Virus record (IMG/VR): IMGVR_UViG_3300037193_001894
Coordinates: 1 to 64,000 of that record
DNA from: a virus
Strand: one strand, 5' to 3'
DNA: 64,000 nucleotides
Position 1 is the first letter of the stretch. The number at the start of each line of letters is the position of its first letter. A program made the position numbers and the translations under genes. Below, piece after piece: positions 1 through 64,000 of this stretch. The notes beneath the pieces are model-generated. The model did not search any database, was not told the origin of the DNA, and was given only the letters and a program-made list of their open reading frames with translations.

Positions 1-690
1 AGGTGATTAGGAGCGAGAGTGCGGGCGCGTGCTTCAAGGTGAATGAGGGGCGTTGCTCCAGGCGCCACACCAAAGGCAGAACGAGAGCGGCGATTGCGAT
101 CTGTGCGAGCTCGACGCCGAGGTTGAATGACAGAAACGGAATCGCAGCCTGTTTCAAGCCACGATCGATCGTGCCGATGCCCAACTCGCGCAAAGCCGAT
201 GCGAACCCGAGGCCGTGGACCAGGCCGAACATGAACGTCACCAACCACCGCGCTGCAAGTCGTCGACGAAAAAGATTCTCCAGACCGACAAACACGATCG
301 AAGCGGCGATGACGGGCTCCACTAAAGCCGCGGAAACATTAATCACACCCAGCGTAGCCATCGCCAGAGTGAGCGAATGCGCCACGGTAAACGACGTGAT
401 GATCTTCGCGTTATCCCGCAGTGAACCCCCGGCGAGCAACAGCGCGAGCAGAAACGCCAGGTGATCGTAGCCGGTCAAAATGTGCTCGACGCCAAGCTGC
501 AGAAAACGCAGGAACGATTTGTTACCGCTGCCGGTCGGGCGCAAGTCGAGCGTGACGTCTGCTGATTCCGCGCTGAACATGCGTTCCGCCAGCAGCTTGT
601 TATCCTTGTCATAGACCGAGCAGAACTGCTTGTGTCCACGAGGTAGACTCGCGAGCACCGGCGCGCTGATTCGCAACCTCGCAGCCCCGG
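1..690 (-). CDS. hupE: HupE/UreJ-family membrane protein, fragment (not phage)
   Basis: This minus-strand frame is open from about 690 to the window edge. It reads as the C-terminal membrane part of a HupE/UreJ-family protein, a family linked to nickel or cobalt uptake for hydrogenase or urease. Visible motifs are GYDHLAFLLALLL, then VAHSLTLAMATLG, then GLVHGLGFASAL, each His-containing and inside hydrophobic segments, as in HupE. Before them comes the end of the extracytoplasmic region (ASLPRGHKQFC). The 3' end runs off the window and the 5' end is lost near 690, where phage sequence begins. GC is clearly lower than in the phage part, codon use differs, and no neighbour relates to it. The family call is firm; its presence in this molecule is probably an assembly artefact. 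Confidence 0.85.
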
Positions 691-3600
691 GGCTCGCCGT
701 CAGCACCCTCACCGATCGGCCGACCTCGGAACGCCAGCACCTGGCTGTTCTTGAGGTGCTCCTCGTCCCTCCAGCCCATCTCGTCGAGGTACTGGTGGAG
801 GTGGTGGGGATTCCAGAACGCCGAGTAGCCGGGCTTGGGCTCCCAGTACTTGGCCAGGTCCGGGTGAGGAGCCTCGCCGATGTTGCGGGTGCTGGCGTGC
901 TCGGGGCCGAAGGGCTGGTCCTTGCCGTGCAGCCGGTAGTAGAGGCCGTCCTCCATCGGCAGCGGGCCAGTCTTCGCCGCTGTCCAGGTCCACTCACCCT
1001 TGCCGGTGTTCTCCCTGAGGTACGACCAGCCCTTGTCCTGCCGGGTGAGCCCGCCGTTGTGGTAGCGCTCCACCTCGTCGAGGAGGTGCTCGGGCTCGCC
1101 GTGGATGGAGCGGATGTGGCGGTGCTCCACCTCTCCGGGACGGCGCTCCTGGGCCAGCCTCTTGGACTCCTCCGGCCAGGCCGAACTCACGGAGCCCTTG
1201 GGGTGCATCTGGTCGGTGTGGGTGACCTCGATGGTCTTCGGGTCGAACGCGATCGCGCAGTGGTGTCCCTTCGGCCCCTCCACGTCGTTGCCGTAGGTGA
1301 TGCCGTCGTGGCCCTCGTAGCGCAGGTGCTTGACGTAGGCCTCGGCGATCTCCTTCTGCCGGGGGTGGAACTGGAGGTAGGACTCCATCGAGGAGTGCGG
1401 GCCGGGCCGGTCCTTGGGCTGAGGGGCGTCCAGGCGGCTGTTGATGCCCGCCCGGGTGGCCCCGCTGCCGTAGTTCCAGCGGTGGTTCTCGTCGTGCTTG
1501 TCGTCGTGGAAGTGGTCGCTGCGCATCGTGGTGTTCCAGACGTGCCGCAGCAGGTCGTGCTCGTTGGCGAAGTGCACCGGGTTCTTCATCTTGAGCCGGG
1601 CATGGAAGATCCGGCCGTGAGCGGTGCCGTGGTGCTCTCCGGCGAAGCCGTGGGCCACCGAGTGCAGCGGGGAGAAGTGCACCCCGAGCAGCCTGTTCAT
1701 CTGCGGCCCACCGAAGCCCGGGCCGGGAGCCTGATGGCCAGCGTGGACCGCTGCCGGGTCGGGGTGGCCCTCGTACTCGCCGATGGTGCCGTGGAACCAC
1801 TCGTCGTGGTGGTGGTACGGGTTGGCCAGGTAGCCGTCGGCGCTGGCGGTCTTGGCGAGGTGCCCCTCGTTCAGCACCTCCACGGGCAGGTGCTTGAGCC
1901 CCGCGTCAGAGGCGGCATGGATGCGATGGTTGCCGTTGAGCACCCGCCCATTCAGGACGCGGATGTGGTCGTCGTCGGCGTCGGCGGAGTCCTCGTCGTA
2001 GCCACTCTGGCGCATCTGCTCGGCATACTGGCGCACCTTCTGCTCGTCCACGGCGTCGGAGGAGCGCGGCAGTGCGTACTCCAGCAACTTCGAGACCGAC
2101 ATGCGGGTGGTGTCCCTGCGGGCAGCCTGCTTGGCCAGGTGGGCGTGCTCGTGGGCGGGCTCGATGCCCGCGACATGGGCCACGGAGCCGTCCACGGTGC
2201 GCCACTCGCCCAGCGCGGAGACCTGGTAGCCCTGGGCTCCCGGCTTGGGGTGGCAGCGCAGCACCGCGAACTCGCTGGGGTGCGAGGCAGCCAGGCCCTT
2301 CTCGTCGTTCATGATGAAGCCCGGGTCCATGTGTCCCCCGGTGAACTGCCGCCACGTCGCGAACGTCTTGTAGAACTGGCTGCGCTGGCGCATCAGGTCG
2401 TCGCCGTGCACGGGCTGGTGCCAGGCGGTGTGCATCTCCTTGCCGCCGAACCGGATCGGGGTGGACCTCGGGTGCGGCTGCACGTCCTCGCCGTACTTGG
2501 CCCGGGCCTCCTCGACCGTGTGGGTGGCGTTGTGGTGCTCCACGCCGTTCAGGACGTTCTGGAGGCCCTCGGGGTAGGGGTCACCGTGCTTCCACTCCCC
2601 GGAGTCCGGGTGCGGCCCGCCGTGGCTGTAGACCATGTGCTTCTCGAAGCCGCCCTCGTGGGCCTGGCGCATCATGTCGTGCGGGGTGATCTTGCCGTTG
2701 AGCACCGAGTGGTACTCGTGCAGCGCCCGGTGGATGTGGTGGGCCACCTCGGGGTCGTCGGTGAAGGAGATCGTGTCGCTCTCGCCGCCGCCCAGGCCGT
2801 TGCCGCCGCGCTGGCTCAACTCGTCGCGGCTCTTGAGGGTGCCGTCGTGCAGCACGGCGGTCTTGTTGGTGGTGACGTGCCACAGCGTCTGCGGCAGCGG
2901 CTTCCAGGCCAGCCCGTGCCGGGGGGCGTCGTAGCCGGTGTCCTGGTCGTGGCCGCGCCCGTGGTAGCCGTTGGCCTTGGCCTCCTCGGGGTGGAGGTCA
3001 CCTCGCGAGAGGGCCTTGCGGACCTCGTGGGTCCAGGTGTTCTGGATCCGACGCTGCCGATCGCCGTGGGCCAAGATCTCGTCGTCGGTGCTGCCCTCGG
3101 GGGTGGTCTGGTACTTCGGCTTGGGCTGCCTCCAGATCGGCTCGGCCGAGGCGAAGTGCGAGAGCAGGGAGGCCGTCGCCTTGGGGTTGACCAGGTAGTG
3201 GCCTCTCCCGTCGGGGTTGATCAGGTGGTCCTGGCCCCGCTCCCTTGGCTGCTGGTGGCGGTGCGGGCTGCTCTCGTGCAGCCACTCCCACTTCTTCATG
3301 TGGATCTGCTCGTCGTCGAACGCGATGGCGCAGTGATGCCCCTTGGAGCCCTCGTACTCGTTGCCGTAGGTCACCCCGTCGTGGCCCTGGTCCTGGAGGT
3401 GCCGCTTGAACCCCGAGGTGATCTCCTCGCGGTCGGGGTGGAAGCGCAGGTAGTGGTCGAGGTGCTCCCCGCCCCGGTCGCCCGGCCCGTTGGCGTCGAT
3501 GTTGGCGATCGCCTCCCGGTGGGCCGGGGTGATCATGAAGGCGTCCATCACCGGGTGCAGGTGGTGGGCCTCGGACACGTCATCGTTGTCCCACTCGCCG

Positions 3601-4142
3601 TCGATGAAGGCCCGACGGGCGTCGTCGTCGTTGAACAGCCCATCGTGGTCGTACTCGTGGCCGTTCTTGTGCGCCCACCTGATCGCATCGCGGCTCATGT
3701 CGAACTCGGAGTCGTAGTGCTTGGGGTTGCCGATGTGCAGGCGGCAGTGCGCGATCCGGGACTCGGGCACCGGAGAGGATCCCGAGCCGGGGCGACCTGA
3801 GGCGAAGGACCTCGCGGTCCACCGGTCGCTGGTGAAGTGGGTGCCCAGGTCGGTGTTCCAGTGCTTGTCGGAGTTCTCGCCGTACTCGGACCCGACCGGC
3901 CCGTAGTGCTCCAGTCGGCCACCCGGGGGCGGGGCGGTCGGGTTCAGGTGCGGGGAGGACAGGTTGTGCTCCCCGGCCGGGTCGGGCGCGGTGCTGCGGC
4001 GCTTCTCGGGGTCGTTGTAGAACGTCTCGCTGGTCCCGTGGTACCAGTGCCGCCCGCCGTCACTCGGGTTCGGCAGGTGCGGTGCCACCGTGATGGCAGA
4101 CCGGAAGAACGACGAGAGCGAGAACACCAGGGACACCTCCAC
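609..4142 (-). CDS. Polyvalent protein with repeated ADP-ribosyltransferase-like domains and a ParB-like segment (3' truncated)
   Basis: The reading frame has 1177 codons, of which about the first 1152 are phage. Residues 31-280 and 780-975 are two copies of one ART-like domain. Both have an entry motif (WYHGT / WFHGT), a central strand (GTHFTSD / GVHFSP) and a near-identical C-terminal block (GHDGVTYGNEYEG and GHDGITYGNDVEG, each followed by GHHCAIAFD). A third ART-like segment starts near 418 (LWHVTTNKT) and a fourth near 1065 (GLYYRLHG to VLAFRGRPIGEG). Residues 680-765 look ParB-like (IRVLNGRVLNGNHRIHAASDAG). Proteins of this type are often injected with phage DNA or fused to MuF-like head proteins; its position after the large terminase fits that, but the role is inferred. 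Catalytic activity is not established. The GTG at 4142 is used; GTG at 4136 has a better-spaced AAGGGG. Confidence 0.75.
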   Translation of the reverse strand: MEVSLVFSLSSFFRSAITVAPHLPNPSDGGRHWYHGTSETFYNDPEKRRSTAPDPAGEHNLSSPHLNPTAPPPGGRLEHYGPVGSEYGENSDKHWNTDLGTHFTSDRWTARSFASGRPGSGSSPVPESRIAHCRLHIGNPKHYDSEFDMSRDAIRWAHKNGHEYDHDGLFNDDDARRAFIDGEWDNDDVSEAHHLHPVMDAFMITPAHREAIANIDANGPGDRGGEHLDHYLRFHPDREEITSGFKRHLQDQGHDGVTYGNEYEGSKGHHCAIAFDDEQIHMKKWEWLHESSPHRHQQPRERGQDHLINPDGRGHYLVNPKATASLLSHFASAEPIWRQPKPKYQTTPEGSTDDEILAHGDRQRRIQNTWTHEVRKALSRGDLHPEEAKANGYHGRGHDQDTGYDAPRHGLAWKPLPQTLWHVTTNKTAVLHDGTLKSRDELSQRGGNGLGGGESDTISFTDDPEVAHHIHRALHEYHSVLNGKITPHDMMRQAHEGGFEKHMVYSHGGPHPDSGEWKHGDPYPEGLQNVLNGVEHHNATHTVEEARAKYGEDVQPHPRSTPIRFGGKEMHTAWHQPVHGDDLMRQRSQFYKTFATWRQFTGGHMDPGFIMNDEKGLAASHPSEFAVLRCHPKPGAQGYQVSALGEWRTVDGSVAHVAGIEPAHEHAHLAKQAARRDTTRMSVSKLLEYALPRSSDAVDEQKVRQYAEQMRQSGYDEDSADADDDHIRVLNGRVLNGNHRIHAASDAGLKHLPVEVLNEGHLAKTASADGYLANPYHHHDEWFHGTIGEYEGHPDPAAVHAGHQAPGPGFGGPQMNRLLGVHFSPLHSVAHGFAGEHHGTAHGRIFHARLKMKNPVHFANEHDLLRHVWNTTMRSDHFHDDKHDENHRWNYGSGATRAGINSRLDAPQPKDRPGPHSSMESYLQFHPRQKEIAEAYVKHLRYEGHDGITYGNDVEGPKGHHCAIAFDPKTIEVTHTDQMHPKGSVSSAWPEESKRLAQERRPGEVEHRHIRSIHGEPEHLLDEVERYHNGGLTRQDKGWSYLRENTGKGEWTWTAAKTGPLPMEDGLYYRLHGKDQPFGPEHASTRNIGEAPHPDLAKYWEPKPGYSAFWNPHHLHQYLDEMGWRDEEHLKNSQVLAFRGRPIGEGADGEPRGCEVANQRAGARESTSWTQAVLLGL
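660..700. other. Chimeric junction between phage and bacterial sequence
   Basis: The phage polyvalent-protein frame is sensible up to about residue 1152 (RPIGEGADGEPRG, codons ending near 690). It then continues for only about 25 unrelated residues to a stop at 609. The HupE frame becomes family-like from LRISAPVLASLPRGHK (about 640-680), in a different frame. The join therefore lies between roughly 660 and 700. I see no repeat, integrase or attachment site there. Composition changes at the same place. Confidence 0.75.
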
Positions 4143-4155
4143 CCCTTCGGGGCGC

Positions 4156-4341
4156 TCAAGCCGTGACGGACAGCGCAGCCACGAGGTCCTCGGAGGCGTC
4201 CTTGCGGGCGACGAAGCCCTGGCACACGAAACCCTTAGGCCCGGCGTGACAGCCGACGGCCTTGCACTTGGCTCCGGGGCGCTTGCCGTGGAAGGAGAAG
4301 GAGTGGCCGCAGTTGGCGCACGACTCCTGTAGCACTCCCAT
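4156..4341 (-). CDS. Small zinc-ribbon protein
   Basis: This 61-residue protein has two cysteine pairs or knuckles (CANCGHSF near the start, then CKAVGCH and CQGF), which suggests a single zinc ribbon. There is no membrane segment. The start is an ATG with GGAGGG a few bases upstream. It is the first gene after the terminase terminator hairpin and ends 13 bases before the polyvalent-protein gene, so the two are probably co-transcribed. The function is unknown; small zinc ribbons of this kind are common in actinophages. Confidence 0.7.
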   Translation of the reverse strand: MGVLQESCANCGHSFSFHGKRPGAKCKAVGCHAGPKGFVCQGFVARKDASEDLVAALSVTA

Positions 4342-4598
4342 GAACGACCCTCCTAGCAGGTTTCCTTGGAGAGTCTCTCACAGAGGGCCGCTCAGGGGTA
4401 GACGTGGCGGAGCCCCCTCCACCGTGCTCGTCGGCCAGTGGAAGGGGCTCCGCTTCGAGTCCTTACGGGGTCCTGCCTCGCGCCGGGAGAGCCGGGTGTT
4501 TCGCCAGAAAGACCGACAAGCGCGTACAGCAGGGCCACGTGTGGCCTCGCGTCAAGGATCGCATACCAGGCAGGTCCGACACAACCCCAGGTTGCTTA
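4342..4598. other. 257-base intergenic region downstream of the terminase
   Basis: No convincing gene is seen. It holds a hairpin at 4407-4453 and, nearer the downstream gene, a CCAAGGAAA element followed by GGAGGG. It is one of the few breaks in an otherwise overlapping gene string, so a promoter for the head genes may start here. No clear -35/-10 pair could be assigned. Confidence 0.4.
4407..4453 (-). terminator. Hairpin after the large terminase gene
   Basis: Arms GCGGAGCCCC (4407-4416) and GGGGCTCCGC (4444-4453) pair perfectly, extended inward by CTCCAC with GTGGAAG. It lies about 145 bases past the terminase stop. No U-tract follows on the minus strand, so termination efficiency is uncertain; it could instead protect mRNA ends. 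Confidence 0.5.
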
Positions 4599-6665
4599 CT
4601 AGCGCCGGGTGCCCCGACGCGGCATCCGGGAGGGCGTCATGTCGGCCCGGCCCCGTGCTCGGCCGAACGAGGAGAGTTGGGCCAGCCGCTGGTCGGTGTC
4701 GTGGTCGGCCGGTGCGCTCATCCCCGGGAACGGCTCCATGCCGCCCTCCATCGCCGCCCCGGGCCGGAAGGACGACAACTCCGAGTGCAGGAAGTTGTTC
4801 ACCTGCTCGCCGATCAGCACGTGGATGCACTCCATCATCGCGTCGGCGATGTCCTTGGACTGCACCGGACCCGACGAGGGGTGGTCCACCCGGCCGTTGA
4901 CCAGTTGGAGGAAGCGCAGTTCGAGTTCGGCCCGCTCGTAGTAGGGGGCGTGCACCAGATCGAGGTTGATCGCGGCCTTCGAGTTCTCCTTGACCTGCCA
5001 GTCGTACTGCCGCGTCGAGGTCTTCTCGAAGACCTGGACGTTCTTGGTCAGCCGGGGGTTGGCGGTGCGGATCTTCTTCTGCATCTTCTGGATCGAGGAG
5101 GTGGAGTTGTACTGGTCGTAGGTGAACTCGCCCGGCACGAAGGCCTTGATCAGGTTCTCCCAGATCCAGTTGTCCACGTGCTCGTAGTCGATGATGCTGT
5201 CGGGGAAGTCCTTCGGGTCGAAGTGGCCGATCTGGTCGAAGACGCAGTGCGGTCGGCCCTCCTCGTCGTACTCCACGTGGGCCAGGGCGTAGCCGAACTT
5301 GTCGTTGACCTTCGATGGGTCGGCGTGGCCCTTGTAGGTGTGCGCCATGATCCCCCGGGTCTGCATGAACAACTCGGGCGGGCCGTACTTGCTGGGGCGC
5401 TGCTGCCAGGGCCGGAAGACGTTCTTGACCTTCTCCTCGTTGAGGTAGGCGTCCAGGGCTGCGGCCCACTTCGCCCGGCGCTCGACCTTGAAGGTGTCGG
5501 GGTTGGCCCGCTCCTCGCGCTCCATCTGCTCGTCGTAGACCTGGATCGCCCCGCGCAGCACCACGAACTGCGGGTGCTCCACCATGTCGGGGTTCTCGGG
5601 GTCGTACTCGCCGAGGTCCCCCATGAACTCCTCGGGGAACAGCGGGAGGATCGCGGTGCGCTCCCAGTCCTTGTAGATGTCCCAGGAGGCCAACTGGAGC
5701 GAGAGCATGTCGGGGTAGGCGAAGTCCCCGTTCTCGTCCTTCTCGTTGGCGTGCAGCCAGTTGTCGTAGAACTGGCCCAGCATCTGCCAGGGGCTCGACG
5801 GCTCGACGATGAAGGCGTCCTTGCCGAACTGGTCCAGCGAGGGCTTCGCGGCCTCGTAGACCTCACCGGCCGACCGGTTGGCTCCGGAGGCCACCACGTG
5901 GGCCATCTCGTCGTAGGCCTGCATCATCGAGGTCGGACCACGACCGGCCATCACCGTGGACTCGCGGGGCTGGATGATGAACGTCGCCTGGTCCCGCTCG
6001 GTGCGGATCCCCTTGGCTGCCTGGTTCCGCATCCTCACGAAGTCGTGCGGCGCGTAGATCGACAACTTCTCGGTGTGGTCGTCGCTGATGTAGGGGGCGA
6101 AGCACGTCGAGCCGGTGATCACGTTCACCAGGTCGCCGAAGACCGTGGCCTTGGCCTGGTCGCGCTTGCCCGCGAAGATCAGGCAGACCAACTTCTTGTC
6201 GCGGTCCACCCCGTAGAAGCCCTGCGGGTCGCCCTTGGCCATGTAGTTCCAGAGCACGTAGGCCATGCACAGCGCCGTCACGTGGCCCTTGCCAGCGCGT
6301 CGGCCCATGACCAGCAGGACCTCGCGGAACCACTTGTGGCCCCGAGCCCGCAGCAGCCGCATCTTGAACAGCACGCCGGGGGCCAGCCCCTCGGTGCCGT
6401 TGCTCAGCCGGTAGGCCTCCTCCCACTCCTCGATGACCGTGTAGTCGTAGGGGGTGAACAGGTCCTCGCGGAGGAAGACGACCTTGATCAGCGTCGCCTG
6501 GCGGGGGTAGAGGTTGCCACGGTTGAGCCACTTCTCCCCGCACACGAAGGTGATCGGGTCCGGCACCTCGATACCGGTGAACAACTGGTGCATCGTGTCC
6601 AGGCCGAACGCCAAAGGGGGCGTACCCGCTTGGGATACGCCCCTCAGTGCCGTGGCCGAGGACAT
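4599..6665 (-). CDS. terL: Terminase large subunit
   Basis: This 688-residue ATPase/nuclease would drive DNA into the prohead at the portal vertex. The N-terminal part has a Walker-A-like loop GRRAGKG (about 121-127) after a hydrophobic strand, and a Walker B with catalytic glutamate in MQAYDEMAH (about 248). The C-terminal part carries acidic residues expected for an RNase-H-like nuclease (DQYNS, and SKDIADAMM near 628). Length fits the family. The ATG overlaps the stop of the upstream 146-residue gene by one base. A hairpin follows downstream. Assignment is by motifs; the packaging mode (headful or cohesive ends) cannot be told. Confidence 0.9.
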   Translation of the reverse strand: MSSATALRGVSQAGTPPLAFGLDTMHQLFTGIEVPDPITFVCGEKWLNRGNLYPRQATLIKVVFLREDLFTPYDYTVIEEWEEAYRLSNGTEGLAPGVLFKMRLLRARGHKWFREVLLVMGRRAGKGHVTALCMAYVLWNYMAKGDPQGFYGVDRDKKLVCLIFAGKRDQAKATVFGDLVNVITGSTCFAPYISDDHTEKLSIYAPHDFVRMRNQAAKGIRTERDQATFIIQPRESTVMAGRGPTSMMQAYDEMAHVVASGANRSAGEVYEAAKPSLDQFGKDAFIVEPSSPWQMLGQFYDNWLHANEKDENGDFAYPDMLSLQLASWDIYKDWERTAILPLFPEEFMGDLGEYDPENPDMVEHPQFVVLRGAIQVYDEQMEREERANPDTFKVERRAKWAAALDAYLNEEKVKNVFRPWQQRPSKYGPPELFMQTRGIMAHTYKGHADPSKVNDKFGYALAHVEYDEEGRPHCVFDQIGHFDPKDFPDSIIDYEHVDNWIWENLIKAFVPGEFTYDQYNSTSSIQKMQKKIRTANPRLTKNVQVFEKTSTRQYDWQVKENSKAAINLDLVHAPYYERAELELRFLQLVNGRVDHPSSGPVQSKDIADAMMECIHVLIGEQVNNFLHSELSSFRPGAAMEGGMEPFPGMSAPADHDTDQRLAQLSSFGRARGRADMTPSRMPRRGTRR

Positions 6666-7105
6666 CAGTGCTTGTGCCCCGCGTGCTGCTGCTCAAGCGC
6701 CTTCATGGCTGCCGGGTCGGTCTTGATGACGCCCTTGTCGCCGAGTTCGAGGATGTCGTTGGTGACCTCGTGCACCTGCCGGTCGTGGTCGAAGTCCTTG
6801 CGCTCGGTGCGGTCGGAGATGCAGATCTCGGGGATCAGCACGCCGGGGATGTTGGTGTCCCACCAGGCCACCTGGACGATGAAGCCGATCTCGGCGAACC
6901 GCTCGTAGATCTCGCGGTTGAAGGCGTCGAGGTTGGTCCGTCGGCTGGAGCCGAGACGCTCGTTGAGCGCGGCGACGATCCGCTCGATCTCCATGATCTC
7001 CGAGTCGTGGATCTCGATCTTGGCGGTCAGCCCGGGAGCGTTGGGCTCCTGCTGCCGGGGCTGGTTCTGGCCGATGATCGGGATGTTCGGGTCGTTGAGG
7101 TTCAC
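6665..7105 (-). CDS. Hypothetical protein between protease and terminase
   Basis: The protein has 146 residues, starts at a GTG overlapping the upstream stop as GTGA, and ends on the terminase start codon. It is soluble, acidic-helical in the middle (IEIHDSEIMEIERIV, LNERLGS) and has no recognisable catalytic motif. It is tightly coupled to the terminase, so a packaging or head-assembly accessory role is plausible but unproven. I do not recognise a family. Confidence 0.75.
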   Translation of the reverse strand: MNLNDPNIPIIGQNQPRQQEPNAPGLTAKIEIHDSEIMEIERIVAALNERLGSSRRTNLDAFNREIYERFAEIGFIVQVAWWDTNIPGVLIPEICISDRTERKDFDHDRQVHEVTNDILELGDKGVIKTDPAAMKALEQQHAGHKH

Positions 7106-7875
7106 GCTGCCAACTCCAGGTTGTTGAGTCGGACGGTCTTCCGGCCGACGGGGAAGCACGCCTCGCCCCAGGTGCGGAGCAGGTCGCGCAGGTCTTCGTA
7201 CCGGATCAGGCCGGTGCCGTTGATGCCGTACTCGGTCCCCCAGGAGTTCACCCACCGGAAGACCCGGTAGCGCTTCCAGTAGTCCTCCCCCGGGATGCGC
7301 ATCGAGGGGTGGTAGCCGGTGACGCAGAGAGCGTGCCCGCCCACCTCGTCGCCGGTCACCTCCACCAGGCCCGAGGGGCGGGTGGAGTACATGCCTTCGA
7401 GCCAGGGGATGCCGATCACGGCCGGACCCTTGACGCTGACGCCCATCCGCAGGTCCTCGATCCCGAAGGCCCACTCGTGGCCGGTCTGGAGCCCCAGCAC
7501 GTCGCGTACCCACTTGGCCCCGGCGTTGACGCTGGTGCCCTCGTAGACCGGTGCCTCACCCTCCCACTCGTCGTTGCGCTGCGACCAGCGGTACCCGGCC
7601 CTGGCGTGCGCCTCGGCCTTCTCCTTGGTCACGTAGGGGTCCGGGTGGGGGCTGGCCATCAGTTCGTGGGTCCAGGCGTGGTTGACGCAGGACCCCTCCC
7701 GGTACTGGTCGAGCCGGATCTTGGAGGGCGTCCAGAACTTCGGCTCGTCCGGGACGGTGGTGGCGATCGAGGCCCGGACGGGGTAGACCAGCGACTGGGC
7801 GTCGTGGATGGAGACCCACCCCAGCCGGGGGTCGTCGGTGGGGAAGGTCTTCACATCGAGCGTGGGTGCGGTCAT
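7102..7875 (-). CDS. Papain-like (C1-type) cysteine peptidase
   Basis: This 257-residue protein carries all the catalytic elements of papain-fold proteases in the right order. They are the oxyanion-hole Gln and catalytic Cys in QYREGSCVNHAW (Q57, C63), the catalytic His in GGHALCVTGYH (H181), and the catalytic Asn in NSWGTEYG (N210). There is no signal peptide and no obvious pro-region beyond about 50 N-terminal residues. It sits three genes upstream of the large terminase and overlaps the next gene by GTGA. Phage prohead proteases usually belong to other clans, so it may process a virion component, a host factor or an antiphage protein; the sequence does not decide. Family call strong, role unknown. 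Confidence 0.85.
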   Translation of the reverse strand: MTAPTLDVKTFPTDDPRLGWVSIHDAQSLVYPVRASIATTVPDEPKFWTPSKIRLDQYREGSCVNHAWTHELMASPHPDPYVTKEKAEAHARAGYRWSQRNDEWEGEAPVYEGTSVNAGAKWVRDVLGLQTGHEWAFGIEDLRMGVSVKGPAVIGIPWLEGMYSTRPSGLVEVTGDEVGGHALCVTGYHPSMRIPGEDYWKRYRVFRWVNSWGTEYGINGTGLIRYEDLRDLLRTWGEACFPVGRKTVRLNNLELAA

Positions 7876-7882
7876 GGGGTCC

Positions 7883-8953
7883 TCAGTTCAGGCGGGAGTG
7901 GCAGAGGTTGCATCGGGCGGCGTGGTCGGAGATGGCCTGTCCTCCGGCCCGCTCCAGCGCCCGCCTGGTGGAGATACGGCTGCGGATCTCCGGGTTGTTG
8001 GCCTGGTTGGTGATGTGGTTGACCAGGTGGAACATCGTCACCTCGTCCTCGGCCATCACCGCGTCAGGGAGGAGGTCCTCCATGCGGCCGATGGTCCGGG
8101 TCGGGAGCCCGTACTCCTGCGACATCCGGCGCAGCATCCCAGTGCGGTCGTCGTCGATCTTCTGGCTGCGCAGGTCGTAGAAGTGCTTGATGGACTTCTC
8201 CACGCCCTCGAACGCCCGCTTGGCCTCGGACCCGAACATGGCCAGGATCTCGCTCTCGTCGGCCCCGCGAGCGTCGATCCGCAGGCCCAGGTTGGGGATC
8301 TCCATCCCGTTGGTGCAGGCCAGCCGGAACAGGTACTCCTGCACCCAGGGGGCGAGGTTCTGCTTGCGGTTCTGCCCGACCCGCACCCCGCCGTGGGTGA
8401 TGTCGCCGATCTTGCGGTCCCCGCCGATGCCCCGGTCGAAGCCCTCGGGCACGATCACGTCGGCCCGGAAGTCGTCGGGCTCGCTCCACCACTCGACGAC
8501 CTGGGACTCCTCGGGCAGGAAGTCGATCAGCCGCTCCACCAAGTCGGCGACGGCGATCCGGCTGGTGTCGCCCCGGTAGACCTCGCGGATGCCGAAGTCG
8601 TTGTACTTGACGACCAGCGGCTCCTCCTTGGACCGGGAGATCCGGTGCTCCAGGATGAACTGCTGCTCGTCGCTGGGGATCCGGCCGAGGAACTTGGTCG
8701 GGATGTCGAAGAAGCCCGCGAGCGCGGTGAGCCCTCGGGGGGTCGCGGCGATCTCGTGCTTGCCGACGGTGATGGTGCCGACCCGGCGCTCCTCAGCCTC
8801 ATCCTCGGAGAGCCCGGCGTGGTCGGGCTCGGACTCCTCCTCGGTCAGCACGACCCGGACATCGACGCTGTTGCACGCGGCGGTGCTGCGGTTGTCGCGG
8901 ACCTCGTGCGCGAGGTCTGCGAGGGTGATGAAGTCTGTGTCTCGCAGGAACAT
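7883..8953 (-). CDS. DUF932-type phage/plasmid protein
   Basis: The 356-residue protein resembles the DUF932 family found in phages and plasmids. Consistent features are an N-terminal ATPRGLTALAGFFDIP segment, a central RLACTNGM motif, and a C-terminal helical region ending in a CNLC pair. The molecular function of the family is not established. The ATG has AAGGAGAG about eight bases upstream, and a 45-base gap with A/T-rich sequence (AATAATAAATCTAGTACGC) separates it from the upstream gene, possibly a promoter. Length fits the family. Confidence 0.7.
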   Translation of the reverse strand: MFLRDTDFITLADLAHEVRDNRSTAACNSVDVRVVLTEEESEPDHAGLSEDEAEERRVGTITVGKHEIAATPRGLTALAGFFDIPTKFLGRIPSDEQQFILEHRISRSKEEPLVVKYNDFGIREVYRGDTSRIAVADLVERLIDFLPEESQVVEWWSEPDDFRADVIVPEGFDRGIGGDRKIGDITHGGVRVGQNRKQNLAPWVQEYLFRLACTNGMEIPNLGLRIDARGADESEILAMFGSEAKRAFEGVEKSIKHFYDLRSQKIDDDRTGMLRRMSQEYGLPTRTIGRMEDLLPDAVMAEDEVTMFHLVNHITNQANNPEIRSRISTRRALERAGGQAISDHAARCNLCHSRLN

Positions 8954-8998
8954 CGTGGCTCTCCTTCTGTTGGGGTCTGGGGCAGCGTACTAGATTTA

Positions 8999-9679
8999 TT
9001 ATTCTTGCTGCTCCGCCCCTTCGGGCACCTCGTGGGCCTCCCCCTGGACCACATCCCGGCCTGCGGCCTTCGCCGCCAGGGCCTTGAGGATCGGGTTGCG
9101 GTTGAGGGCCTGTCCGTAGCGCTGGAAGACCTCGGGAGGCATGTGCTGCCGGGCCACCTCCAGGTGGATGAACATGGCCTCCTGGTACGCCTCGATGTCG
9201 TAGCCCTCGTCGGAGGTGGACTCGATCTTGTGCTGGAACTGGAGCGCCTGCATCAGGTCGCCCATGGACGGCTCGATCTCGCCGGACATCAGCCGCTCGA
9301 AGCCGCGCTTGACGACCATCTCGTTGACCACCACGTAGTCGGCCAGGTCGTCCTTGCCCGCGATCGCGGCCCCGAGTTGCTCGGCCCGGCGATCCACGAT
9401 CTGGCGGCGGGTGCTGGCCGGGGTGGGCAGGTGGCCCTGCCGGACGTGGTTGGCGATCGCCTCGTCCGAGGGGTGCGGGAGAGACCCGACCGGCATCTTC
9501 TGCAACTCGCGACCGATCGCCGAGTACGACCGGCCGATGATCAACTCGTTCTCGATGAACTGCCGGTGCGGGCTCTGGCAGGTCCGGCAGTTGTGGACCG
9601 AGACCATCGGGTAGTCGTGGCCCCCGACCCGGACCATCGACATCGAGGTGCTCGGCCGACGCTCGTGCGGATTGCTCAT
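8999..9679 (-). CDS. Candidate terminase small subunit / DNA-binding protein
   Basis: This 226-residue protein has an N-terminal CRTC pair followed by a helix-turn-helix-like stretch (IGRSYSAIGRELQKMP), a basic linker and an amphipathic helical C-terminus. That layout and its position upstream of the large terminase suggest a small-terminase DNA-recognition subunit, but several genes intervene. The ATG at 9679 overlaps the upstream stop as ATGA; an in-frame ATG at 9691 is possible. The stop is TAA, rare in this genome, and lies in an A/T-rich patch. Confidence 0.55.
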   Translation of the reverse strand: MSNPHERRPSTSMSMVRVGGHDYPMVSVHNCRTCQSPHRQFIENELIIGRSYSAIGRELQKMPVGSLPHPSDEAIANHVRQGHLPTPASTRRQIVDRRAEQLGAAIAGKDDLADYVVVNEMVVKRGFERLMSGEIEPSMGDLMQALQFQHKIESTSDEGYDIEAYQEAMFIHLEVARQHMPPEVFQRYGQALNRNPILKALAAKAAGRDVVQGEAHEVPEGAEQQE

Positions 9680-10035
9680 GTGGGGTCCCATCCGGCCGTC
9701 CCCGAGAGGGGGCCTTCCTGTCCGGGCAGGCGGTTCTCCTGGACGTGTGAGGCCAGGGACTCGGTGCGCCTGCCCCGGACCACCCCGTCGCGGCTGTTGA
9801 GGTGCTCTGAGGAGGGGTTCCAGGCTCGGTGGTACATGCCCTTGCGGACCGAGGCGTCGGGGGTCCCCGAGGCCGAGTAGACCTCTCGGCCGCGCCGGTC
9901 CTGCTCCTTCCAGGGGGTCAGGATGTCGGACTTCTCGCTCATGGAGGTGACCCCCTCCAGGCTCTTGCGGATCAGTTCTGTGGCGGCGTCCTCCAACGCC
10001 TGGTGTACGCCGTAGCGCACGATCCCCCCGGTCAC
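9676..10035 (-). CDS. Hypothetical protein
   Basis: The protein has 119 residues and starts at a GTG one base after the sigma-like gene's stop. The N-terminal 35 residues are helical (HQALEDAATELIRKSLEG); the rest is polar and probably disordered. No motif is recognised. Its place between the sigma-like gene and the candidate small terminase suggests a packaging or late-control role, but this is only context. Confidence 0.65.
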   Translation of the reverse strand: MTGGIVRYGVHQALEDAATELIRKSLEGVTSMSEKSDILTPWKEQDRRGREVYSASGTPDASVRKGMYHRAWNPSSEHLNSRDGVVRGRRTESLASHVQENRLPGQEGPLSGTAGWDPT

Positions 10036-10036
10036 C

Positions 10037-10414
10037 TCAGACCGCCTGCGCGAGTGCGGGCGTCGGGGTGTGGAACTTCCGGAGTTGGCCCGACTCGATC
10101 ATCACGATGATCCGCTTGAGGCCGTTGTTGGCGTACACGGCGACGGGGCTTGTCTCGGAGACCCCCATCATCCGTGCGGCCTCACGTTCCTTGATGTTGC
10201 GGTACAGGCACAACTCGATGGCCTGGCGCTGGCGGGGGCTTAGGTGGACGCGGCACTCGTAGAGGTACTGGATGTCCCACAGGGACCACTCTGTGCCGTC
10301 GGGAGCGATCAGGGTGTCGGTGCCCTCGGACTCGTAGAGGGACCGGAATGCTTGGAGGTTACGGAGCAACTCACGGAGTACCGCGAGGTTGATGGGTGCG
10401 ATCTCGCCCTGCAA
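10037..10414 (-). CDS. Sigma-70 region-4-like HTH protein
   Basis: The protein has 125 residues. Its second half reads as a sigma region 4-type helix-turn-helix: LSPRQRQAIELCLY, then EREAARMMGV, then a recognition helix ending in NNGLKRI. Region 2 is absent, so it is not a complete sigma factor; it could be a late transcription activator or DNA-binding adaptor. The TTG at 10414 is the only plausible early start, preceded by GAAGGTGAG about 12-15 bases away. The gene follows a 139-base gap, so it probably has its own promoter. Confidence 0.65.
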   Translation of the reverse strand: MQGEIAPINLAVLRELLRNLQAFRSLYESEGTDTLIAPDGTEWSLWDIQYLYECRVHLSPRQRQAIELCLYRNIKEREAARMMGVSETSPVAVYANNGLKRIIVMIESGQLRKFHTPTPALAQAV

Positions 10415-10553
10415 CTAAACCAGTGGCTCACCTTCTCTGGCCCCAAGTTCGGTGAACACCCTGTAGGCGGGTGGACGGTCATCCGCTCCGTCAGACACCA
10501 GGGTAACTCTGGTACCACCACTTTTTCCAGGAAGTCTTGGTAGAGACACTTCA
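10415..10553. promoter_or_regulatory. Intergenic leader of the sigma-like gene
   Basis: This 139-base gap holds an imperfect inverted repeat (ACCAG, seven bases, CTGGT) and a run of A on the coding strand (GGAAAAAGTGG). No terminator with a U-tract is visible. A promoter is likely because neighbours are otherwise overlapping, but I cannot assign -35 and -10 boxes. Confidence 0.3.
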
Positions 10554-11237
10554 CTAGGAGTAGAGCGAGTCCTTGAGCCGCTGGCCGAGCCGCTCCAGCG
10601 AGCGCACCAGGGCGTCGGCCTTGCGGCTGTAGAGGCTCTCGAAGATCGCGAAGTAGCGCTCGTCGCGGGAGCCAGCCCGGGCTCGCTGGGTCATCGCCTC
10701 GTCGGTCTTGCGACCACCCTGGGAGGTGTCGGAGAACTCGACCGCGAACCGCTCCTCCCACTGGGCCTTGGCGAACATCGCCTCACCCCAGGCGTCGGCA
10801 GCCTTCTGCTCCCACTCGAACAGACGGGTGTTGATCTGGAACAGGAACTCGTCGCGCTCCTTGGAGCCGAGCCGGGAGTAGTCCTCGATGTACCGCCCCG
10901 AGACGGTCTTGGCCCAGACCGGGAAGCCGTAGCGGTCGGTGAGGACCTCCCCGTCGTCGTTCACCTCGGGCTCGCGCACGATGTCGTAGATGTCGTTGAT
11001 GATCTGGTAGGCGTCGGCGAAGTTCGTCAGCACCCGGTCCTCGGCGGTCTGCAAGATCATCGAGATCAGCGGCGCGTCGTGGCCGTGCCAGTCGGTCCGC
11101 ATCCTGGTGAAGCCCGGCGTCCGGGTCTCCTTGGTGCGGTCCTCGTGCACGTCCACCTCGGCGGGCGTCTCGAAGTCCTCCGAGGCCTCCTTGACGGCAG
11201 CCTCGACCGCCTTCGCCTCAGCAATCTCGGTGCTCAT
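10554..11237 (-). CDS. Hypothetical helical protein
   Basis: This 227-residue soluble protein has an Ala/Glu-rich N-terminus and a mostly helical, charged body with several Trp and Tyr residues. The C-terminus is basic (SLERLGQRLKD). The ATG lies one base after the stop of the upstream zinc-finger gene. No known motif is evident. It ends the replication-recombination string before the 139-base gap. Confidence 0.7.
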   Translation of the reverse strand: MSTEIAEAKAVEAAVKEASEDFETPAEVDVHEDRTKETRTPGFTRMRTDWHGHDAPLISMILQTAEDRVLTNFADAYQIINDIYDIVREPEVNDDGEVLTDRYGFPVWAKTVSGRYIEDYSRLGSKERDEFLFQINTRLFEWEQKAADAWGEAMFAKAQWEERFAVEFSDTSQGGRKTDEAMTQRARAGSRDERYFAIFESLYSRKADALVRSLERLGQRLKDSLYS

Positions 11238-11238
11238 C

Positions 11239-11451
11239 TCAGGCTCCCCGGGGCGTGAAGGTCTTCCAGCCATACAGCACTGCGTCGCAGAGCGAGCAGG
11301 CCATGCGGTCCTGCTGCTTGCCCGGCAGGGTGGGGTGGTCGCGCACCTCGCGCTCCATCCGGTGAAACGTCCCGGGCTTGTCCGACCCATGCGGCCCCTT
11401 GCCGTTGGGGCATGGAGCGCTCGTGTCGAACTCGGGGTGCCTGATCTCCAT
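11239..11451 (-). CDS. Small zinc-finger protein
   Basis: This 70-residue protein carries His and Cys residues in two groups: CPNGKGPHG with HRMEREVRDH, then CSLCDAVLYGW. They could form one zinc site. The ATG overlaps the stop of the RuvC-like gene as ATGA. The arrangement suggests a nucleic-acid-binding accessory of the recombination genes; function unknown. Confidence 0.65.
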   Translation of the reverse strand: MEIRHPEFDTSAPCPNGKGPHGSDKPGTFHRMEREVRDHPTLPGKQQDRMACSLCDAVLYGWKTFTPRGA

Positions 11452-12089
11452 CACTGCTCGCTCCGCTTCTTGGCCCAGAGGTACTGGAGCCCGAGCAACA
11501 CGGAGTCGTGCACGTCCTGGTTCCAGCGGGTGGTGTTGCGCCGCTCCCGGGGGATCAGCAGGTTGACCCGGGAGGTGCCGTGCACCTTGTCGATCGAGGG
11601 TGCCCCCACGAGGTTCGCGTAGGCCTGCTGGCGGCTGATCATCACGATCGGGCAGGGCCAGATCGGGTGCTGGTCGTTGGCCCGCCTGACCTCGCGGGCA
11701 GCCATCAGCGAGGACTCCGTTCGGTACCCCATCACCGCAGGCATCTCGTGGACGATGGCCTCGACGCCCTGCCACGCCTTGACCACCTCCTCGATGGCCT
11801 CGCCCATGATCGCGGCCTTGGCGAAGGTCTCCTCGAACCCCTTGAGCCCGGCCGGAGCCTTGGCCTCCAGCCTCCCGCCAGCGTGGATGTAGAGCCCCGG
11901 CTCGGTGACGCTGTTGCCCGGCTCGTTCGCCACCAGGGACCATCCGGTCTTGGTCAGCGTCTGGTCGAAGGACAGCACCGCGCCATAGGCGAAGTCGTCC
12001 AGGGTGGGCTCGGTGAAGGCCCGCCGTCGGCCCCGCTTCCCCTTGTGCTCGCTGATCTTCTCGCGCAGGTCTTCCAGAGCGCTGGTCAT
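11451..12089 (-). CDS. RuvC-like Holliday-junction resolvase
   Basis: The protein has 212 residues with an RNase-H-type layout of acidic residues. The first strand is AVLSFDQTLTKTGWSLV (D42), a middle acidic strand is AIVHEMPAVM (Glu), and the C-terminal helix is WNQDVHDSVLLGL (two Asp). This matches RuvC-type resolvases, which cut four-way junctions made by recombination and are often used by phages to debranch DNA before packaging. It overlaps the Cas4/RecB-like gene upstream, consistent with a recombination operon. Length is slightly over bacterial RuvC. Confidence 0.7.
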   Translation of the reverse strand: MTSALEDLREKISEHKGKRGRRRAFTEPTLDDFAYGAVLSFDQTLTKTGWSLVANEPGNSVTEPGLYIHAGGRLEAKAPAGLKGFEETFAKAAIMGEAIEEVVKAWQGVEAIVHEMPAVMGYRTESSLMAAREVRRANDQHPIWPCPIVMISRQQAYANLVGAPSIDKVHGTSRVNLLIPRERRNTTRWNQDVHDSVLLGLQYLWAKKRSEQ

Positions 12090-12931
12090 CGCATCCTCCC
12101 CACCGGACAGACGTTGCGAGCGAAGCAGGCCTTCGACTCCTTGGACTTGATCGCGCAGCAGGCATCGGGGAGGTCCCCGGTCCGCTCGGCCTCCCGGACC
12201 CGGCCGTACCGGGCCTTGAGGTCTGCCACGAAGCGGTAGTCGTAGGGCACCTCGATCTCGACCAACTTCCACGGGAAGCCGAGGACGCAGAACAGGATGA
12301 TCGCCTTCTGCATCCCGGTCATGTCGAGGTAGTCCTGGACCTGGGCGTAGTACTCAGGCTTCTTGGTCTTGAGCCAGTCCAGCGCGTGGTGCTCCAGCCC
12401 GAACGAGGCCCTGGGGTTGATCGTCTTGAACTCGAACAGGCCCCGGCCCCAGTCGTTGAGGGAGACCTGGAGGATCCCGTCCATGTGCCCCCTGCGGCCG
12501 AGCACCTTGTCCATCGCCCCGTACTCGTCGCACTCGTTCTTGCGGTTGCCGTGCTGGAGCCCGCAGGCGATGCAGGTGCCGACGGGCCTGAGCAGCAGCC
12601 CGGCGTCGATCAGGCAGGTCTGGATGAACGAGTGGACGGCGGTGCCCATGATCATCGCCATCCGGTTCTCGTAGGCGATGTCCTCGGGGATCAGATCGTC
12701 GGGGTCGGCGGTCAGGTAGTAGTACAACTGCCGCTCGCCCATCAGAGGGTGCGTGGAGGGGTGGAAGAACCCGTCCGGCCTGCGCTCGGTCCCCTCGTCG
12801 CGGAACGTCACGTCGAAGACCTTGGGGAACTTCGCCGCCTGCATGTAGGACTCGACCAGCGGAACGACCACCAGGTCCTGGCTGATCATCTGCGCCATGC
12901 GGCGGAACTTGGGGGTCGCCTGCGCGCTCAT
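12086..12931 (-). CDS. RecB/Cas4-like PD-(D/E)XK nuclease
   Basis: This 281-residue protein has the RecB-nuclease motif series: His in GTAVHSFIQ (H100), Asp in GHMDGIL (D151), the E-x-K pair in LFEFKTIN (E167, K169), and a downstream Gln/Tyr motif (YYAQVQDYLD). Cysteines at about 258, 259, 269 and 275, plus an upstream group CxxC near 120, could hold an iron-sulphur cluster as in Cas4/AddB-type enzymes. It probably processes DNA ends for recombination with the nearby RecA. No CRISPR array or cas1/cas2 is present, so a CRISPR role is not supported. The ATG overlaps the upstream stop. Confidence 0.8.
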   Translation of the reverse strand: MSAQATPKFRRMAQMISQDLVVVPLVESYMQAAKFPKVFDVTFRDEGTERRPDGFFHPSTHPLMGERQLYYYLTADPDDLIPEDIAYENRMAMIMGTAVHSFIQTCLIDAGLLLRPVGTCIACGLQHGNRKNECDEYGAMDKVLGRRGHMDGILQVSLNDWGRGLFEFKTINPRASFGLEHHALDWLKTKKPEYYAQVQDYLDMTGMQKAIILFCVLGFPWKLVEIEVPYDYRFVADLKARYGRVREAERTGDLPDACCAIKSKESKACFARNVCPVGRMR

Positions 12932-13425
12932 CAGCAGCACCCCACCCTCGACGCCTCGTAGGGGAACCTGGCACAGCCCCGGCACGGGCCGCGCTTGACG
13001 AACATGCCGGGCACCGAGTCGGACTCGACAGGCCCGTGCTCGTGGTTGCCCTCCAGGCACCCGATCTCCTCGATCACCGCCATCTTGTTCGCGGCCTCCA
13101 GCACCTCGGCCATGTCGTGGGCGTTGACCGCTACCCAGTCCTTGTCCACCTCCAGCGCCTCGTTCTTGTACCAGCGCAGGCCGATCATGGGGCGCTCGCC
13201 ACCGGCCTGCTCGCGGGCCTTGGCGATCATCGACAGCGGGATGCTCAGGCTCTGGCGCAGCGTGGACTTGCCGTCCCAGGCGAACGCGAACCGCATGTTG
13301 TGGCGGCTGGTGCGGCCGTCCATCGGGTTGCGCCACTGGTTGCCGGAGCCCCTGCTGGCCTTGCCCTCGAACAGGGCCTCCAGGAACGCCTCGTGGGCGT
13401 CCCCCATCCTCTTGTTGAGGCTCAT
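12931..13425 (-). CDS. Candidate resolvase/nuclease-like protein
   Basis: The 164-residue protein begins MSLNKRMGDAHEAFLEALF and has a WDGKSTLRQSLSIPL segment followed by MIAKAREQAG and a strand MIGLRWYK. This order resembles small PD-(D/E)XK folds (acidic residue and Lys on a strand, then a helix), but the catalytic set is not clear enough to be certain. A CxxC (CRGCARF) near the C-terminus may bind metal. It starts with an ATGA overlap and lies between the membrane protein and the Cas4-like nuclease. Confidence 0.5.
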   Translation of the reverse strand: MSLNKRMGDAHEAFLEALFEGKASRGSGNQWRNPMDGRTSRHNMRFAFAWDGKSTLRQSLSIPLSMIAKAREQAGGERPMIGLRWYKNEALEVDKDWVAVNAHDMAEVLEAANKMAVIEEIGCLEGNHEHGPVESDSVPGMFVKRGPCRGCARFPYEASRVGCC

Positions 13426-13769
13426 CGGGTGAACCTCCCGTAGGTCTCGGAGCAGAACAGGTCCACCCCGCCGTCGGGGTGCCCGGGGATCGGCCAGAAC
13501 AGCACCGAGTCGCCGGGGCGGAACGGCCGCTGGTGGCAGTTGCACACCGGAGGCTCCCGGTCGCCCTGGGGGTTGTAGACGACGAACCGGGGCGGGTTGT
13601 CCGGGTCGATGGGCTGGGGCTCGTCGCCCTCGGGCTCGACCGGCTCGGGCGGCGGCACCGAGGATGCCTGGTTGCTGCGGTGCACCTTGAGCAGCAGGTA
13701 CACCCAGACGGCCAGGACCAGGCTCAGCAGCAGCGAGCAGGCGATGATGGCGATGGCGGGGCCACTCAC
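13422..13769 (-). CDS. Single-pass membrane protein with C-terminal Cys/His motif
   Basis: The first 27 residues form one clear transmembrane helix (AIAIIACSLLLSLVLAVWVYLLL). A Pro/Glu-rich linker follows, then a cytoplasmic or external domain with CNCH and a later Cys (LFCSET). There is no lipobox. A membrane protein inside a recombination operon is unusual. It overlaps recA upstream and the next gene downstream by four bases each. Function unknown. Confidence 0.65.
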   Translation of the reverse strand: MSGPAIAIIACSLLLSLVLAVWVYLLLKVHRSNQASSVPPPEPVEPEGDEPQPIDPDNPPRFVVYNPQGDREPPVCNCHQRPFRPGDSVLFWPIPGHPDGGVDLFCSETYGRFTR

Positions 13770-14887
13770 GCCGACGCCACCTCATGCTCGAACTCGACAT
13801 CCATCTCCTCGCGCACGTCGCCGGAGAGGATCGCCAGCACCTCGGAGCGGATGAACTCCAGGTCGTCGGGGCACGCCCGCAGGTGCGCGCCGACCTTCTC
13901 CTTGCCCTGGAACCGGTGCGGGTCGCCGCCGTCGGGCCGGGGCAGGTAGTACCAGGCCCCGCGCTGCTCGATCACGTCGTGCAGCACGCCGACCAGGATC
14001 GCCTCGTCCACCTTGTCGATCCCGACCGTGCCGTACTCGTCGGTGTCGGCGTTGATGATGTAGTACTCGGCCTTCTTGCCCTGCACGGCGACCTTGGAGC
14101 GGACCACCCGGGCGCGGACCTGACGGCCGATGATGGTGTCCTCCTCGTCACCGGGCAGCCGGTACCGGATCGGCTCACCGCCGCCGTGCGACATCACCGT
14201 CTTGGTGGTGGTCGAGTACTTGAGCGCCTTGGGGCCAGCCGACTCGTCCATGCCCTGGGGGTTGGAGAGGTTGGCCCGGTGCTGGTTGATCAGGATCGCG
14301 GTGACCTTGTTGCGTCGGCACAGCACCGCGCAGCGCTTGACCATCCGGGTGATCACCTGGGCGTTGCGGCCCATCACCTTGTCCCCGGCCTCCTTCTCGA
14401 AGGCCTCCTTGGACTCCATGCCGCCGATCGAATCCACCACGATCATCGAGAACAGGCCGGTCTCGGCCTGCTGGGCGAGCATGTCGCTCACGTCCTCGGA
14501 GTCGTCGGGGTACAGGTGCAGCCAGTGGTCGTCGTCGGTCTGGAGGCCGAGCGCCTCGGCCCAGGCGTAGTCGAAGGTCTGCTCCATGTCGATGTACCCC
14601 ACCGCCTTGTCGGGGTACTTGCGCTGGGCCTCGACCATCCCGGCGATCGCGGTGGTGGTCTTGCCGACCCCCTCGGGGCCGACGATCTCGTGCATCCGGC
14701 CCTCGACGTACCCGCCCGTGCGGTGGGCGGCGTCCAGGGTCAGCGAGCCCGTGGAGATGACCTCGTAGCGCTGGACGGTCTCTCGGCGCACGACACGATC
14801 GCCGTAGCGCTTGGCCAACCTGTCGCGCAGCGCGGACATGCTGCTCGGCGGCGGGGCCGGGGCCTTCTTCTTGGTCTTCGGGGGCAC
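13766..14887 (-). CDS. recA: RecA-like recombinase
   Basis: The protein has 373 residues. Walker A is GPEGVGKT (70-77), preceded by a RecA-type strand, and Walker B is MIVVDS (148-153). The NQHRANLSNP region follows near 201, where RecA has its NQ-R motif, and the C-terminal part is acidic. This fits a homologous-recombination strand-exchange ATPase. The GTG at 14887 has GAGGAG about five bases upstream; a first-20-residue Lys/Pro-rich tail precedes the conserved fold, so an internal ATG (residue 17) is an alternative. It lies ten bases after the polymerase gene. Confidence 0.88.
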   Translation of the reverse strand: MPPKTKKKAPAPPPSSMSALRDRLAKRYGDRVVRRETVQRYEVISTGSLTLDAAHRTGGYVEGRMHEIVGPEGVGKTTTAIAGMVEAQRKYPDKAVGYIDMEQTFDYAWAEALGLQTDDDHWLHLYPDDSEDVSDMLAQQAETGLFSMIVVDSIGGMESKEAFEKEAGDKVMGRNAQVITRMVKRCAVLCRRNKVTAILINQHRANLSNPQGMDESAGPKALKYSTTTKTVMSHGGGEPIRYRLPGDEEDTIIGRQVRARVVRSKVAVQGKKAEYYIINADTDEYGTVGIDKVDEAILVGVLHDVIEQRGAWYYLPRPDGGDPHRFQGKEKVGAHLRACPDDLEFIRSEVLAILSGDVREEMDVEFEHEVASA

Positions 14888-14897
14888 GGTGCTCTCC

Positions 14898-17800
14898 TCA
14901 CATCACGGGGTAGACAGCGGCGAGGTTCATGCCGCGCTCGTTCTTGATGACCTCGACGATGCGGAGGTCTCCGGTCGTCAAGTTGTTGCGGAACTTCTCC
15001 CAGGTCTTGCTGAACACCACGACATCGAGGTCGCTGCGCTCGGTGGCCAGGCTGAGGAAGGCCATCTCGTTCTTGTTGGAGTCGATGTGCTTGCGCACCC
15101 GGTTGACGACGACGGCGAGCAGGTAGATCCCCTCGGGGCCGTCGATGATCTCCTCGGCCTGGGCGGTCAGCACCTCCCGGTCCTCGACGTTGGTGATCTG
15201 GTCGAACGGGGTCGAGGAGAGGTGCAGGCCGAGCACCTCCATCTCGATCGTGCGCACGTCCACGTCGGTGTAGGGCTCGATCGTGGCGATGTCCAGCGGG
15301 GCGGGGGCCAGGTACTGGCGGCACGCCTTGGTGCACTTCTTCGGCGGGTCCTTCTTCTTGAGCGTCTTCCCCGTCCGGGGGTTGATCGGCGCGGGCTCGC
15401 TGGCCCAGTCGAAGGAGCAGCCGAGGTTGAACGGGTGCTCGGGGTTCGGCAGGTCGGTCTTGAACTGGCACCGGGCCGACTCCCCGGTCTTGTCCATCAG
15501 CAGCATCGTCTCCAGGCCGCGTCGGTTGGGCACCAGGGAGTCGAACGCGCCGATCTTGGCCAGGGTCGCCTGGACTCCCCGATCCACGCCGGAGCGCCCC
15601 TGGAAGTCCTCGAAGGACGAGTAGGGCTGTCCGGCCAGGATCTTCTCGCACGCAGCGTCGCCGAGCCCGCTGATCGCCTTGAGCCCGTACCGGACGCCGA
15701 GGCCGTGGGCGGTGAACGAGGTCGAGGACTCGTTGATGTCCGGGGGCAGGATCGAGAACCCCATCCGGCGAGCCTCGTTGACGAACTCGGGGATGCGCTC
15801 CTCCTTGACGGTGGAGAGCACCGAGGTGAAGAACTCGACCGGGTAGTGCACCTTGAGCCAGGCCGTCCAGTAGGCCAGCACTGCGTAGCCGTAGGCGTGC
15901 GCCCGGTTGAACGAGTACTTGGCGAACTCGGCCATCTGGTCCCACAGGTGCTGCGCGGCCTGCCGGTCCATCCCGTGGACGACGCACCCCTCGACGAACT
16001 TCTCCCCGGCAGCCTGGACCTTCTCGACCTTCTTCTTGCCCAGGATGCTGCGCACCGTGTCGGCCTCGGAGAGCGTGTAGCCCGCGAGCACCTTGCAGGT
16101 CTCCATGATGTCCTCCTGGTACAGGAGGCATCCGTAGGTCTTCGAGAGCACCGGCTCCAGCCGGGGGTCGGGGTAGATGACCTCGGAGTCGCCGTCACGG
16201 CGCTCGATGTAGAGGTCGGTCAGCCCCGCCCGCTTGGGTCCGGGCCGGACCAGGGTGAGCACGTCGGCGAACTCGTTCATGTTGCTCGGGCGGATGCGCT
16301 GGATCAGCCTGGTGCCGCTGGCGGTCTCCACCTGGAACACCCCGAGCGTGAGCCCGTCGCTGAGCGTGTCCCACACCATCGGGTCGTGGTACTCGTCCAC
16401 CCACTGGTGGATGTTGACCCGGTGCCCGCGCTTCTCCTCGATCAGGTCCACGCAGTTCTGGATCGTGTCGAGGGTGCGCAGGGTGAGGATGTCGAACTTG
16501 ATGTAGCCCATCCGCTCCAGGTCACCCATCTCGAACTGGGTGATCATCTGGCCCTGGCCCTCGCCCTCCTCGTCGCCCCTGCGGAGCGGGAGGCTGTCCA
16601 CCAGCGACTCGTCGGTGGAGACCACCAGACCGGCCGCGTGCTTGCCGTAGGACTTGAGGATCCCGACCAGCCTCTCGGCCATGTCGAACAACTCGGGGTA
16701 CTTCGCGGCGTACGGCTCCAGGAGGTCGCCCTCCTGCGCCCACAGGGCGTCCCAGGAGAGCCCCAGGCCCGCTGTGCTCGCCTCGGCCTCGGTGATGATC
16801 TTGGAGACCTTCTCCAGGTCCGCCCAGGCCGTCTCCGGCAACTGCGACTTCATCGCCCGGCCGAGGTCCTTGATGATGCCCTTGTTCTTGAGCCGCAGGT
16901 GGGTGCCCACCCGGACCACGCGCTCCGCGCCGTACTTGTCGGTGATGTAGTCCTGCACCCAGGGACGCCACGAGGTGGGGAAGTCCACGTCGAAGTCCGG
17001 GGGCGAGTCGCGACCCTCGGTGAGGAACCGCTCGAACAGCAGCCCACCCTCGATCGGATCCAGGTCGGTGATCCCGGCCAGGTAGGCGACGATCGACCCA
17101 CCGCCCGAGCCACGGCCGGGGCCGACCAGGCAGCCCGCACCCTTCGCGGAGGTCACGTAGTCAGCGACCTGGAGGTAGTAGCCGCAGTAGCGCTTGGAGA
17201 TGAGCAGGGCCATCTCGCGCTCAAAGCGGGCCATCGCGTCGTCGAGGCTGTAGGACTTGTTGGTGACCCGGTGCCAGTTGCTCAGGCACAGGTCCAGCAG
17301 CCGCTCAACGTCGCGCTCCTCGCCGCCCACCTTGGAGTAGACCGGCATCAGCACCCGGTGCTCGATGTGCGCGGTGCACCGGTCGGCGATCCTGGCGGTG
17401 CTGGCCACGGCCTCGTCCACGGCCTCGAAGCCGAGGTAGGCCAGCCCTGCACGGACCTCCGCCTCGCTCTTGACGTAGAGCCCGAGGTCGTGGGCGAACA
17501 GGTCGGTCTCGTCCTGCACGTCGGTGTTGGTGTTCGCGGCCACCCACGCCTTGTGCTCGTGGCGGTGCTCGGCGGTCGGGTAGTGCGAGTCCACGGTGGC
17601 CACGAGGGGAACGCCGTGCTCGCGGCCGAAGGCAACCATCGCCTCGTTGACCTTCTTCTGCTCCGGCAGGTCGTTGGGCATGACCTCCAGGTAGAACCGG
17701 TCACCGAAGATGCCCCGGAGCCGAGCGAGCCGCTCACGGGCCAGGGCCTCGTCGTCCTCGATCACGGGTACGGCCAGCGGGCCGCGCAGGCAGCCGGAGA

Positions 17801-18662
17801 GCACGATGATGCCCTCGCTGTGGCGCTCCAGGGTGTCCCAGTCGATCCGGGGGAACTTGCCGTAGAGCCCGTCACGGAAGCCCTCGGTGGAGATGGCCCA
17901 GAGGTTGCGCAGGCCCTGGTCGTCGATCGCCAGCAGCGTCAGGTGCCAGTAGCCGTACATCGCCTCGGAGAAGTCGGTCTTGCGGACCAGGTTCTTCTTG
18001 CGCTGCTCCAGCGTCATGTCGGCCAGGTCGGAGTCGGACACCCGACGGCCGTCCTCGGTCTCCCACCACTCGGCCATGCGGCGGAAGCGGTCGTCCTGGA
18101 AGTAGGCCTCCATGCCGAAGATCGGCTTGATCCCCGCAGCCTCACACTCGCGCTGGAGTGTGGGGTGCCCCGAGCAGACGCCGTGGTCGTTCAGCGAGAC
18201 GGCGCTCTGGCCGTGCTTGACGACCTCGGAGATGACCTCGGTGAGTCGCGAGCGGCCGTCCATCGGCGAGTACTCGGAGTGGGTGTGCAGGTGCACGAAG
18301 CCCGTGGCAGCGCCGGGCATCGCGTCGGCGGCGTCCAGCAGGTCGGTGTAGTCGGGGAAGGAGGGGAACTCGGACCAGCCCCTGATCAGGCTGTAGAAGC
18401 CTCGATCCTCGCTGCGCAGGTCCATGAACCGCTCGGTGGCGATCGCGGCCCAGCCGCCGCTGTGCAGCGGTGCAGCCAGGGCACCAGCGCCTGCGGCTGC
18501 GGCGCGTGCCCAGAACGGTGCGGAGATGTGCAGCAGCGAGTCCGTCACGTACCAACGGATGCCGAGGTCGTCCTCCAACAGGCTGTTCGCCGGATAGGTC
18601 CGGTGATCCACCATGACGGTCTCGGTCGTGCTGCCGTACGTCTCGATGAGTGAGTACGACAT
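14898..18662 (-). CDS. dnaE: DNA polymerase III alpha subunit
   Basis: This 1254-residue replicative polymerase has a PHP domain with HLHTHSEYSPMDG (about 124-136) and LNDHGVCSGH, the GPGRGSGGGS loop (514-523) and the catalytic Asp motif PPDFDVDFP (about 554-562). The fingers and tHhH regions follow (ISGLGDAACEKI). The last 250 residues read as an OB-type domain. About 120 residues before the PHP domain are extra compared with bacterial DnaE, which normally starts at the PHP domain. The ATG has GGGAGAG at good spacing. No separate epsilon exonuclease gene is recognised nearby, so proofreading may come from the PHP domain. A terminator hairpin separates it from the upstream gene. Confidence 0.93.
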   Translation of the reverse strand: MSYSLIETYGSTTETVMVDHRTYPANSLLEDDLGIRWYVTDSLLHISAPFWARAAAAGAGALAAPLHSGGWAAIATERFMDLRSEDRGFYSLIRGWSEFPSFPDYTDLLDAADAMPGAATGFVHLHTHSEYSPMDGRSRLTEVISEVVKHGQSAVSLNDHGVCSGHPTLQRECEAAGIKPIFGMEAYFQDDRFRRMAEWWETEDGRRVSDSDLADMTLEQRKKNLVRKTDFSEAMYGYWHLTLLAIDDQGLRNLWAISTEGFRDGLYGKFPRIDWDTLERHSEGIIVLSGCLRGPLAVPVIEDDEALARERLARLRGIFGDRFYLEVMPNDLPEQKKVNEAMVAFGREHGVPLVATVDSHYPTAEHRHEHKAWVAANTNTDVQDETDLFAHDLGLYVKSEAEVRAGLAYLGFEAVDEAVASTARIADRCTAHIEHRVLMPVYSKVGGEERDVERLLDLCLSNWHRVTNKSYSLDDAMARFEREMALLISKRYCGYYLQVADYVTSAKGAGCLVGPGRGSGGGSIVAYLAGITDLDPIEGGLLFERFLTEGRDSPPDFDVDFPTSWRPWVQDYITDKYGAERVVRVGTHLRLKNKGIIKDLGRAMKSQLPETAWADLEKVSKIITEAEASTAGLGLSWDALWAQEGDLLEPYAAKYPELFDMAERLVGILKSYGKHAAGLVVSTDESLVDSLPLRRGDEEGEGQGQMITQFEMGDLERMGYIKFDILTLRTLDTIQNCVDLIEEKRGHRVNIHQWVDEYHDPMVWDTLSDGLTLGVFQVETASGTRLIQRIRPSNMNEFADVLTLVRPGPKRAGLTDLYIERRDGDSEVIYPDPRLEPVLSKTYGCLLYQEDIMETCKVLAGYTLSEADTVRSILGKKKVEKVQAAGEKFVEGCVVHGMDRQAAQHLWDQMAEFAKYSFNRAHAYGYAVLAYWTAWLKVHYPVEFFTSVLSTVKEERIPEFVNEARRMGFSILPPDINESSTSFTAHGLGVRYGLKAISGLGDAACEKILAGQPYSSFEDFQGRSGVDRGVQATLAKIGAFDSLVPNRRGLETMLLMDKTGESARCQFKTDLPNPEHPFNLGCSFDWASEPAPINPRTGKTLKKKDPPKKCTKACRQYLAPAPLDIATIEPYTDVDVRTIEMEVLGLHLSSTPFDQITNVEDREVLTAQAEEIIDGPEGIYLLAVVVNRVRKHIDSNKNEMAFLSLATERSDLDVVVFSKTWEKFRNNLTTGDLRIVEVIKNERGMNLAAVYPVM

Positions 18663-18685
18663 CGGCTCTCCCTAGAGCAAGAGCC

Positions 18686-18724
18686 CCCTCCCACCCCGAT
18701 GGGGGTCGCGGTGGGGTGGGAGGG
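18686..18724 (-). terminator. Rho-independent-type terminator upstream of dnaE
   Basis: Perfect 12-base arms CCCTCCCACCCC (18686-18697) and GGGGTGGGAGGG (18713-18724) enclose a 15-base loop. On the minus strand the hairpin is followed by GGCTCTTGCTC. It follows the candidate SSB gene by about 15 bases and precedes the polymerase ribosome-binding site, so it should reduce polymerase expression relative to SSB. Confidence 0.75.
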
Positions 18725-18739
18725 AGCCCTCACGTTCTC

Positions 18740-19714
18740 TCAGTCGATGTCCGAGACCGACGACGACGCGCCGACCGGGGCGGGCTGGCCCTGGCTGCGG
18801 ACGCGCTCACGCATCGCCGCCAGGCGGTCCTGGTCAACATCGGTGTCGTCGTTCTTGGGCACCTCGGGAGCCGAGGACTCGCCCTTCGACGAACCCTCGC
18901 CCTTGCTCGGGACCGTCTTGGTCTCGTCGAAGAACCGGGCGTAGAACTCGTCGCTGGCCCGGTCGGAGAGGATCTTCACGAGGTCGATGTTCTGAGCCTT
19001 CATCGACTCCTCGTACTTCTTCCACCGCTCCGTGCCCGGGGCGAGGTTCTCGGTGATCCCCAGGCCGATGTGGGTGTAGACGGCATCCTTGCCCTCGCCG
19101 GTCCGCTTGACCACGAAGTCCTGGTTGCAGATCGTCCCGCCGAACGCCGAGGCGATCGCCGACAGCCCGTTGAAGTAGTTGCTCGGGGCCATGTTGACCA
19201 CGACGATCCGGCGCTCCTGGAGGACCTTGCCGGTCGGCTCGCCCTTCTCGTCCCGCTCGTCGATCTCGCGGATCGCGTCGCGGAAGCCGAGCCGCTTGCC
19301 GATCTGCGACTCCTCGATCTCACCGGCCGCAGCCATCTCCTTGGTGCCGACGACCTCCTCGCGGATGCAAGCCAGCGCCCAGTTCCGGATGGTCGGCTTG
19401 CACGGGCGACCCCACTGGTTGGTGAGCCCCTGGTCGCAGATGTAGCAGTCCTTGAACTGCCCCTCGAACGCCTCGTCGTACCGGCACACGGCGGGCATCG
19501 ACTTGGGCCAGTTGCCCTCGTAGTCCTTGGGCTTGTTCTTCGTGGGCACCGAAGCGTGCTGGTCCACGAAGATCCAGTCGTCCTTGTCGGTGAGGTAGCG
19601 CAGGACCTCCTGCTCGCCCTCGTCGATGCTCAGGTACTCGACCCGAGCGAAGCGACCTCCGCCCTGGTTCTCTGCGGCCTTGGTTGCCTGGTCTCCGCCC
19701 TTGCGAAACGCCAT
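18740..19714 (-). CDS. Candidate single-stranded DNA-binding protein
   Basis: This 324-residue protein has a basic N-terminus, a central globular part with a cysteine cluster (VCRYDEAF to CYICDQG, about 77-94) and a long, acidic, disordered tail ending VSDID. That architecture (core with a possible zinc site plus acidic tail) matches T4 gp32-like proteins that coat single-stranded DNA and recruit replication partners. Its place among replication genes supports this. A strong terminator lies just after its stop. It is not an OB-fold SSB of the bacterial type as far as I can see. Moderate confidence. Confidence 0.6.
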   Translation of the reverse strand: MAFRKGGDQATKAAENQGGGRFARVEYLSIDEGEQEVLRYLTDKDDWIFVDQHASVPTKNKPKDYEGNWPKSMPAVCRYDEAFEGQFKDCYICDQGLTNQWGRPCKPTIRNWALACIREEVVGTKEMAAAGEIEESQIGKRLGFRDAIREIDERDEKGEPTGKVLQERRIVVVNMAPSNYFNGLSAIASAFGGTICNQDFVVKRTGEGKDAVYTHIGLGITENLAPGTERWKKYEESMKAQNIDLVKILSDRASDEFYARFFDETKTVPSKGEGSSKGESSAPEVPKNDDTDVDQDRLAAMRERVRSQGQPAPVGASSSVSDID

Positions 19715-19718
19715 GGGA

Positions 19719-20702
19719 TTACCTGCTCTCTATTGCTGGACGCACGGTGTGTGCGCTGATCTGGGTGTGCAGTGCTATTGCGGCGCGAGAGGCCAGGTCG
19801 GGCGAGACCTGGACCCCCTTGTTGAGGAAGACCACCCACTCCTCGTCCACCGAGGCAACGGCGTAGGGGTGCGGCTGGTTTCCCATCAGGCCGACGGCGA
19901 GCGTCGGGCTGATCCCTCTCTCCGACAACTCGGTGATCAGAGCGGCCTGCCACTCGGCGAGCCTCTCGGTATCCCACTTCGTGGTCTTCCAGAGGTAGAA
20001 CGAATACTGCCAGTCTGCACCGACAGTTTCGTGGTGCGGATCCTCATCGAACTCGTCTTCACCAACCGTGTCAAGCGACTCGCCGGAATCACTTGAATCG
20101 GTTACGAGGCCACCCGATGTCTCCGGCTCCAACTTGTACCCCCAGTCGTCGAGCACGGACTCGGCGGTGGTGTAGTCGCCGGTCTCGCTCCTCTTGGACG
20201 CCTCGGCGGCAGCCCTCAACTTGAGGGCCTCCTGCACGTACTCGTCGTCGAGGTACTGCTCGCCCAGAGGGAGCGCGTCGTACGCCCCACGCACCTCGGG
20301 GTTGAGCAACTGGGTCATGCAGTAGGTCAGCCGCCGAGAGTCCTGGCCACCCTTGTCGAAGTAGGCCAGGCGGAGATCCTTGCGGGTCGCACCGACATAC
20401 GGCCAAGGGATGCCCAGGTCCCGGTAGTAGCGGTTGGGGTCCCACGCGAACAGCGGACCGGCCAGCGCCATCGTGCGGCTCGTGGAGCACCTCCGGGGTC
20501 CCGACCCAACCAGCGCAGGCTCTGCGCCCGTCCCAGGCCGGTCTGGGGGCTCGTAGAGCCGCTTGGGGATCGGGTCGTATGCGTCCTCGACGTGCCTGGG
20601 GGCACCCTCGCGCACGTAGTTGATCCCAGCGGTGGACGAGCCGAGGTGCTCCTCGTACTTGCGCACGATGTGGCTGAGGTCCAGTGCCTCGCGGAACGGC
20701 AT
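19719..20702 (-). CDS. Protein with a J-domain-like segment
   Basis: The protein has 327 residues. Around residues 85-145 it reads like a degenerate J domain: DPNRYYRDLGIPW, then ATRKDLRLAYFDKGGQ, then LLNPEVRGAYDALP. The usual HPD tripeptide is replaced by KGGQ, so DnaK activation is doubtful. A Glu/Asp-rich segment follows, and the C-terminal ~85 residues form another domain (WQYSFYLWKTTKWD). The ATG has AAGGAG at seven bases. It lies between the primase and the candidate SSB, which suggests a replication-accessory or assembly role. The J-domain relation is inference. Confidence 0.55.
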   Translation of the reverse strand: MPFREALDLSHIVRKYEEHLGSSTAGINYVREGAPRHVEDAYDPIPKRLYEPPDRPGTGAEPALVGSGPRRCSTSRTMALAGPLFAWDPNRYYRDLGIPWPYVGATRKDLRLAYFDKGGQDSRRLTYCMTQLLNPEVRGAYDALPLGEQYLDDEYVQEALKLRAAAEASKRSETGDYTTAESVLDDWGYKLEPETSGGLVTDSSDSGESLDTVGEDEFDEDPHHETVGADWQYSFYLWKTTKWDTERLAEWQAALITELSERGISPTLAVGLMGNQPHPYAVASVDEEWVVFLNKGVQVSPDLASRAAIALHTQISAHTVRPAIESR

Positions 20703-20706
20703 CGCG

Positions 20707-21090
20707 CTACTCCTTCTCGGTCTCGTCCGCCAGGTCACCCTCGTCCTGGTCGGACCACTCGTTGCTGCTGGCGGTCTTGGACACCGCGTCGCCGTCCTCG
20801 TTGAGGATCTGGCCGGTGCCGTGCTTCCTGAGGCTCATCTCGTCACCCCCCTCCACGATGTCGTCGTGCTGGAAGACGTAGAGGTACCTGCGGCCGAAGG
20901 GGACCTTGGTGTAGGCGAGCGCGTACTGGTAGTGGAACTGGCCGCGCCTGACCACGTTGCCCTCGGAGTCCTTCTCGACGAAGCAGTGGCCCGGCTCGGA
21001 GAGGAACGGGTCCAGGGGCAGGTCCAGACGACGCTCGTCGCCGTCGGCCGGGCCTCCCCAGAACCCTACGGTCGTGGTCATCGTCATCAT
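20707..21090 (-). CDS. Hypothetical acidic protein
   Basis: The protein has 127 residues. The first ~80 are ordered, with a VGFWGGPADGDERRL opening and a YTKVPFGRRYLYVFQHD segment; the last 45 are acidic and disordered (DQDEGDLADETEKE). The ATG overlaps the primase stop. An internal ATG preceded by GGAGGGGGG could start a shorter product. No family is recognised. Confidence 0.65.
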   Translation of the reverse strand: MMTMTTTVGFWGGPADGDERRLDLPLDPFLSEPGHCFVEKDSEGNVVRRGQFHYQYALAYTKVPFGRRYLYVFQHDDIVEGGDEMSLRKHGTGQILNEDGDAVSKTASSNEWSDQDEGDLADETEKE

Positions 21091-22274
21091 GCGCACCCCC
21101 CGTCGTGCGCCTTGGCCATGCAGCGGTAGCAGGTCAGCGCGTTCGGCCGCTGCCAGATCACCCAGGGCACGGCCTCGGAGTGCAGGTCCCTCAGGTCGTC
21201 GTTGTCCATCTCCCCAGGATCGGCCGAAAACGGGCTTTCCACGGCCCAAACGTCGGTGTACTGGGCAACCGTCTCCAAGATGCCCTTCTTGGTCACCTTG
21301 CCGCGCCGGTCGGTGAGGTCGAGGTAGGCACCCCAGCCCGCTGGGTCGTTGTCGAGGTGGAACACCACCCGCTTGTACCGGCCGAGCAACTTGGCCTGCC
21401 GCTCGGTGATGTCCGCCCCGAAGGTGGCCACGGTGTGGAAGTCCTCGCGGTCCTGCACCAGCACGCTGAACGGGCTCTCGAAGACGTTGACCTCCTCGAA
21501 CCGCTCGGGGGCGTAGTTGAACAGCGTGGAGTCCTTGGGGAAGTCGGTCGAGGACTTGTACTTCGGGGTCCCGTCGCTGGCCAGCCGTCGCGTCTGCCAG
21601 CCCACCAGGTCGCCGCGCCAGAAGTGCGGGATGACGATGCGCTCGCTCGGGGGCAGGGCCTGCCGGGTGCCGTCGGCCTTCACCCGGAAGCCCATCGGGA
21701 ACCGCTCGGAGTAGCCGATCTGGAACCGGACGGCGTTCTCCTCGGGGACGCCCCGGCCACCGACGTTGCGGCCGTCGGCGTCGTACTCGATCGGGTCGGT
21801 CACCCAGGGGTGCAGCAGCCGCCACGGGTCCAGCACCTGGGGGTCGTAGATCGGCATGGGGGCGCGCTCGCCCTTGGTGCCGTAGAGGGCCTGGAAGAAC
21901 CGCAGCAGCGCGGAGAGGTCCATGACCTCGCCGTCGGTCCCGGTCTCCTTCGCCAGCCACTTGCGGGCCTCGGTCGAGGAGCCGCCCCGGTGCTCGGCGA
22001 TGAACCACAGCAGCCCGCCCGACCGCTTGCACCCCAGGCACTTGAACGTCAACTTCTTGTAGTTGAGGGCGGCGGTCGGGTCGTGGTCCTGGTTGCGGTG
22101 CTCACCGAGCACGCAGGGGATGATCAACTCCTTGCGGGTCGCGGAGTGGCTGTGCACCCGCAGTTGGAACTCGTCGAGGAGTTCTCGGCACAGCCGCTCC
22201 TTCTCCGGCTCCGGCAGCAGCGCCGCCTCGAAGGGCTGGGAGGAGGGGGCTTCGCCCCTACGGAACGCCGTCAT
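21087..22274 (-). CDS. dnaG: DnaG-like primase
   Basis: The 395-residue protein has an N-terminal zinc-binding region with C54, nearby His (GEHRNQDH) and C79/C82 (FKCLGCKRSGG), as in CHC2 zinc fingers. A Toprim-like core follows: the acidic strand is FESPFSVL, and the DxD motif is VVFHLDNDPAG. It would lay primers for the DnaE-type polymerase next to the phage DnaB-like helicase. It is shorter than bacterial DnaG and lacks an obvious helicase-binding C-terminal domain. The start overlaps the HTH gene stop as ATGA. Confidence 0.85.
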   Translation of the reverse strand: MTAFRRGEAPSSQPFEAALLPEPEKERLCRELLDEFQLRVHSHSATRKELIIPCVLGEHRNQDHDPTAALNYKKLTFKCLGCKRSGGLLWFIAEHRGGSSTEARKWLAKETGTDGEVMDLSALLRFFQALYGTKGERAPMPIYDPQVLDPWRLLHPWVTDPIEYDADGRNVGGRGVPEENAVRFQIGYSERFPMGFRVKADGTRQALPPSERIVIPHFWRGDLVGWQTRRLASDGTPKYKSSTDFPKDSTLFNYAPERFEEVNVFESPFSVLVQDREDFHTVATFGADITERQAKLLGRYKRVVFHLDNDPAGWGAYLDLTDRRGKVTKKGILETVAQYTDVWAVESPFSADPGEMDNDDLRDLHSEAVPWVIWQRPNALTCYRCMAKAHDGGCA

Positions 22275-22594
22275 GACCCCACCACCGCCCGGATCTGCTC
22301 CATCTGCTCGGGCGTGCGCTGCGCGCTGTGGTCCACGTACTTGCCGTGCTTGAGGGTGTGCAGGTTGCCCTTGGGCGCACCGCCCGTGGCGGGCCGGTAC
22401 TCCTTGTGCCAGGCGAGCACCGCCTCGATGTCGAACATCGCGGCCCGCTTGCGTCCGCCCGCAGGGCTGGGGGAGATGACCTGCGCGACCATCTCGGGGA
22501 ACCCGTTGCGGGCTCGCCGCTGGTGCCACATGTAGACCTGGTTGGCCGAGACGCCGAGCAGCCTCCCGAGGTCGGTGTACCCCGCTACCTCCAT
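22271..22594 (-). CDS. MerR/excisionase-like helix-turn-helix protein
   Basis: This 107-residue protein opens with a winged-helix-type HTH (YTDLGRLLGVSANQVYMWHQRR), followed by a basic linker and FDIEAVLAWHKEY, as in small MerR-like DNA-binding proteins. The C-terminal ~40 residues are polar. It lies between helicase and primase genes, so origin recognition or local regulation are both possible. The ATG is three bases after the helicase stop. Confidence 0.65.
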   Translation of the reverse strand: MEVAGYTDLGRLLGVSANQVYMWHQRRARNGFPEMVAQVISPSPAGGRKRAAMFDIEAVLAWHKEYRPATGGAPKGNLHTLKHGKYVDHSAQRTPEQMEQIRAVVGS

Positions 22595-22597
22595 CGC

Positions 22598-23908
22598 CTA
22601 GTCCCCCACCGTGATCTCGTGCCGGACACGGTACGAGCCGTGCTCGGGATCCCAGATGATCTGCCAGTTCTTGATGTCCTCGCGGCGGGCAGCGAGGATC
22701 TGGAACTTCGCCACCTTGTTGATCCGCTCGGCCTGGTTCTGGTGCAGGGCGAACACCCAGTTCGCGGCCCGCTCGACACCGGCCGACTCCGCGAGGTGCT
22801 GCATCTCGTGGTAGTCCTGCTTCTTCGCGGCCTCCATGCCAGCCCGGTTGATCTGGTGGGCCAGCAGCAGCGCGATCGGGTCCCGGCCGTCCTTGATCAG
22901 GTCGGACAACTCGTGGACGTTCTCGTTGAACAACTCGTGCCGGGGCTTGCGTCCGGGGTTCGGGTGCTCGACGTGGGTCAACTGGTCGATGGCCACCCGC
23001 TGCACCCCGAGCATCTTCGCCTCGCGGATCATCATCTCCGGGGTCCTGGAGCCACGCGGCGGGGCGATGATGTGCAACTGCCCCGGCATGTCGGGGAGCA
23101 CCTCGTGGATGAACTTGCGGACCTGCTGGACCTGCTCCTCGTCCACGGTGCCGCGCTGCCAGTGCCGAGGGTTGATCCCCAGGTGCAGGCACACGATCCG
23201 GTCCAGGGTCATCTCGACCGAGTTCTCCAGGGTGAACAGGCAGAAGTCGTTGCCCTGCTCGGCCCACTCGAACTTGGCCACCCGGTCCAGGAAGTAGGAC
23301 TTGCCGACCTTGGGGCCTGCGGCGACCACCGCCATCTCCCCGGGGTGCACCCCGCCCGTGTGCTCGTCGATCTGCGGCAGCCCGAAGGTGATGCCCTTGG
23401 TGGCCGAGCCCTCCTCGACGCGGCGCTCGTACGCGGCCAGCGCGGTGGTGAACCCCTCGGAGGCGAGAGCCCGGTTCGACCGGTCCTGGAGCCGGGCGCT
23501 GACGGTGAACAACTCGTTGGTGACCTCGGCCAGCATCTCCACCTTGGTGGTGACCGGGGCCTGGGCCATCCGGGTGCTGGCGTCCTTGATGAAGGTCTGC
23601 CACTCCCGGCCCGCGTAGAGGTCCTTGAGGCTGTCGATCGCGGACTCGATCGTGTCGATCTCGATGTCCTCGTCGGGGAGTTCGACCTCCTCCTCCTCCA
23701 GCGTCTCGCCCCAGGTGGCCAGGAGGAACTCCCGGCTGGGGGCCTGCCGACGGCCGGAGTCGAAGTAGTAGTCCAGTGCCCAGGCGACCATCGGCCGCAG
23801 CGGCTCGGTGGGCACGCACTCCAGGTCGAGCCCGCGACGGGCCAGGGTCTCCAGGGCGTCGATGTCGCTCAGGCTGGCGTAGAGCACATCCTCGGAGTGG
23901 GTGGTCAT
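22598..23908 (-). CDS. dnaB: DnaB-like replicative helicase
   Basis: The protein has 436 residues. The N-terminal ~150 residues are helical. The RecA-like motor has Walker A GPKVGKS (198-204), a glutamate strand FTLENSVEM, Walker B-like VQRVAIDQLTHVEH and the sensor Gln in LLLAHQINRAG. A C-terminal basic motif (KFQILAARR) fits DnaB-family hexameric helicases. The ATG overlaps the loader gene stop, the common order loader-helicase in phages. The N-terminal domain is not clearly the bacterial DnaB type. Confidence 0.83.
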   Translation of the reverse strand: MTTHSEDVLYASLSDIDALETLARRGLDLECVPTEPLRPMVAWALDYYFDSGRRQAPSREFLLATWGETLEEEEVELPDEDIEIDTIESAIDSLKDLYAGREWQTFIKDASTRMAQAPVTTKVEMLAEVTNELFTVSARLQDRSNRALASEGFTTALAAYERRVEEGSATKGITFGLPQIDEHTGGVHPGEMAVVAAGPKVGKSYFLDRVAKFEWAEQGNDFCLFTLENSVEMTLDRIVCLHLGINPRHWQRGTVDEEQVQQVRKFIHEVLPDMPGQLHIIAPPRGSRTPEMMIREAKMLGVQRVAIDQLTHVEHPNPGRKPRHELFNENVHELSDLIKDGRDPIALLLAHQINRAGMEAAKKQDYHEMQHLAESAGVERAANWVFALHQNQAERINKVAKFQILAARREDIKNWQIIWDPEHGSYRVRHEITVGD

Positions 23909-24720
23909 CCCAGGGCCACCGGTCGGGAGATGTTGTTGAGCGCGTCGCTCTTGGCGCGCTCGCGCACCCGGATGCGGAAGGACTCCCCGGTGACCTCGTG
24001 GTCCAGGCACGCCTCGGCCAGCAGGCTCATCACTGCCCCGCCGTAGCCGGAGTTCATCTCGTCCATGGAGTAGTTGGTCGTGATGATCGTCGGCCGGGAG
24101 TTGGCCACCCGGGACCTGATCACGGTGTCGAAGATCGAGCCAGCGAGTTCGACCTTGCCCTTGTACTCCTTGCCCACGTCGTCCACCACGAGCACCCCGG
24201 CGTTGGTCACGCGGCGGACGAACCACTCGCGCTCCTCGGCGCTGTGCCAGCCTGCGGTGTAGGCGTCGAGCATCTCGTTGAACTGGGTGAAGTAGCCGTC
24301 GTGCCCGAACGCGATCAGCGACTTGAGCAGCAGGGTCGCCAGCATCGTCTTGCCGGTGCCCGACTGCTTCCCGAGGAGGATGAAGCCCAGCCCCGCGCTG
24401 GTGTAGGCCTTGGCGTTCTCGCCGTACTCCACGATCGCGTTGACGACCGCCTTGGGGACCTGGCTGTCCACGTCCTGCCAGGTGAGCCGCTGGTACTTCA
24501 ACCCGACGCCGCAGTGGCGCAGGTGGCAGTACAGCAGCCACTGGCTGGGGCAGTCGCACTCCGTCTCACCCTCGGGGGAGATGAAGACCTTCTCGCCCTT
24601 GCAGGTGATGCACGAGGCGTAGGGGTCCCGCCACAGGTCGGGGTGGCGTCTGCGGAGCCGGTCGAAGTCGGCGTCAGGCAGCGGCTTGATATGCGACGGC
24701 AGGGGCGGCAAGGTCAGCAT
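23905..24720 (-). CDS. DnaC/IstB-like helicase-loader ATPase
   Basis: This 271-residue AAA+ protein has Walker A GKQSGTGKT (117-125), Walker B VLVVDDVGKE and sensor-1 TIITTNYSMD. The N-terminal third has six cysteines (CITC at 37-40, CDC at 55-57, C65 and C70) that could bind zinc, as in DnaC-type loaders. It would place the adjacent DnaB-like helicase on DNA. GGGAGAGCC precedes the ATG. Confidence 0.82.
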   Translation of the reverse strand: MLTLPPLPSHIKPLPDADFDRLRRRHPDLWRDPYASCITCKGEKVFISPEGETECDCPSQWLLYCHLRHCGVGLKYQRLTWQDVDSQVPKAVVNAIVEYGENAKAYTSAGLGFILLGKQSGTGKTMLATLLLKSLIAFGHDGYFTQFNEMLDAYTAGWHSAEEREWFVRRVTNAGVLVVDDVGKEYKGKVELAGSIFDTVIRSRVANSRPTIITTNYSMDEMNSGYGGAVMSLLAEACLDHEVTGESFRIRVRERAKSDALNNISRPVALG

Positions 24721-24765
24721 GGCTCTCCCGGAGTGCTGATGGTCGGTCGGACGCTCTGGCGGGCG

Positions 24766-25173
24766 TCAGGACAGGTTGTCGGCGATGGGTTGTGCGAAGT
24801 AGGGGTCGGAGCCCTTGCAGAAGCGGTTCACGGAGATCGGGGCGTTGCGCCACATCCCGCCATGGACCTGGAACGCGGCCCTGGAGATGGCGACGGCCTT
24901 CTCGATCCCCCAGCGCGAGATGAAGCCCTTGAAGATCCCGGCCTCCTTCTTCGGGTCCCGCACCTGGGGACCATGCGCCGCCTCGATCTCTCCGACCACG
25001 TAGTCCCGCAGGTCCGACCAGTTCCACATGGCCTCGGGCTTGGCCAAGAAGCCCCGCTGGTCGCTCGCCGGGATCACGGTGACCCGTTCCTCCACCTGGG
25101 GGACCGGAGTCGATCGGGTGATCACTCGCCGGGTGGACTGTGCGGTGTCGAGGTCATTGTCGAAGTCGAGCAT
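24766..25173 (-). CDS. Hypothetical replication-region protein
   Basis: This 135-residue protein has a polar N-terminus and a helical C-terminal domain (WSDLRDYVVGEIEAAHG, GIEKAVAISRAAFQVHGG). It lies directly upstream of the helicase loader, the position often held by a small initiator or loader partner, but no motif confirms this. The ATG has AAGGAG about eleven bases upstream. Confidence 0.65.
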   Translation of the reverse strand: MLDFDNDLDTAQSTRRVITRSTPVPQVEERVTVIPASDQRGFLAKPEAMWNWSDLRDYVVGEIEAAHGPQVRDPKKEAGIFKGFISRWGIEKAVAISRAAFQVHGGMWRNAPISVNRFCKGSDPYFAQPIADNLS

Positions 25174-25203
25174 GGTCGGGCAACTCCTTGGAGAGGTCGT
25201 AAC

Positions 25204-25542
25204 TCAGCGGGTGGTCTGATCGTTGCGCAGGAGGGTCTCCCAGAACGGAGTCCCGATCTTCTCGACGGCCGTGCGCACCAGGGAGTGCTCGGCGGCGAGA
25301 AGGGAGGTTGAGGAGATGAGGATCAGGTCGGCCCGGCCCTTGTGGACCATGGCGACGGTGATCGGCTCGTCGGTCTGGCTCGCGCCCCACTCGGTGACGG
25401 GCACGGGGGTGGCGACCAGCCAGTGGTAGTCGTCGAGCCCCACGATGTAACCGGCCACCTCGTGGTACGGCTGACTGCCGAGGAACCGGAAGGTGACCTT
25501 GCGGCCCTTCAACGCAGCATGGGTGATCTGCTTGTTCGACAT
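25204..25542 (-). CDS. Small Sm/Hfq-like beta-barrel candidate
   Basis: From the ATG at 25542 the protein has 112 residues. The segment KGRKVTFRFLGSQPYHEVAGYIVGLDD alternates like the beta strands of an Sm fold, with the G-x-V-x-G-L-D turn; later strands are YHWLVATPV and ITVAMVHKG. RNA binding is therefore possible but not shown. The start is uncertain: the ATG at 25542 lacks a Shine-Dalgarno sequence, while in-frame GTG codons upstream (to 25638) follow GGAGG-like sequences. It heads the replication operon. Confidence 0.5.
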   Translation of the reverse strand: MSNKQITHAALKGRKVTFRFLGSQPYHEVAGYIVGLDDYHWLVATPVPVTEWGASQTDEPITVAMVHKGRADLILISSTSLLAAEHSLVRTAVEKIGTPFWETLLRNDQTTR

Positions 25543-25631
25543 GGAGGAGCCGAGACGACCCCGGGGTGCGAGCGCGCCTCGCGGGCTTTCCGTCACCGTT
25601 CCCCCGCTCACACTGCCTCCACCGAAAGAGA

Positions 25632-25671
25632 GCCCCATCCCACTCTTGGACCAGGAAGGGCGGGATGGGGC
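25632..25671 (-). terminator. Hairpin upstream of the replication operon
   Basis: Arms GCCCCATCCC (25632-25641) and GGGATGGGGC (25662-25671) pair perfectly. On the minus strand the hairpin is followed by TCTCTTTC. No gene ends just before it, so it would terminate a short leader or small RNA, or act as an attenuator for the replication genes. Confidence 0.6.
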
Positions 25672-25723
25672 ACGCAGTGGGCCTCACCTCGTCTGGCGAA
25701 CCGAGGGGGTTGTAGGTCAAGTC

Positions 25724-25745
25724 GGTCGATTCAAGTGAATCGACC
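25724..25745. promoter_or_regulatory. Palindromic operator-like site
   Basis: Ten-base perfect arms GGTCGATTCA and TGAATCGACC flank a two-base centre. The site sits just downstream of the candidate -10 box, where a bound dimer would block transcription. A 12-base core (CGATTCAAGTGA) recurs at 20089-20100 inside another gene. Confidence 0.5.
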
Positions 25746-25753
25746 CAGATCAC

Positions 25754-25783
25754 ACAGTAGGACCCGGTAACGACGGAGGTCAA
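25754..25783 (-). promoter_or_regulatory. Candidate promoter for the replication operon
   Basis: On the minus strand TTGACC (25778-25783) and TACTGT (25754-25759) are separated by 18 bases. The -35 is a good match and the -10 only partial. The palindrome lies immediately downstream, at the expected start of transcription. Confidence 0.35.
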
Positions 25784-25922
25784 GCACTTCGTGGAGAACC
25801 GTGTTCGGCGTGTCGTGGTAACCGATTGAAACGGTACCGGCGAGGCTCTGCACGGTTCGGAAGTCCGTGCCCGAGAGAAGGTCTGCTGCCCCGAATCCAG
25901 AACGGAAGATAGCAGAAAAGAA

Positions 25923-25955
25923 GGACCCACCGAGCGCGACACGCCCGGTGGGTCC
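25923..25955 (-). terminator. Intrinsic terminator after the zinc-finger gene
   Basis: Arms GGACCCACCG (25923-25932) and CGGTGGGTCC (25946-25955) pair perfectly over a 13-base loop. On the minus strand a TTCTTTTC tract follows. It lies ten bases past the stop of the 79-residue gene and closes the early accessory operon. Confidence 0.85.
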
Positions 25956-25964
25956 TTGGCTAGA

Positions 25965-26204
25965 TCAAGAAGTTGGCTGAACGGCGGCTTTCTTCTGACC
26001 AGACGGCTGCTTGCGCCTCCGCCGAAGGGTCTTGACCTCAGTCCCCTCGGGCGGCAAGAACGGCGCGATGCACTTGGCGCAGAGATCTTTGTGCACCTCC
26101 CCCGAGAGCACACTCCCCTCGAATCTCTGCACCAGCCGCTGCCGCTGCGAAGCGTTGATCACCGCTCCGCAGCCATCACACTGGTAACCCCGGAACGCAC
26201 TCAT
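25965..26204 (-). CDS. Small zinc-finger protein with basic tail
   Basis: This 79-residue protein has two CxxC knuckles (CDGC near residue 9 and CAKC near 50) and a very basic C-terminus (KTLRRRRKQ). That suggests a nucleic-acid-binding zinc ribbon. The ATG at 26204 overlaps the exonuclease stop; an in-frame ATG at 26225 is possible. It is the last gene before a strong terminator. Confidence 0.65.
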   Translation of the reverse strand: MSAFRGYQCDGCGAVINASQRQRLVQRFEGSVLSGEVHKDLCAKCIAPFLPPEGTEVKTLRRRRKQPSGQKKAAVQPTS

Positions 26205-27088
26205 ACCGGCGTCCCCTCCTTCCACAAACCCCCCACATAGAGCCTCTGCCGAACCGACTCCAGTCGGTAGCGAGTCAGGAACGACAACAGGCCCTCGTAC
26301 ATCGCGCTGGATGGGTCGGTCGGCTCGAACATGGGGAGTTCCGGTAGCGCGAGACCTTCCGGGGGAGTCCTTAGATCGACCAGCCGCAACGCGACTTGCA
26401 CCTGCCCCCAGTGTTCTCTAACGGCAGGGTGCTCTACAGCATCCAGGCTCCACCCGGACTTCGCAAGATTTTTCAATGCTGTCTTCATCCCGAACCGGGG
26501 GACGCCCGGCACACCGTCGGAGATGTCACCGGCCAGGGCCATCGCCAGGGCCAGATGCTCGGGCTCGCAGCCGTGCTCCTCGCGCACCCGCTGCACGGTC
26601 CACCGGTCGGTGTCGGCCCCGCCCGAGGACAGCCGGACCTGCTCCACCTCGTCGCACAGCAACTGGAGGAAGTCCTTGTCGCTGGAGAGGATCACCGCCC
26701 TCTCGCCAGCGGGGCGGTGGTGGACGTACCAGGAGATCAGGTCGTCGGCCTCGAAGCCCGGCCGGTCGATCTGGTGGATCCCCGACAGCGCCAGGAACTC
26801 CCGGGCCAGCGCGAAGGTGCCGCGCTTGCGCTCGTCGAACTCGGGGTCGGGGGCCTGGAGCCGGTTGGCCTTGTACTCGGGGTAGAGGGCCACCCGGAAC
26901 GCCGAGCGGCCTCCGTCCCAGCAGACCACCAGCCGGTCCGGGTCCTCCTCGCGCACGTGCCGCGAGAGGGTGTTGATGAACACCATCAGCGGCCCGGTGT
27001 TCACGCCGTCGGCGGACAGAGAGGTGCGGGCCATAGCGTGTACGGCCCGCATGGCGAGGTTGTTCCCATCCACGACGAGAGTAGTCAC
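26201..27088 (-). CDS. 5'-3' exonuclease (PolI N-terminal/FEN type)
   Basis: The 295-residue protein begins with the FEN strand LVVDGNNLAMR. It then has LVVCWDGGRSAFR, the helical-arch segment YPEYKANR, FEADDLISWY, VILSSDKDFLQL and the helix-hairpin-helix GDISDGVPGVPRFGMKTA. These match PolI-type 5'-3' exonucleases, which remove RNA primers and flaps. No PolI polymerase is present, so it probably serves the DnaE replisome. It starts at a GTG four bases after the preceding gene. Confidence 0.85.
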   Translation of the reverse strand: MTTLVVDGNNLAMRAVHAMARTSLSADGVNTGPLMVFINTLSRHVREEDPDRLVVCWDGGRSAFRVALYPEYKANRLQAPDPEFDERKRGTFALAREFLALSGIHQIDRPGFEADDLISWYVHHRPAGERAVILSSDKDFLQLLCDEVEQVRLSSGGADTDRWTVQRVREEHGCEPEHLALAMALAGDISDGVPGVPRFGMKTALKNLAKSGWSLDAVEHPAVREHWGQVQVALRLVDLRTPPEGLALPELPMFEPTDPSSAMYEGLLSFLTRYRLESVRQRLYVGGLWKEGTPV

Positions 27089-27092
27089 GTCA

Positions 27093-27626
27093 TCACTCGC
27101 CCATCCCGTCCAGGCGCTGGGCGGTGACCCAGCCCATGATCCGGTCCACTGCGACCTCGGCCATGTCGGTGTGGTCGGCGGTCTCGAACCAGTGCGGGTG
27201 CTCGTCCTCGGCCTTCTCCAGCGCCTTGCTGACCTCAGCGACCAAGGTGTCCCGGTCGGCGTCGTGCATCCGCAGGATCGAGCGGGCGTAGACCAGGCCG
27301 TCCAACTGCTCCTCGTACCAGTCCCGGACGGTGTTGCGCCCGTTGAAGGGCCGGTGGCCCTGGCGGTAGCGCTGGATGCCGACCTGGCGGCGCTCCTCGA
27401 TGTCGCGGATCAGCAGGGTCTGGTCGTCCTCCAGGGACTCGTCTCCGTCCGGCAGCACCTGGTCGCCGGGACGGGTCCGCAACGCCTCACCCTCCTCCGA
27501 GTCAGTCCAGAGCCAGTCTCCACCGCTCTGCCGATAGACCCGGCCGCACTCGCGGCAGGTCAACTCGGGAGAGTCGGGGTTCAAGGGGAAGACCCCGGGG
27601 TGGGTGCAGGCTTCGGGGCGCTTCAT
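27093..27626 (-). CDS. Zinc-ribbon protein with MazG-like helical region
   Basis: The protein has 177 residues. An N-terminal ribbon is formed by CTHPG and CRECGRVY. The body reads LLIRDIEERRQVGIQRY, then WYEEQLDGLVYARSI, an EE-x2-D pattern in a helix as seen in MazG-like nucleotide pyrophosphohydrolases and common small actinophage proteins. Catalysis is not established. The ATG overlaps the stop of the 39-residue gene. Confidence 0.55.
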   Translation of the reverse strand: MKRPEACTHPGVFPLNPDSPELTCRECGRVYRQSGGDWLWTDSEEGEALRTRPGDQVLPDGDESLEDDQTLLIRDIEERRQVGIQRYRQGHRPFNGRNTVRDWYEEQLDGLVYARSILRMHDADRDTLVAEVSKALEKAEDEHPHWFETADHTDMAEVAVDRIMGWVTAQRLDGMGE

Positions 27627-27742
27627 CGGAACGTCACCTCGCCCTTCTGGGCCTCGACCTCGGTGCGCAGCGAGCGCCAGCCCAGCAGGTTGCCGATCCT
27701 GGGGAGGTGGCCGAGCGAGATGCTGCCCTTGCTGACCGGCAC
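27623..27742 (-). CDS. Very small protein (39 residues)
   Basis: A GTG at 27742 opens a 39-residue frame (VPVSKGSISLGHLPRIGNLL to EVTFR) whose stop overlaps the next gene's ATG as ATGA. Composition and codon use are gene-like, and it fills the only slot between neighbours. No family is known. The coding call rests on context. Confidence 0.5.
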   Translation of the reverse strand: MPVSKGSISLGHLPRIGNLLGWRSLRTEVEAQKGEVTFR

Positions 27743-27746
27743 CGGC

Positions 27747-27815
27747 TCATGCCTCGACCAACTCGGCCAGGTGGAGCCTGCGGAGGGTCTCGCGGCCGAG
27801 CGGCTGCTCGCTCAC
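27747..27815 (-). CDS. Possible micro-protein (22 residues)
   Basis: A GTG overlapping the upstream stop opens a 22-residue frame reading VSEQPLGRETLRRLHLAEL. It ends four bases before the next start. The overlap pattern is the same as in real neighbours, but the length makes it uncertain; it may serve only translational coupling. Confidence 0.35.
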   Translation of the reverse strand: MSEQPLGRETLRRLHLAELVEA

Positions 27816-28051
27816 AGGCCCTCCACCTTGATCCGCTGCACCATGCCGTCGGGCAGCCGTCGGCGAGCGGTTCCGTCGCTGCCCACGTCGGAGGCCGTGA
27901 CCAACTCGAAGTTGTGGATCGCGTCGGCCCGGTCCGGGTGGCTCTCGGTGTCCTTCGCCAGCGGCTCGCCGTTGTCGCCGTAGAACGTCCAGTACCACTG
28001 CCGGGGCGAGTTCGGGTCGCCCTCGTTGCTGTCTCGGAATCTGACTCTCAT
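27812..28051 (-). CDS. DUF1508/YegP-like small protein candidate
   Basis: This 79-residue protein starts MRVRFRDSNEGDP and contains a WYWTFYGDNGEPLAKDTES strand pair followed by ADAIHNFEL. This resembles a YegP-type repeat (W-W..NGE..A-S-...A). The ATG overlaps the stop of the frameshifted upstream gene as ATGA. Function unknown. Confidence 0.55.
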   Translation of the reverse strand: MRVRFRDSNEGDPNSPRQWYWTFYGDNGEPLAKDTESHPDRADAIHNFELVTASDVGSDGTARRRLPDGMVQRIKVEGL

Positions 28052-28360
28052 GACCCCTCCTCGGGATCCGGGGCGTCGGCGGTGACCTCGATCAGTTCCG
28101 CGTCCCCGGCGTTGATGTGGATGACCGCCTCCGGCTGGAGCGGCAGCAGAGCGTTGGCGTCGATCCGCAGGGTGAGCCTGGTGACCAGGGCTCCGGCCTT
28201 GGTCTTGCCGGTGGGCTTCTTCTGGGTGAGGTTGGTGACCTTGCCCCCCCCTCAGGATGGGCCGGTCCTTGCTGTCGATGTCGTAGCGGTACGAGGACCA
28301 GACCGGCTCGATCGTGGCGTAGAACACCGCATCGACGTACTCGGGCTGCTTGCTGGTCAT
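28048..28360 (-). pseudogene. Hypothetical gene with a frameshift at a run of eight G
   Basis: The ATG at 28360 opens a frame (MTSKQPEYVDAVFYATIEP) that loses sense after PILRGG at a run of eight G (about 28244-28251). One frame over, a sensible protein continues (GKVTNLTQKKPTGKTKAGAL to APDPEEGS) and stops at 28048 in an ATGA overlap with the next gene. Seven G would give one intact protein of about 103 residues. So this is either a homopolymer error, a real lesion, or slippage decoding. No domain is recognised. Confidence 0.7.
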
Positions 28361-28689
28361 CAGTCCTCCTCGCGAGGCTGGGCGTAGTGGTACCCGGTGA
28401 ACAGGCCGTCGGCCCAGACCATGGCTGTCTTCATCACCAGGTCGAGGTTGGCCTGCAACTGCTGCGGGTCCTTGATCTGGAGGTAGGACATCGCCCGGCT
28501 GAGGCCGACGTAGGCCGAGGACTTCGGATCAACCACGGACCCGATCAGCGACTGCCAGTCCCAGTCCTCCTCGGAGGCGGGCTCGTCGATCTTGGTCGAG
28601 ACGATCGCCATCAGCCGCTCGAAGTCCTCGTGGTCGGGGATGTCGAACGGCGGGTCGGGATGGGGCTCGGGACGGATCTGCTCCGTCAT
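28360..28689 (-). CDS. Hypothetical protein
   Basis: The 109-residue protein has an acidic, Pro-rich N-terminus and a helical C-terminal half (GLSRAMSYLQIKDPQQLQ, VMKTAMVWADGLF). The ATG overlaps the DnaJ-type gene stop, and its own stop overlaps the next start. No motif is recognised. Confidence 0.65.
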   Translation of the reverse strand: MTEQIRPEPHPDPPFDIPDHEDFERLMAIVSTKIDEPASEEDWDWQSLIGSVVDPKSSAYVGLSRAMSYLQIKDPQQLQANLDLVMKTAMVWADGLFTGYHYAQPREED

Positions 28690-29354
28690 CAGATCACCCC
28701 GTAGAGCCGGGCGTTGACCTTGGCCATCAGGATGGTGTGGGCGAGCCGGGTGCCGTCGATGATGCCCTGCTGGGCCAGCGCGTGGGCCATCCGCTCGATG
28801 TCGGCCAGCGTGTAGTACCGGGCGGTGTGGGCGTCGGGGTCGATCACCTTCCCGACCCCATCGCAGGCCGAGCACTGCCGGGTCTTGAGTTGTCCCGTCC
28901 CCTTGCACTTCGAGCACTTGACCCCGGACGGCAGGCGCTTGAACTCCAGGGGCTTGCCGTCGAGGAGGAAGTACCCGTGCGGGTACTGCTGGGGGATGGT
29001 CGTGCGGCCCCGGCCCTTGCAGTTCGAGCAGGTGCCGGGCCGCTTCTTCTCCTCGATCTGGACCTTGCCGGTGCCCTTGCAGTGCGGGCAGCGAACGTCG
29101 CGCTCCTTGTCCGGCCGGGACCTCCAGCGGAGCCAGTCGGCCCCCTTGCCGAAGAAGCACTTGGCGACCTCCTGCACCGAGAAGTGCGGGATCTCCAGGC
29201 CGGTCTTGGGGTCCTTGTCGAACATCGAGTCGTCGAGCCAGAACCGTCGGCCGCTGGGGTGGATCAGGTCCATGCTCGACAAGATCAACGGCTCGGACCC
29301 GTACCCCACCACCTCGATCGTCGGCTTCTGCTGGGTCTCGGTCTCTGGGCTCAT
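28689..29354 (-). CDS. DnaJ-type cysteine-rich zinc-finger protein
   Basis: This protein of about 221 residues has four CxxCxGxG repeats, the signature of the DnaJ zinc-binding domain: CPHCKGTG, CSNCKGRG, CSKCKGTG and CSACDGVG. There is no J domain. The N-terminal part (HPSGRRFWLDDSMFD to VAKCFFGKGADWLRWRS) may be a separate helix-turn-helix-like module. The C-terminus is helical. Three ATGs occur in a row (29354-29360); the third is best spaced from GAAGG. A hairpin lies upstream. It could act in protein folding or nucleic-acid binding; the latter fits the N-terminal module. Confidence 0.7.
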   Translation of the reverse strand: MSPETETQQKPTIEVVGYGSEPLILSSMDLIHPSGRRFWLDDSMFDKDPKTGLEIPHFSVQEVAKCFFGKGADWLRWRSRPDKERDVRCPHCKGTGKVQIEEKKRPGTCSNCKGRGRTTIPQQYPHGYFLLDGKPLEFKRLPSGVKCSKCKGTGQLKTRQCSACDGVGKVIDPDAHTARYYTLADIERMAHALAQQGIIDGTRLAHTILMAKVNARLYGVI

Positions 29355-29379
29355 CATCATCCTTCTCGGGTGCTGGGGA

Positions 29380-29435
29380 AGCCGGTCACCCCGGGGCGGT
29401 CTCGGGAGTGCACCCGCCCCGGGGGAGTACCGGCT
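29380..29435 (-). terminator. Long hairpin after the 255-residue gene
   Basis: Outer arms AGCCGGT (29380-29386) and ACCGGCT (29429-29435) and inner arms CCCCGGGGCGG and CCGCCCCGGGG pair. It begins at the stop codon of the upstream gene. No clear U-tract follows, so it may attenuate rather than stop transcription. Confidence 0.5.
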
Positions 29436-30201
29436 ACTTCTTGGAGTTGCGCGTGTAGAGGCCGACCGAGGGCTTGCCGACCCTGGTCATGCGCTTGATC
29501 GCCCGGAGGATGCCGTCGCGGACCTCGGGCTTGTTGGCAGCGTTGGACAGCGCCTTGGCCTCGTCGAACACCCGGACCTCACGGGTCATCGCGAGGTACT
29601 CCTCGCGGGTGATCGCGCCCTCGTCCAGCAGGTCGAGGAGGGCCTCGGGGGAGGCGTCCACGGAGATGGTGCCGTTGCGGTACTCGCGGCTCCACTCCTT
29701 GTTGGTGCCCGGGACCGGGCAGCGCTCGGGGTTGCCCTTCGAGCAGAGGATGTAGTGCCCCTCCGAGGTCCGGTCGGTGGCCTCCACGACGACGTGGCCA
29801 CCACGGACGACGGCCTTGGGGACCGCCACGCCACGCTCCTCGGCGTCCACGTCCATGTGGGTGCGGATGATGGTCTTGAGCGACTCGTCGCGCTGGCTGA
29901 TCATGTCGGCGATCACCCCGAGCACCTGGCGCTCCTCGAAGACGGCGGTCTTCTCCTCGTCGGTCAGCGTGCGCCGGGTGTCGGGCTGGACGGAGGCGAA
30001 CACGTCCTTGAGCCGGACCAGGGCGTCCTTGACCTCCTCGGTCAACTCGACCGGCTTGGGCACCGAGGGGAACGGCACCTCGGTGGTGCGCGCCACGTCG
30101 GCGTGGTACGGCTCGACCAGCGCGGTGGTCAGGTCCTTGAGGCTGCCGTGCTCCTTGAGCACGATCCTGCCCCGCTCGATGTACGGCTCGATCTCGGTCA
30201 T
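29434..30201 (-). CDS. Hypothetical early protein
   Basis: The 255-residue soluble protein is helical in its first half (LTEEVKDALVRLKDVFA, VLGVIADMISQRDESL) and mixed in the second (GHYILCSKGNPERCPVPG contains two Cys). The C-terminus is basic. It begins a transcription unit: AAGGAG precedes the ATG, and a 142-base gap with a terminator lies upstream. No family recognised. Confidence 0.7.
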   Translation of the reverse strand: MTEIEPYIERGRIVLKEHGSLKDLTTALVEPYHADVARTTEVPFPSVPKPVELTEEVKDALVRLKDVFASVQPDTRRTLTDEEKTAVFEERQVLGVIADMISQRDESLKTIIRTHMDVDAEERGVAVPKAVVRGGHVVVEATDRTSEGHYILCSKGNPERCPVPGTNKEWSREYRNGTISVDASPEALLDLLDEGAITREEYLAMTREVRVFDEAKALSNAANKPEVRDGILRAIKRMTRVGKPSVGLYTRNSKK

Positions 30202-30285
30202 GGTGGCGCTCCTTGCCTGGTTCTCTCTGACTCCGCCAGACTACCAAGCATTCCCGGGGTTACACAAGAATCCTTGGGGACAAAG

Positions 30286-30323
30286 AGAGGAGCCCCGGCT
30301 GCCGTCCTAACCGGGGCTCCTCT
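30286..30323 (-). terminator. Strong intrinsic terminator after the lysis genes
   Basis: Perfect 13-base arms AGAGGAGCCCCGG (30286-30298) and CCGGGGCTCCTCT (30311-30323) flank a 12-base loop; CTTTGTC follows on the minus strand. It lies 20 bases past the holin stop and separates lysis from the next unit. Confidence 0.85.
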
Positions 30324-30343
30324 GGTTCTGGCGAACCGGACGC

Positions 30344-30886
30344 TCAGCGCCTGATCCTGCGCAGGCGGTAGGCGAGCCCCACAGACACGCCCCCTGCCAC
30401 CGTCAACGGTCCCCAGACGCTCGGCCCGGAGAACACCAGGACCGTAGCGAGCGTGACCACCAGCATGACCTCACCGAGCCCCATGATGCCGCCCTCGCCG
30501 CGCACCGGGCCACCCCCGGCCCCTCCGGGTGCCGTCACCGGGTCGTAGCGAGGTGTGGTGCGGATCGAGCCGACCAGGGTGGTGAGCGTGCCGAGGAAGG
30601 TCACGACGACGGTCACCTGGTCGGGGGTCCAGTGCAGTACTCCGAGGCTGACGCAGAAGACCACCCCGGACCGGCCCAGGTCGGTGAGGACCATCACCGG
30701 GAAGGGCTTTGTCAGGAAGCCCTTGGCCACCGCGAGGATCGCGATGAACAGGGCTACCAGGTTGGTCTGCTGGTCGCCGGAGAGGCTGAACAGCCCGAGA
30801 GCGATCGCCACGACGACGAAACTCTCGAACGCATCCAGGAGCAGCGCGGGCTCCCGGACCAGTGCCTTGAAACGGTCCACCGTCAC
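30344..30886 (-). CDS. Holin-type membrane protein
   Basis: The 180-residue protein has four or five predicted membrane helices: SFVVVAIALGLFSL, NLVALFIAILAVA, VVFCVSLGVLHW, VTVVVTFLGTLTTLV and a C-terminal MLVVTLATVLVFSG to VAGGVSVGLAYRL. The tail is basic (RLRRIRR), placing the C-terminus inside. It lies directly after the endolysin gene with a GTGA overlap and AGGAGG at the right distance, so a holin role is likely. The last helix pair follows an internal GGIMGLGEVM and could be a second start. No experimental evidence. Confidence 0.72.
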   Translation of the reverse strand: MTVDRFKALVREPALLLDAFESFVVVAIALGLFSLSGDQQTNLVALFIAILAVAKGFLTKPFPVMVLTDLGRSGVVFCVSLGVLHWTPDQVTVVVTFLGTLTTLVGSIRTTPRYDPVTAPGGAGGGPVRGEGGIMGLGEVMLVVTLATVLVFSGPSVWGPLTVAGGVSVGLAYRLRRIRR

Positions 30887-31839
30887 TGTCCTCCTGATTC
30901 GATCTGGTCGTCGTTCACCACGACGGTGAACGACACGTCCATGGCCTCCAGCAGGCCCTTGATCTCCTGCGGGGTGGCCCCCTGGTCGATCTTGTCGATG
31001 GCGTCGCGGAGTAGGCCCTTGATGGCCCGGTCGCGGCGGTAGGAGCCCTCCATGAAGGCGTCCAGCCGCCGCAGCACCTGCGCGACCGAGACCGACTTGT
31101 CGGGGTGGGGGTAGATGTCGTCGCTGAGTTGCATCTCGTCCTCCTGCGGGGGCTGTTCGTCCTGGATGCCGAAGCGGCGGACCTCGGCCCGCCCGGATGA
31201 TGTGGTGTAGCCGAGCCGGTCGATCTTGCGGGTGGGAGCCCAGGTCTTGTGCTCCATGTGGTAGCCCGAGAGGTCCGCGCTCCGGGCTGGCCGCTTGCCC
31301 TCGCCGTTGATGCGCCAGATCGCGTGGGTCAGCCCGGCGTTGGCCCGGCCCATGAACTCGCGGAAGGTCATGCTCTTGCCGGTGCGCCGGTTGGTGTACG
31401 TGCGGTCCCAGACCGCCTCGGACAGCCCGCCCTCGTACTCGGTGCCCCAGGCGTAGGGCCGGGCGTTGTCCTTGGGGATCGTGTAGGAGCCCATCGGCCC
31501 CCGGACCGTCAGCGGGCCTCCGTAGCCGGGGTGGTTGGCCAGCCCCAGGCACTTGATCCGGTAGACGAGATCGACGCCTGCGGTGCCGTTGCACAGGGGA
31601 CCGCCCAGGGCCGAGGTGCCGACCGTGACCAGGTGCAGGCCGGGCGTCGGGTTGCTCGGCGTCGGGTTGGAGACGATGTGGTGCGAGGTGACCGCGAAGG
31701 GGCGCAGCGCGTTCCACCGGTCGCCGGAGACGGGACGGCCCTCGACCACCTCGATGGAGACCTCCGGCACGCCGAAGTCGAGCAGCACGTCCTTGACGAT
31801 CCTGGCCCGCTCGATCGCCCGATCGCGTCCGGCGCTCAT
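30883..31839 (-). CDS. Endolysin, amidase type
   Basis: The 318-residue protein has an Amidase_2-like zinc-hydrolase domain: SHHIVSNP (H53/H54), GLHLVTVG, GLANHPGYGG, THAIWRING and SGYHMEHKTW (H194/H197). It would cleave the N-acetylmuramoyl-L-alanine bond at lysis. The C-terminal ~90 residues hold a helical domain (VLRRLDAFMEGSYRRDRA) that may bind the wall or oligomerise. There is no signal peptide, so release depends on the adjacent holin. The ATG overlaps the 52-residue gene. Confidence 0.8.
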   Translation of the reverse strand: MSAGRDRAIERARIVKDVLLDFGVPEVSIEVVEGRPVSGDRWNALRPFAVTSHHIVSNPTPSNPTPGLHLVTVGTSALGGPLCNGTAGVDLVYRIKCLGLANHPGYGGPLTVRGPMGSYTIPKDNARPYAWGTEYEGGLSEAVWDRTYTNRRTGKSMTFREFMGRANAGLTHAIWRINGEGKRPARSADLSGYHMEHKTWAPTRKIDRLGYTTSSGRAEVRRFGIQDEQPPQEDEMQLSDDIYPHPDKSVSVAQVLRRLDAFMEGSYRRDRAIKGLLRDAIDKIDQGATPQEIKGLLEAMDVSFTVVVNDDQIESGGQ

Positions 31840-31994
31840 CGGTCGATCCCGTTCGACTCGTCGTCGAGGTCGTCGATCGCCTCGTACAGGACCTGGCCGA
31901 GCACGGCCTGCTCGGGACCCACCTCGTTCGGGTGGTCCAGGCCCGCCTCGGGGTCGGTGTCGATCGCGGGCAGGTCTACTGGCTGCTCTGACAT
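31836..31994 (-). CDS. Small acidic protein at the head of the lysis operon
   Basis: A 52-residue acidic frame (MSEQPVDLPAIDTDPEAG to DDESNGIDR) has GAGGGG well placed before its ATG and ends in an ATGA overlap with the endolysin. It is the first gene after a hairpin. No membrane segment, so it is not an antiholin of the usual kind. Function unknown. Confidence 0.6.
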   Translation of the reverse strand: MSEQPVDLPAIDTDPEAGLDHPNEVGPEQAVLGQVLYEAIDDLDDESNGIDR

Positions 31995-32013
31995 ATCCCA
32001 CCCCTCTGAATGA

Positions 32014-32056
32014 CGAAGCGCCCCTGCACCCCTTCAAGGGGCTCAGGGACGCTTCG
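32014..32056 (-). terminator. Double-stem hairpin after the DinG-like helicase
   Basis: Outer arms CGAAGCG-C-CCCTG and CAGGG-A-CGCTTCG (32014-32026 and 32044-32056) enclose a second stem CCCCTT/AAGGGG. It lies 22 bases past the helicase stop. The minus-strand tail is CATTC, only weakly T-rich. Confidence 0.6.
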
Positions 32057-32077
32057 ACAGCAGACCGGTTGAAATGG

Positions 32078-34006
32078 TCAGTTTGCGTAGAACTCCTTGA
32101 CCGTGGAGAAGTCGGTGGCCCGGGGGCTGCCCGGCAGGCCCTTGACGATCTTGCCGCCCCAGCCGGTGTTGGTGAGCCTGGAGTCGAGGATGGCCACGAC
32201 GCCCTTGTCCTCGGCGGTGCGGATCAGACGGCCGTAGCCCTGGACAAGGGTCAGCGTCATCATCGGGATGGTCAGGTCCCGGAAGGACGACCCGCCGAGC
32301 CGCTCGACCTGCTCGGAGCGGGCCGCGAAGACCGGCTCGGTCGGCACCGGGAAGGGCAACTTGTCGATGACGACCAGGCGGCAGGTGTCGCCCTGGAAGT
32401 CCACCCCGGTGAAGAACGACTTGAGCGCGAACAGCACCGAGTGGGTGTCCTCGACGAACCGAGCCGCCAGGTCCTTGTTCGAGCCCTGGCCCTGGACCAG
32501 CGGGGTGTAGCCCTGCATCTCCAGCCACGGCGAGAGGGTGTCGTACGCGGCCTGCATCGAGGCGCGGCTGGTGAACAGCATCAGAGCGCCACCGCCAGCG
32601 GCCGAGATCAACTCCTGCATCGCCACGCCGGACCAGGACAGCCAGGCAGCCCGCTCCTTGGGGGAGGGGATCGCCCGGTCCGGGGTGTAGAGCAGCGCCT
32701 GCTTGGTGTAGTCGAACGGGGTGCCGACGTTCATCGACTCGGTGGTCTCGGGGAGCCCGAGCCGGTCCTTGATGAAGGAGAAGTCCCCGTTGACCGAGAG
32801 CGTCGCGGAGATGAGCACGGACGGGGTGGTGTCCCACAGCCACGCGGCAAGGTAGGAGCCGACGTGCACCGGGGCCGTCTTGATCAGGGTCTGCTTGCCC
32901 GCCCGGTTCTCGGTGACCTCGGTCCAGCGGACCAGCAGGTCGTCGTCCATCGTCATGGCGTCCACGAGCCGGTCGGCGTAGTTGTTGGCCCGCTTGACCA
33001 GCCGGGTGCGCTTGGTCTCCTCCTTGACATCGCCACGGCTGATCGTGATCTCGTCGATCTCCTCGGCGAACGCACGCAGGGCCTCGACCAACTCCATGAA
33101 CACCTCGGAGTTGTCCACGAAGAACCGCAGCGGGAGCCGCTCCCTGTCGCCCTTCTCGTCGATGAGCGCCCAGACCTCCTCGGTCTTCATCGCCACCTCG
33201 GTGTCGTTCTTGAGGGCGACGCCCTGGACGGCGGCGAAGGTGTTGACCTCGCCGACCATCGCGGTGATGCCGGTCTTGCGGACCTCGCTGCCCAGCGCGT
33301 TGGTGGCGTACTCCTCGGTCTCGTGGGCCTCGTCGATCAGCACCAGGTCGTACTCGCCGAGCATCGTGGCGTAGCCGTCGGTCATCTCGCGGACCTTGAG
33401 GTCGGCCATCAGCATCGCGGTGTTGGTCACCACGACCTGGGCCTCGCGGCCCTTCGCCTTGGCCTTCTCGGCGAAGCAGACCTCGCCGAAGGGGCACTTG
33501 CGCTTGCCGGGGCACTCGTTGGAGGTCGAGGCGACGTAGGAGAACTCCTCCTTGGTCACGGGGGTCTCGAAGTGCTCGCGGTCCCCGGTGTGGTTGTCGT
33601 CGGCCTCCAACTCGTCCAGCATCGCCTTGAGGTGGGGAACGCGGGCCTGGGCCTTGGGGTCCACGGCCTTGGCCCGGCAGAAGTAGTTGGACCGGCCCTT
33701 GACCAGCGCCCAGGTGAACGGGACGCCGAGGTGCTCCTGGAGGAACGGCACGTCCTTGTTGGCGTACTGCTCCATCAGCGCGATCGTGGCGGTGGCGACG
33801 ATGGTCTTCTTGCCGCCGAGGATGGCGGGGATCATCGTGGCCAGCGACTTGCCGGTGCCGCAGCCAGCCTCGGCCAGCCCGTGCCCGCCCTCGGCGATGA
33901 TCTTCTCCACGAAGGCGGCGAGGGCCTGCTGCTGGGGGCGCTCGGTGTAGCCGGGCAACTTCGCGGCGAGCACCTTCTCTGCGTCTGCGAAGGTCTTGAT
34001 CGTCAT
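32078..34006 (-). CDS. DinG/XPD-like iron-sulphur helicase
   Basis: This 642-residue SF2 helicase has Walker A AEAGCGTGKS (45-54), DEAH in LVLIDEAHETEE (about 225-228), and late motifs near VQGYGRLIR (motif VI). Four cysteines (C110, C165, C171, C177) lie between motifs I and II, as in the XPD/DinG iron-sulphur domain. It would unwind DNA, probably in repair, recombination or replication restart. The ATG at 34006 has AGGAG at seven bases. The frame stays open upstream to an ATG at 34228, so a 716-residue product is possible. Confidence 0.85.
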   Translation of the reverse strand: MTIKTFADAEKVLAAKLPGYTERPQQQALAAFVEKIIAEGGHGLAEAGCGTGKSLATMIPAILGGKKTIVATATIALMEQYANKDVPFLQEHLGVPFTWALVKGRSNYFCRAKAVDPKAQARVPHLKAMLDELEADDNHTGDREHFETPVTKEEFSYVASTSNECPGKRKCPFGEVCFAEKAKAKGREAQVVVTNTAMLMADLKVREMTDGYATMLGEYDLVLIDEAHETEEYATNALGSEVRKTGITAMVGEVNTFAAVQGVALKNDTEVAMKTEEVWALIDEKGDRERLPLRFFVDNSEVFMELVEALRAFAEEIDEITISRGDVKEETKRTRLVKRANNYADRLVDAMTMDDDLLVRWTEVTENRAGKQTLIKTAPVHVGSYLAAWLWDTTPSVLISATLSVNGDFSFIKDRLGLPETTESMNVGTPFDYTKQALLYTPDRAIPSPKERAAWLSWSGVAMQELISAAGGGALMLFTSRASMQAAYDTLSPWLEMQGYTPLVQGQGSNKDLAARFVEDTHSVLFALKSFFTGVDFQGDTCRLVVIDKLPFPVPTEPVFAARSEQVERLGGSSFRDLTIPMMTLTLVQGYGRLIRTAEDKGVVAILDSRLTNTGWGGKIVKGLPGSPRATDFSTVKEFYAN

Positions 34007-34228
34007 GGCTGTCTCCTGGTGTCGGGCTCTCTGGCTGGTCTCAGCGTACACCAAGGAATCTGGGTGCGCGACACCGGAGATAGAAAAAACTCTGGGGGCT
34101 CGGCAGGCCGGGTCGCCGTGCACCCAGGCCCCGTAGTGCACCGAGTCCGGATCCGACTCCTTGGTCCACCCGCCGTTGGCGATCCCGACCGGGTGCGAGC
34201 AGGACTCCACCGCCACCTCAGCGCTCAT
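34007..34228 (-). CDS. Small protein fused in frame to the helicase, or separate gene without a stop
   Basis: An ATG at 34228, overlapping the upstream stop as ATGA, opens a frame reading MSAEVAVESCSHPVGIANGG to VHGDPACRAPRVF. It looks like a typical short actinophage protein with two Cys and a His. No stop occurs before the helicase ATG at 34006; the frame crosses a leader-like stretch with GTTTTTTC (near 34085) and a helicase ribosome-binding site. Either translation reads through into the helicase or the original stop was lost by an indel at the T run. Confidence 0.45.
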
Positions 34229-34446
34229 GCGTTCTCCTCGTACCAGCAGCGGAGCCGGTCGGCCTCGATGTCGGCCGAGGCCTGCGTCGGATGGGCCTGC
34301 TTGATCTTCCCCAGCCCCGGGCGCTGCCCCGGGAAGGAGCCGGTCGCCCGATCGTAGACACCGTAGACCACCTTGCGGGGGCCGACCGGGATCGGCTTGA
34401 CGATGAACCGGACCGCGCCGGTCGGCAGCGTCCTCTCGGGGGTCAC
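34225..34446 (-). CDS. Small hypothetical protein
   Basis: A 73-residue protein starts at a GTG overlapping the metallopeptidase stop (GTGA) and ends in an ATGA overlap. It has a beta-rich RFIVKPIPVGPRKVVYGVYD segment and an acidic helical end. No family recognised. Confidence 0.6.
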   Translation of the reverse strand: MTPERTLPTGAVRFIVKPIPVGPRKVVYGVYDRATGSFPGQRPGLGKIKQAHPTQASADIEADRLRCWYEENA

Positions 34447-35207
34447 GAGGCCTCCAGGGCTCGGGCGGTGGCCAGCGCGTGGGTGCGGGGCTTGGAGCCG
34501 GACGGCCCGAACCGTCCCGCCTTGACGTTGGCCCGGATCGCCTCCGCCGCCTGGTGCCGGGCGGTGTAGCCGACCAGCCTGCGCTGCGCGGCCTCGCGCT
34601 GGCTCTCGGCCTGGGCCTTCTCCTGGCGCTTGGCGGCAGCGGCCTGCCGGGACCGCTCGGCCTGGGTGACCACCGGATGCCCGGGCTTCGGCACGTCGGC
34701 CATGGTGTACCGGACCCGCTTGGCCTTGAACGAGGCCCGCAGGGTGTCGGCGTGCGTCTTGCCCATCTGGTAGCGGACCAGGGTGAGCAGCACCCCGGCG
34801 AACTCCGGCCCGTGGTGGGCGTGGTGGTAGCCGGTCAGGCAGTGCGCGATCTCGTGGAGGATCACCACCTCGCTGCGGCGGTGGACCTGGCTGACGGTGA
34901 TCTCGCCGTACGCCCCGTGCGAGCCCCGGCCCGCGACCACGGTGATCTTGCGTCGCCCCCAGCGGGACTGGAACCAGGCGGCGCTGGTCACGGCGTCCAC
35001 GTAGGCCTGGGTGGCGGCGACGGTCGGGCACTTCATCTGGACGGACTTGCCGTCCTCGATGACTCCCCATCCGGCGACGTGCTGGGTGTCCACGAGGTGC
35101 TTGGTCGCCGTCCGGCTGACCCGGAGGTCCCTGATCGCGTCCTCGGCGTCGTAGAGCCGCTGGCGCTGGTTGTCCCGGGCCTGGCCGGGGCGCAGTGCGT
35201 TCGGCAT
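34443..35207 (-). CDS. HExxH metallopeptidase-like protein
   Basis: The 254-residue protein has the zinc-metalloprotease motif HEIAHCLTG, followed by HHAHHGPEF, giving His, Glu, His and a downstream His or Glu ligand. This resembles an actinobacterial/phage putative metallohydrolase family (TIGR04338-like). The C-terminal 90 residues are Ala/Gln/Arg-rich helix (AERSRQAAAAKRQEKAQ) and basic. Substrate unknown. It sits in the small-gene cluster between the two helicases. Confidence 0.7.
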   Translation of the reverse strand: MPNALRPGQARDNQRQRLYDAEDAIRDLRVSRTATKHLVDTQHVAGWGVIEDGKSVQMKCPTVAATQAYVDAVTSAAWFQSRWGRRKITVVAGRGSHGAYGEITVSQVHRRSEVVILHEIAHCLTGYHHAHHGPEFAGVLLTLVRYQMGKTHADTLRASFKAKRVRYTMADVPKPGHPVVTQAERSRQAAAAKRQEKAQAESQREAAQRRLVGYTARHQAAEAIRANVKAGRFGPSGSKPRTHALATARALEAS

Positions 35208-35208
35208 C

Positions 35209-35511
35209 TCAGAGCAGCCCCTTCGCGTTCGCGATCCGGGTGACCTCGGTCTTCTGGGTCGGGTAGGCCGTGAAGGGCTTCAAGTGCCGGTTCGCCTCCA
35301 GGGTCTTCTCCCAGCCCGCGAGGGCCTCCCACTCCACGAGGTGGATCCGGTAGGCGGCACCCCGGACGTTCTTGACCTTCTCGACCCGGGCGACGGTGAC
35401 GGTTGCCATCTGTCCCCCGAACGGGTCGAAGGTGCGGCGCTGGAGCCGATCGCCGGGCTCCAGGTCCCGGGGGATCACCCGGGTCGTGTACTCGAATGTC
35501 TCGTCCGTCAT
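35209..35511 (-). CDS. Hypothetical protein
   Basis: The 100-residue protein is beta-rich: LEPGDRLQRRTFDPFGG, ATVTVARVEKV, YRIHLVEWE. This pattern resembles small phage proteins that control translation or bind nucleic acid, but no family is certain. GGGAGAG precedes the ATG. It heads a unit after a 277-base gap. Confidence 0.65.
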   Translation of the reverse strand: MTDETFEYTTRVIPRDLEPGDRLQRRTFDPFGGQMATVTVARVEKVKNVRGAAYRIHLVEWEALAGWEKTLEANRHLKPFTAYPTQKTEVTRIANAKGLL

Positions 35512-35788
35512 GACTCTCCCTGGTGTCGTGCTGGCCCCTCTGGCGGGGGCAGGACCACTGCCGGTCCCTGGGACCATCTTACCACATTCCTTGGAGTGGC
35601 CTTTTCTCACAGGATTCCGGGGGTGGGGGCCATTAGGCCTAGTAAGGCTTGACAGGCTTATTAGGCTCTACCAAGTCGGACAGGCTCTCCTGGCCAGAGC
35701 GGTTCTAAAGACAGATACCCCGGTCTATTAGAGCCCGAAGGGCTCTAACAAGGTGCCCTCCCTCGTGCCGCTCCGTGAGGTTGCAGCA
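35512..35788. promoter_or_regulatory. 277-base regulatory region with 9-base repeats
   Basis: No gene is seen. The plus strand carries AGGCTT, AGGCTT and AGGCTC spaced exactly nine bases apart at 35645-35668, with a further AGGCTC at 35682 and a related AGGCCT just before. A hairpin lies at 35728-35748. GC falls below that of the genes. Iteron-like or operator functions are possible. The TTGACA at 35649-35654 has no -10 partner. Confidence 0.4.
35728..35748 (-). terminator. Compact hairpin after the 142-residue gene
   Basis: Nine-base perfect arms TTAGAGCCC and GGGCTCTAA enclose a three-base loop, about 40 bases past the upstream gene's stop. On the minus strand the arm ends TCTAATAG, only partly T-rich. 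Confidence 0.65.
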
Positions 35789-36217
35789 TCAACCGTTCGG
35801 ACGGAGCATCCCGGAGCCCTGGGCCATGGCCTGGGAGACCATCTCGCTACGCTGCTGCCGCATCTGCTCGGCCATCTGGAGGACCAGCGAGGTGATCTCG
35901 TCCTCCTCCACGTGCATCGGGGCCATGGCCATCAGCGGGACCTTCGAGGCGGCACCGAGGAAGCCCGAGTCCATGGCCAGGTAGATCGCCATCATCGGCT
36001 GGGGCTGGCCCTGCTGGTCTGGGACAACCACCATCGAGACCGCGAAGCAGAGGTCCTCGGCCACCTCGTCGCAGGCGTTGCGGACCATCACCGCCGTCGA
36101 GGACACCAGGTCCTTCTTGGGGATGTTGAACCGGAGCGGCGGCAGCGGCCGGTCGTTCAGGACCGCCTCCTGGGCGTCCAGGAACGCCTCCTGGATCTCG
36201 GGGTTCTCGTCGCTCAT
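35789..36217 (-). CDS. Hypothetical protein
   Basis: This 142-residue protein is acidic at the N-terminus, with a beta segment (DLCFAVSMVVVPDQQG, MAIYLAMDSGF) and a Met/Gln-rich helical tail (LQMAEQMRQQRSEMVSQ). The ATG overlaps the SNF2-type helicase stop. It may be a helicase partner by position only. Confidence 0.65.
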   Translation of the reverse strand: MSDENPEIQEAFLDAQEAVLNDRPLPPLRFNIPKKDLVSSTAVMVRNACDEVAEDLCFAVSMVVVPDQQGQPQPMMAIYLAMDSGFLGAASKVPLMAMAPMHVEEDEITSLVLQMAEQMRQQRSEMVSQAMAQGSGMLRPNG

Positions 36218-37830
36218 GCGCGGGCTCTCTTTCTGGGGTTCCGGGCGATCTGGAGCATCTGGCGACGCTCCGCTGCGGTGATGAAGTCCTCCCCGGAGTC
36301 GGTGTCGTCGAGGAGGGTGTCCTGCTGGGCGTTGCGCTCGATCATCGCGTTGGCGACGGTCTCCTCCACCGTCTGGTGGACGAAGAAGGTCATGCAGGTC
36401 GTGGACTCGGCCTCGGAGTCGATCCGGTGGGTGCGGTTGATCCGCTGGGTGCGGTTGGCGAAGGTCAGCGCCGACTCGTACTCGACAACGTAGGTGGCCT
36501 GGGGTAGGTTCACGCCTCTCGCCCCGGCGTCTGAGGAGAGCAGCACGGCCGGGTTCGGGCTCGACTTGAACTTGGCCCGCTCGATGGAGGTCTCCTCCAA
36601 CGACATCCCGCCCCAGGTCAGGTAGACCTCGAACTTCTTCTTCCTCAGCGCCCTCGCCAGCAGGGGCAGCACGGACGGACCGAAGAAGGAGAACACGACG
36701 GCCTTGGCACCCTGCCCATGAACGACCGGCTCCAGGTAGTCGATCAGGCCCTGCTCCTTCACGGCGCTGACGGACCTGAAATAATCTTCCCCGAGTTCCT
36801 CGACGAGCATCCGGGCCAACCGGCTGCTGCCGTGCTTCGCGGAGTGGATGATGCTCTCGGGATGGTTGGCCACCATCCGCTTGATCGTGTGCAGGCCGGG
36901 CACCGGCTCGGCCCCGGGCTCCTGGAGGTCGCAGACCATCTCGTAGAGGTCGCGCTGGTCGTCGGCCATGGTGAACCAGCGGCTCTCCTCGACCTGCTTG
37001 GGGAACTCCGCCATCACCTCGGGGTCGGACTTGCGCACCCGCAGGATCATCGGCTTGGCGATCTCGGCGAACCTCGGCATCCGGTCCTTGTAGTAGTGCG
37101 GACGGCCGTACGGGTCGCGGCTGCGGACGAACCACTCGAACTCCTTGACCAGCGGCATCGACTTGGGGTCGGCCAGCCGGAGTTGGCTGTAGGCGTCCTC
37201 GTAGTCGCGCTCGATGGGCGTGGCGGTCATCTCCAGCACCCGGGTGACCTCACCCTTGCGCATCGCCCCCAGGGAGCGGAACCAGGACTTGTAGTTGTCG
37301 GACTCGCGGTTCTTGACCTTGGTGGACTCGTCGTAGACCACGAGCACCCGCTTGCCCTTGAACATCTCCATCAGCGGCCCGTCGGCCAGCGACTTGCCCC
37401 GCTTGCCGGGCACCCGGACGACCTTGGACAGGTCGGCCTTCCCGGTCTCGTAGGTGGTGATCAGCACCTGCGGCAGCCCGTTCTTCTCCAGGCGCTTCAT
37501 CCGGCCGGTGCCGTGGTGCACCGCCGCGCTCAGCCGGGTGAACTTGGCGAAGTCCGAGGGCCACTCGTCGGCGGTGATCTTGCCCTTCTCGGCCACCAGC
37601 AGCACGTGGTCGATCTTGTCGTCCTCGAACATGAACGCGGACAGCGCCATGGCCAAGTGGGACTTGCCGGTGCCGGTGTCCCACACGGCCATGACGCCGC
37701 CGCCCTGCTCCAACTTGAGGTAGGCCCGGGCGATCCCGTCCTCCTGGAAGCCGTACAGCCCCCGGGGAGAGTGGTAGAGCGCGCCGTCGGGCCACCCCGG
37801 CTCCGGGGCCTCCACGGGCTCGGCGCTCAC
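36214..37830 (-). CDS. SNF2-type DNA helicase/translocase
   Basis: The 538-residue SF2 protein has Walker A DTGTGKS (51-57), motif II VVYDEST (a DEST variant of DEAH), motif III EMTATPIE, motif V SSDAGARGVNLPQA and motif VI QRINRTHRI. These match phage SNF2-family enzymes. It probably moves on double-stranded DNA in replication or recombination. The GTG at 37830 overlaps the upstream stop as GTGA. The length is a minimal SNF2 core without added domains. Confidence 0.85.
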   Translation of the reverse strand: MSAEPVEAPEPGWPDGALYHSPRGLYGFQEDGIARAYLKLEQGGGVMAVWDTGTGKSHLAMALSAFMFEDDKIDHVLLVAEKGKITADEWPSDFAKFTRLSAAVHHGTGRMKRLEKNGLPQVLITTYETGKADLSKVVRVPGKRGKSLADGPLMEMFKGKRVLVVYDESTKVKNRESDNYKSWFRSLGAMRKGEVTRVLEMTATPIERDYEDAYSQLRLADPKSMPLVKEFEWFVRSRDPYGRPHYYKDRMPRFAEIAKPMILRVRKSDPEVMAEFPKQVEESRWFTMADDQRDLYEMVCDLQEPGAEPVPGLHTIKRMVANHPESIIHSAKHGSSRLARMLVEELGEDYFRSVSAVKEQGLIDYLEPVVHGQGAKAVVFSFFGPSVLPLLARALRKKKFEVYLTWGGMSLEETSIERAKFKSSPNPAVLLSSDAGARGVNLPQATYVVEYESALTFANRTQRINRTHRIDSEAESTTCMTFFVHQTVEETVANAMIERNAQQDTLLDDTDSGEDFITAAERRQMLQIARNPRKRARA

Positions 37831-38144
37831 TCGACCGGTACGGGTCGGCTCAGCAGGTCCCACCAGACCTGGGAGCCGTCCTCGTCGAGGCGCTCCTCCA
37901 GCGGGATGCAGTGCACCATCTCGTCGCCGTCGTAGAGCACGACGATGAGGTCAGGGTCCTGGAGCGGGCACATCGGAGGGAAGTGCCCGACGAAGGAGAC
38001 CCGACCGTCGCGGATGAAGCGGGACGCGGGAACGCGGACCCCGTTGTACTCCATCGACCAGGGCTGGCGGGAGTGCAGGGCGCGCTCGACCAGTCGCCAG
38101 CGCATGAGCGCCTGAGCGATCTGGATCTCCAGCGAGCGGTCCAC
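37827..38144 (-). CDS. Hypothetical protein
   Basis: This 105-residue protein starts at a GTG with GGAGG five bases upstream; a TTG at 38177 would add eleven residues. It has a helical N-terminus (SLEIQIAQALMRWRLVERAL) and a beta-rich C-terminus (PDLIVVLYDGDEMVHC). It is the first gene after the tail module and translationally coupled to the SNF2-type helicase. Confidence 0.65.
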   Translation of the reverse strand: MDRSLEIQIAQALMRWRLVERALHSRQPWSMEYNGVRVPASRFIRDGRVSFVGHFPPMCPLQDPDLIVVLYDGDEMVHCIPLEERLDEDGSQVWWDLLSRPVPVE

Positions 38145-38184
38145 GGTGTCCTCCACAGGATTTCTTGCTAGTGGCAAGGTTACC

Positions 38185-38208
38185 CATGGACCCTTGCTTT
38201 AGTCCATG
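38185..38208. promoter_or_regulatory. Inverted repeat between tail and helicase units
   Basis: Seven-base arms CATGGAC and GTCCATG flank ten bases, with a second inverted repeat (CTTGC, five bases, GCAAG) next to it. It lies in an 80-base A/T-richer gap. Without a T tract it looks more like an operator or weak terminator of the tail operon. Confidence 0.4.
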
Positions 38209-38225
38209 CTGTTGCGCTATGGGTC

Positions 38226-38759
38226 TCAGGCCCCTATCCCGACCTCCTGGACGACCTCGGCGTACCCCTCGCCCTTGTAGACCAGCACCCGGGCTGGCTC
38301 CATCCGGACTCCCCAGCCTCGCTCGCCCACGATGATCTCGGTGAACTCCGGGGGCTCCAGCCCCACCTGCTGGGCGACCTCGGCATAGGAGGTCCGATCC
38401 TGGTAGGTCGAGTCGTAGCCGACCAACTCCTCCACCAGGGCGTACCCCTCGCGGGTGGAGACCGCCGTCTGGGAGACCTCCTGCGCCACCTCGGCGTACG
38501 ACGTGCGGTCCTGGTAGAACGAGTCGTAGCCGATCAGTTCGGCGACCGAGGAGTACCCCTCCCGGGTGGAGGTGGCCACCAGCGCGACCTGCTGGGCCAC
38601 CTCAGCGTACGAGGTCCGATCGTGGTAGATCGAGTCGTAGCCGATCAACTCAGCGACGGAGGCGTAGCCCTCCTGCTGAGGGGTGCCAGGGATCGGCTCG
38701 GAGGCCCCGGCGTCCTCGCCGTAGACCCCTTCGCCGTAGACGCCCTCGCCGTAGGCCAT
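38226..38759 (-). CDS. Tail-region protein with three 37-residue repeats
   Basis: The 177-residue protein begins with YGEGVYGEGVYGED repeats, then three near-identical 37-residue units (about 30-66, 67-103, 104-141), each with EGY..V.EL.GYDS.Y, DRTSYAEVAQ and a variable end. The final ~36 residues (ERGWGVRMEPARVLVY) resemble the end of the 81-residue protein at 41410-41655. It is the last gene of the tail operon and overlaps the fibre gene as ATGA. Repeats of this type suggest a surface or fibre-associated role; function unproven. Confidence 0.7.
   Translation of the reverse strand: MAYGEGVYGEGVYGEDAGASEPIPGTPQQEGYASVAELIGYDSIYHDRTSYAEVAQQVALVATSTREGYSSVAELIGYDSFYQDRTSYAEVAQEVSQTAVSTREGYALVEELVGYDSTYQDRTSYAEVAQQVGLEPPEFTEIIVGERGWGVRMEPARVLVYKGEGYAEVVQEVGIGA
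38337..38672 (-). repeat. Three tandem coding repeats of about 111 bases
   Basis: The three 37-codon units of the 177-residue protein lie here. They are highly similar at the DNA level too (for instance the block encoding DRTSYAEVAQ), so they are recent duplications or kept alike by recombination. Copy number may vary between related phages. Confidence 0.75.
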
Positions 38760-40543
38760 CAGGACACGCGGAAGGCGTCTAGTGCGACACGGGCCTGTCC
38801 CGTCCCCAGGAACCTCCCGAACCCGACGTACGCCGGGGTGAAGGTGATGGCCAGAGACACCTCGGTCCGGAGGGTCGGCGCGAGCCGGTGCCCCTGCCAC
38901 ACGGATGCGTAGTAGGTGTTCCCGCCCTTGCGGATCGAGGCCCACGTCGGGACCCCGAGATGCCAGTTGTTGTTGGCGCTGTTGATGATGGCCGTGGTGG
39001 TCCCGTTGACCCAGGCGGTGATCTGTCGGATACGTGCAGTGGCTTCGGCGGACGGCCCCGAGTCGAGGCTGATGCCGATCCCGTTCCCCGCCGAGTCCAC
39101 GATGTACGGACCCCAGAACTGCCGGTCGGCGGTCCCGCCGTGCTCCGCCAGGGTGGTCACCCGGAAGTCACCTGCCGGGACGGGCTGGTGGATACCCTGC
39201 TCCACCGCCTGGCCGGTCGGGATGTCGAACAGCACGCACCCCGGAGCGAGGGTCTTGTCCAGGACCACCCACGATGCGGTCCCGAGGTTCTTCTTCGTCC
39301 ACTTCGCGTTCAGGCCGCTGATCGGACCCGACATACCAGAGGCGTCGTTGAACTCGTCGTCCTTCGCGTTCGCCGTCACCAACTGGGCTCGGTGGTCTGG
39401 CGTCCCGTCGCCCTGCGAAGAGGCGGCTCCGCCGATGACCTTCCCCCCGCCACCGCTCGGGGAGATGGAGAACTCGATCAGACCGAGATCGAACCAGGTG
39501 TCGCTGGTCATCCCCATCAGCGTGATGTTGCCGTCCGTGGTCACCTGGATGCGAGCCTCGCCGAGGTCGTTCCGCCCCATCAAGCCGAACTGGGCAACGA
39601 GTGGGCGATGCCCAACAGGAAGCGTGGCGAAGTTGCTGGCGGTGGTGAAGGCCGTCGTGCCAGAGTTCCGCACCGCACCCCGGACCTGGGCCACGTCCCC
39701 CACCAGTCGGTACTGGGGGGCCTCGCCCCACCGATTGGAGTTCGACGCCCAGCCGGTGTTCAGCGGCAGCGGCTGCCAGTTGGTGACGGTGAGCGTCGCA
39801 CCAGAGCCCGCGTTGGCGACCCCTCCGACTCCATACACGCACACCGTCGTCCCGGCCAGGAAGTTCCCGCTGGCGGGCTTCAACGTCAGCGAGGTCAGCG
39901 CAGCAGTGCTCTCCCACATCAGCGAGGTCTTGCCGTTCCAACTGACCCCGGAGGTCACCGTGGACCAGTCACTCTGGAGCACCTTGTGGTGGGTCGTCGA
40001 GCGGTAGTTCGGGATGACGATGCGCCCCGCACCGAAGTACCCTGCGGCCTGAGTCGATCCCGGGAGGAACCCCAGACTCTGGTCGTCTCCAACCGACACG
40101 TCATGGGCCGAGGAACTGGCGTAGTGGTGCTTGCGGCGGTAGTTGGCTGCCGTCGCGTCGCCGTTCACGACCCCCTGCAACTCCACCGATGCCGCCGCTG
40201 CCGTCCCCCGGGCAACGAAGTCCACCACGAGGCTGTCGTACTCGGCAGCGAGGTCGGTCGAAGTCAGGTCAATCGTCGCCGCATCTGCGGAGAGGGTGAC
40301 CTTCTTCAAGAGGGTCATCCCTGCTCCCCCCGACGCGGATGGGACGGTCAGCCAGTTCCCCCAGGCCGCACCGTCCCACCGCTCGATCGCACCGTGGTCC
40401 GAGCAGGGGTAGAGAGTGCCCGCCACCAGAGGGGCTGACGGGCGCGAGGCGTGGTTGCCTGGGGGCAGCAGCAGGGACTCGATGGCAGCGTTGACCTGAG
40501 CGCCCCACACGTCGCTGGGGCCGGGGGTAGGCAGGCTAGGCAT
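38759..40543 (-). CDS. Tail fibre / receptor-binding protein candidate
   Basis: This 594-residue protein starts with a short helical region (PGPSDVWGAQVNAAIESLLLP) typical of fibre anchors. A long, Gly/Ser/Thr-rich beta body follows, with segments like ATLTVTNWQPLPLNTGW and WRLVGDVAQVRG-type strands. The C-terminal part is lectin or concanavalin-like in style (FGRFLGTGQARVALDAF). It lies at the distal end of the tail operon, where host-range proteins usually sit. No catalytic motif seen. Confidence 0.65.
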   Translation of the reverse strand: MPSLPTPGPSDVWGAQVNAAIESLLLPPGNHASRPSAPLVAGTLYPCSDHGAIERWDGAAWGNWLTVPSASGGAGMTLLKKVTLSADAATIDLTSTDLAAEYDSLVVDFVARGTAAAASVELQGVVNGDATAANYRRKHHYASSSAHDVSVGDDQSLGFLPGSTQAAGYFGAGRIVIPNYRSTTHHKVLQSDWSTVTSGVSWNGKTSLMWESTAALTSLTLKPASGNFLAGTTVCVYGVGGVANAGSGATLTVTNWQPLPLNTGWASNSNRWGEAPQYRLVGDVAQVRGAVRNSGTTAFTTASNFATLPVGHRPLVAQFGLMGRNDLGEARIQVTTDGNITLMGMTSDTWFDLGLIEFSISPSGGGGKVIGGAASSQGDGTPDHRAQLVTANAKDDEFNDASGMSGPISGLNAKWTKKNLGTASWVVLDKTLAPGCVLFDIPTGQAVEQGIHQPVPAGDFRVTTLAEHGGTADRQFWGPYIVDSAGNGIGISLDSGPSAEATARIRQITAWVNGTTTAIINSANNNWHLGVPTWASIRKGGNTYYASVWQGHRLAPTLRTEVSLAITFTPAYVGFGRFLGTGQARVALDAFRVS

Positions 40544-40549
40544 CGCTCA

Positions 40550-41410
40550 TCACGTCCAGGTCGCGGCGCTCGTGACCAACCGCTGTCGAGAGAGGGCCAA
40601 CTGGGCGTTGACCGGCGTGGTGCGTCGCAGGGTCAGCACCGGGGAGATCGCCTGCGCCGCCAGGTTCGCCACCGACACTCCGGGGCTGGCGGCTGCAACG
40701 AAGGTGGTGCCGTCCGCCGACAGCGTGTGCTGTCCGACCTGGGAGGGGCTCACCTCGGTCAGGGCCTGCATGAAGACCTTGATCCCGGACGCGGCCAGGC
40801 TGGGGCTGTCGTTCTTGACCCGGAAAGTCTTGTCCCCGGTCGAGTTCTGCTGGACGTTGCCCCAGTCGAAGTGCGTGGGGTGGTTGTCCAGCGGCTCGTC
40901 CAGGGTCGGGTGCCACAGCCGCATCCGGTGCAGGGCCTGGCCGGTGGTGGCCTTGCCGTAAAGGTGGATCGAGGTGGCCCGTGCGTCTCCGGTGTTCGCC
41001 TTGAGCCGGATCATCTGGTAGTTGGCCGCTCCGGCTCCGGCCAGGTCGTAGATGTCGGAGCGGTACCGGGTAGCCACCTGGTTGATAGTGGTCGGGATCG
41101 CGGCGTCGATCAGGGTCCAGGTGCCGTCGATCAGGGTGGTGGAGTCGTTCGACCCCTCCATCCGCCAGGTGACCCCAGCGCCCCACGCCGAGTCGATGTA
41201 GATGTGGCTGATGTCCATCCGGTAGGGGAAGACGAAGCCGATGTAAACGGAGTCGTAGCCGTCCACGTTCGCGGCGGACTCGTCGTTGAAGTACGTCTTG
41301 GAGGCGCTGATCTCCGTCACCACGTTCGAGCCGTTGATGAAGTAGACCCGGCTCCCGTCTCGGTCGTACTCGATCTTGGGTGCGGGCAGGTCCGCGTGTG
41401 ATCCGGCCAT
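40550..41410 (-). CDS. Tail-tip structural protein (paralogue A)
   Basis: The 286-residue protein begins AGSHADLPAPKIEYDRDG and contains SIHLYGKATTGQ, LWHPTLDEPLDNHP and FDWGNVQQ. These match the corresponding LHLYGKRS, FWHPTLNQPLSDSP and LDWGNRP of the next-but-one gene upstream, so the two are paralogues. Composition is beta-rich with no enzymatic motif. ATG with GAAGGAG at nine-ten bases. Probably a baseplate or fibre component. Confidence 0.65.
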   Translation of the reverse strand: MAGSHADLPAPKIEYDRDGSRVYFINGSNVVTEISASKTYFNDESAANVDGYDSVYIGFVFPYRMDISHIYIDSAWGAGVTWRMEGSNDSTTLIDGTWTLIDAAIPTTINQVATRYRSDIYDLAGAGAANYQMIRLKANTGDARATSIHLYGKATTGQALHRMRLWHPTLDEPLDNHPTHFDWGNVQQNSTGDKTFRVKNDSPSLAASGIKVFMQALTEVSPSQVGQHTLSADGTTFVAAASPGVSVANLAAQAISPVLTLRRTTPVNAQLALSRQRLVTSAATWT

Positions 41411-41655
41411 CAGGTCACATCTCCTTCATAGGACTGGGCCGTTGCGTCGGCCTGATTCAGGATCACGATCCGGTTGATCGTCGGCACAATCGGTGTGCCC
41501 CACCCCTTCTGGGGCACGAGTACGTCCAGCGTGGGGGGTATCTCGAACCCGACGTTGAGGACCGCCTCGAAGGTCGCATCGGGGCTGGAGGCAAGGAACG
41601 ACGACGGGTCGAACCCGACGTTCTCGTATGCCTCCACGGTGGCGTCCTGACTCAT
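41410..41655 (-). CDS. Small tail protein with short repeats
   Basis: The 81-residue protein has two short repeats (DATVEAYENVGF and DATFEAVLNVGF) and a C-terminal segment VPQKGWGTPIVPTINRIVIL. This segment resembles the C-terminus of the 177-residue repeat protein at 38226-38759. It lies between the two paralogous tail proteins. A shared docking or decoration module is likely. Confidence 0.65.
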   Translation of the reverse strand: MSQDATVEAYENVGFDPSSFLASSPDATFEAVLNVGFEIPPTLDVLVPQKGWGTPIVPTINRIVILNQADATAQSYEGDVT

Positions 41656-42458
41656 GAGACCCAGCCTCCCGCCGTGGCGTAGATGCGCTGGGTCCAGAGG
41701 CTCAAGACTGCCGTGGCCAGCAGGCTCTGCTGGATGGTGACCAGCCCGCTGATCTCCCCAGGGGCGAGGGACGGGATGACGGCAGCGGCCCCCAGGGGGC
41801 CTCCCTCGTAGGCGAACTGGTGCTGGCTGACGAAGGTGGGGTTGGCGTCGGTCAGGGCCTCCATCCCGACCGTGATGTTGGTCGCCGTGACCAGGTTCGA
41901 GACGTTCTTGACTCGGACCTGGCGGGACTCCGAGGTGCCCCGAGGCCGGTTCCCCCAGTCCAGGTGCGCGGGCGAGTCGCTCAGCGGCTGGTTCAGCGTC
42001 GGGTGCCAGAACTCCAGCCGATCGGAGTCCTCAGACCTCTTGCCGTACAGATGCAGCGTGGCGATCTGCGAGGAGGAGAGTTGCGCGGAGTGGCTCATCA
42101 GGACCCGCATGGTCTTGACGTTCACCAGGGGCTGCGGAACTGCGGCGACGAGCGTCCGGTATCCGGGGATGGCCGTCCCCCGGTGGGAGATCGAGCCTCG
42201 CCCAGTCCAGGTCCCGTCGTAGCCGTTGGTGGTGTCCTCGGAGGTCTCCACGGTGCTGATGAACCGGTACTGCCCACCGAAGGCCCCGGCATCCGCGAAG
42301 TAGTGGGTGATGGTGACCCGCTTCGGGAAGAAGAACATCACCCAGTTATTGCCGCTCCGGTTCACCACGTCGCCGCTGTTCTCGTTGTTCATCACCTTCA
42401 ACTCGGCAGCGGTCACCGGGACCACGGTCTGGGTGCCGCTGGGCATGGTGTAGGCCAC
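41652..42458 (-). CDS. Tail-tip structural protein (paralogue B), start uncertain
   Basis: From the GTG at 42458 the protein has 268 residues. The frame is open further upstream and reads IAGNYPDVPGPRIAYDRDG, matching the first residues of paralogue A (AGSHADLPAPKIEYDRDG). At the position of paralogue A's ATG there is ATC (42516-42518), with AAGGAGG at the same spacing upstream. No ATG, GTG or TTG lies in between except the late GTG. So either ATC is the start (288 residues), or the start was lost and a shorter GTG product is made. Body motifs as in paralogue A. Confidence 0.65.
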   Translation of the reverse strand: MAYTMPSGTQTVVPVTAAELKVMNNENSGDVVNRSGNNWVMFFFPKRVTITHYFADAGAFGGQYRFISTVETSEDTTNGYDGTWTGRGSISHRGTAIPGYRTLVAAVPQPLVNVKTMRVLMSHSAQLSSSQIATLHLYGKRSEDSDRLEFWHPTLNQPLSDSPAHLDWGNRPRGTSESRQVRVKNVSNLVTATNITVGMEALTDANPTFVSQHQFAYEGGPLGAAAVIPSLAPGEISGLVTIQQSLLATAVLSLWTQRIYATAGGWVS

Positions 42459-42507
42459 CGTGCCGTCCCGGTCGTAGGCGATCCGGGGGCCGGGGACATC
42501 GGGGTAG

Positions 42508-42969
42508 TTACCGGCGATCTGAACCAGCCTCCTTCAGCAGGAACCAGGCCTCCAGGCCTGCCTCGTGGTCCGGGGCGTCCACCTTCCGGCCCCGATTGAG
42601 TGCAGGGCGACAGCCGGGTGGACGCAGGGCAACTGCGGAGCGACCCTTGACCTGCTCCTCCGTGAAGAGGTAGGTCGAGCCTCCGGCGATCACTGCGAGG
42701 ATGTCGAACCCGCCCTCGCACGGCGTGCGATCCTCCTGGTCACGAGTCGATCGCCGGGTCACCCTCACGTCGGCGTCCCAGCGGTCTCGGCCCGTGTTGT
42801 AGCAGGCCAACTTCACCTGCACGCGCTTCAGCACGCCATCGGTATCGGTGATGAGGTCGTAGCCCTGAGCGTGCCCCCAGGGCACAGAGATTCCGACGCC
42901 CTTCTCCGCAGCAGCGGCGGCGAAGCGCATCTCGGCTGCGGTCCCCGCACCGCACGGTGTCCATCCCAT
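42508..42969 (-). CDS. PD-(D/E)XK-type endonuclease in the tail operon
   Basis: This 153-residue protein starts with a helix carrying TAAEMRFAAAAAEKG. It then has VPWGHAQGYDLITDTDG and VLKRVQVKLACY, giving Asp and a Q-x-K pair on adjacent strands, as in the PD-(D/E)XK group related to intron homing endonucleases. A later strand is FDILAVIAGG. It is the only apparent nuclease among structural genes and overlaps both neighbours. It may be a free-standing homing-type endonuclease or a DNA-entry nuclease; the sequence does not decide. Confidence 0.65.
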   Translation of the reverse strand: MGWTPCGAGTAAEMRFAAAAAEKGVGISVPWGHAQGYDLITDTDGVLKRVQVKLACYNTGRDRWDADVRVTRRSTRDQEDRTPCEGGFDILAVIAGGSTYLFTEEQVKGRSAVALRPPGCRPALNRGRKVDAPDHEAGLEAWFLLKEAGSDRR

Positions 42970-43598
42970 CAGACCCTCCTCACGCGGACCTGGACCACCA
43001 GGTCGGATCCTGCTGCGTCGGTGCCCACCTGGTCGATGTCGATGGTCAGGTAGTCCTCGACCTCCAGCACAGGGTCATTCGGGGTCGCCGTGCTGGTGTT
43101 GCCTCCGGCCGGGATGGTCGGCTGCGACGCCTGGCTGGTGAAGATCGTGTTGCCGTTCTTGTTCACGTCCACGATCAGCGGCTGCCCGGCCGGTGGCGTG
43201 CCCACCGAGACCCGGATCACCTCGATGACCGACGCCTCCTCGATGTAGAAGCGCAGGTTCCCGACCTGCGGGCTGGCCATCCCAGCCAGGGTGAACGAGA
43301 ACGTCTCCTTGTCGAAGTCGGTGTTGCCGACCGAGACGTTCTCGAAGTAGATCTCCTGGGTGGAGCCCGACGGGGTGACGCCGATCCGCACGATCTGGGG
43401 CTGGTCGAGGTAGAAGTCGATCACCCCGTCCTCGATCGTGAACGGGTTCGGCAGGGGCGTCCCGCCGACGGACTCGGAGTAGATCGCCTCCATGATCAGG
43501 TCGGTGGTGCCGGGGTCCAGCAGGCGCACGATGCTGTTGGTCATCAGGTTGCCTGCGTCGTCCTGGACCGGCCGGTGGAAGTGCTCTCGGGTGGGCAT
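42969..43598 (-). CDS. Tail structural protein
   Basis: The 209-residue protein opens REHFHRPVQDDAGNLMTN and reads as beta-rich (IVRIGVTPSGSTQEIYFE, FTLAGMASPQVGNLRFYIEE). This is like the upper-baseplate or fibre-attachment proteins that carry a short BppU-type N-terminus. ATG overlaps nothing upstream (ten-base gap). Function inferred from position. Confidence 0.6.
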   Translation of the reverse strand: MPTREHFHRPVQDDAGNLMTNSIVRLLDPGTTDLIMEAIYSESVGGTPLPNPFTIEDGVIDFYLDQPQIVRIGVTPSGSTQEIYFENVSVGNTDFDKETFSFTLAGMASPQVGNLRFYIEEASVIEVIRVSVGTPPAGQPLIVDVNKNGNTIFTSQASQPTIPAGGNTSTATPNDPVLEVEDYLTIDIDQVGTDAAGSDLVVQVRVRRV

Positions 43599-43607
43599 GT
43601 CGATTCC

Positions 43608-46145
43608 TTACTCGGAGGCCGGGACGGCGGACGGGATGACGAGGGACTCGCCGAGGACGATGTTGGTGCCGTAGACCGAGGAGGAGGCCCGGGCTTCGCC
43701 CTCCCAGACACCTCGGGGCTGGTCGCCGTCGAGGTACCCCTGCTCGAACTCGGTGAGGTCGAGACCGTTGTCGGTGACGAACGCGCAGTCCACGTAGATC
43801 ACGGTGCCCGAAGGGGGCGGGGGCGCGTACCCGGCGTCGCCGATCTGCGGAGCCGAGGCGAACTCGATGAACAGCAGCCAGTGCGTGGCCTGGTCGCTGG
43901 TCGCGGTGTTGAGGTAGCGGAACGGCTCCCACTCCACCCCCGGCCCGATGCGTACCGGGAAGGAGATCGAGTCCTCCTTGACGAAGACGCTCACGCCGTA
44001 CGGGCGCTCGTAGTACCGGGCGTACAGCGTCACCCAGATCTCGTCGTCGGGGCTGGAGATCTGGACCTCGCCGGAGAGCGTCCGGAACTCGGGGATCCGG
44101 AACATGCCGTGGTGCTCGCCCTGGAGGTCGCCCTGCTCGGGGCCGTCGGGTCCCTTGACCAGCAGGCCCGCCCGCTGCCCCGTCGATCCGACGGTGTACT
44201 TGAACACCCGGTTGCCGTGGTGGGAGTTGTTCACCTCCACCATCTCGATGGCGACCATGTTGAACTCGACCGCGAGGATCTCCACCGAGGGGTTGGCCTC
44301 GATGTTGACCTGCAACCCCTCGCTGACCATCCAGGACTTGAGCAGCGCGAAGGTCTGCGGGGTGCCGAAGTAGTAGGCCAGCGGCGTCGCCCAGTCCCCC
44401 GTGGTGGCATCCGCCGTCCGAGGGATGAGGTAGCCGTTCACGTCGAGGGCGCGGAAGAACTCGTCGGAGAAGGTGATCGAGTACTCCTGGACCGTCCCGT
44501 CCCCGGTCACCGGGATCTGCTCGTTGCCGAGCATGTAGGTCTGGCTGACCGAGCCGAGGTACCAGGACCAGACCGCATCGGCGGTGCTGCGGACCCGGAC
44601 CTTCATCTCCATCGCGAGCACGTCGGTCATCGTGGTGCGGCCCTCGGGCAAGGAGACCACCGCCGAGGGGCTGCTCGACCAGGCCTCAGCGAGCCGGACT
44701 CCGGTGGCGTCGTCGCCGTCGGTCCACGGGTGCGTGCCGCTCGATCCGACCGCCACGAAGTCCCCGGCGATCGCACTCATCGCGGCGGGCTGGGCCGAGG
44801 CCTGGGTGATGTCGGGATCGGCGGTGTCGAGCCCGCCGTAGAGCGAGAAGTGCAGGATCGTGCAGTGGTCCTGGTAGGTGGGGTTCTCGCTGAACTGGTC
44901 GAGCCAGGACCAGCCGAAGTAGCCGTTCCCGTTCGGGGTGATGACCGGGAGGATCCAGTCCTCGTAGCCGGAGAGGGTGTAGTGGTTCTCCACCGCGTCC
45001 TGGCTGCTGACCTCCGAGTCGAGGTGCAGGGTCGGCGCGGTGTACTCGTGGGTGGCCGTGAGGGTGTCGTCGAGGATGAGCAGTTGCAGGGTGCGTCCGA
45101 TCTCGGTGTTCTCGAACGGGTCGCTCTGGTCGAGGTCGATGACGGTGACGAAGTTGCCGGGCTTCCACTCCTGGAGCCACCAGATGTAGGAGCCGCGAGA
45201 GCCCCGGGTCTGGGCCAGGATCACGTCGGGGTCCGCCACGAGGTCCGTGCCGTTCCACCGGAACCGGCGCAGGATCAGCCGGTCGGAGAGGTCGCTGGCC
45301 GAGTTGTTGTAGGTGGTCTCCTGGATCGCGGCGATGACCGAGCCGTCGCTGGCCCCGCAGGTGTTGACGAAGCCGGTGACGCCGTTGGAGGACGTGTAGG
45401 TGTAGGTGTAGAAGTCGGCGGTCTGGTCGAGCAGAGTCCCGGAGTAGTCGTAGACCCGGAAGTACTGGTGGTCGCCGCTTTGGAGGTAGTCGGTCTGCAC
45501 CTTGACCGCGAACACGCCGGTTCCGAGTGTGTGAGCCCTGCCGGGCGACCAGGAGTCCTTCGCCCCCAGCGGGACCACGAAGGACAGGTCCGGGAGGATG
45601 GTCTCCCCGTCCCCGGCGATGTCGAACCGGATCAGGAAGACGCCCCGGTGCTCGGTGGCCCCGTTGTTGGTCCAGCCATTCACGAAGATGACGCCGTGCA
45701 CCGTGTTGCCGGTGCGCCACCAGGAGTCCGCCCAGTCCGAGTACGACGGCCTGGCGTCGAGCACCGTGGCCCACTCGGCGGGCAGGTTCTCCGAGGAGAA
45801 GATGACGGTCGGGGCCACGTCGTCGGCGGAGGGGTTCTGCGCGACAGCATCGGTCGCGGGCTTGTCCTTGACGATGCCCGCAGCCAACTGCCCCGGGCTG
45901 CCGTCGCCGATCGAGTTGGTGACCAGCACCACCCCTCCCCCGATCGGGTGGTACTGCGGCACGTGCGGCTGCTGGTCGGCGAGGTACTTGCGGTCGGAGA
46001 CGCCCTGGGAGCCCAGCCGGGCGTTGACCAGCGCCCCGGAGGCGACCAGCACCCGGTCGTCGGCCAGGGGGTAGCCCTCCGGCGTGTAGCCCCACTGCCC
46101 GAAGGTGTTCGGGGCCAACTTGGTGACGGCGAGGGTCTCAGCCAC
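43608..46145 (-). CDS. Large tail protein, propeller-like
   Basis: The 845-residue protein starts at a GTG (VAETLAVTKLAPNTFGQWG), with an eight-base overlap with the preceding gene. The first ~470 residues alternate aromatic strands and loops (FVNGWTNNGATEHRGVF, YFRVYDYSGTLLDQT, FVTVIDLDQSDPF, NGYFGWSWLDQ), in the manner of a beta-propeller. The C-terminal ~350 residues are carbohydrate-binding-module-like. No signal or membrane segment. Receptor binding is plausible; no glycanase motif is evident. Confidence 0.6.
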   Translation of the reverse strand: MAETLAVTKLAPNTFGQWGYTPEGYPLADDRVLVASGALVNARLGSQGVSDRKYLADQQPHVPQYHPIGGGVVLVTNSIGDGSPGQLAAGIVKDKPATDAVAQNPSADDVAPTVIFSSENLPAEWATVLDARPSYSDWADSWWRTGNTVHGVIFVNGWTNNGATEHRGVFLIRFDIAGDGETILPDLSFVVPLGAKDSWSPGRAHTLGTGVFAVKVQTDYLQSGDHQYFRVYDYSGTLLDQTADFYTYTYTSSNGVTGFVNTCGASDGSVIAAIQETTYNNSASDLSDRLILRRFRWNGTDLVADPDVILAQTRGSRGSYIWWLQEWKPGNFVTVIDLDQSDPFENTEIGRTLQLLILDDTLTATHEYTAPTLHLDSEVSSQDAVENHYTLSGYEDWILPVITPNGNGYFGWSWLDQFSENPTYQDHCTILHFSLYGGLDTADPDITQASAQPAAMSAIAGDFVAVGSSGTHPWTDGDDATGVRLAEAWSSSPSAVVSLPEGRTTMTDVLAMEMKVRVRSTADAVWSWYLGSVSQTYMLGNEQIPVTGDGTVQEYSITFSDEFFRALDVNGYLIPRTADATTGDWATPLAYYFGTPQTFALLKSWMVSEGLQVNIEANPSVEILAVEFNMVAIEMVEVNNSHHGNRVFKYTVGSTGQRAGLLVKGPDGPEQGDLQGEHHGMFRIPEFRTLSGEVQISSPDDEIWVTLYARYYERPYGVSVFVKEDSISFPVRIGPGVEWEPFRYLNTATSDQATHWLLFIEFASAPQIGDAGYAPPPPSGTVIYVDCAFVTDNGLDLTEFEQGYLDGDQPRGVWEGEARASSSVYGTNIVLGESLVIPSAVPASE

Positions 46146-49100
46146 GAGGCACCTCCCTGATCCACTGGGTCGCCACGACCGTGCCTCCCTCGGCCTCCCA
46201 GCCGTCGGTGTTGCCGCTCTCGCCACCGGGGTTGATCGAGAGGTTCCGCCAGAACGCCGTGGGGGTCTCCACGACCGGGGGCTCCTGGAGCAGGAACTGC
46301 CGGTAGAGGAACCACCAGTTCTCCGGGATGGGCTTGCTCCAGGTCTTGAACATCGGGCTGTCGGTGACCGCAGGGAACTGGTCGTACGGCGTCTGGTTCG
46401 GCCCGCCGTGCTCGATGGTCTCGCGGGGCATCGCGCCCAACTCCATCGTGGAGTACCAGGGCCGGATCAGCAGCGCGCTCACGTGGGCGTTCTGGCGGTA
46501 GGAGCGGACCCGGAAGCGCAGGCTGGAGCCGTCCCCGACATCCTGGGTCTCCGAGGGCACCGAGGGGAACAGGAAGGCCGCGTGCGGGTTGTTGCGGATG
46601 TCGAAGACCCGGTACCAGGTGTTGCCGTCGTCGTTGGAGAACTCCCACACGATGGGGTCCTCGAACAGCGAGATGTTGTCCACGTAGAAGGTGTCGCGGG
46701 TCGCGCCCTCCTGGTAGAGCCGGACCGAGACCCGGCCGTCGTAGCCCTCGAAGCCCTCGGCCTGGTTGACCAGCGCCACGTCGTCCCAGGTCGGCGCGTA
46801 CGGCGCGGGGTCGGACGCCTCGATGGCGTCCCAGGTGCCCAGCGCCTCCACGTCGGCCCAGGTGCGGCCGGGGTCGGGGACGGACCCGCCCTCGCCGACG
46901 GTGTGTCCGACGTACCACTCGGTGATCCGGCCGGGCTGGGCGTAGGCGACCTCATCGGCGAGCACCTCGCCGGTCTCCGCGACGATCTGGAGGTGCAGCG
47001 GCCCACCGAGGTTGGTCGGCGCGTACACCCGGGCCGCAGCGTAGATCCGGCCACCCACGGCGGGGTAGAGGAACTGGCTGCTCTCGATGCCCCCGGTCGA
47101 GGCCGGGGTGCCCTCCAGGGTGTCGGCAGCCAGGTCGTCCCAGACCGGCAGGTTCGGGTCCGGCTCGGACCCCTCGATGTCGTTCCAGGTGCCCATCTGC
47201 TCGATGAAGTTCCAGAACCCGTTCGAGGCCAGGGAGTCCCCGGCGACCGCCACCCGGTCCACCCGCACGGTGGTGCCGATGTCGGTGTTGAGGTCGCTGC
47301 TCTGGGTGATCTGAGCCCCGCCGTAGCGCCTCCAGCGCAGCAGCCGGGGGTCGTTGAAGTCCGGGTCCGAGAGCATCTGGTGGGGAGGCGTCTGAGAGGT
47401 GGCGAACTGGATCCCCCGGACGTTGCGGCGCGAGGAGAGCACCTTGCTGGTGGCCTCGACGTAGCCGCCGATCAGGGAAGCGGCAGTGAGCCCGGAGGGG
47501 CTGTCGAGACGCCAAGGCCGAGCGCTGGTCTCCAGCACGTCCATGTCGTGGAAGTGGAGCAGGTACTCCTCGGTGTCGTCGGCGGCGGTGTAGTCCACCT
47601 TGAACATCCGGATCGAGTTCAGCCCGACGAAGTAGGCCACCTTCGCGGTGTGCCGGACCTCGATGGTCTCGTAGTAGTGCCGACCGACCTGGGTGAAGCG
47701 CGGGGCCTGCCGGACGCCCTGGTGCCAGGGGATCAGGTTGAACGAAGGGCTCAGCGCCTTGAGCCGGTCCTGCGCGTTCGGGTCCTCGGCGTAGAGCGCC
47801 TCGGTCGGGGTGTACTCGGGGTAGACGTTCTCCGAGTGGACGAGGTTCATCAGGCGCTGCTGGTCGGCGAACCGGACCACCGCCCCGAGGTCCTGGTTGA
47901 CCTTCGCGCCGGAGCCGCCCGGGGATGCCTCGGAGGCCCCGCTCACGTTGCGGAGCGCGACCGAGTTCTCGTAGGTCTCGCGGGTGAACACCTTGACCTT
48001 GCGGGTCATCGGGAAGATCGAGGAGTAGGGCTGGGCGACGAGGTTGGTGAACTCGAACTTGAAGAAGCGGGCGAGCACCGGGTCGAACTTCAAGAGCCCC
48101 TTGTGCAACTTGAAGTCGCGGTTGATCGGGGTCCACTCCAGGGACTCGTAGATGTCGCCGGGGCCACCGACGAACCCCCACGGGTTGATCGAGTCGTCGC
48201 CGACGGTGCGGGTGTCGGGGTTCTGCCGGAGCAGCGCGTTGCGGGTGTGGTCCGGCCGCTCCTCGCCGATCTCCGGGCGGGCCAGGAACTCCCCGAGGGT
48301 GTCGGCGGACAGGAACTCCTCGCCGTCGAACGCGCCCTGCTTGAGGATCGCCCCGGCCAGGATGTACCCGCCCCGGCCCACGTCGGCGTTGGAGTCCTTG
48401 CGCAGCGCCCCGAACCTCAGGGTCCCGGCCAGGTCCTGGTCGGCGAACGGGAGCCCGGTCGCGAGGTCGATCCCGCTGGCCTGGGGGACGTACGGCGCAG
48501 CGGACGCCCCGGCGTTGAAGTCCGGCATCAGCATCTGCACCTGGTCGCCCTCGGAGACCACCACGACGCGCAGCGAGTCGTTGACGACGAAGGTCGCCGG
48601 GGCCGCGAGCGTCGCGCCCCGGACGGTGGCCACGATCTGGCTGTCCTTCCACTCGACCCGGAGGCCGGGCCAGTCGATGAACACCCGGGGGTCGGTGGAG
48701 GTGGAGGCGAACTGCGGCTGGATGGCCAGCCCGACCCACCAGTCCTTGGCCGGGTCCCACTGGATCATCGTGTTGTCGATGTCGAGGTAGCCGAAGTCCT
48801 CGGCGGGGAACAGGACGCCGCTGGCCTTGGAGGACACCGCGCCACGGGGCTGGAGGCCCGGGAAGCGCAGCGGGGAGTCGGAGGCCTCGAAGCCCCCGGA
48901 CAGGTCGAGCGCCTGGGCGGAGTAGTAGAGGTTGACGCTGACCCCGGAGGTGGTCGGGTCCACCTCGAAGCGGTCCACCGTCTGGGGTCCGCCGTTGCCG
49001 TCCCGGGCGTCGGCGTAGAGGTTGACCACGGCGTACGGCACCGGCTGGGGCTCGCACTTCCAGATGTCGTCCTCGCCGACGCGCTGCGACTTGGGGGTCC

Positions 49101-49863
49101 GGGCGATCGCGGCCCTGGTCGGCCAGAGGATGTCCGAGGCGCTGTACTGGCGCAGCACGAAGTCCACCGGGGAGCCGAGCAGGTCGGTGGAGGAGGAGAA
49201 GGTCTCGGCCAGGTCCACCTGCTGGGTGGGGGTGAGGTCGCCCGGCAGGTCGGTGCGGTCGGCGACGGTGTGGCCGACCTGGAAGTCCTGCACGGCCAGC
49301 GAGTAGTTGACCGGATCCCCACGGCGGTCCCGGGGGACGCCCTTGGTGGGGATGCGGGTGAGCACCAGCCGGAACCGGCTGGCCTTGATGTTGCGCGAGT
49401 GCACGTTCACGTCGTGCCAGTGGCCCGCGCCCCGGTGCTGGTGGTGGCGGTGGGTGTTGTCGAAGACGCCCTCGTGGACCACCTTCGGGGTGGAGTCCTT
49501 GAGGGTGACCACCACCGGCTTGCCGTTGCGCTTGCGGCGGACCGGACGCCACTCCTCGTACCGCTCGTTGTAGTACTGGAGCCAGGCCCGGCAGGGGAAG
49601 TTCGACAGCCTGAACTGGAACTTGTTGACCAACTTGGTCGTGTTCAGGCTCACCTCCATCACCTCGCGGATCGGCGAGGTGGCCCGGCGCTGCGGGGTGG
49701 CCCAGAACCGGTTCGGGGAGTCCCACTTGGTGCCGCCCAGGGCAGCAGTGTTGGCCTCGTAGAGGCTCTTGAGGTCCTCCAGCGGCACGCCGTCGATGTA
49801 GAGCCGGGAGAGCACCTCTCCGTTCAGGCCCGGGGCCACGGAGATCGCGGGGATCTTAGCCAT
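46138..49863 (-). CDS. Large baseplate/fibre protein (1241 residues)
   Basis: This is a beta-rich tail protein starting AKIPAISVAPGLNGEVLSRL. The central part has FEASDSPLRFPGLQPRG and LAIQPQFASTSTDPR (lectin-like strands). Towards the C-terminus it has two copies of a Trp-rich motif: GTWNDIEGSEPDPNLPVW and GTWDAIEASDPAPYAPTW. The same motif occurs in the next gene upstream. Each is linked to a jelly-roll-like segment (VDNISLFEDP). No enzymatic motif is seen. A wedge or fibre-network protein is likely. The ATG at 49863 overlaps the upstream gene by eight bases. Confidence 0.6.
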   Translation of the reverse strand: MAKIPAISVAPGLNGEVLSRLYIDGVPLEDLKSLYEANTAALGGTKWDSPNRFWATPQRRATSPIREVMEVSLNTTKLVNKFQFRLSNFPCRAWLQYYNERYEEWRPVRRKRNGKPVVVTLKDSTPKVVHEGVFDNTHRHHQHRGAGHWHDVNVHSRNIKASRFRLVLTRIPTKGVPRDRRGDPVNYSLAVQDFQVGHTVADRTDLPGDLTPTQQVDLAETFSSSTDLLGSPVDFVLRQYSASDILWPTRAAIARTPKSQRVGEDDIWKCEPQPVPYAVVNLYADARDGNGGPQTVDRFEVDPTTSGVSVNLYYSAQALDLSGGFEASDSPLRFPGLQPRGAVSSKASGVLFPAEDFGYLDIDNTMIQWDPAKDWWVGLAIQPQFASTSTDPRVFIDWPGLRVEWKDSQIVATVRGATLAAPATFVVNDSLRVVVVSEGDQVQMLMPDFNAGASAAPYVPQASGIDLATGLPFADQDLAGTLRFGALRKDSNADVGRGGYILAGAILKQGAFDGEEFLSADTLGEFLARPEIGEERPDHTRNALLRQNPDTRTVGDDSINPWGFVGGPGDIYESLEWTPINRDFKLHKGLLKFDPVLARFFKFEFTNLVAQPYSSIFPMTRKVKVFTRETYENSVALRNVSGASEASPGGSGAKVNQDLGAVVRFADQQRLMNLVHSENVYPEYTPTEALYAEDPNAQDRLKALSPSFNLIPWHQGVRQAPRFTQVGRHYYETIEVRHTAKVAYFVGLNSIRMFKVDYTAADDTEEYLLHFHDMDVLETSARPWRLDSPSGLTAASLIGGYVEATSKVLSSRRNVRGIQFATSQTPPHQMLSDPDFNDPRLLRWRRYGGAQITQSSDLNTDIGTTVRVDRVAVAGDSLASNGFWNFIEQMGTWNDIEGSEPDPNLPVWDDLAADTLEGTPASTGGIESSQFLYPAVGGRIYAAARVYAPTNLGGPLHLQIVAETGEVLADEVAYAQPGRITEWYVGHTVGEGGSVPDPGRTWADVEALGTWDAIEASDPAPYAPTWDDVALVNQAEGFEGYDGRVSVRLYQEGATRDTFYVDNISLFEDPIVWEFSNDDGNTWYRVFDIRNNPHAAFLFPSVPSETQDVGDGSSLRFRVRSYRQNAHVSALLIRPWYSTMELGAMPRETIEHGGPNQTPYDQFPAVTDSPMFKTWSKPIPENWWFLYRQFLLQEPPVVETPTAFWRNLSINPGGESGNTDGWEAEGGTVVATQWIREVPRG

Positions 49864-51229
49864 GCGGCACGGCCTCCATCCGGGGCTCCGAGAAGGGGTG
49901 CGAGACGAGCACGCCCTCCGAGGCGTACCGAGCCGCCAGCGCACGGCGGGGGTCCATGATCGACCGGTCGGCGGTGAACCGCTCGCGGGTGCCGTCGCGG
50001 TAGGTCACCAGTTGGTCGGTGCGGGTGTCGGTGATCGGCCCTCGGCCTGGCTCGTCCTTGGCGTCGTCGTTGGGGTCGAAGGAGTACGACTTCACCGCGA
50101 CCACCTCGGGGTTGTACGACCACTCCGCAGCCTGCTGGACAGACCACGGGGGCTTCGGGATCGAGCGGCGGTCGGAGGCGAGCAGGCCCTCCAACTCCTG
50201 GCGCAGCGAGAGCGGGTACGGCTCGATCCCCTCGGGGGTGATCAGGTCGCCGCGAGGGGCCACCCGGGTGGAGACCTCCCAGTAGTTGGAGTCGGCCACC
50301 AGGTTGGTGATCGGCGCGTCGCGGTGCAGGGCCACGCCGTCGGGGTTGACCGTCAGCAGGACGCTGGCGGGCTTGAGCACGTTGAGCACCCGGATGATGG
50401 CGCTCATGTCCTCGGCCCGCTGCCGGTCCGCCTCGTCCTGGCCGTCCTCGTCGGCGATCCGGATGTAGTCCTTCTTCGGGTGCACGACGACCTCGGCCCG
50501 GGTGTTGATCCCGGTGCGGCCGATGGTCACGATGTCCTCGACCTGGCTCCACGACGGCAGGTTCGGGCTGGGGTTGGACTGCTCGATCTGGTCCCAGGTG
50601 CCCAGGGCCTCGACCTCGTTCCAGGTGAGCCCGGTGCTGCCGGTGCCGAACGTGTCGAGCAGGCTCCAGACCTCGTAGATCTCGCACTCGACCTGGGTGA
50701 TCGCCTCGGCCGCAGCCTTGATGCCCGGCAGCGTCGCCCCGAGGTTGATCGCGGAGGCCAGCCTGTAGATCCGGTCCCGGAACGCCGCGTCGCGGTTCTC
50801 GATCTGGTCCCACTCGTTCGGCGTGGCCGTGTCGGTGTGGGGGTTGATCCAGAGCAGTTCGTTGGCGAAGCGCGAGATCCCGAAGATCGCCCCGTAGAAC
50901 CGGTCGAGGTCGTAGAAGTGCGTGCTCTGCAAGGCGTTCTGGAACTGCACGACCGTGTTGCGCTTGCGCAGTTGCCCGGCCCCGGACTCGCCGAGCAGGG
51001 CCTTCATCAGCCGGACCAGGTGGCTGTCCTCGCGCAGGTCGTAGAGGTTGTCCGGGAAGTGCGCCAGCCGGTCGCTGACGGACTTGTCCGGGATGGCCAT
51101 GCCGGTGGCCGAGGAGAGGCCGGTGACCTGCGGGGTGCTCGGGTCGATCTGGGTGGACATGATGTCCTGGAACGGCCGGTCGGTGCCGTCGAAGAACGGC
51201 TCGTTCTGGGTGAAGATCGCCTCGGTCAT
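49856..51229 (-). CDS. Baseplate protein, gpI-like
   Basis: The 457-residue protein follows baseplate J with an ATGA overlap, the position of the P2 gpI/tail-protein-I gene. Its start (YDLREDSHLVRLMKALLGESG and FYDLDRFYGAIFGISRF) suits a wedge component. It contains one copy of the motif GTWDQIEQSNPSPNLPSW, shared with the next large protein, followed by PKKDYIRIADEDGQDE. Assignment is by order and general form. Confidence 0.6.
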   Translation of the reverse strand: MTEAIFTQNEPFFDGTDRPFQDIMSTQIDPSTPQVTGLSSATGMAIPDKSVSDRLAHFPDNLYDLREDSHLVRLMKALLGESGAGQLRKRNTVVQFQNALQSTHFYDLDRFYGAIFGISRFANELLWINPHTDTATPNEWDQIENRDAAFRDRIYRLASAINLGATLPGIKAAAEAITQVECEIYEVWSLLDTFGTGSTGLTWNEVEALGTWDQIEQSNPSPNLPSWSQVEDIVTIGRTGINTRAEVVVHPKKDYIRIADEDGQDEADRQRAEDMSAIIRVLNVLKPASVLLTVNPDGVALHRDAPITNLVADSNYWEVSTRVAPRGDLITPEGIEPYPLSLRQELEGLLASDRRSIPKPPWSVQQAAEWSYNPEVVAVKSYSFDPNDDAKDEPGRGPITDTRTDQLVTYRDGTRERFTADRSIMDPRRALAARYASEGVLVSHPFSEPRMEAVPHG

Positions 51230-53100
51230 CACAGGCCCCCGAACGAGTTCTCCGCCCGCAGCACCTTGACTGCGGAGTGGAACACCGGCAACTCCCCGTC
51301 GCCGAACCGCAGGTCGGAGGGTCGCCCGGTGGCATCGACGAACGACTGCGTGACGACGCCCTCGACCATCCGCTGCACGCCGACGGTGTAGCCGTTCGGG
51401 GCGGCGGAGTTGTACCCGGCGTGGTCGCCGCCGTGCAGGAAGCGCACGTTGTCCACGCCCGGGACGTTGTGGACGATCTGGAGCAGGTCGGAGATCTGCA
51501 CCCGGCCCTGGAAGCCAGCCCGGACGAAGTGCTCGCCCAGCGCCCGGTCGATCTCGGAGTTCACCACCGGCTGGTTGGCCCGGGGCTCGTACATGATCGC
51601 CAGGGAGAGCCGCAGTTCGACCAACTTCGCCTGGTGGGTCCTGGCGTCCACCCCGAGCAGCCGCCAGCGCTCCACGGCCGTCTGGATGCTCGCCACCATG
51701 GCGTTGTAGAGGTAGGGCGCGGTGCTCTGCCCGCCGACCGTGAAGACCGCGCCGTCGGGCGGCAGGTAGCCGACGGCGTTGTGCCACTCCAGGCCGAACG
51801 CGGAGGTCGGGGTGTAGCCGAAGGCGTCGTCCTGGTGCACCACCCGGTAGGCGTAGCGGACGGTCTCCCCGCCGATCGTGGCCTCGGTCCCCATCGGGTT
51901 CGCTGCGGTCGCCAGGCCGAACACCTGGCCGCTGACGCTCAGCGTCGAGGGCACGGCCATGATCGGGCCGAAGGCGAGCGGGACGAAGACGTTGCCGATG
52001 GCCGGAGGGGTCTCGTCGAAGCGGCGGAACTTGTGCCGCGACAGGGGGTCCACCGTGGGCAGCGCGATGTCGTTGAAGACGTTGGTGGAGTTGAACACGA
52101 CGGTCTGCACCGCAGACTGAGCCCGACGGCCTCCGACCCAGAGGTCCACCCGGTTGGTGATGCCCGACTCCGGCCGGTTGCGGCTGGCCAGAGGCTGGTA
52201 CTCGAAGTCCACCTCGATCATGGTCTCGTCGGGGATCTTGGTGGCGTCGAGCACGTTGACCTTCGGCGGGTTGACCGTGGTGTCCCAGGAGTAGTCGCGG
52301 CCCTTGAGCGCGATGTCTCCGGCGTCGATGTTCTCCCCGACGAACACCGGCTCGCTGTAGATGTAGAAGGCGTCGTCCACGGTGGTCTGGCCGACCCCGG
52401 CGACGATCTGCACCTGCTCGCGGCGCTTCTTGCTAGCGCCGATCACGTTGGCGGCGTAGCAGTTCGGGTCGTCCAGGGCGACGCCGAGGTACATCTGCTC
52501 GGTGCCCGCGAGGTTGCGGAAGACCGTCTTCTTCCAGCGGGTCCGCAGTTCCTCGTCGGTCTCCTGCGAGGTGCCCCCGGTCAGCGGGCTGACGTTGGCC
52601 ACCGAGCCGACCCCGGCGATCGGGGTGGAGATGGCCGTCAGAGCGTTGGCCGCGAGGTTGCCAGACGGGCCGCTCTCGACCGCCTGGACGGCCACGGTGA
52701 CGCTCATCGCCCCGGGCTCGATGTAGGCCCCCGAGACGGTCTGCACGACCACCGGGGGCGTCGTGGTGGAGGTGATCTCGGTGTTGACCGGGATGAAGAC
52801 CGTGCTGGTCAGCGAGGAGGACGCGGCGCGGGTGAACACCACGGTGCCCGAGGCCCGCTTGCCCGCCAGCCGCGCCAAGCCGAACAACTGCACGAAGTCG
52901 TCGAGGTCGGCCTCGATCTTCGAGTCGATGTCGTACTGGTAGGACAGCAGGTAGGAGTCGATGTAGGCCTCGGCCACGGACTCCGACACCGCGTCGATGA
53001 TCTTGCGGGTGGTGGTGCCTACCGAGGTGTCGAGTTCGGGATCGGTCAGCCGCAGGGTGGAGATGATCTGGCTGGCCACATCGTTGATTCGCGCCGTCAC
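51229..53100 (-). CDS. Baseplate J-like protein
   Basis: The 623-residue protein has the J-protein pattern: an N-terminal helical region (ASQIISTLRLTDPELD), FARLAGKRASGTV-like strands, VNTEITSTTTPPVV, and AVESGPSGNLAANALT leading into SPLTGGTSQETDEELRTRW, the family hallmark. It forms baseplate wedges in contractile tails. Length is above P2 gpJ, with a C-terminal addition (GTPSAFGLEWHNAVG-like region). It overlaps the gp25-like gene. Confidence 0.85.
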   Translation of the reverse strand: MTARINDVASQIISTLRLTDPELDTSVGTTTRKIIDAVSESVAEAYIDSYLLSYQYDIDSKIEADLDDFVQLFGLARLAGKRASGTVVFTRAASSSLTSTVFIPVNTEITSTTTPPVVVQTVSGAYIEPGAMSVTVAVQAVESGPSGNLAANALTAISTPIAGVGSVANVSPLTGGTSQETDEELRTRWKKTVFRNLAGTEQMYLGVALDDPNCYAANVIGASKKRREQVQIVAGVGQTTVDDAFYIYSEPVFVGENIDAGDIALKGRDYSWDTTVNPPKVNVLDATKIPDETMIEVDFEYQPLASRNRPESGITNRVDLWVGGRRAQSAVQTVVFNSTNVFNDIALPTVDPLSRHKFRRFDETPPAIGNVFVPLAFGPIMAVPSTLSVSGQVFGLATAANPMGTEATIGGETVRYAYRVVHQDDAFGYTPTSAFGLEWHNAVGYLPPDGAVFTVGGQSTAPYLYNAMVASIQTAVERWRLLGVDARTHQAKLVELRLSLAIMYEPRANQPVVNSEIDRALGEHFVRAGFQGRVQISDLLQIVHNVPGVDNVRFLHGGDHAGYNSAAPNGYTVGVQRMVEGVVTQSFVDATGRPSDLRFGDGELPVFHSAVKVLRAENSFGGL

Positions 53101-53528
53101 AGGGTCACCGTCCGGTTGAGTTCCACGTCCAGCCCGGCCTGAGTGGTCAGGCTGATCCGGATCGAGATCGAGTCGTCACGCACCTGGGCCTCGATGTCGT
53201 TGACCTTCCGCACCACGTCGGCCGTGGCGAAGCGGCTGCGGCGTCCGTTGAGCATGTCCTGGTAGACCTCCTGGTCCTGGATCGCGATGTACTGCGCGAT
53301 CACCCGGGACACCTCGGAGCGCACCTGGAACTCCATGTCCTCGGTCAGGGGCTGGCCGATGTAGTCGATGAGCACCGAGCCCCATCGGTCCCCGTGGAAC
53401 CGGTCGGTGCCCCAGCGCTCCCCAAGGGCCAGCGAGAGGTCCTGCCGGACCTTCGTCGCTCCGGAGACCACGGCGTGGCCGGACTGACCGACCACCAGGT
53501 CCCCGTTGCTGAGCGCGAGAGTCTTCAT
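53097..53528 (-). CDS. Baseplate wedge protein, GPW/gp25 family
   Basis: The 143-residue protein has the gp25 layout: VRQDLSLALGERWGTDRF, then GSVLIDYIGQPLTEDMEFQV, and a C-terminal SISIRISLTTQAGLD strand. gp25 starts sheath assembly on the baseplate. GGAGG precedes the ATG after a 54-base gap. It lies directly before baseplate J, the standard order. Confidence 0.85.
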   Translation of the reverse strand: MKTLALSNGDLVVGQSGHAVVSGATKVRQDLSLALGERWGTDRFHGDRWGSVLIDYIGQPLTEDMEFQVRSEVSRVIAQYIAIQDQEVYQDMLNGRRSRFATADVVRKVNDIEAQVRDDSISIRISLTTQAGLDVELNRTVTL

Positions 53529-53582
53529 CCGTGCACCTCCATCCCTTCATGGGCCTCACCGGGGGACCGACAGCGAATGCGC

Positions 53583-53939
53583 TCAGTCCAGCGACCTGGT
53601 GAACGAGGCCCCCTCCTCGACGACCAGCCCGAGTTCGAGCAGCGCGTCGAGGATCTCGATGGTCAGCGGGTCAGCACCGTCCCGGGGCGCGGTGATCACG
53701 GGCGGGGTCGGCTTGCTCGCCTTGGTCAGGAAGACCCATCCGCCGAACTGCTTGGTGATCGTCCAGACATCGCCCGGCTTCGGCCACGCGCCGCCGCCCA
53801 TGCGGCTGAGCACGGACACCTGGACCTCCATGCCCTGGCTGTCGCGGCACAGCGCGAAGCCGTGGTCGGAGATTATTTCATGTACCTGGACGCGCTTCAC
53901 GTCGAACCCGACGCCTCGGGTCATCGGCTGCCTGGCCAT
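53583..53939 (-). CDS. Small baseplate-region protein
   Basis: The 118-residue protein has an OB-like beta pattern (FDVKRVQVHEIISDHGFALC, MEVQVSVLSRMGGGAWPKPGD, VWTITKQFGGWVFLT) followed by a short helix. A spike-associated or gp5-OB-like role is possible given its place between the hub and gp25, but no firm match is seen. ATGA overlap with the hub stop. Confidence 0.55.
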   Translation of the reverse strand: MARQPMTRGVGFDVKRVQVHEIISDHGFALCRDSQGMEVQVSVLSRMGGGAWPKPGDVWTITKQFGGWVFLTKASKPTPPVITAPRDGADPLTIEILDALLELGLVVEEGASFTRSLD

Positions 53940-56900
53940 CAGACCAGCACCTCCTGGTCACCGGGCCGGAACGGGCCTCCCGGCAGGTCGGGGATCACGG
54001 GGTTGACCGGGGCGTTCCCGGCCCCGCGCCCAGGCTGGTAGCCCGACGCCAGCGGCAGCCCGAACAGGGCGTGGTTCTTGTCGGCCTCGCCGCGTGGCAT
54101 GTACGCCGGGGCGGCGATGTTGACCATCGTGTCGAACCGGCCACCCTCGCCGAACGAGAACGAGTGGGTCACCGTGGTGATGTAGGCCTGGAAGTCGAAG
54201 GCCGGGGCCTGGAGCAGCAGGCCGGGCCAGGCCTCCGGCATCCAGGTCATCGGGATGTCGGAGTTGTACTGGTAGGCCCACTGCCGCATGAACATGTAGA
54301 CGGCCGAGAAGAACTCCGCCTTCGGACCCACCAGCCCGTCCATCATCTGGAAGTCCGGCCGGGCTCCGAACCGCTTGTAGACCCACTGGGCGAACCCCGG
54401 GGCGTCCTTGGGCTTGATCCCGAACAGCCCGGCCATCATGTCGGGGCTGTCGATGTTGGCCACGCCCAGCGTGGTGGTCGGGAGCAGGGCCTCCTGGACG
54501 AAGTTGGTGTAGACCCCGCCGTTGGACAGGTCCAGGCCCGCCGTCTCACCGGTCTGGGTGAACTGGTGGGTGACGAAGTGGTCGTCGGACCAGATGACGT
54601 TGAAGTCCTGGATCTCGATCGGCTCGACCCGCAGTTTCCCGGCCGTGCCCCACAGCCCGTAGTAGTCGGGGAACCAGCCGATCAGGTCGCCGTTCGGGGC
54701 CGAGCAGAACGAGCGCATCGTCGAGGAGAACAGGTTCTTGATGTAGGGCAGCAAGGGCTGGTCGTTGAGCATCGTGCGGACCCCGGTGAGCGCGTTGGCG
54801 AGCACGCTCTGCGAGGAGGTCGCGTCGAAGATCGGGTACCACGGGGCGTCCCCGAACAGGGCGTCGATCGGGTCGTTCGGGTTGTACCCCGGCAGTTCGC
54901 TGGCGGGAGGCGGGTCCGTCCAGCCGTCGGTGATGCCCCCGGTCGTCCCGGCCCCTCCGGTCGTCCCGTCGCTGGCCGTGGAGGACCACATCCCGTCGGT
55001 GATGAACTTCGCCGGATCCACGTCGTTGCCGTAGCGGTAGGGGGCCGAGCGGACCTCCAGGTGCAGGTGGTCGCCGAACGACCGGCCGGTGTCGCCGACC
55101 TCGCCCAACTTGGTGCCGGTGGTGACCTTCTGCCCCTCGGAGACGCTGACCTGGCTCAGGTGCCCGTAGATCACCTGGAAGTCGCCGACCTGCTGGGTCA
55201 CCGAGAGGCCATAGTCCCCGTTGCTCCCGGCCTGGACGATCCGGCCGTTGTCGATCGCCTCCACCCGGTCCCCGGTCACCGCGAACCCGAAGTCGATGCC
55301 GGTGTGGTAGCCCGCCGCCCAGGAGCCCTTCGCCCGGTACGGGGTGGTGATCGAGTTGGCCTCCACCGGCCAGTGCCGGGTCCCGCCCACCTGCACCGAG
55401 GACGAGTCCCCAGTGGTGATCGGGCCTCCGCCTGAACCGGCGTACGCCAGCGCCGGGATCAGCCCGCCGAAGTCCCAGTAGGACTGGGAGTTGCTCGTCA
55501 CCCCTGCCGGGACACCGGAGCGGTGCGCCCCGACGGTCTTCTTGCCGTCGCCGAGACTCATCTCGACGTGGTAGGTGCCCGAGGGCTGGCCGTTGCGCGA
55601 GACGAACAGCAGCGCCCCGGGAGTGCGCAGCGCCTCGGACACGGAGATCCGCCTGCACCAGCCCGCCTGTGCCGCCGAGGTGCGCGGCGTCCCCGCGAGG
55701 TGCCCCAGGGTGTCCAGCACCACCCTCTGCACGAACGAGGAGCAGTCCAGTCCGGGCGGAGGGTTCTGGGTCAGGATGTCCAGCCGGGTCCCGCCGTACT
55801 GCTGGGTGTAGCGGATGTTGGGGTAGCGCTCGACGAGGCTGAGCGCCACCCCGAGGGCGTTGAGCCCGGTGCGCACCGAGGAGTTGCCCGAGCGGGGCGG
55901 ACGGCCGGTCGGCCCACCTCGGTCGTCGGCCTCCTGCCTCTTGGTCTTCAACATCTTCCGGACCAGGGCGTAGGCCATGTCCTCGTACTGGGCGTACCGG
56001 TCGGGGTAGGCCGAGACCTGCACGTCCTGGGCCAGAGCGCCGAGGCTCATCTTCTGCCAGCCGGAGTGATCGAACAGCCCGGGAGTGCCGCCAGCGGTGC
56101 CGCCGTGCAGGAACTTCTTCGTCGAGGAGGCAGGGTTCATCCGCTCGGCGATCGTCCCCCAGGAGGCCCGCTGCTGGAACAGGCCCACCGAGTCGTGGTC
56201 GCCAGCGGCCGACCCGTCGTTGGGGAAGTTCTTCGACTCGGGGTACTTGTCCGAGGCGAGGTTGCGCAGCCCGGTCTCCACCATCGACACCGCGAGCGCG
56301 GTGGCCAGCACCTTGGCCTCGTAGCCCCTCGCGGCCTTGTTCGCCGCGATCAGGTCGTAGGCGGTGCTGACGATCAACTCGGCGTTCTTGCGCTGCACCC
56401 GGTCCAGGGTGTGACCGGCGAAGGTGGTCTGCGACCCCAGGGTGCCCAGGAAGCCTCCGGGCACGTCGGGGTAGTTGGCGAGGTCGGCCTCGCTGCCACC
56501 GACGCCCGCCGAGTCAGCGACGCCGCCGAAGGTCGCCCCAGTCCCGAGGGAGGCCTTGTACTCGGCGGCGAGCCGGTCCGACTCCTCGGTCCACACGTCG
56601 GCCTGCTGAGCCATCTTGACGACGATCTCGTACCAGTCCTGAGGGATCTTCCCGATGTGCACCTTCGAGCGCGGCCAGCCGACGACCTTCTCCAGGACGG
56701 TCTGGATGACGTTGAGGATCGAGCCGTCCACGTCCTTGCGGGCCTGGGTCAGCGCGGTCATCACCATGGTCTGGCTCTGTGCCGTGAAGGAGTCCCAGTA
56801 CCAGTACTGGAGCCGCTTGAGCGAGCACGAGGCGGAGATCGGCACCTCGCGAGGCCAGGCGGTCTTGAGCGGCACCGAGTTGAGCAGGCCGGTGAAGGTG

Positions 56901-57124
56901 CGCACCCAGGCGACCCGGCGCATGAACACCACGATCCGGTCGTTGGGCATGAACACCCCGTCGTACTTGCGCCGGGCGTTCATCAGCGTGAAGTCGAAGG
57001 TGCTCACCCCGTCCGAGCGGCGCACCATCGTGCCCCCGGTCAGGTCGCCGGACACGTCGATGACGCCGTGCTTCTCGCTCTCGATGTAGCACCGGATCCC
57101 GGGGCTGTAGATCAACGTGGGCAT
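53939..57124 (-). CDS. Tri-enzymatic baseplate hub: lytic transglycosylase, NlpC/P60 and M23 domains
   Basis: The protein has 1061 residues. Residues 1-200 read as a gpD/gp27-like hub (TLIYSPGIRCYIE, STFDFTLMNARRK). Residues ~245-395 resemble a lysozyme/transglycosylase fold (SMVETGLRN with E283, DHDSVGLFQQR). Residues ~420-555 are NlpC/P60 (GLDCSSF, C461; YHVEMSLGDG, H519). Residues ~580-705 are M23 (YHTGIDFG with H607 and D611; YGHLS; GDHLHLEV with H686 and H688). Residues 760-1061 return to hub-like sequence (TYITTVTHSFSFG-type). It would pierce the wall at infection, cutting glycan and cross-links. All catalytic residues look intact. Overlaps at both ends. Confidence 0.85.
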   Translation of the reverse strand: MPTLIYSPGIRCYIESEKHGVIDVSGDLTGGTMVRRSDGVSTFDFTLMNARRKYDGVFMPNDRIVVFMRRVAWVRTFTGLLNSVPLKTAWPREVPISASCSLKRLQYWYWDSFTAQSQTMVMTALTQARKDVDGSILNVIQTVLEKVVGWPRSKVHIGKIPQDWYEIVVKMAQQADVWTEESDRLAAEYKASLGTGATFGGVADSAGVGGSEADLANYPDVPGGFLGTLGSQTTFAGHTLDRVQRKNAELIVSTAYDLIAANKAARGYEAKVLATALAVSMVETGLRNLASDKYPESKNFPNDGSAAGDHDSVGLFQQRASWGTIAERMNPASSTKKFLHGGTAGGTPGLFDHSGWQKMSLGALAQDVQVSAYPDRYAQYEDMAYALVRKMLKTKRQEADDRGGPTGRPPRSGNSSVRTGLNALGVALSLVERYPNIRYTQQYGGTRLDILTQNPPPGLDCSSFVQRVVLDTLGHLAGTPRTSAAQAGWCRRISVSEALRTPGALLFVSRNGQPSGTYHVEMSLGDGKKTVGAHRSGVPAGVTSNSQSYWDFGGLIPALAYAGSGGGPITTGDSSSVQVGGTRHWPVEANSITTPYRAKGSWAAGYHTGIDFGFAVTGDRVEAIDNGRIVQAGSNGDYGLSVTQQVGDFQVIYGHLSQVSVSEGQKVTTGTKLGEVGDTGRSFGDHLHLEVRSAPYRYGNDVDPAKFITDGMWSSTASDGTTGGAGTTGGITDGWTDPPPASELPGYNPNDPIDALFGDAPWYPIFDATSSQSVLANALTGVRTMLNDQPLLPYIKNLFSSTMRSFCSAPNGDLIGWFPDYYGLWGTAGKLRVEPIEIQDFNVIWSDDHFVTHQFTQTGETAGLDLSNGGVYTNFVQEALLPTTTLGVANIDSPDMMAGLFGIKPKDAPGFAQWVYKRFGARPDFQMMDGLVGPKAEFFSAVYMFMRQWAYQYNSDIPMTWMPEAWPGLLLQAPAFDFQAYITTVTHSFSFGEGGRFDTMVNIAAPAYMPRGEADKNHALFGLPLASGYQPGRGAGNAPVNPVIPDLPGGPFRPGDQEVLV

Positions 57125-57750
57125 CAGACTCCGGGCTCCCCGATCTCGTTGCCGACCCGGACGCCCTGCGAGGCGACGGCTGCCGGGGCCGACCCGTTCA
57201 GCGCGGCCTGGATCGCCGGGGCCTGGTTGCCGTTCAACTGCACGCCGGTCGGATAGAAGTACTGGGTCTCCTCCGAGCGCACAGCGGCGAGGTCACCCTG
57301 GACGATCGAGATGTCGAAGTCCTCGTTCCAGTCGATGTGCTCCCGGGAGCACTCGAAGGTGATGGCGGGCGAGTAGACCATCTCCCCGAGCACCTTGCCG
57401 AACTCGGCCCCGCTCGTCGGCACCCCGGCCCTGCGGAAGTTGCGGGAGGGCACCTCCACCAGCATCTGCGGCGTGGTCTTCTGCTTGAGGTCGAGGTCGA
57501 GGGCGTGCTCGGAGAAGCCCATCAGGTAGCGGCTGAGCGAGCGCCGCTCGGCCTGGCCGATCAGGTCCACCACCACGGCGAACTGGGTCGGGGCGGTGCG
57601 GTGCGGGTAGAACGCCCGGGAGGCCCGGGCCTGGGACTCCTCGGCCACCATCTCGAACCCGAAGGTCACCTGCTTGGCCCGCACCCGGTACACCCGGCGC
57701 TGGCCGTCCTTGGTGTAGGACAGCGTGCAGTTGAGCCCGCTCCTGGCCAC
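57124..57750 (-). CDS. Baseplate/tail adaptor protein
   Basis: The 208-residue protein (GTG start) has a beta-rich first half: NCTLSYTKDGQRRVYRVR, VTFGFEMVAEES, TQFAVVVDLIGQAERRSL. This resembles the phage small hub or adaptor proteins around the tape-measure end. It begins directly after the 81-residue gene and overlaps the hub. The exact role is unknown. Confidence 0.6.
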   Translation of the reverse strand: MARSGLNCTLSYTKDGQRRVYRVRAKQVTFGFEMVAEESQARASRAFYPHRTAPTQFAVVVDLIGQAERRSLSRYLMGFSEHALDLDLKQKTTPQMLVEVPSRNFRRAGVPTSGAEFGKVLGEMVYSPAITFECSREHIDWNEDFDISIVQGDLAAVRSEETQYFYPTGVQLNGNQAPAIQAALNGSAPAAVASQGVRVGNEIGEPGV

Positions 57751-57996
57751 CTAGAACACCTCCTCCTGGGCGAAGGGCCGGTCGAGGTCTGCATCCTCGA
57801 ACACGCTCTCCTCGACACCCTGCTCGGGGGCGAAGTCGGGCACGCTGAGCCGGGCGTAGGTCGCCTCGTCGATGTCGTGGGCCATCCCGCCCTCGGTGAA
57901 GGCGAAGCCGGACATCACCACGCCGACGCGGTTCGTCGGCGGCAGCGGCATGGAGACCCGCACGTCGGATCCCCACTGAGCATCGTCGCGCTCCAT
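57751..57996 (-). CDS. Small tail-region protein
   Basis: The 81-residue acidic protein starts in an ATGA overlap and ends with a TAG just before the next GTG. It has RVGVVMSGFAFTEGGM and an acidic tail (FEDADLDRPFAQEE). No family recognised. In this gene order a small scaffold or tail-completion protein is likely. Confidence 0.6.
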   Translation of the reverse strand: MERDDAQWGSDVRVSMPLPPTNRVGVVMSGFAFTEGGMAHDIDEATYARLSVPDFAPEQGVEESVFEDADLDRPFAQEEVF

Positions 57997-58679
57997 CAGA
58001 CCCCCGCCTCCGCTCCGCGCAGTGCCGCCGCGCCCTTGGGCGACGACCCGTCCACGGAGTCCTTGACGCTGCCGTAGTAGTCGCCGAAGTTGCCGTTGTA
58101 CTCCGAGGGCTTCCAGCCCACGCCCTGGGAGATGCGGCTGATGTAGCCGTTGATCGCCTTGGCCCTGGCCTTGTCGAGCATCCCGTTGGAGGACCCGGCC
58201 CGGACCAGGGCGTCGGAGGCCTCCTGCACCACCTGGAGGGTCAGCACGTAGCCGTGGGAGAACTTGCCGGTGCTCAGCGAGATCACGCCGCCGTCGGGGT
58301 CGGCGATGTCCTTGATGTAGACCCGGAACCGCCAGTTCTCCGGAGGGTAGGCGAACACCGCTGGCCGGTGCATCTTGGCGTGCTGCTGGGCGTCGCGGGC
58401 CTGCCACTCCATCATCTGCCGGATCCGCAGCGTGAACCTCTTGGCCAGCCGCCAGGAGCGCCCCTCGTGCTCAGCGGTGCCGTCGGCCCTGCTGCGGTCC
58501 TCGCCGAACAGGCCCTGGATGGTGATGTCGGAGAGCGTGGCCCCGTTGACCTGCACCACGCGCCCGCCGACGGTGTTGGTCACCGAGGTGTTGACCTTGA
58601 AGTTCCAGTCAATGGACTGCGGGTCGATCCGGAACCGGATCCCCATCCCGTCGGGGAAGCCCAGCGTCGCGAAGCCCAT
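57996..58679 (-). CDS. Tail protein after tape measure
   Basis: The 227-residue protein reads GIRFRIDPQSIDWNFKVNTS, then GGRVVQVNGATLSDITIQG, a pattern seen in LysM-type adaptor proteins (gp53/XkdP-like) that join tape measure and hub. A FRVYIKDIADPDGG segment follows. No clear LysM repeat is visible. ATGA overlap on both sides. Confidence 0.6.
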   Translation of the reverse strand: MGFATLGFPDGMGIRFRIDPQSIDWNFKVNTSVTNTVGGRVVQVNGATLSDITIQGLFGEDRSRADGTAEHEGRSWRLAKRFTLRIRQMMEWQARDAQQHAKMHRPAVFAYPPENWRFRVYIKDIADPDGGVISLSTGKFSHGYVLTLQVVQEASDALVRAGSSNGMLDKARAKAINGYISRISQGVGWKPSEYNGNFGDYYGSVKDSVDGSSPKGAAALRGAEAGV

Positions 58680-60898
58680 CAGCCACCACCCATCGCCCCG
58701 GAGCCCCGGTGGGTGGGCTTGCGCGGCTCGCCGTCGGCGTCCTCGGCGTAGCCGGAGACGCGGAGCAGCCTGCTGGCCTCGGGGGACAGGTCGATCTGGA
58801 CCCGGGTCCCCTTCCAGCCCTTGCTGTTGCCGCCCGGCTTGTCGCCGGGGTGCTCCTTGAAGTACTCCTCCGCGCTCTGCCCGACGGACGCACCCTTGCC
58901 CTTCTGCTTGGCCTCCTTCGCGGCCTTCTTCCGGGCGGTGCCGTCCACCTCCCCTCCGGTGAACGCGCCGATGTCCTCGCCGCCGTACTCCCCGCCGACG
59001 AACTTGGCCTGGCCGCTCTGCAACTGCCCGGAGTAGTACTTGATGGCCTCCTCCAGCGAGACCACCTTCGAGCCCTTGGGGCCACGGACCTGGACCTTCT
59101 GGTCCTTCTGGGAGTCCTCGCTGAGGCCCTGGAGCATCGCCTCCATCGCGCCCGAGCGGCTCTTGGTCTTCTCGGCCTGGCCGATGTACGCCTCGGTGGC
59201 ACCGGCCGCAGACGACCCGAACAGGCCGTTGCCGTGCTCGCGGAGTTCACCCTGCCAGTCCTTGGCGTTGATCAGGCCCTGCTTGCCCTTCTTGGCCGCG
59301 ACGCCCTTCGAGCCCCGGGCGGTGGACTTGCCGCTGAGGTCGGTCTTGCCGACGTTGGCCTGCTTCTGGGCGGAGACGGCACCAGCGGTCTGGCCGTTCA
59401 ACTCCCGGATCAGGTGCATGGTCGCGTCCTGGTGGGACCGGAACTGCATCCCGTAGAACTGCGAGGCCATCTGCTGGAAGGCCACCGGGTCGAGGTCTCC
59501 GGCCCGGTTCCAGAACTCGGTGGCGATCGCCTCGGACTCGGCCGACGGGTCGGCCTGGAGCGCCTCGGAGCGGCTCTTGATCTCGTTGTTGAGCCAGCGC
59601 CACAGGCCGGGGTCGTAGCCCTCGATGTAGGACTGCAAGGTCTGCGCGCCCATCTGGGATGCCGCGTTGTTCACCCGGGTGGGGTTGGTGCGCTCCATCG
59701 TGTTGAGTTGGTTCAGCGAGACGCCCATGCTGCCCGCGAGCATGTAGCGGTAGGAGTTGTTGCTCATCTGGCCCGACGGGTCGAGGTGCTGGAAGCCCCG
59801 ACCACCCATGGTCATCGCCTGGGCGCGGTTCTCGGCCACGGTGGTCGAGGACGCCCCGAAGCCCGACTGGATCGCGGTGTTCACCAGTTCGGTCAACTGC
59901 GCCCGAGCCTGCTGGGCGTTCACCCCGGCGTCGCCAGCGGACAGGGAGAGGTCGTCGAGCGCGTCCTTGAGTTGCATCAGGTCGGTGTTGGCGCTGCGCG
60001 AGGCGACCGAGAGCACCTGGAGCGACTCGGGCACCGAGGCCCCGAACGCCTCCTTGGACTGGTACATGAAGTCCATGGCGTCCTCGCGGTTCTGCGCCAT
60101 GTCGTCGGAGCCGTTGTTGTAGCCCAGCGCGGTCGCGCCCTTGAACGCCTGCCGGGCCTCCTGCTCGTTGAACAGCCGCCCGTACTCGACGCGCTGCCAC
60201 TCCTCGCCCATCCGCTCGCCGATGGCCTCGATGTGGCCACCCGAGCCGCCGACGCTGCGGTAGAAGTTGTTCTTGTTGATCTGCGACTGGTACTCGCTGA
60301 TCAGGTTGGCCCCGAGTTGCAAGGCCGGGACCGCGCTGACCGCGCCGCCCCAGATCTTGTTGCTCAGCCCCGGCCCGTAGCCGCCCTGGGGCACGTACGG
60401 GGTCCTGGGGGTGCCACCGGGCTGCGGAGCACCTGCCGGAGCGCCAGCGCCCCCGCCAGAGCCTCCAGAGCCGCCTCCGGCCGATCCTCCGGTGGGTCCC
60501 GACGGGGCTCCCGAGCCCCCGCCCTGGCCCGGGATGATCTGCTGCGCGGGAGAGGAGCCGGTCTGCACCGGCTGTCCGGCTCGGGCCTGGGGGTCGAGGC
60601 CACTGCTCGCGTCCCAGCCCCGGAGGCCGAGCACCTGCCGACCGGCGCTCCTGACGCTGGAGGTCATCCCCGCGAGGTTGTCCCAGGACTGCTGGGGGCC
60701 GACCGAGGCCTTGAGGCTGCCCAGCGCGGCCGAGCGCGACCGGACGGACTGCGGGGCGGTGTCGCCGAGCAGCGACTGCATCGCCGCAGTCTGCTGGCGC
60801 TGCGACTCCACGATCTGATCCACGGAGTTCTGGAACGCCTGCACCACAGGGCCGAGGGCGTCCACCCCGCTCTCGGGCCGATCGAGTCCGACAGCCAT
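58679..60898 (-). CDS. Tape measure protein
   Basis: The 739-residue protein has helical N- and C-terminal parts, a flexible Gly/Ser/Ala/Pro-rich stretch near 125-175 (GGGSGGSGGGAGAP), and a mainly helical middle (LSVASRSANTDLMQLKDALDDLS). It follows the chaperone pair, the standard position. About 740 residues would predict a tail of roughly 110 nm at 1.5 A per residue (family rule, not measured). No peptidase domain is seen. The ATG at 60898 overlaps the chaperone stop. Confidence 0.82.
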   Translation of the reverse strand: MAVGLDRPESGVDALGPVVQAFQNSVDQIVESQRQQTAAMQSLLGDTAPQSVRSRSAALGSLKASVGPQQSWDNLAGMTSSVRSAGRQVLGLRGWDASSGLDPQARAGQPVQTGSSPAQQIIPGQGGGSGAPSGPTGGSAGGGSGGSGGGAGAPAGAPQPGGTPRTPYVPQGGYGPGLSNKIWGGAVSAVPALQLGANLISEYQSQINKNNFYRSVGGSGGHIEAIGERMGEEWQRVEYGRLFNEQEARQAFKGATALGYNNGSDDMAQNREDAMDFMYQSKEAFGASVPESLQVLSVASRSANTDLMQLKDALDDLSLSAGDAGVNAQQARAQLTELVNTAIQSGFGASSTTVAENRAQAMTMGGRGFQHLDPSGQMSNNSYRYMLAGSMGVSLNQLNTMERTNPTRVNNAASQMGAQTLQSYIEGYDPGLWRWLNNEIKSRSEALQADPSAESEAIATEFWNRAGDLDPVAFQQMASQFYGMQFRSHQDATMHLIRELNGQTAGAVSAQKQANVGKTDLSGKSTARGSKGVAAKKGKQGLINAKDWQGELREHGNGLFGSSAAGATEAYIGQAEKTKSRSGAMEAMLQGLSEDSQKDQKVQVRGPKGSKVVSLEEAIKYYSGQLQSGQAKFVGGEYGGEDIGAFTGGEVDGTARKKAAKEAKQKGKGASVGQSAEEYFKEHPGDKPGGNSKGWKGTRVQIDLSPEASRLLRVSGYAEDADGEPRKPTHRGSGAMGGG

Positions 60899-61949
60899 CA
60901 GACCCACTCCCCTGGCACGGGGCGCTCGCCGTCAGCGCCGGAGACGCTGATCTCGTCCTGGCCCATCATCTGCGCGAGCAGGGCCAACTCGTCATCGGCG
61001 ATGTCGGAGGGGGACTGCCAGCGCACGCCGGAGTAGTCGTACTCCACACCGTCCTGGGCCAGGGAGTCCTCGGCTTCGAGGTCGGCAGCCTCGCCGGGGA
61101 AGTACTCGGGGAAGACCTCGGCCGGGCTGGCACCTGCTGCGATCTGGGCCAGCCGGAAGTCGCTGACGAAGCGCTCGCCCTTGTCGAGGGTGTCCTGACG
61201 CTGGAGGAGTTCCAGCCCGATCTCCTGCACCACCGACAGCCTCCTTCCTCGCATCAGCCCCCTCCGCTCGACGAGACGGAGTTGGTGCTCTAGCCAGTCG
61301 TCGATTCGGCTGGGGCTGACGCTTTTCCCATGGCCTCCACGACACTGGTGGTCTTCATCTCCAGTTCGAGGTACTTGAGGTAGACGGCCTCGATGGTGAA
61401 CTGGAACCAGCGGGCCTTGACGTAGTTGAAGCGCTGGTACGCCCAGGCGAAGTCGTTGGAGTCCGCAGCCACCGGGACCGGCAGGTCCGAGCCGTCCACC
61501 TTCTGCGTGGCCAGGGCGACCATCGCGGTGCGGTAGGCGAGCCCGGCTCCCATCGTCTGGTCGTACTCCTTGGTCAGCAGGGTGACCGCGAGCAGTTCAT
61601 CGACGGTGAGGGTCCGGATCACGAACTTGTGGCCGAGCCACTCGAACTCCCGAGACAGCGACCCGATGAAGGCCAGGCCGTGGAAGTCGTCGCGGTAGCG
61701 CGGGTCGAACTCCGGAAGCCGGTTGCCCTCCTCGTCCAGCAGCGGCCCAACCTCCTCCTCCGGCACGGGGTCGAAGATGCTGGGTCGGGCCTGTGCGAGG
61801 TCGAAGGGGGCGAAGCCCTCCTCGTCGGTCTGCGGCTCAGGCGACTCCTTGGCCTGCGGGTCGGAGGGGAAGTCCAGGCCGAGGTCGAGGGTCTCCTCGT
61901 GGAACTCGTCCTGCAACTCCTGCGACCCGTCGCCCGGGGGCAACGGCAT
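60898..61949 (-). CDS. Tail assembly chaperone, -1 frameshift product (GT)
   Basis: Ribosomes that slip -1 at 61323-61329 leave the 219-residue frame ten codons before its stop. They continue as SVSPSRIDDWLEHQLRLV and through the frame ending at 60898, giving about 350 residues. The second frame lacks its own good start (its first ATG at 61254 has no clear ribosome-binding site by position and follows the overlap) and is in the correct -1 phase. G/GT pairs fold the tape measure before tail assembly. The two acidic parts fit the family. Confidence 0.8.
61290..61949 (-). CDS. Tail assembly chaperone, short product (G)
   Basis: The 219-residue zero-frame product begins PLPPGDGSQELQDEFHEET and has an acidic N-terminus, FEWLGHKFVIRTLTVDELL (typical chaperone strand-helix) and a C-terminus ending in GKASAPAESTTG. 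AAGGAG lies seven bases before the ATG. It stops at a TAG soon after the slippery site. It lies between the tube and tape-measure genes as expected. Confidence 0.83.
   Translation of the reverse strand: MPLPPGDGSQELQDEFHEETLDLGLDFPSDPQAKESPEPQTDEEGFAPFDLAQARPSIFDPVPEEEVGPLLDEEGNRLPEFDPRYRDDFHGLAFIGSLSREFEWLGHKFVIRTLTVDELLAVTLLTKEYDQTMGAGLAYRTAMVALATQKVDGSDLPVPVAADSNDFAWAYQRFNYVKARWFQFTIEAVYLKYLELEMKTTSVVEAMGKASAPAESTTG
61323..61329 (-). other. Programmed -1 frameshift slippery heptamer
   Basis: On the minus strand the zero frame reads G GGA AAA, a canonical X XXY YYZ heptamer. After simultaneous slippage the next codon is AGC, and the -1 frame stays open for 141 codons. A stable GC-rich structure could form in the 60 bases downstream, but I have not folded it. 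Confidence 0.8.
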
Positions 61950-61969
61950 GTTGGCTCTCCTTCTCGGGA

Positions 61970-62482
61970 TCAGCGGCGGCGGTTGAGCGGGGAGGTGTGG
62001 GTGTAGGCCACGGTGATCCCCTTGGTGACCGCGAGCGCCCCGACGGTAACGGTGTCCCCGTCGTTGATGTCCACGATCACGCAGTTGTGGTAGACCTTGC
62101 CCCGCCAGCGGCCTGGCTGCCGCTCGGTGCCCGGGGGCTTGATGATCTGCTGGCAGGTGACGTACTGCGGGTCGGCCGCGAGACGCCGGAAGATCTCGAC
62201 GATGTTGTAGGTGCCCGCCAGCCCGGCCAACTGCTCCCAGACGGCGGTGTTCCACAACTCGCGGACGGTCAGCATCAGCGTGCCGCCCTGGAGCACGCGG
62301 CTGGTCGCGATCTCGACCGGGTGCTCGTAGCCGATGGGGTGGATGAACTGGTACGGCTGACCCAGGTCGGAGAACGCCCGCTGCCCGGAGTCCTCGATGC
62401 CCTCGCAGAACGCGATGGGCTTCCCTCGGTACTGGAACGTGGTGTAGCCGGAACCGACTACACGGACCTTGGTGTTGGGCAT
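61970..62482 (-). CDS. Tail tube protein
   Basis: The 170-residue protein reads MPNTKVRVVGSGYTTFQYRG, then a body with IEIATSRVLQGGTLMLTVREL-type strands and YHNCVIVDINDGDTVTVGAL near the end. This resembles gp19/tube proteins of contractile tails. It lies directly after the sheath gene, the standard order. The family is divergent, so assignment leans on order and length. Confidence 0.72.
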   Translation of the reverse strand: MPNTKVRVVGSGYTTFQYRGKPIAFCEGIEDSGQRAFSDLGQPYQFIHPIGYEHPVEIATSRVLQGGTLMLTVRELWNTAVWEQLAGLAGTYNIVEIFRRLAADPQYVTCQQIIKPPGTERQPGRWRGKVYHNCVIVDINDGDTVTVGALAVTKGITVAYTHTSPLNRRR

Positions 62483-62503
62483 CTCTCGGCCGATCCTTCC
62501 GGG

Positions 62504-63997
62504 TTAGGCTGCTGCGTCCTGCTCCTCGATGAGGATCTCGCTCGTGCTGAGGTCCATCGAGAAGGAGACGGTGATGTAGTTGAGGGGCAGGAACGGGCGG
62601 TAGGTGAACTGGGCCTCGATCGCCGTCGGGTCCCCGCTGGGCAGGGACTGCTGGCGGACCTGGAGGTCGAGCCACTCGCGCAGCACCAGGTCGGTCTCGG
62701 CCGCGTCGAGGATCCCGGTCAGGATGCCCTTGACCCGGATGGTCATCTCGTCGTCGATCGGGTCACCGATCAGGTCGGCCGCGATGATGCCCTCGGAGAC
62801 CAACTGGTAGAGCGTGTCCTGCGAGCGGGTGACGCTGATCTCGCGGGTGAGCAGGCTCGTCGGGTCGGTGGAGATCCCGTGCCGGACGACCAGCCGGTTG
62901 GACCGGCCTACCTCGGTGACCGCCACCCCGGCCGCAGACAGGGTGTTCTTGAAGGTCCGCGTCATCTCGCTCTTGACCGTGGTCGGGATGCCGCTGAACC
63001 CGTAGATCTGCTGCTGGGTCAGGCCCCGGTTGAGGTCCGAGGCCGCGAGCCGCCCGGCGTACGCCGCCGCCAGGTACTGGCCACCGACCTCGGTGGTCTG
63101 GCCGAGGTTGTTGTTGTAGAGGTGCATCCGGTTCGGGAACGCCAGCATCACCCGCTTGGAGCCCACCGCAGCGGCCACCTCGTCGAAGGACGTGCCCGAG
63201 TCGTCGTAGAGCGTGTCCGCCCCCACGAAGGCGATCCGGCCGAAGCCGGAGGCTGCCTGGGTCTCGCAGTGGGTGCGGGCGTCGGAGACCAGCCCGGCGA
63301 AGCCCGAGGTGTAGGCCGTCCCGTCGGTGTCGGGGGCCGCGAAGACCGGCACCAGCAGCGTCGTGGAGTAGGACTCCTGCAACTTGGTGTAGGCCTGCTG
63401 GAACCGGGTGCGCAGGTTGATCTCGGTCGTGGTCGGCTCCACGGCCAGGCAGACCACGGTGCCCGCGCCGTTCTCGAACGCGATCCTGGCAGCCAGGGAC
63501 ACCGGGCTGGCGACCTGGGATCCGTCCGGGTCGCTGGGCAGCGAGGAGAGCATCGCCGGGCCGTAGATCTGCTCGACCGAGTAGTACTCGTCGAAGCGCT
63601 GCGGGGAGTAGTAGGTCTCGTCGGCGTAGGAGTAGGAGACGGTGACGACCTCCCCCTCGGTGACGGCCGTCGATGCCCCGACTCGGGCGATCGTGGTGGA
63701 CTCGCTGGCGGTGGCTCCGCGCACCAGCGCGTAGTCGGTGTTCTCCACCAGGACCGTGCCGTCGGCCTTGGTCACCACGAGGTCCGGGCTGGTGTCGCTG
63801 TCGGGCAGCACGCCCTTGTTCAGCAGCGGCTTGGCCGTCGTCGTCAGCGTGACCGACTCGGTGGAGACCTGGTACCCCCGAGCCTGGCCAACAACGGTGA
63901 CGGTCGTGGTCGGCACGCCGACGGGGGTGACGATGCCCTCGGCGTTCCCCCGGACATAGACCCCGGGCGGGTTGTACTGAGTGAAGTCAACAGTCAC
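62504..63997 (-). CDS. Tail sheath protein
   Basis: The 497-residue protein starts TVDFTQYNPPGVYVRG, the PGVY start typical of contractile-tail sheaths. It has an Ig-like domain (ADGTVLVENTDYALV) and a C-terminal domain with GVAVTEVGRSNRLVV, REISVTRSQDTLYQLV and LNYITVSFSMDLS, which match sheath C-termini. It proves a contractile tail. The GTG start is four bases inside the right edge of the window, so a longer N-terminus cannot be excluded. Confidence 0.9.
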   Translation of the reverse strand: MTVDFTQYNPPGVYVRGNAEGIVTPVGVPTTTVTVVGQARGYQVSTESVTLTTTAKPLLNKGVLPDSDTSPDLVVTKADGTVLVENTDYALVRGATASESTTIARVGASTAVTEGEVVTVSYSYADETYYSPQRFDEYYSVEQIYGPAMLSSLPSDPDGSQVASPVSLAARIAFENGAGTVVCLAVEPTTTEINLRTRFQQAYTKLQESYSTTLLVPVFAAPDTDGTAYTSGFAGLVSDARTHCETQAASGFGRIAFVGADTLYDDSGTSFDEVAAAVGSKRVMLAFPNRMHLYNNNLGQTTEVGGQYLAAAYAGRLAASDLNRGLTQQQIYGFSGIPTTVKSEMTRTFKNTLSAAGVAVTEVGRSNRLVVRHGISTDPTSLLTREISVTRSQDTLYQLVSEGIIAADLIGDPIDDEMTIRVKGILTGILDAAETDLVLREWLDLQVRQQSLPSGDPTAIEAQFTYRPFLPLNYITVSFSMDLSTSEILIEEQDAAA

Positions 63998-64000
63998 TGG

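What the first reader, a model, noticed from the sequence alone, without database searches (positions are those of the whole stretch)
609..4142. Polyvalent protein with at least three ADP-ribosyltransferase-like domains and a ParB-like segment
Two segments (31-280 and 780-975) are clear duplicates sharing GHDG(V/I)TYGN and GHHCAIAFD. Further ART-like segments start near 418 and 1065, and a ParB-like GNHRIHAASDAG lies between them. Such a mix suggests an injected multi-effector that could modify several host targets early in infection, and it lies beside the terminase. The full C-terminus is missing.
Basis: partly seen in the sequence, partly recalled or inferred. Interest (0 to 1): 0.64.

Follow-up and report, generated by a model that had tools for sequence, protein, structure and literature searches.

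The report
Phage effector polyprotein with ADP-ribosyltransferase modules
A soil Streptomyces-type phage carries, next to its DNA-packaging motor gene, a giant mosaic protein with duplicated toxin-like ADP-ribosyltransferase modules; short repeated tags between the modules suggest that the protein is loaded into the phage head, cut into pieces there and injected into the host.

Summary
The ORF is real. A1 (aa 31-280) and A2 (aa 780-975) are duplicates of one domain. They are ADP-ribosyltransferases of the ART-PolyVal kind: a close homologue in a Streptomyces phage contig scores above Pfam's PF18760 cut-off, and the predicted fold matches PolyVal ARTs. Both copies keep H and D of the H-Y-D site but have His for the strand-2 Tyr. 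Segment B (aa 340-676) is probably ART-like, not proven. Segment C (aa 1060-1152) is unassigned. A ParB-like patch is real. The C-terminus is lost because the contig's first ~690 bp are foreign (HupE/UreJ gene).

At least 14 related contigs, plus a 152-kb Streptomyces contig, carry such genes, mostly right behind TerL. They shuffle ART-PolyVal, Arr-like, R-S-E-like, ParB, GNAT, zincin, Nudix, NTase and 2H modules. This is a known kind (polyvalent proteins).

New here: two short motifs recur almost only between modules. [DS]L[LV]x[HF]F[AR]xA sits at N-termini and module starts and looks like a capsid-targeting tag. [KRH]TA[AS] is also concentrated in head genes of four cultured relatives, including the head protease, and nearly absent from tail genes, so it looks like the prohead-protease site. 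Inference: head-packaged effectors cut apart before injection.

The parts
609..4142 (-). Open frame of the polyvalent protein as given (phage-derived part about 4127..687; likely start GTG 4127)
4089..4127 (-). N-terminal copy of junction motif 1 (VFSLSSFFRSAIT), capsid-targeting-like tag
   Evidence: found with a matrix built without this genome
3288..4061 (-). Module A1: ART-PolyVal-like ADP-ribosyltransferase; candidate site H35, H102, D255 (N261, E264 also conserved)
3138..3176 (-). Second copy of junction motif 1 (TASLLSHFASAEP), directly before module B
2115..3125 (-). Module B: conserved ~340-aa domain (HVTT...GLGGGExDTISFT...EWRT), probably ART-like (H422, S459, E646), not proven
   Evidence: no Pfam or profile match
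1863..2075 (-). ParB-like segment with GNHRIHAASDAG
   Evidence: homologous segments in relatives; one relative hits ParB_N at E=0.002, below cut-off
1842..1853 (-). Junction motif 2, KTAS (aa 764-767), between ParB and A2; candidate prohead-protease site
1209..1835 (-). Module A2: second ART-PolyVal-like domain; candidate site H784, H822, D946
687..965 (-). Module C (GLYYRLH...GYSAF...GEGADGEP), cut by the junction; fold unassigned
1..686 (-). Foreign DNA: HupE/UreJ-like bacterial gene fragment joined to the phage contig (chimera)
4599..6665 (-). Terminase large subunit directly upstream

Best explanation
This is a phage polyvalent protein: a string of effector modules (two ART-PolyVal ADP-ribosyltransferases, a probable third ART-like domain, a ParB-like domain, one unassigned domain, and a lost C-terminal part). 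It would be made late with the packaging genes, drawn into the prohead by the LLxHF/FFRxA tag at its N-terminus and at internal junctions, and cut at [KRH]TA[AS] by the phage head-maturation protease into separate modules. These would be injected with the DNA; the ARTs would use NAD+ to ADP-ribosylate host targets early in infection. Shown by computation: the domain family of A1/A2, the conserved place behind TerL, module shuffling, the two junction motifs, and the sharing of the second motif with head proteins and head proteases. Inferred: packaging, cleavage, injection, activity, targets.
For: A family is ART-PolyVal: a Streptomyces homologue scores 50.2 bits against a 31.2 cut-off (48.3 bits), and other members give E=1e-5 to 4e-3. 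The A1+B model matches several 'PolyVal ADP-Ribosyltransferase' models with probability up to 1.00. Its best PDB match is a cyanophage A4 pre-ejectosome chain (E=0.0066, probability 1.00), followed weakly by PARP ARTs. TerL homologues (48-60% identity) lie directly upstream of such genes in most relatives. Motif 1: 38 found leaving one genome out against 2.2 expected; no hit outside these proteins in 768,418 residues of other frames; seen again in three contigs not used to build it. Motif 2: 51 against 6.8. Both lie outside modules, 1/41 and 4/51 inside against 40% expected. [KRH]TA[AS] in head genes against expected: Finch 9 v 0.5, LE2-3 10 v 0.9, Settecandela 8 v 0.6, Alice 4 v 0.4; other structural genes 1 in all. 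Sites also lie in the head protease itself (Finch gp17 aa 10 and 969 of 989) and in most relatives' protease precursors.
Against: No virion proteomics. The window's own A copies hit no Pfam model. The strand-2 Tyr of the H-Y-D family is His in all copies, and some paralogues have lost the Asp, so catalysis is unproven. The MCPs of Finch, LE2-3 and Settecandela lack a perfect [KRH]TA[AS], although prohead proteases usually cut the MCP. One relative's protease precursor has no perfect site (L077). The window protein itself has only one perfect site at a junction. The motif tests were designed after seeing the sequences. In the relatives TerL and this cassette lie far from the head-protease gene.
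Confidence: 0.68

Rival explanations
1. An ordinary polyvalent protein that is packaged and injected whole, or is cut by its own zincin-type peptidase domain as proposed for known polyvalent proteins; the junction motifs are linkers or docking peptides, not cleavage sites.
For: PMC5512222 proposes MPTase autoprocessing and N4 vRNAP is packaged uncut. HExxH zincin modules occur in some relatives. P1 DarB is a 250-kDa packaged protein.
Against: Zincin modules are missing from most cassettes, while [KRH]TA[AS] also occurs in the portal, the head protease and other head genes of four cultured relatives and hardly in tail genes.
Confidence: 0.2
2. The ART copies are catalytically dead and serve as binding or structural modules; the protein is a head core or scaffold component.
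For: His replaces Tyr in strand 2 in every copy; some paralogues have R for D (GHRGITYGN).
Against: Both window copies keep H35/H784 and D255/D946. Relatives add ARTs of another family above the Pfam cut-off (Arr-like PF12120 in 7 of 13 genomes), which suggests selection for ADP-ribose chemistry.
Confidence: 0.15
3. The gene is expressed early inside the host as a counter-defence or takeover protein and is not packaged.
For: 2H, Nudix and NTase modules in relatives could act on nucleotide signals made by host defence (PMC5512222).
Against: Fixed place behind TerL; motifs shared with head proteins.
Confidence: 0.1

Closest known systems
Polyvalent proteins (Iyer et al. 2017, PMC5512222)
   Same: Large mosaic protein of disparate domains in phages near late genes; ARTs the commonest effector, up to 12 ART copies reported; ParB, GNAT, zincin and 2H modules known.
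   Different: Several ART types are shuffled within one cassette family; R-S-E-like modules and pol-beta-like NTases occur in phage-type proteins (the paper lists R-S-E ARTs as not in genuine polyvalent proteins and pol-beta NTase only in conjugative elements); repeated packaging-like tags and prohead-protease-like sites between modules.
ART-PolyVal, PF18760 (Tox-ART-HYD2 clade)
   Same: H in strand 1, D in the (Y/H)DG strand, N..E and AIxFxPxQI tail; a homologue scores above the cut-off.
   Different: His instead of Tyr in strand 2; long insert between strands; window copies are too diverged for the model.
T4 Alt and internal proteins (PMC7411985)
   Same: Head-packaged ejected proteins with a short N-terminal capsid-targeting sequence removed by the prohead protease; Alt is an ART.
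   Different: Alt is R-S-E and carries one tag; here tags and sites recur between modules of one polypeptide.
Phage P1 DarB (PMC9024508)
   Same: Very large head-packaged multidomain protein with an N-terminal packaging signal within 30 residues.
   Different: No consensus tag was found among Dar proteins; here a consensus exists and is repeated internally.
Arr-ms rifampin ADP-ribosyltransferase, PF12120
   Same: Present as modules in relatives, up to four matches per genome.
   Different: Not found in the window's protein or the rest of its 81-kb contig.

Membership tests
Polyvalent proteins | Two or more biochemically disparate domains in one polypeptide | tested here: met
   ART-PolyVal-like x2 plus ParB-like in the window; NTase, 2H, Nudix, GNAT and Arr in relatives
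Polyvalent proteins | Encoded by a phage or mobile element near late or virion genes | tested here: met
   directly behind TerL in the window and most relatives
Polyvalent proteins | Delivered into the host with the DNA | not testable with these tools
   only indirect motif evidence
ART-PolyVal PF18760 | Profile score above curated cut-off | tested here: inconclusive
   window copies: no match; homologous copy in L017: 50.2 bits v 31.2
ART-PolyVal PF18760 | H-Y-D active site | tested here: inconclusive
   H and D kept in both copies; Y is H
ART-PolyVal PF18760 | Predicted ART fold like annotated PolyVal ARTs | tested here: met
   A1+B model v BFVD: PolyVal ART hits, prob up to 1.00; the search does not say which of the two modules matched
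ART superfamily, module B | Sequence, profile or fold match to a known ART | tested here: inconclusive
   no Pfam, no profile link to A; confident model with ART-like strand order and H/S/E residues
ART superfamily, module C | Fold match to a known ART | tested here: not met
   best PDB E=0.87, prob 0.06; the five models disagree, so the test is weak
ParB/Srx superfamily | ParB_N profile match above cut-off | tested here: not met
   window: none; relative's equivalent E=0.002, below cut-off
T4 Alt/VIP2 ARTs | R-S-E active site | tested here: not met
   A modules are H-H-D

The most novel reading that the evidence does not exclude
Streptomyces-type myophages carry a cassette behind TerL that works as a polyprotein of injected effectors: each module is preceded by a capsid-targeting tag and separated by a prohead-protease site, so that the head-maturation protease itself releases the single effectors inside the capsid, and module content is swapped freely between phages.
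Probability: 0.55. Interest if true: 0.75.

Novelty: new variant of a known kind. Interest (0 to 1): 0.6.

Why it matters
Known work left open how the unlike domains of a phage polyvalent protein get into the head and come apart. Here a sequence tag and a cleavage-like site can be read from the sequence, shared with ordinary head proteins of culturable phages. This makes the packaging question testable in laboratory strains and would let head-packaged effectors be found in unannotated phage genomes.

Tried and rejected
Sequence search of the PDB with the protein and the profiles of A, B and C: nothing credible. No match in 50,697 cultured phage records. Profile comparison A v B: no homology detected. 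Fold of C: no match. First alignment of the A copies used a wrong frame for A2 and was replaced. Alignment A9 misplaced the tail of A and was not used for folding. Portal homologues from Finch and LE2-3 were not found in the fetched loci by tblastn. The large proteins downstream of the cassette have no assigned family. The DUF1585 and DNA-methyltransferase hits to the window protein were dropped as below cut-off or weak. I considered that HupE is a true phage gene; rejected because both genes are cut at the same point and composition jumps.

Full report
What is there. The frame 609..4142 (-) codes for 1177 aa. Downstream of nt ~687 the contig is not phage: nt 1-686 encode a HupE_UreJ_2 protein in another frame (E=7e-44), with GC 58.8% against 67.7% and GC3 72% against 95%. 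Both genes are cut at the same point, so the contig end is most likely a chimera and the protein's C-terminus is lost. The window is bases 1-64000 of an 81,351-bp virus record.

Modules. A1 and A2 are diverged copies of one domain: one finds the other at E=6e-22, and an HMM of the family finds both at E<1e-69. Thirteen copies from the window and seven related contigs share W(Y/F)HG, LGxHF(T/S), NPKxYxSE, GHDG(I/V)xYGNxxE and AIAFxPxQ, with exceptions in single copies. One, in Streptomyces sp. A0642, scores 50.2 bits with PF18760 ART-PolyVal (cut-off 31.2) and others score weakly (E=1e-5 to 0.015). A structure model of A1+B (mean pLDDT 72) matches viral models annotated as PolyVal ADP-ribosyltransferases (probability up to 1.00); in the PDB the best match is a chain of the cyanophage A4 pre-ejectosome (E=0.0066), then weakly PARP ARTs. 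The paper that described ARTs in polyvalent proteins gives H-Y-D as active site (PMC5512222); here H and D stay and Y is H in both copies. B is a conserved ~340-aa domain shared by six contigs with ART-like strand order and H/S/E candidates, but no profile links it to ARTs. C has R, S and E in the order of R-S-E ARTs, but no fold match. The ParB-like patch is homologous to segments of relatives, one of which weakly hits ParB_N.

Relatives. No cultured phage matches the protein. Related contigs were found through the protein and its modules, through TerL and again through A. Cassettes of one to three genes with about 600-2860 aa each lie directly behind TerL in the relatives examined; in contig 3300010396_000001 the distance is about 9 kb. 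Modules include Arr-like ARTs in 7 of 13 genomes, 2H phosphoesterases in 9 of 13, Nudix and GNAT, and, by my own reading of the sequences, NTase, zincin, RelE-like and R-S-E ART-like modules. The host is probably Streptomyces: one of 393 sampled genomes of that genus has the A module, on a 152,548-bp contig with TerL 58% identical. TerL's nearest cultured relatives (30-33%) are Rhodococcus phages E3 and Finch, Eggerthella LE2-3, Mycobacterium Phrappuccino/Settecandela and Bixzunavirus.

Junction motifs. While comparing linkers I noticed two recurring short motifs. Motif 1, xx[DS]L[LV]x[HF]F[AR]xA: leaving out the tested genome, 38 copies against 2.2 expected; none outside these proteins in 768,418 residues; found again in three later contigs. 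Many genes begin with it. Motif 2, [KRH]TA[ASTV]: 51 against 6.8. Inside modules lie 1/41 and 4/51, against 40% of residues (P=2e-8 and 3e-7). Internal copies of motif 1 are sometimes preceded by TA[AST] (6 of 26 v 0.85 expected). The window has motif 1 at aa 6-18 and 323-335 and KTAS at 764.

Meaning. In four cultured relatives [KRH]TA[AS] is concentrated in head genes: Finch 9 v 0.5 expected, LE2-3 10 v 0.9, Settecandela 8 v 0.6, Alice 4 v 0.4, with 1 hit in the other structural genes tested. Positions near termini (LE2-3 portal aa 41 and 1054 of 1073; Settecandela portal aa 16; Finch gp17 aa 10 and 969 of 989) look like propeptide sites. Finch gp17 and Settecandela gp53 carry a head maturation protease domain (PHROG E about 1e-19). 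Homologues exist in 10 of 12 genomes of this family, and six of the seven precursors examined carry the sites. T4 Alt and internal proteins, and P1 DarB, are packaged by short N-terminal targeting sequences, and T4's are cut by the prohead protease (PMC7411985; PMC9024508). The simplest reading is that the polyvalent proteins are head-packaged substrates of the same protease. This is inference; no virion data were available.

Novelty. Multi-ART polyvalent proteins near the terminase are known (PMC5512222, PMC9503650). The proposed solution for release there is a built-in zincin peptidase. Tags and prohead-protease sites between modules were not found in the papers searched, which do not cover all literature.

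Noticed in passing
window 1-686: Foreign HupE/UreJ fragment at the contig end; lowest GC of 190 windows of 660 bp.
   Followed up: yes
L004:4426-7524: Terminase of contig 3300036790_000396 carries a ~330-aa insert that looks like an intein (match to the window's TerL splits near residue 475).
   Followed up: partly
L052:11223-14336 (MW679026.1): Eggerthella phage LE2-3 gene annotated 'tRNA synthetase' aligns with the head-maturation protease of Finch/Settecandela/Alice and seems interrupted by an insert.
   Followed up: partly
L050:15514-18483, L054:17081-19639, L055:6679-11214: Finch gp17 and Settecandela gp53 (PHROG match) and Alice gp90 (by alignment) are unannotated head-maturation proteases fused to long extra regions.
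   Followed up: yes
L040:6626-8572, L041:8934-12782, L042:4120-5745, L043:5988-7595: Low-complexity protein family downstream of the cassette with repeated HTAA/RTAA sites and no known family.
   Followed up: partly
L017 (NZ_SSBL01000019.1): Streptomyces sp. A0642 contig of 152,548 bp looks like a complete phage or phage-plasmid of this family.
   Followed up: partly
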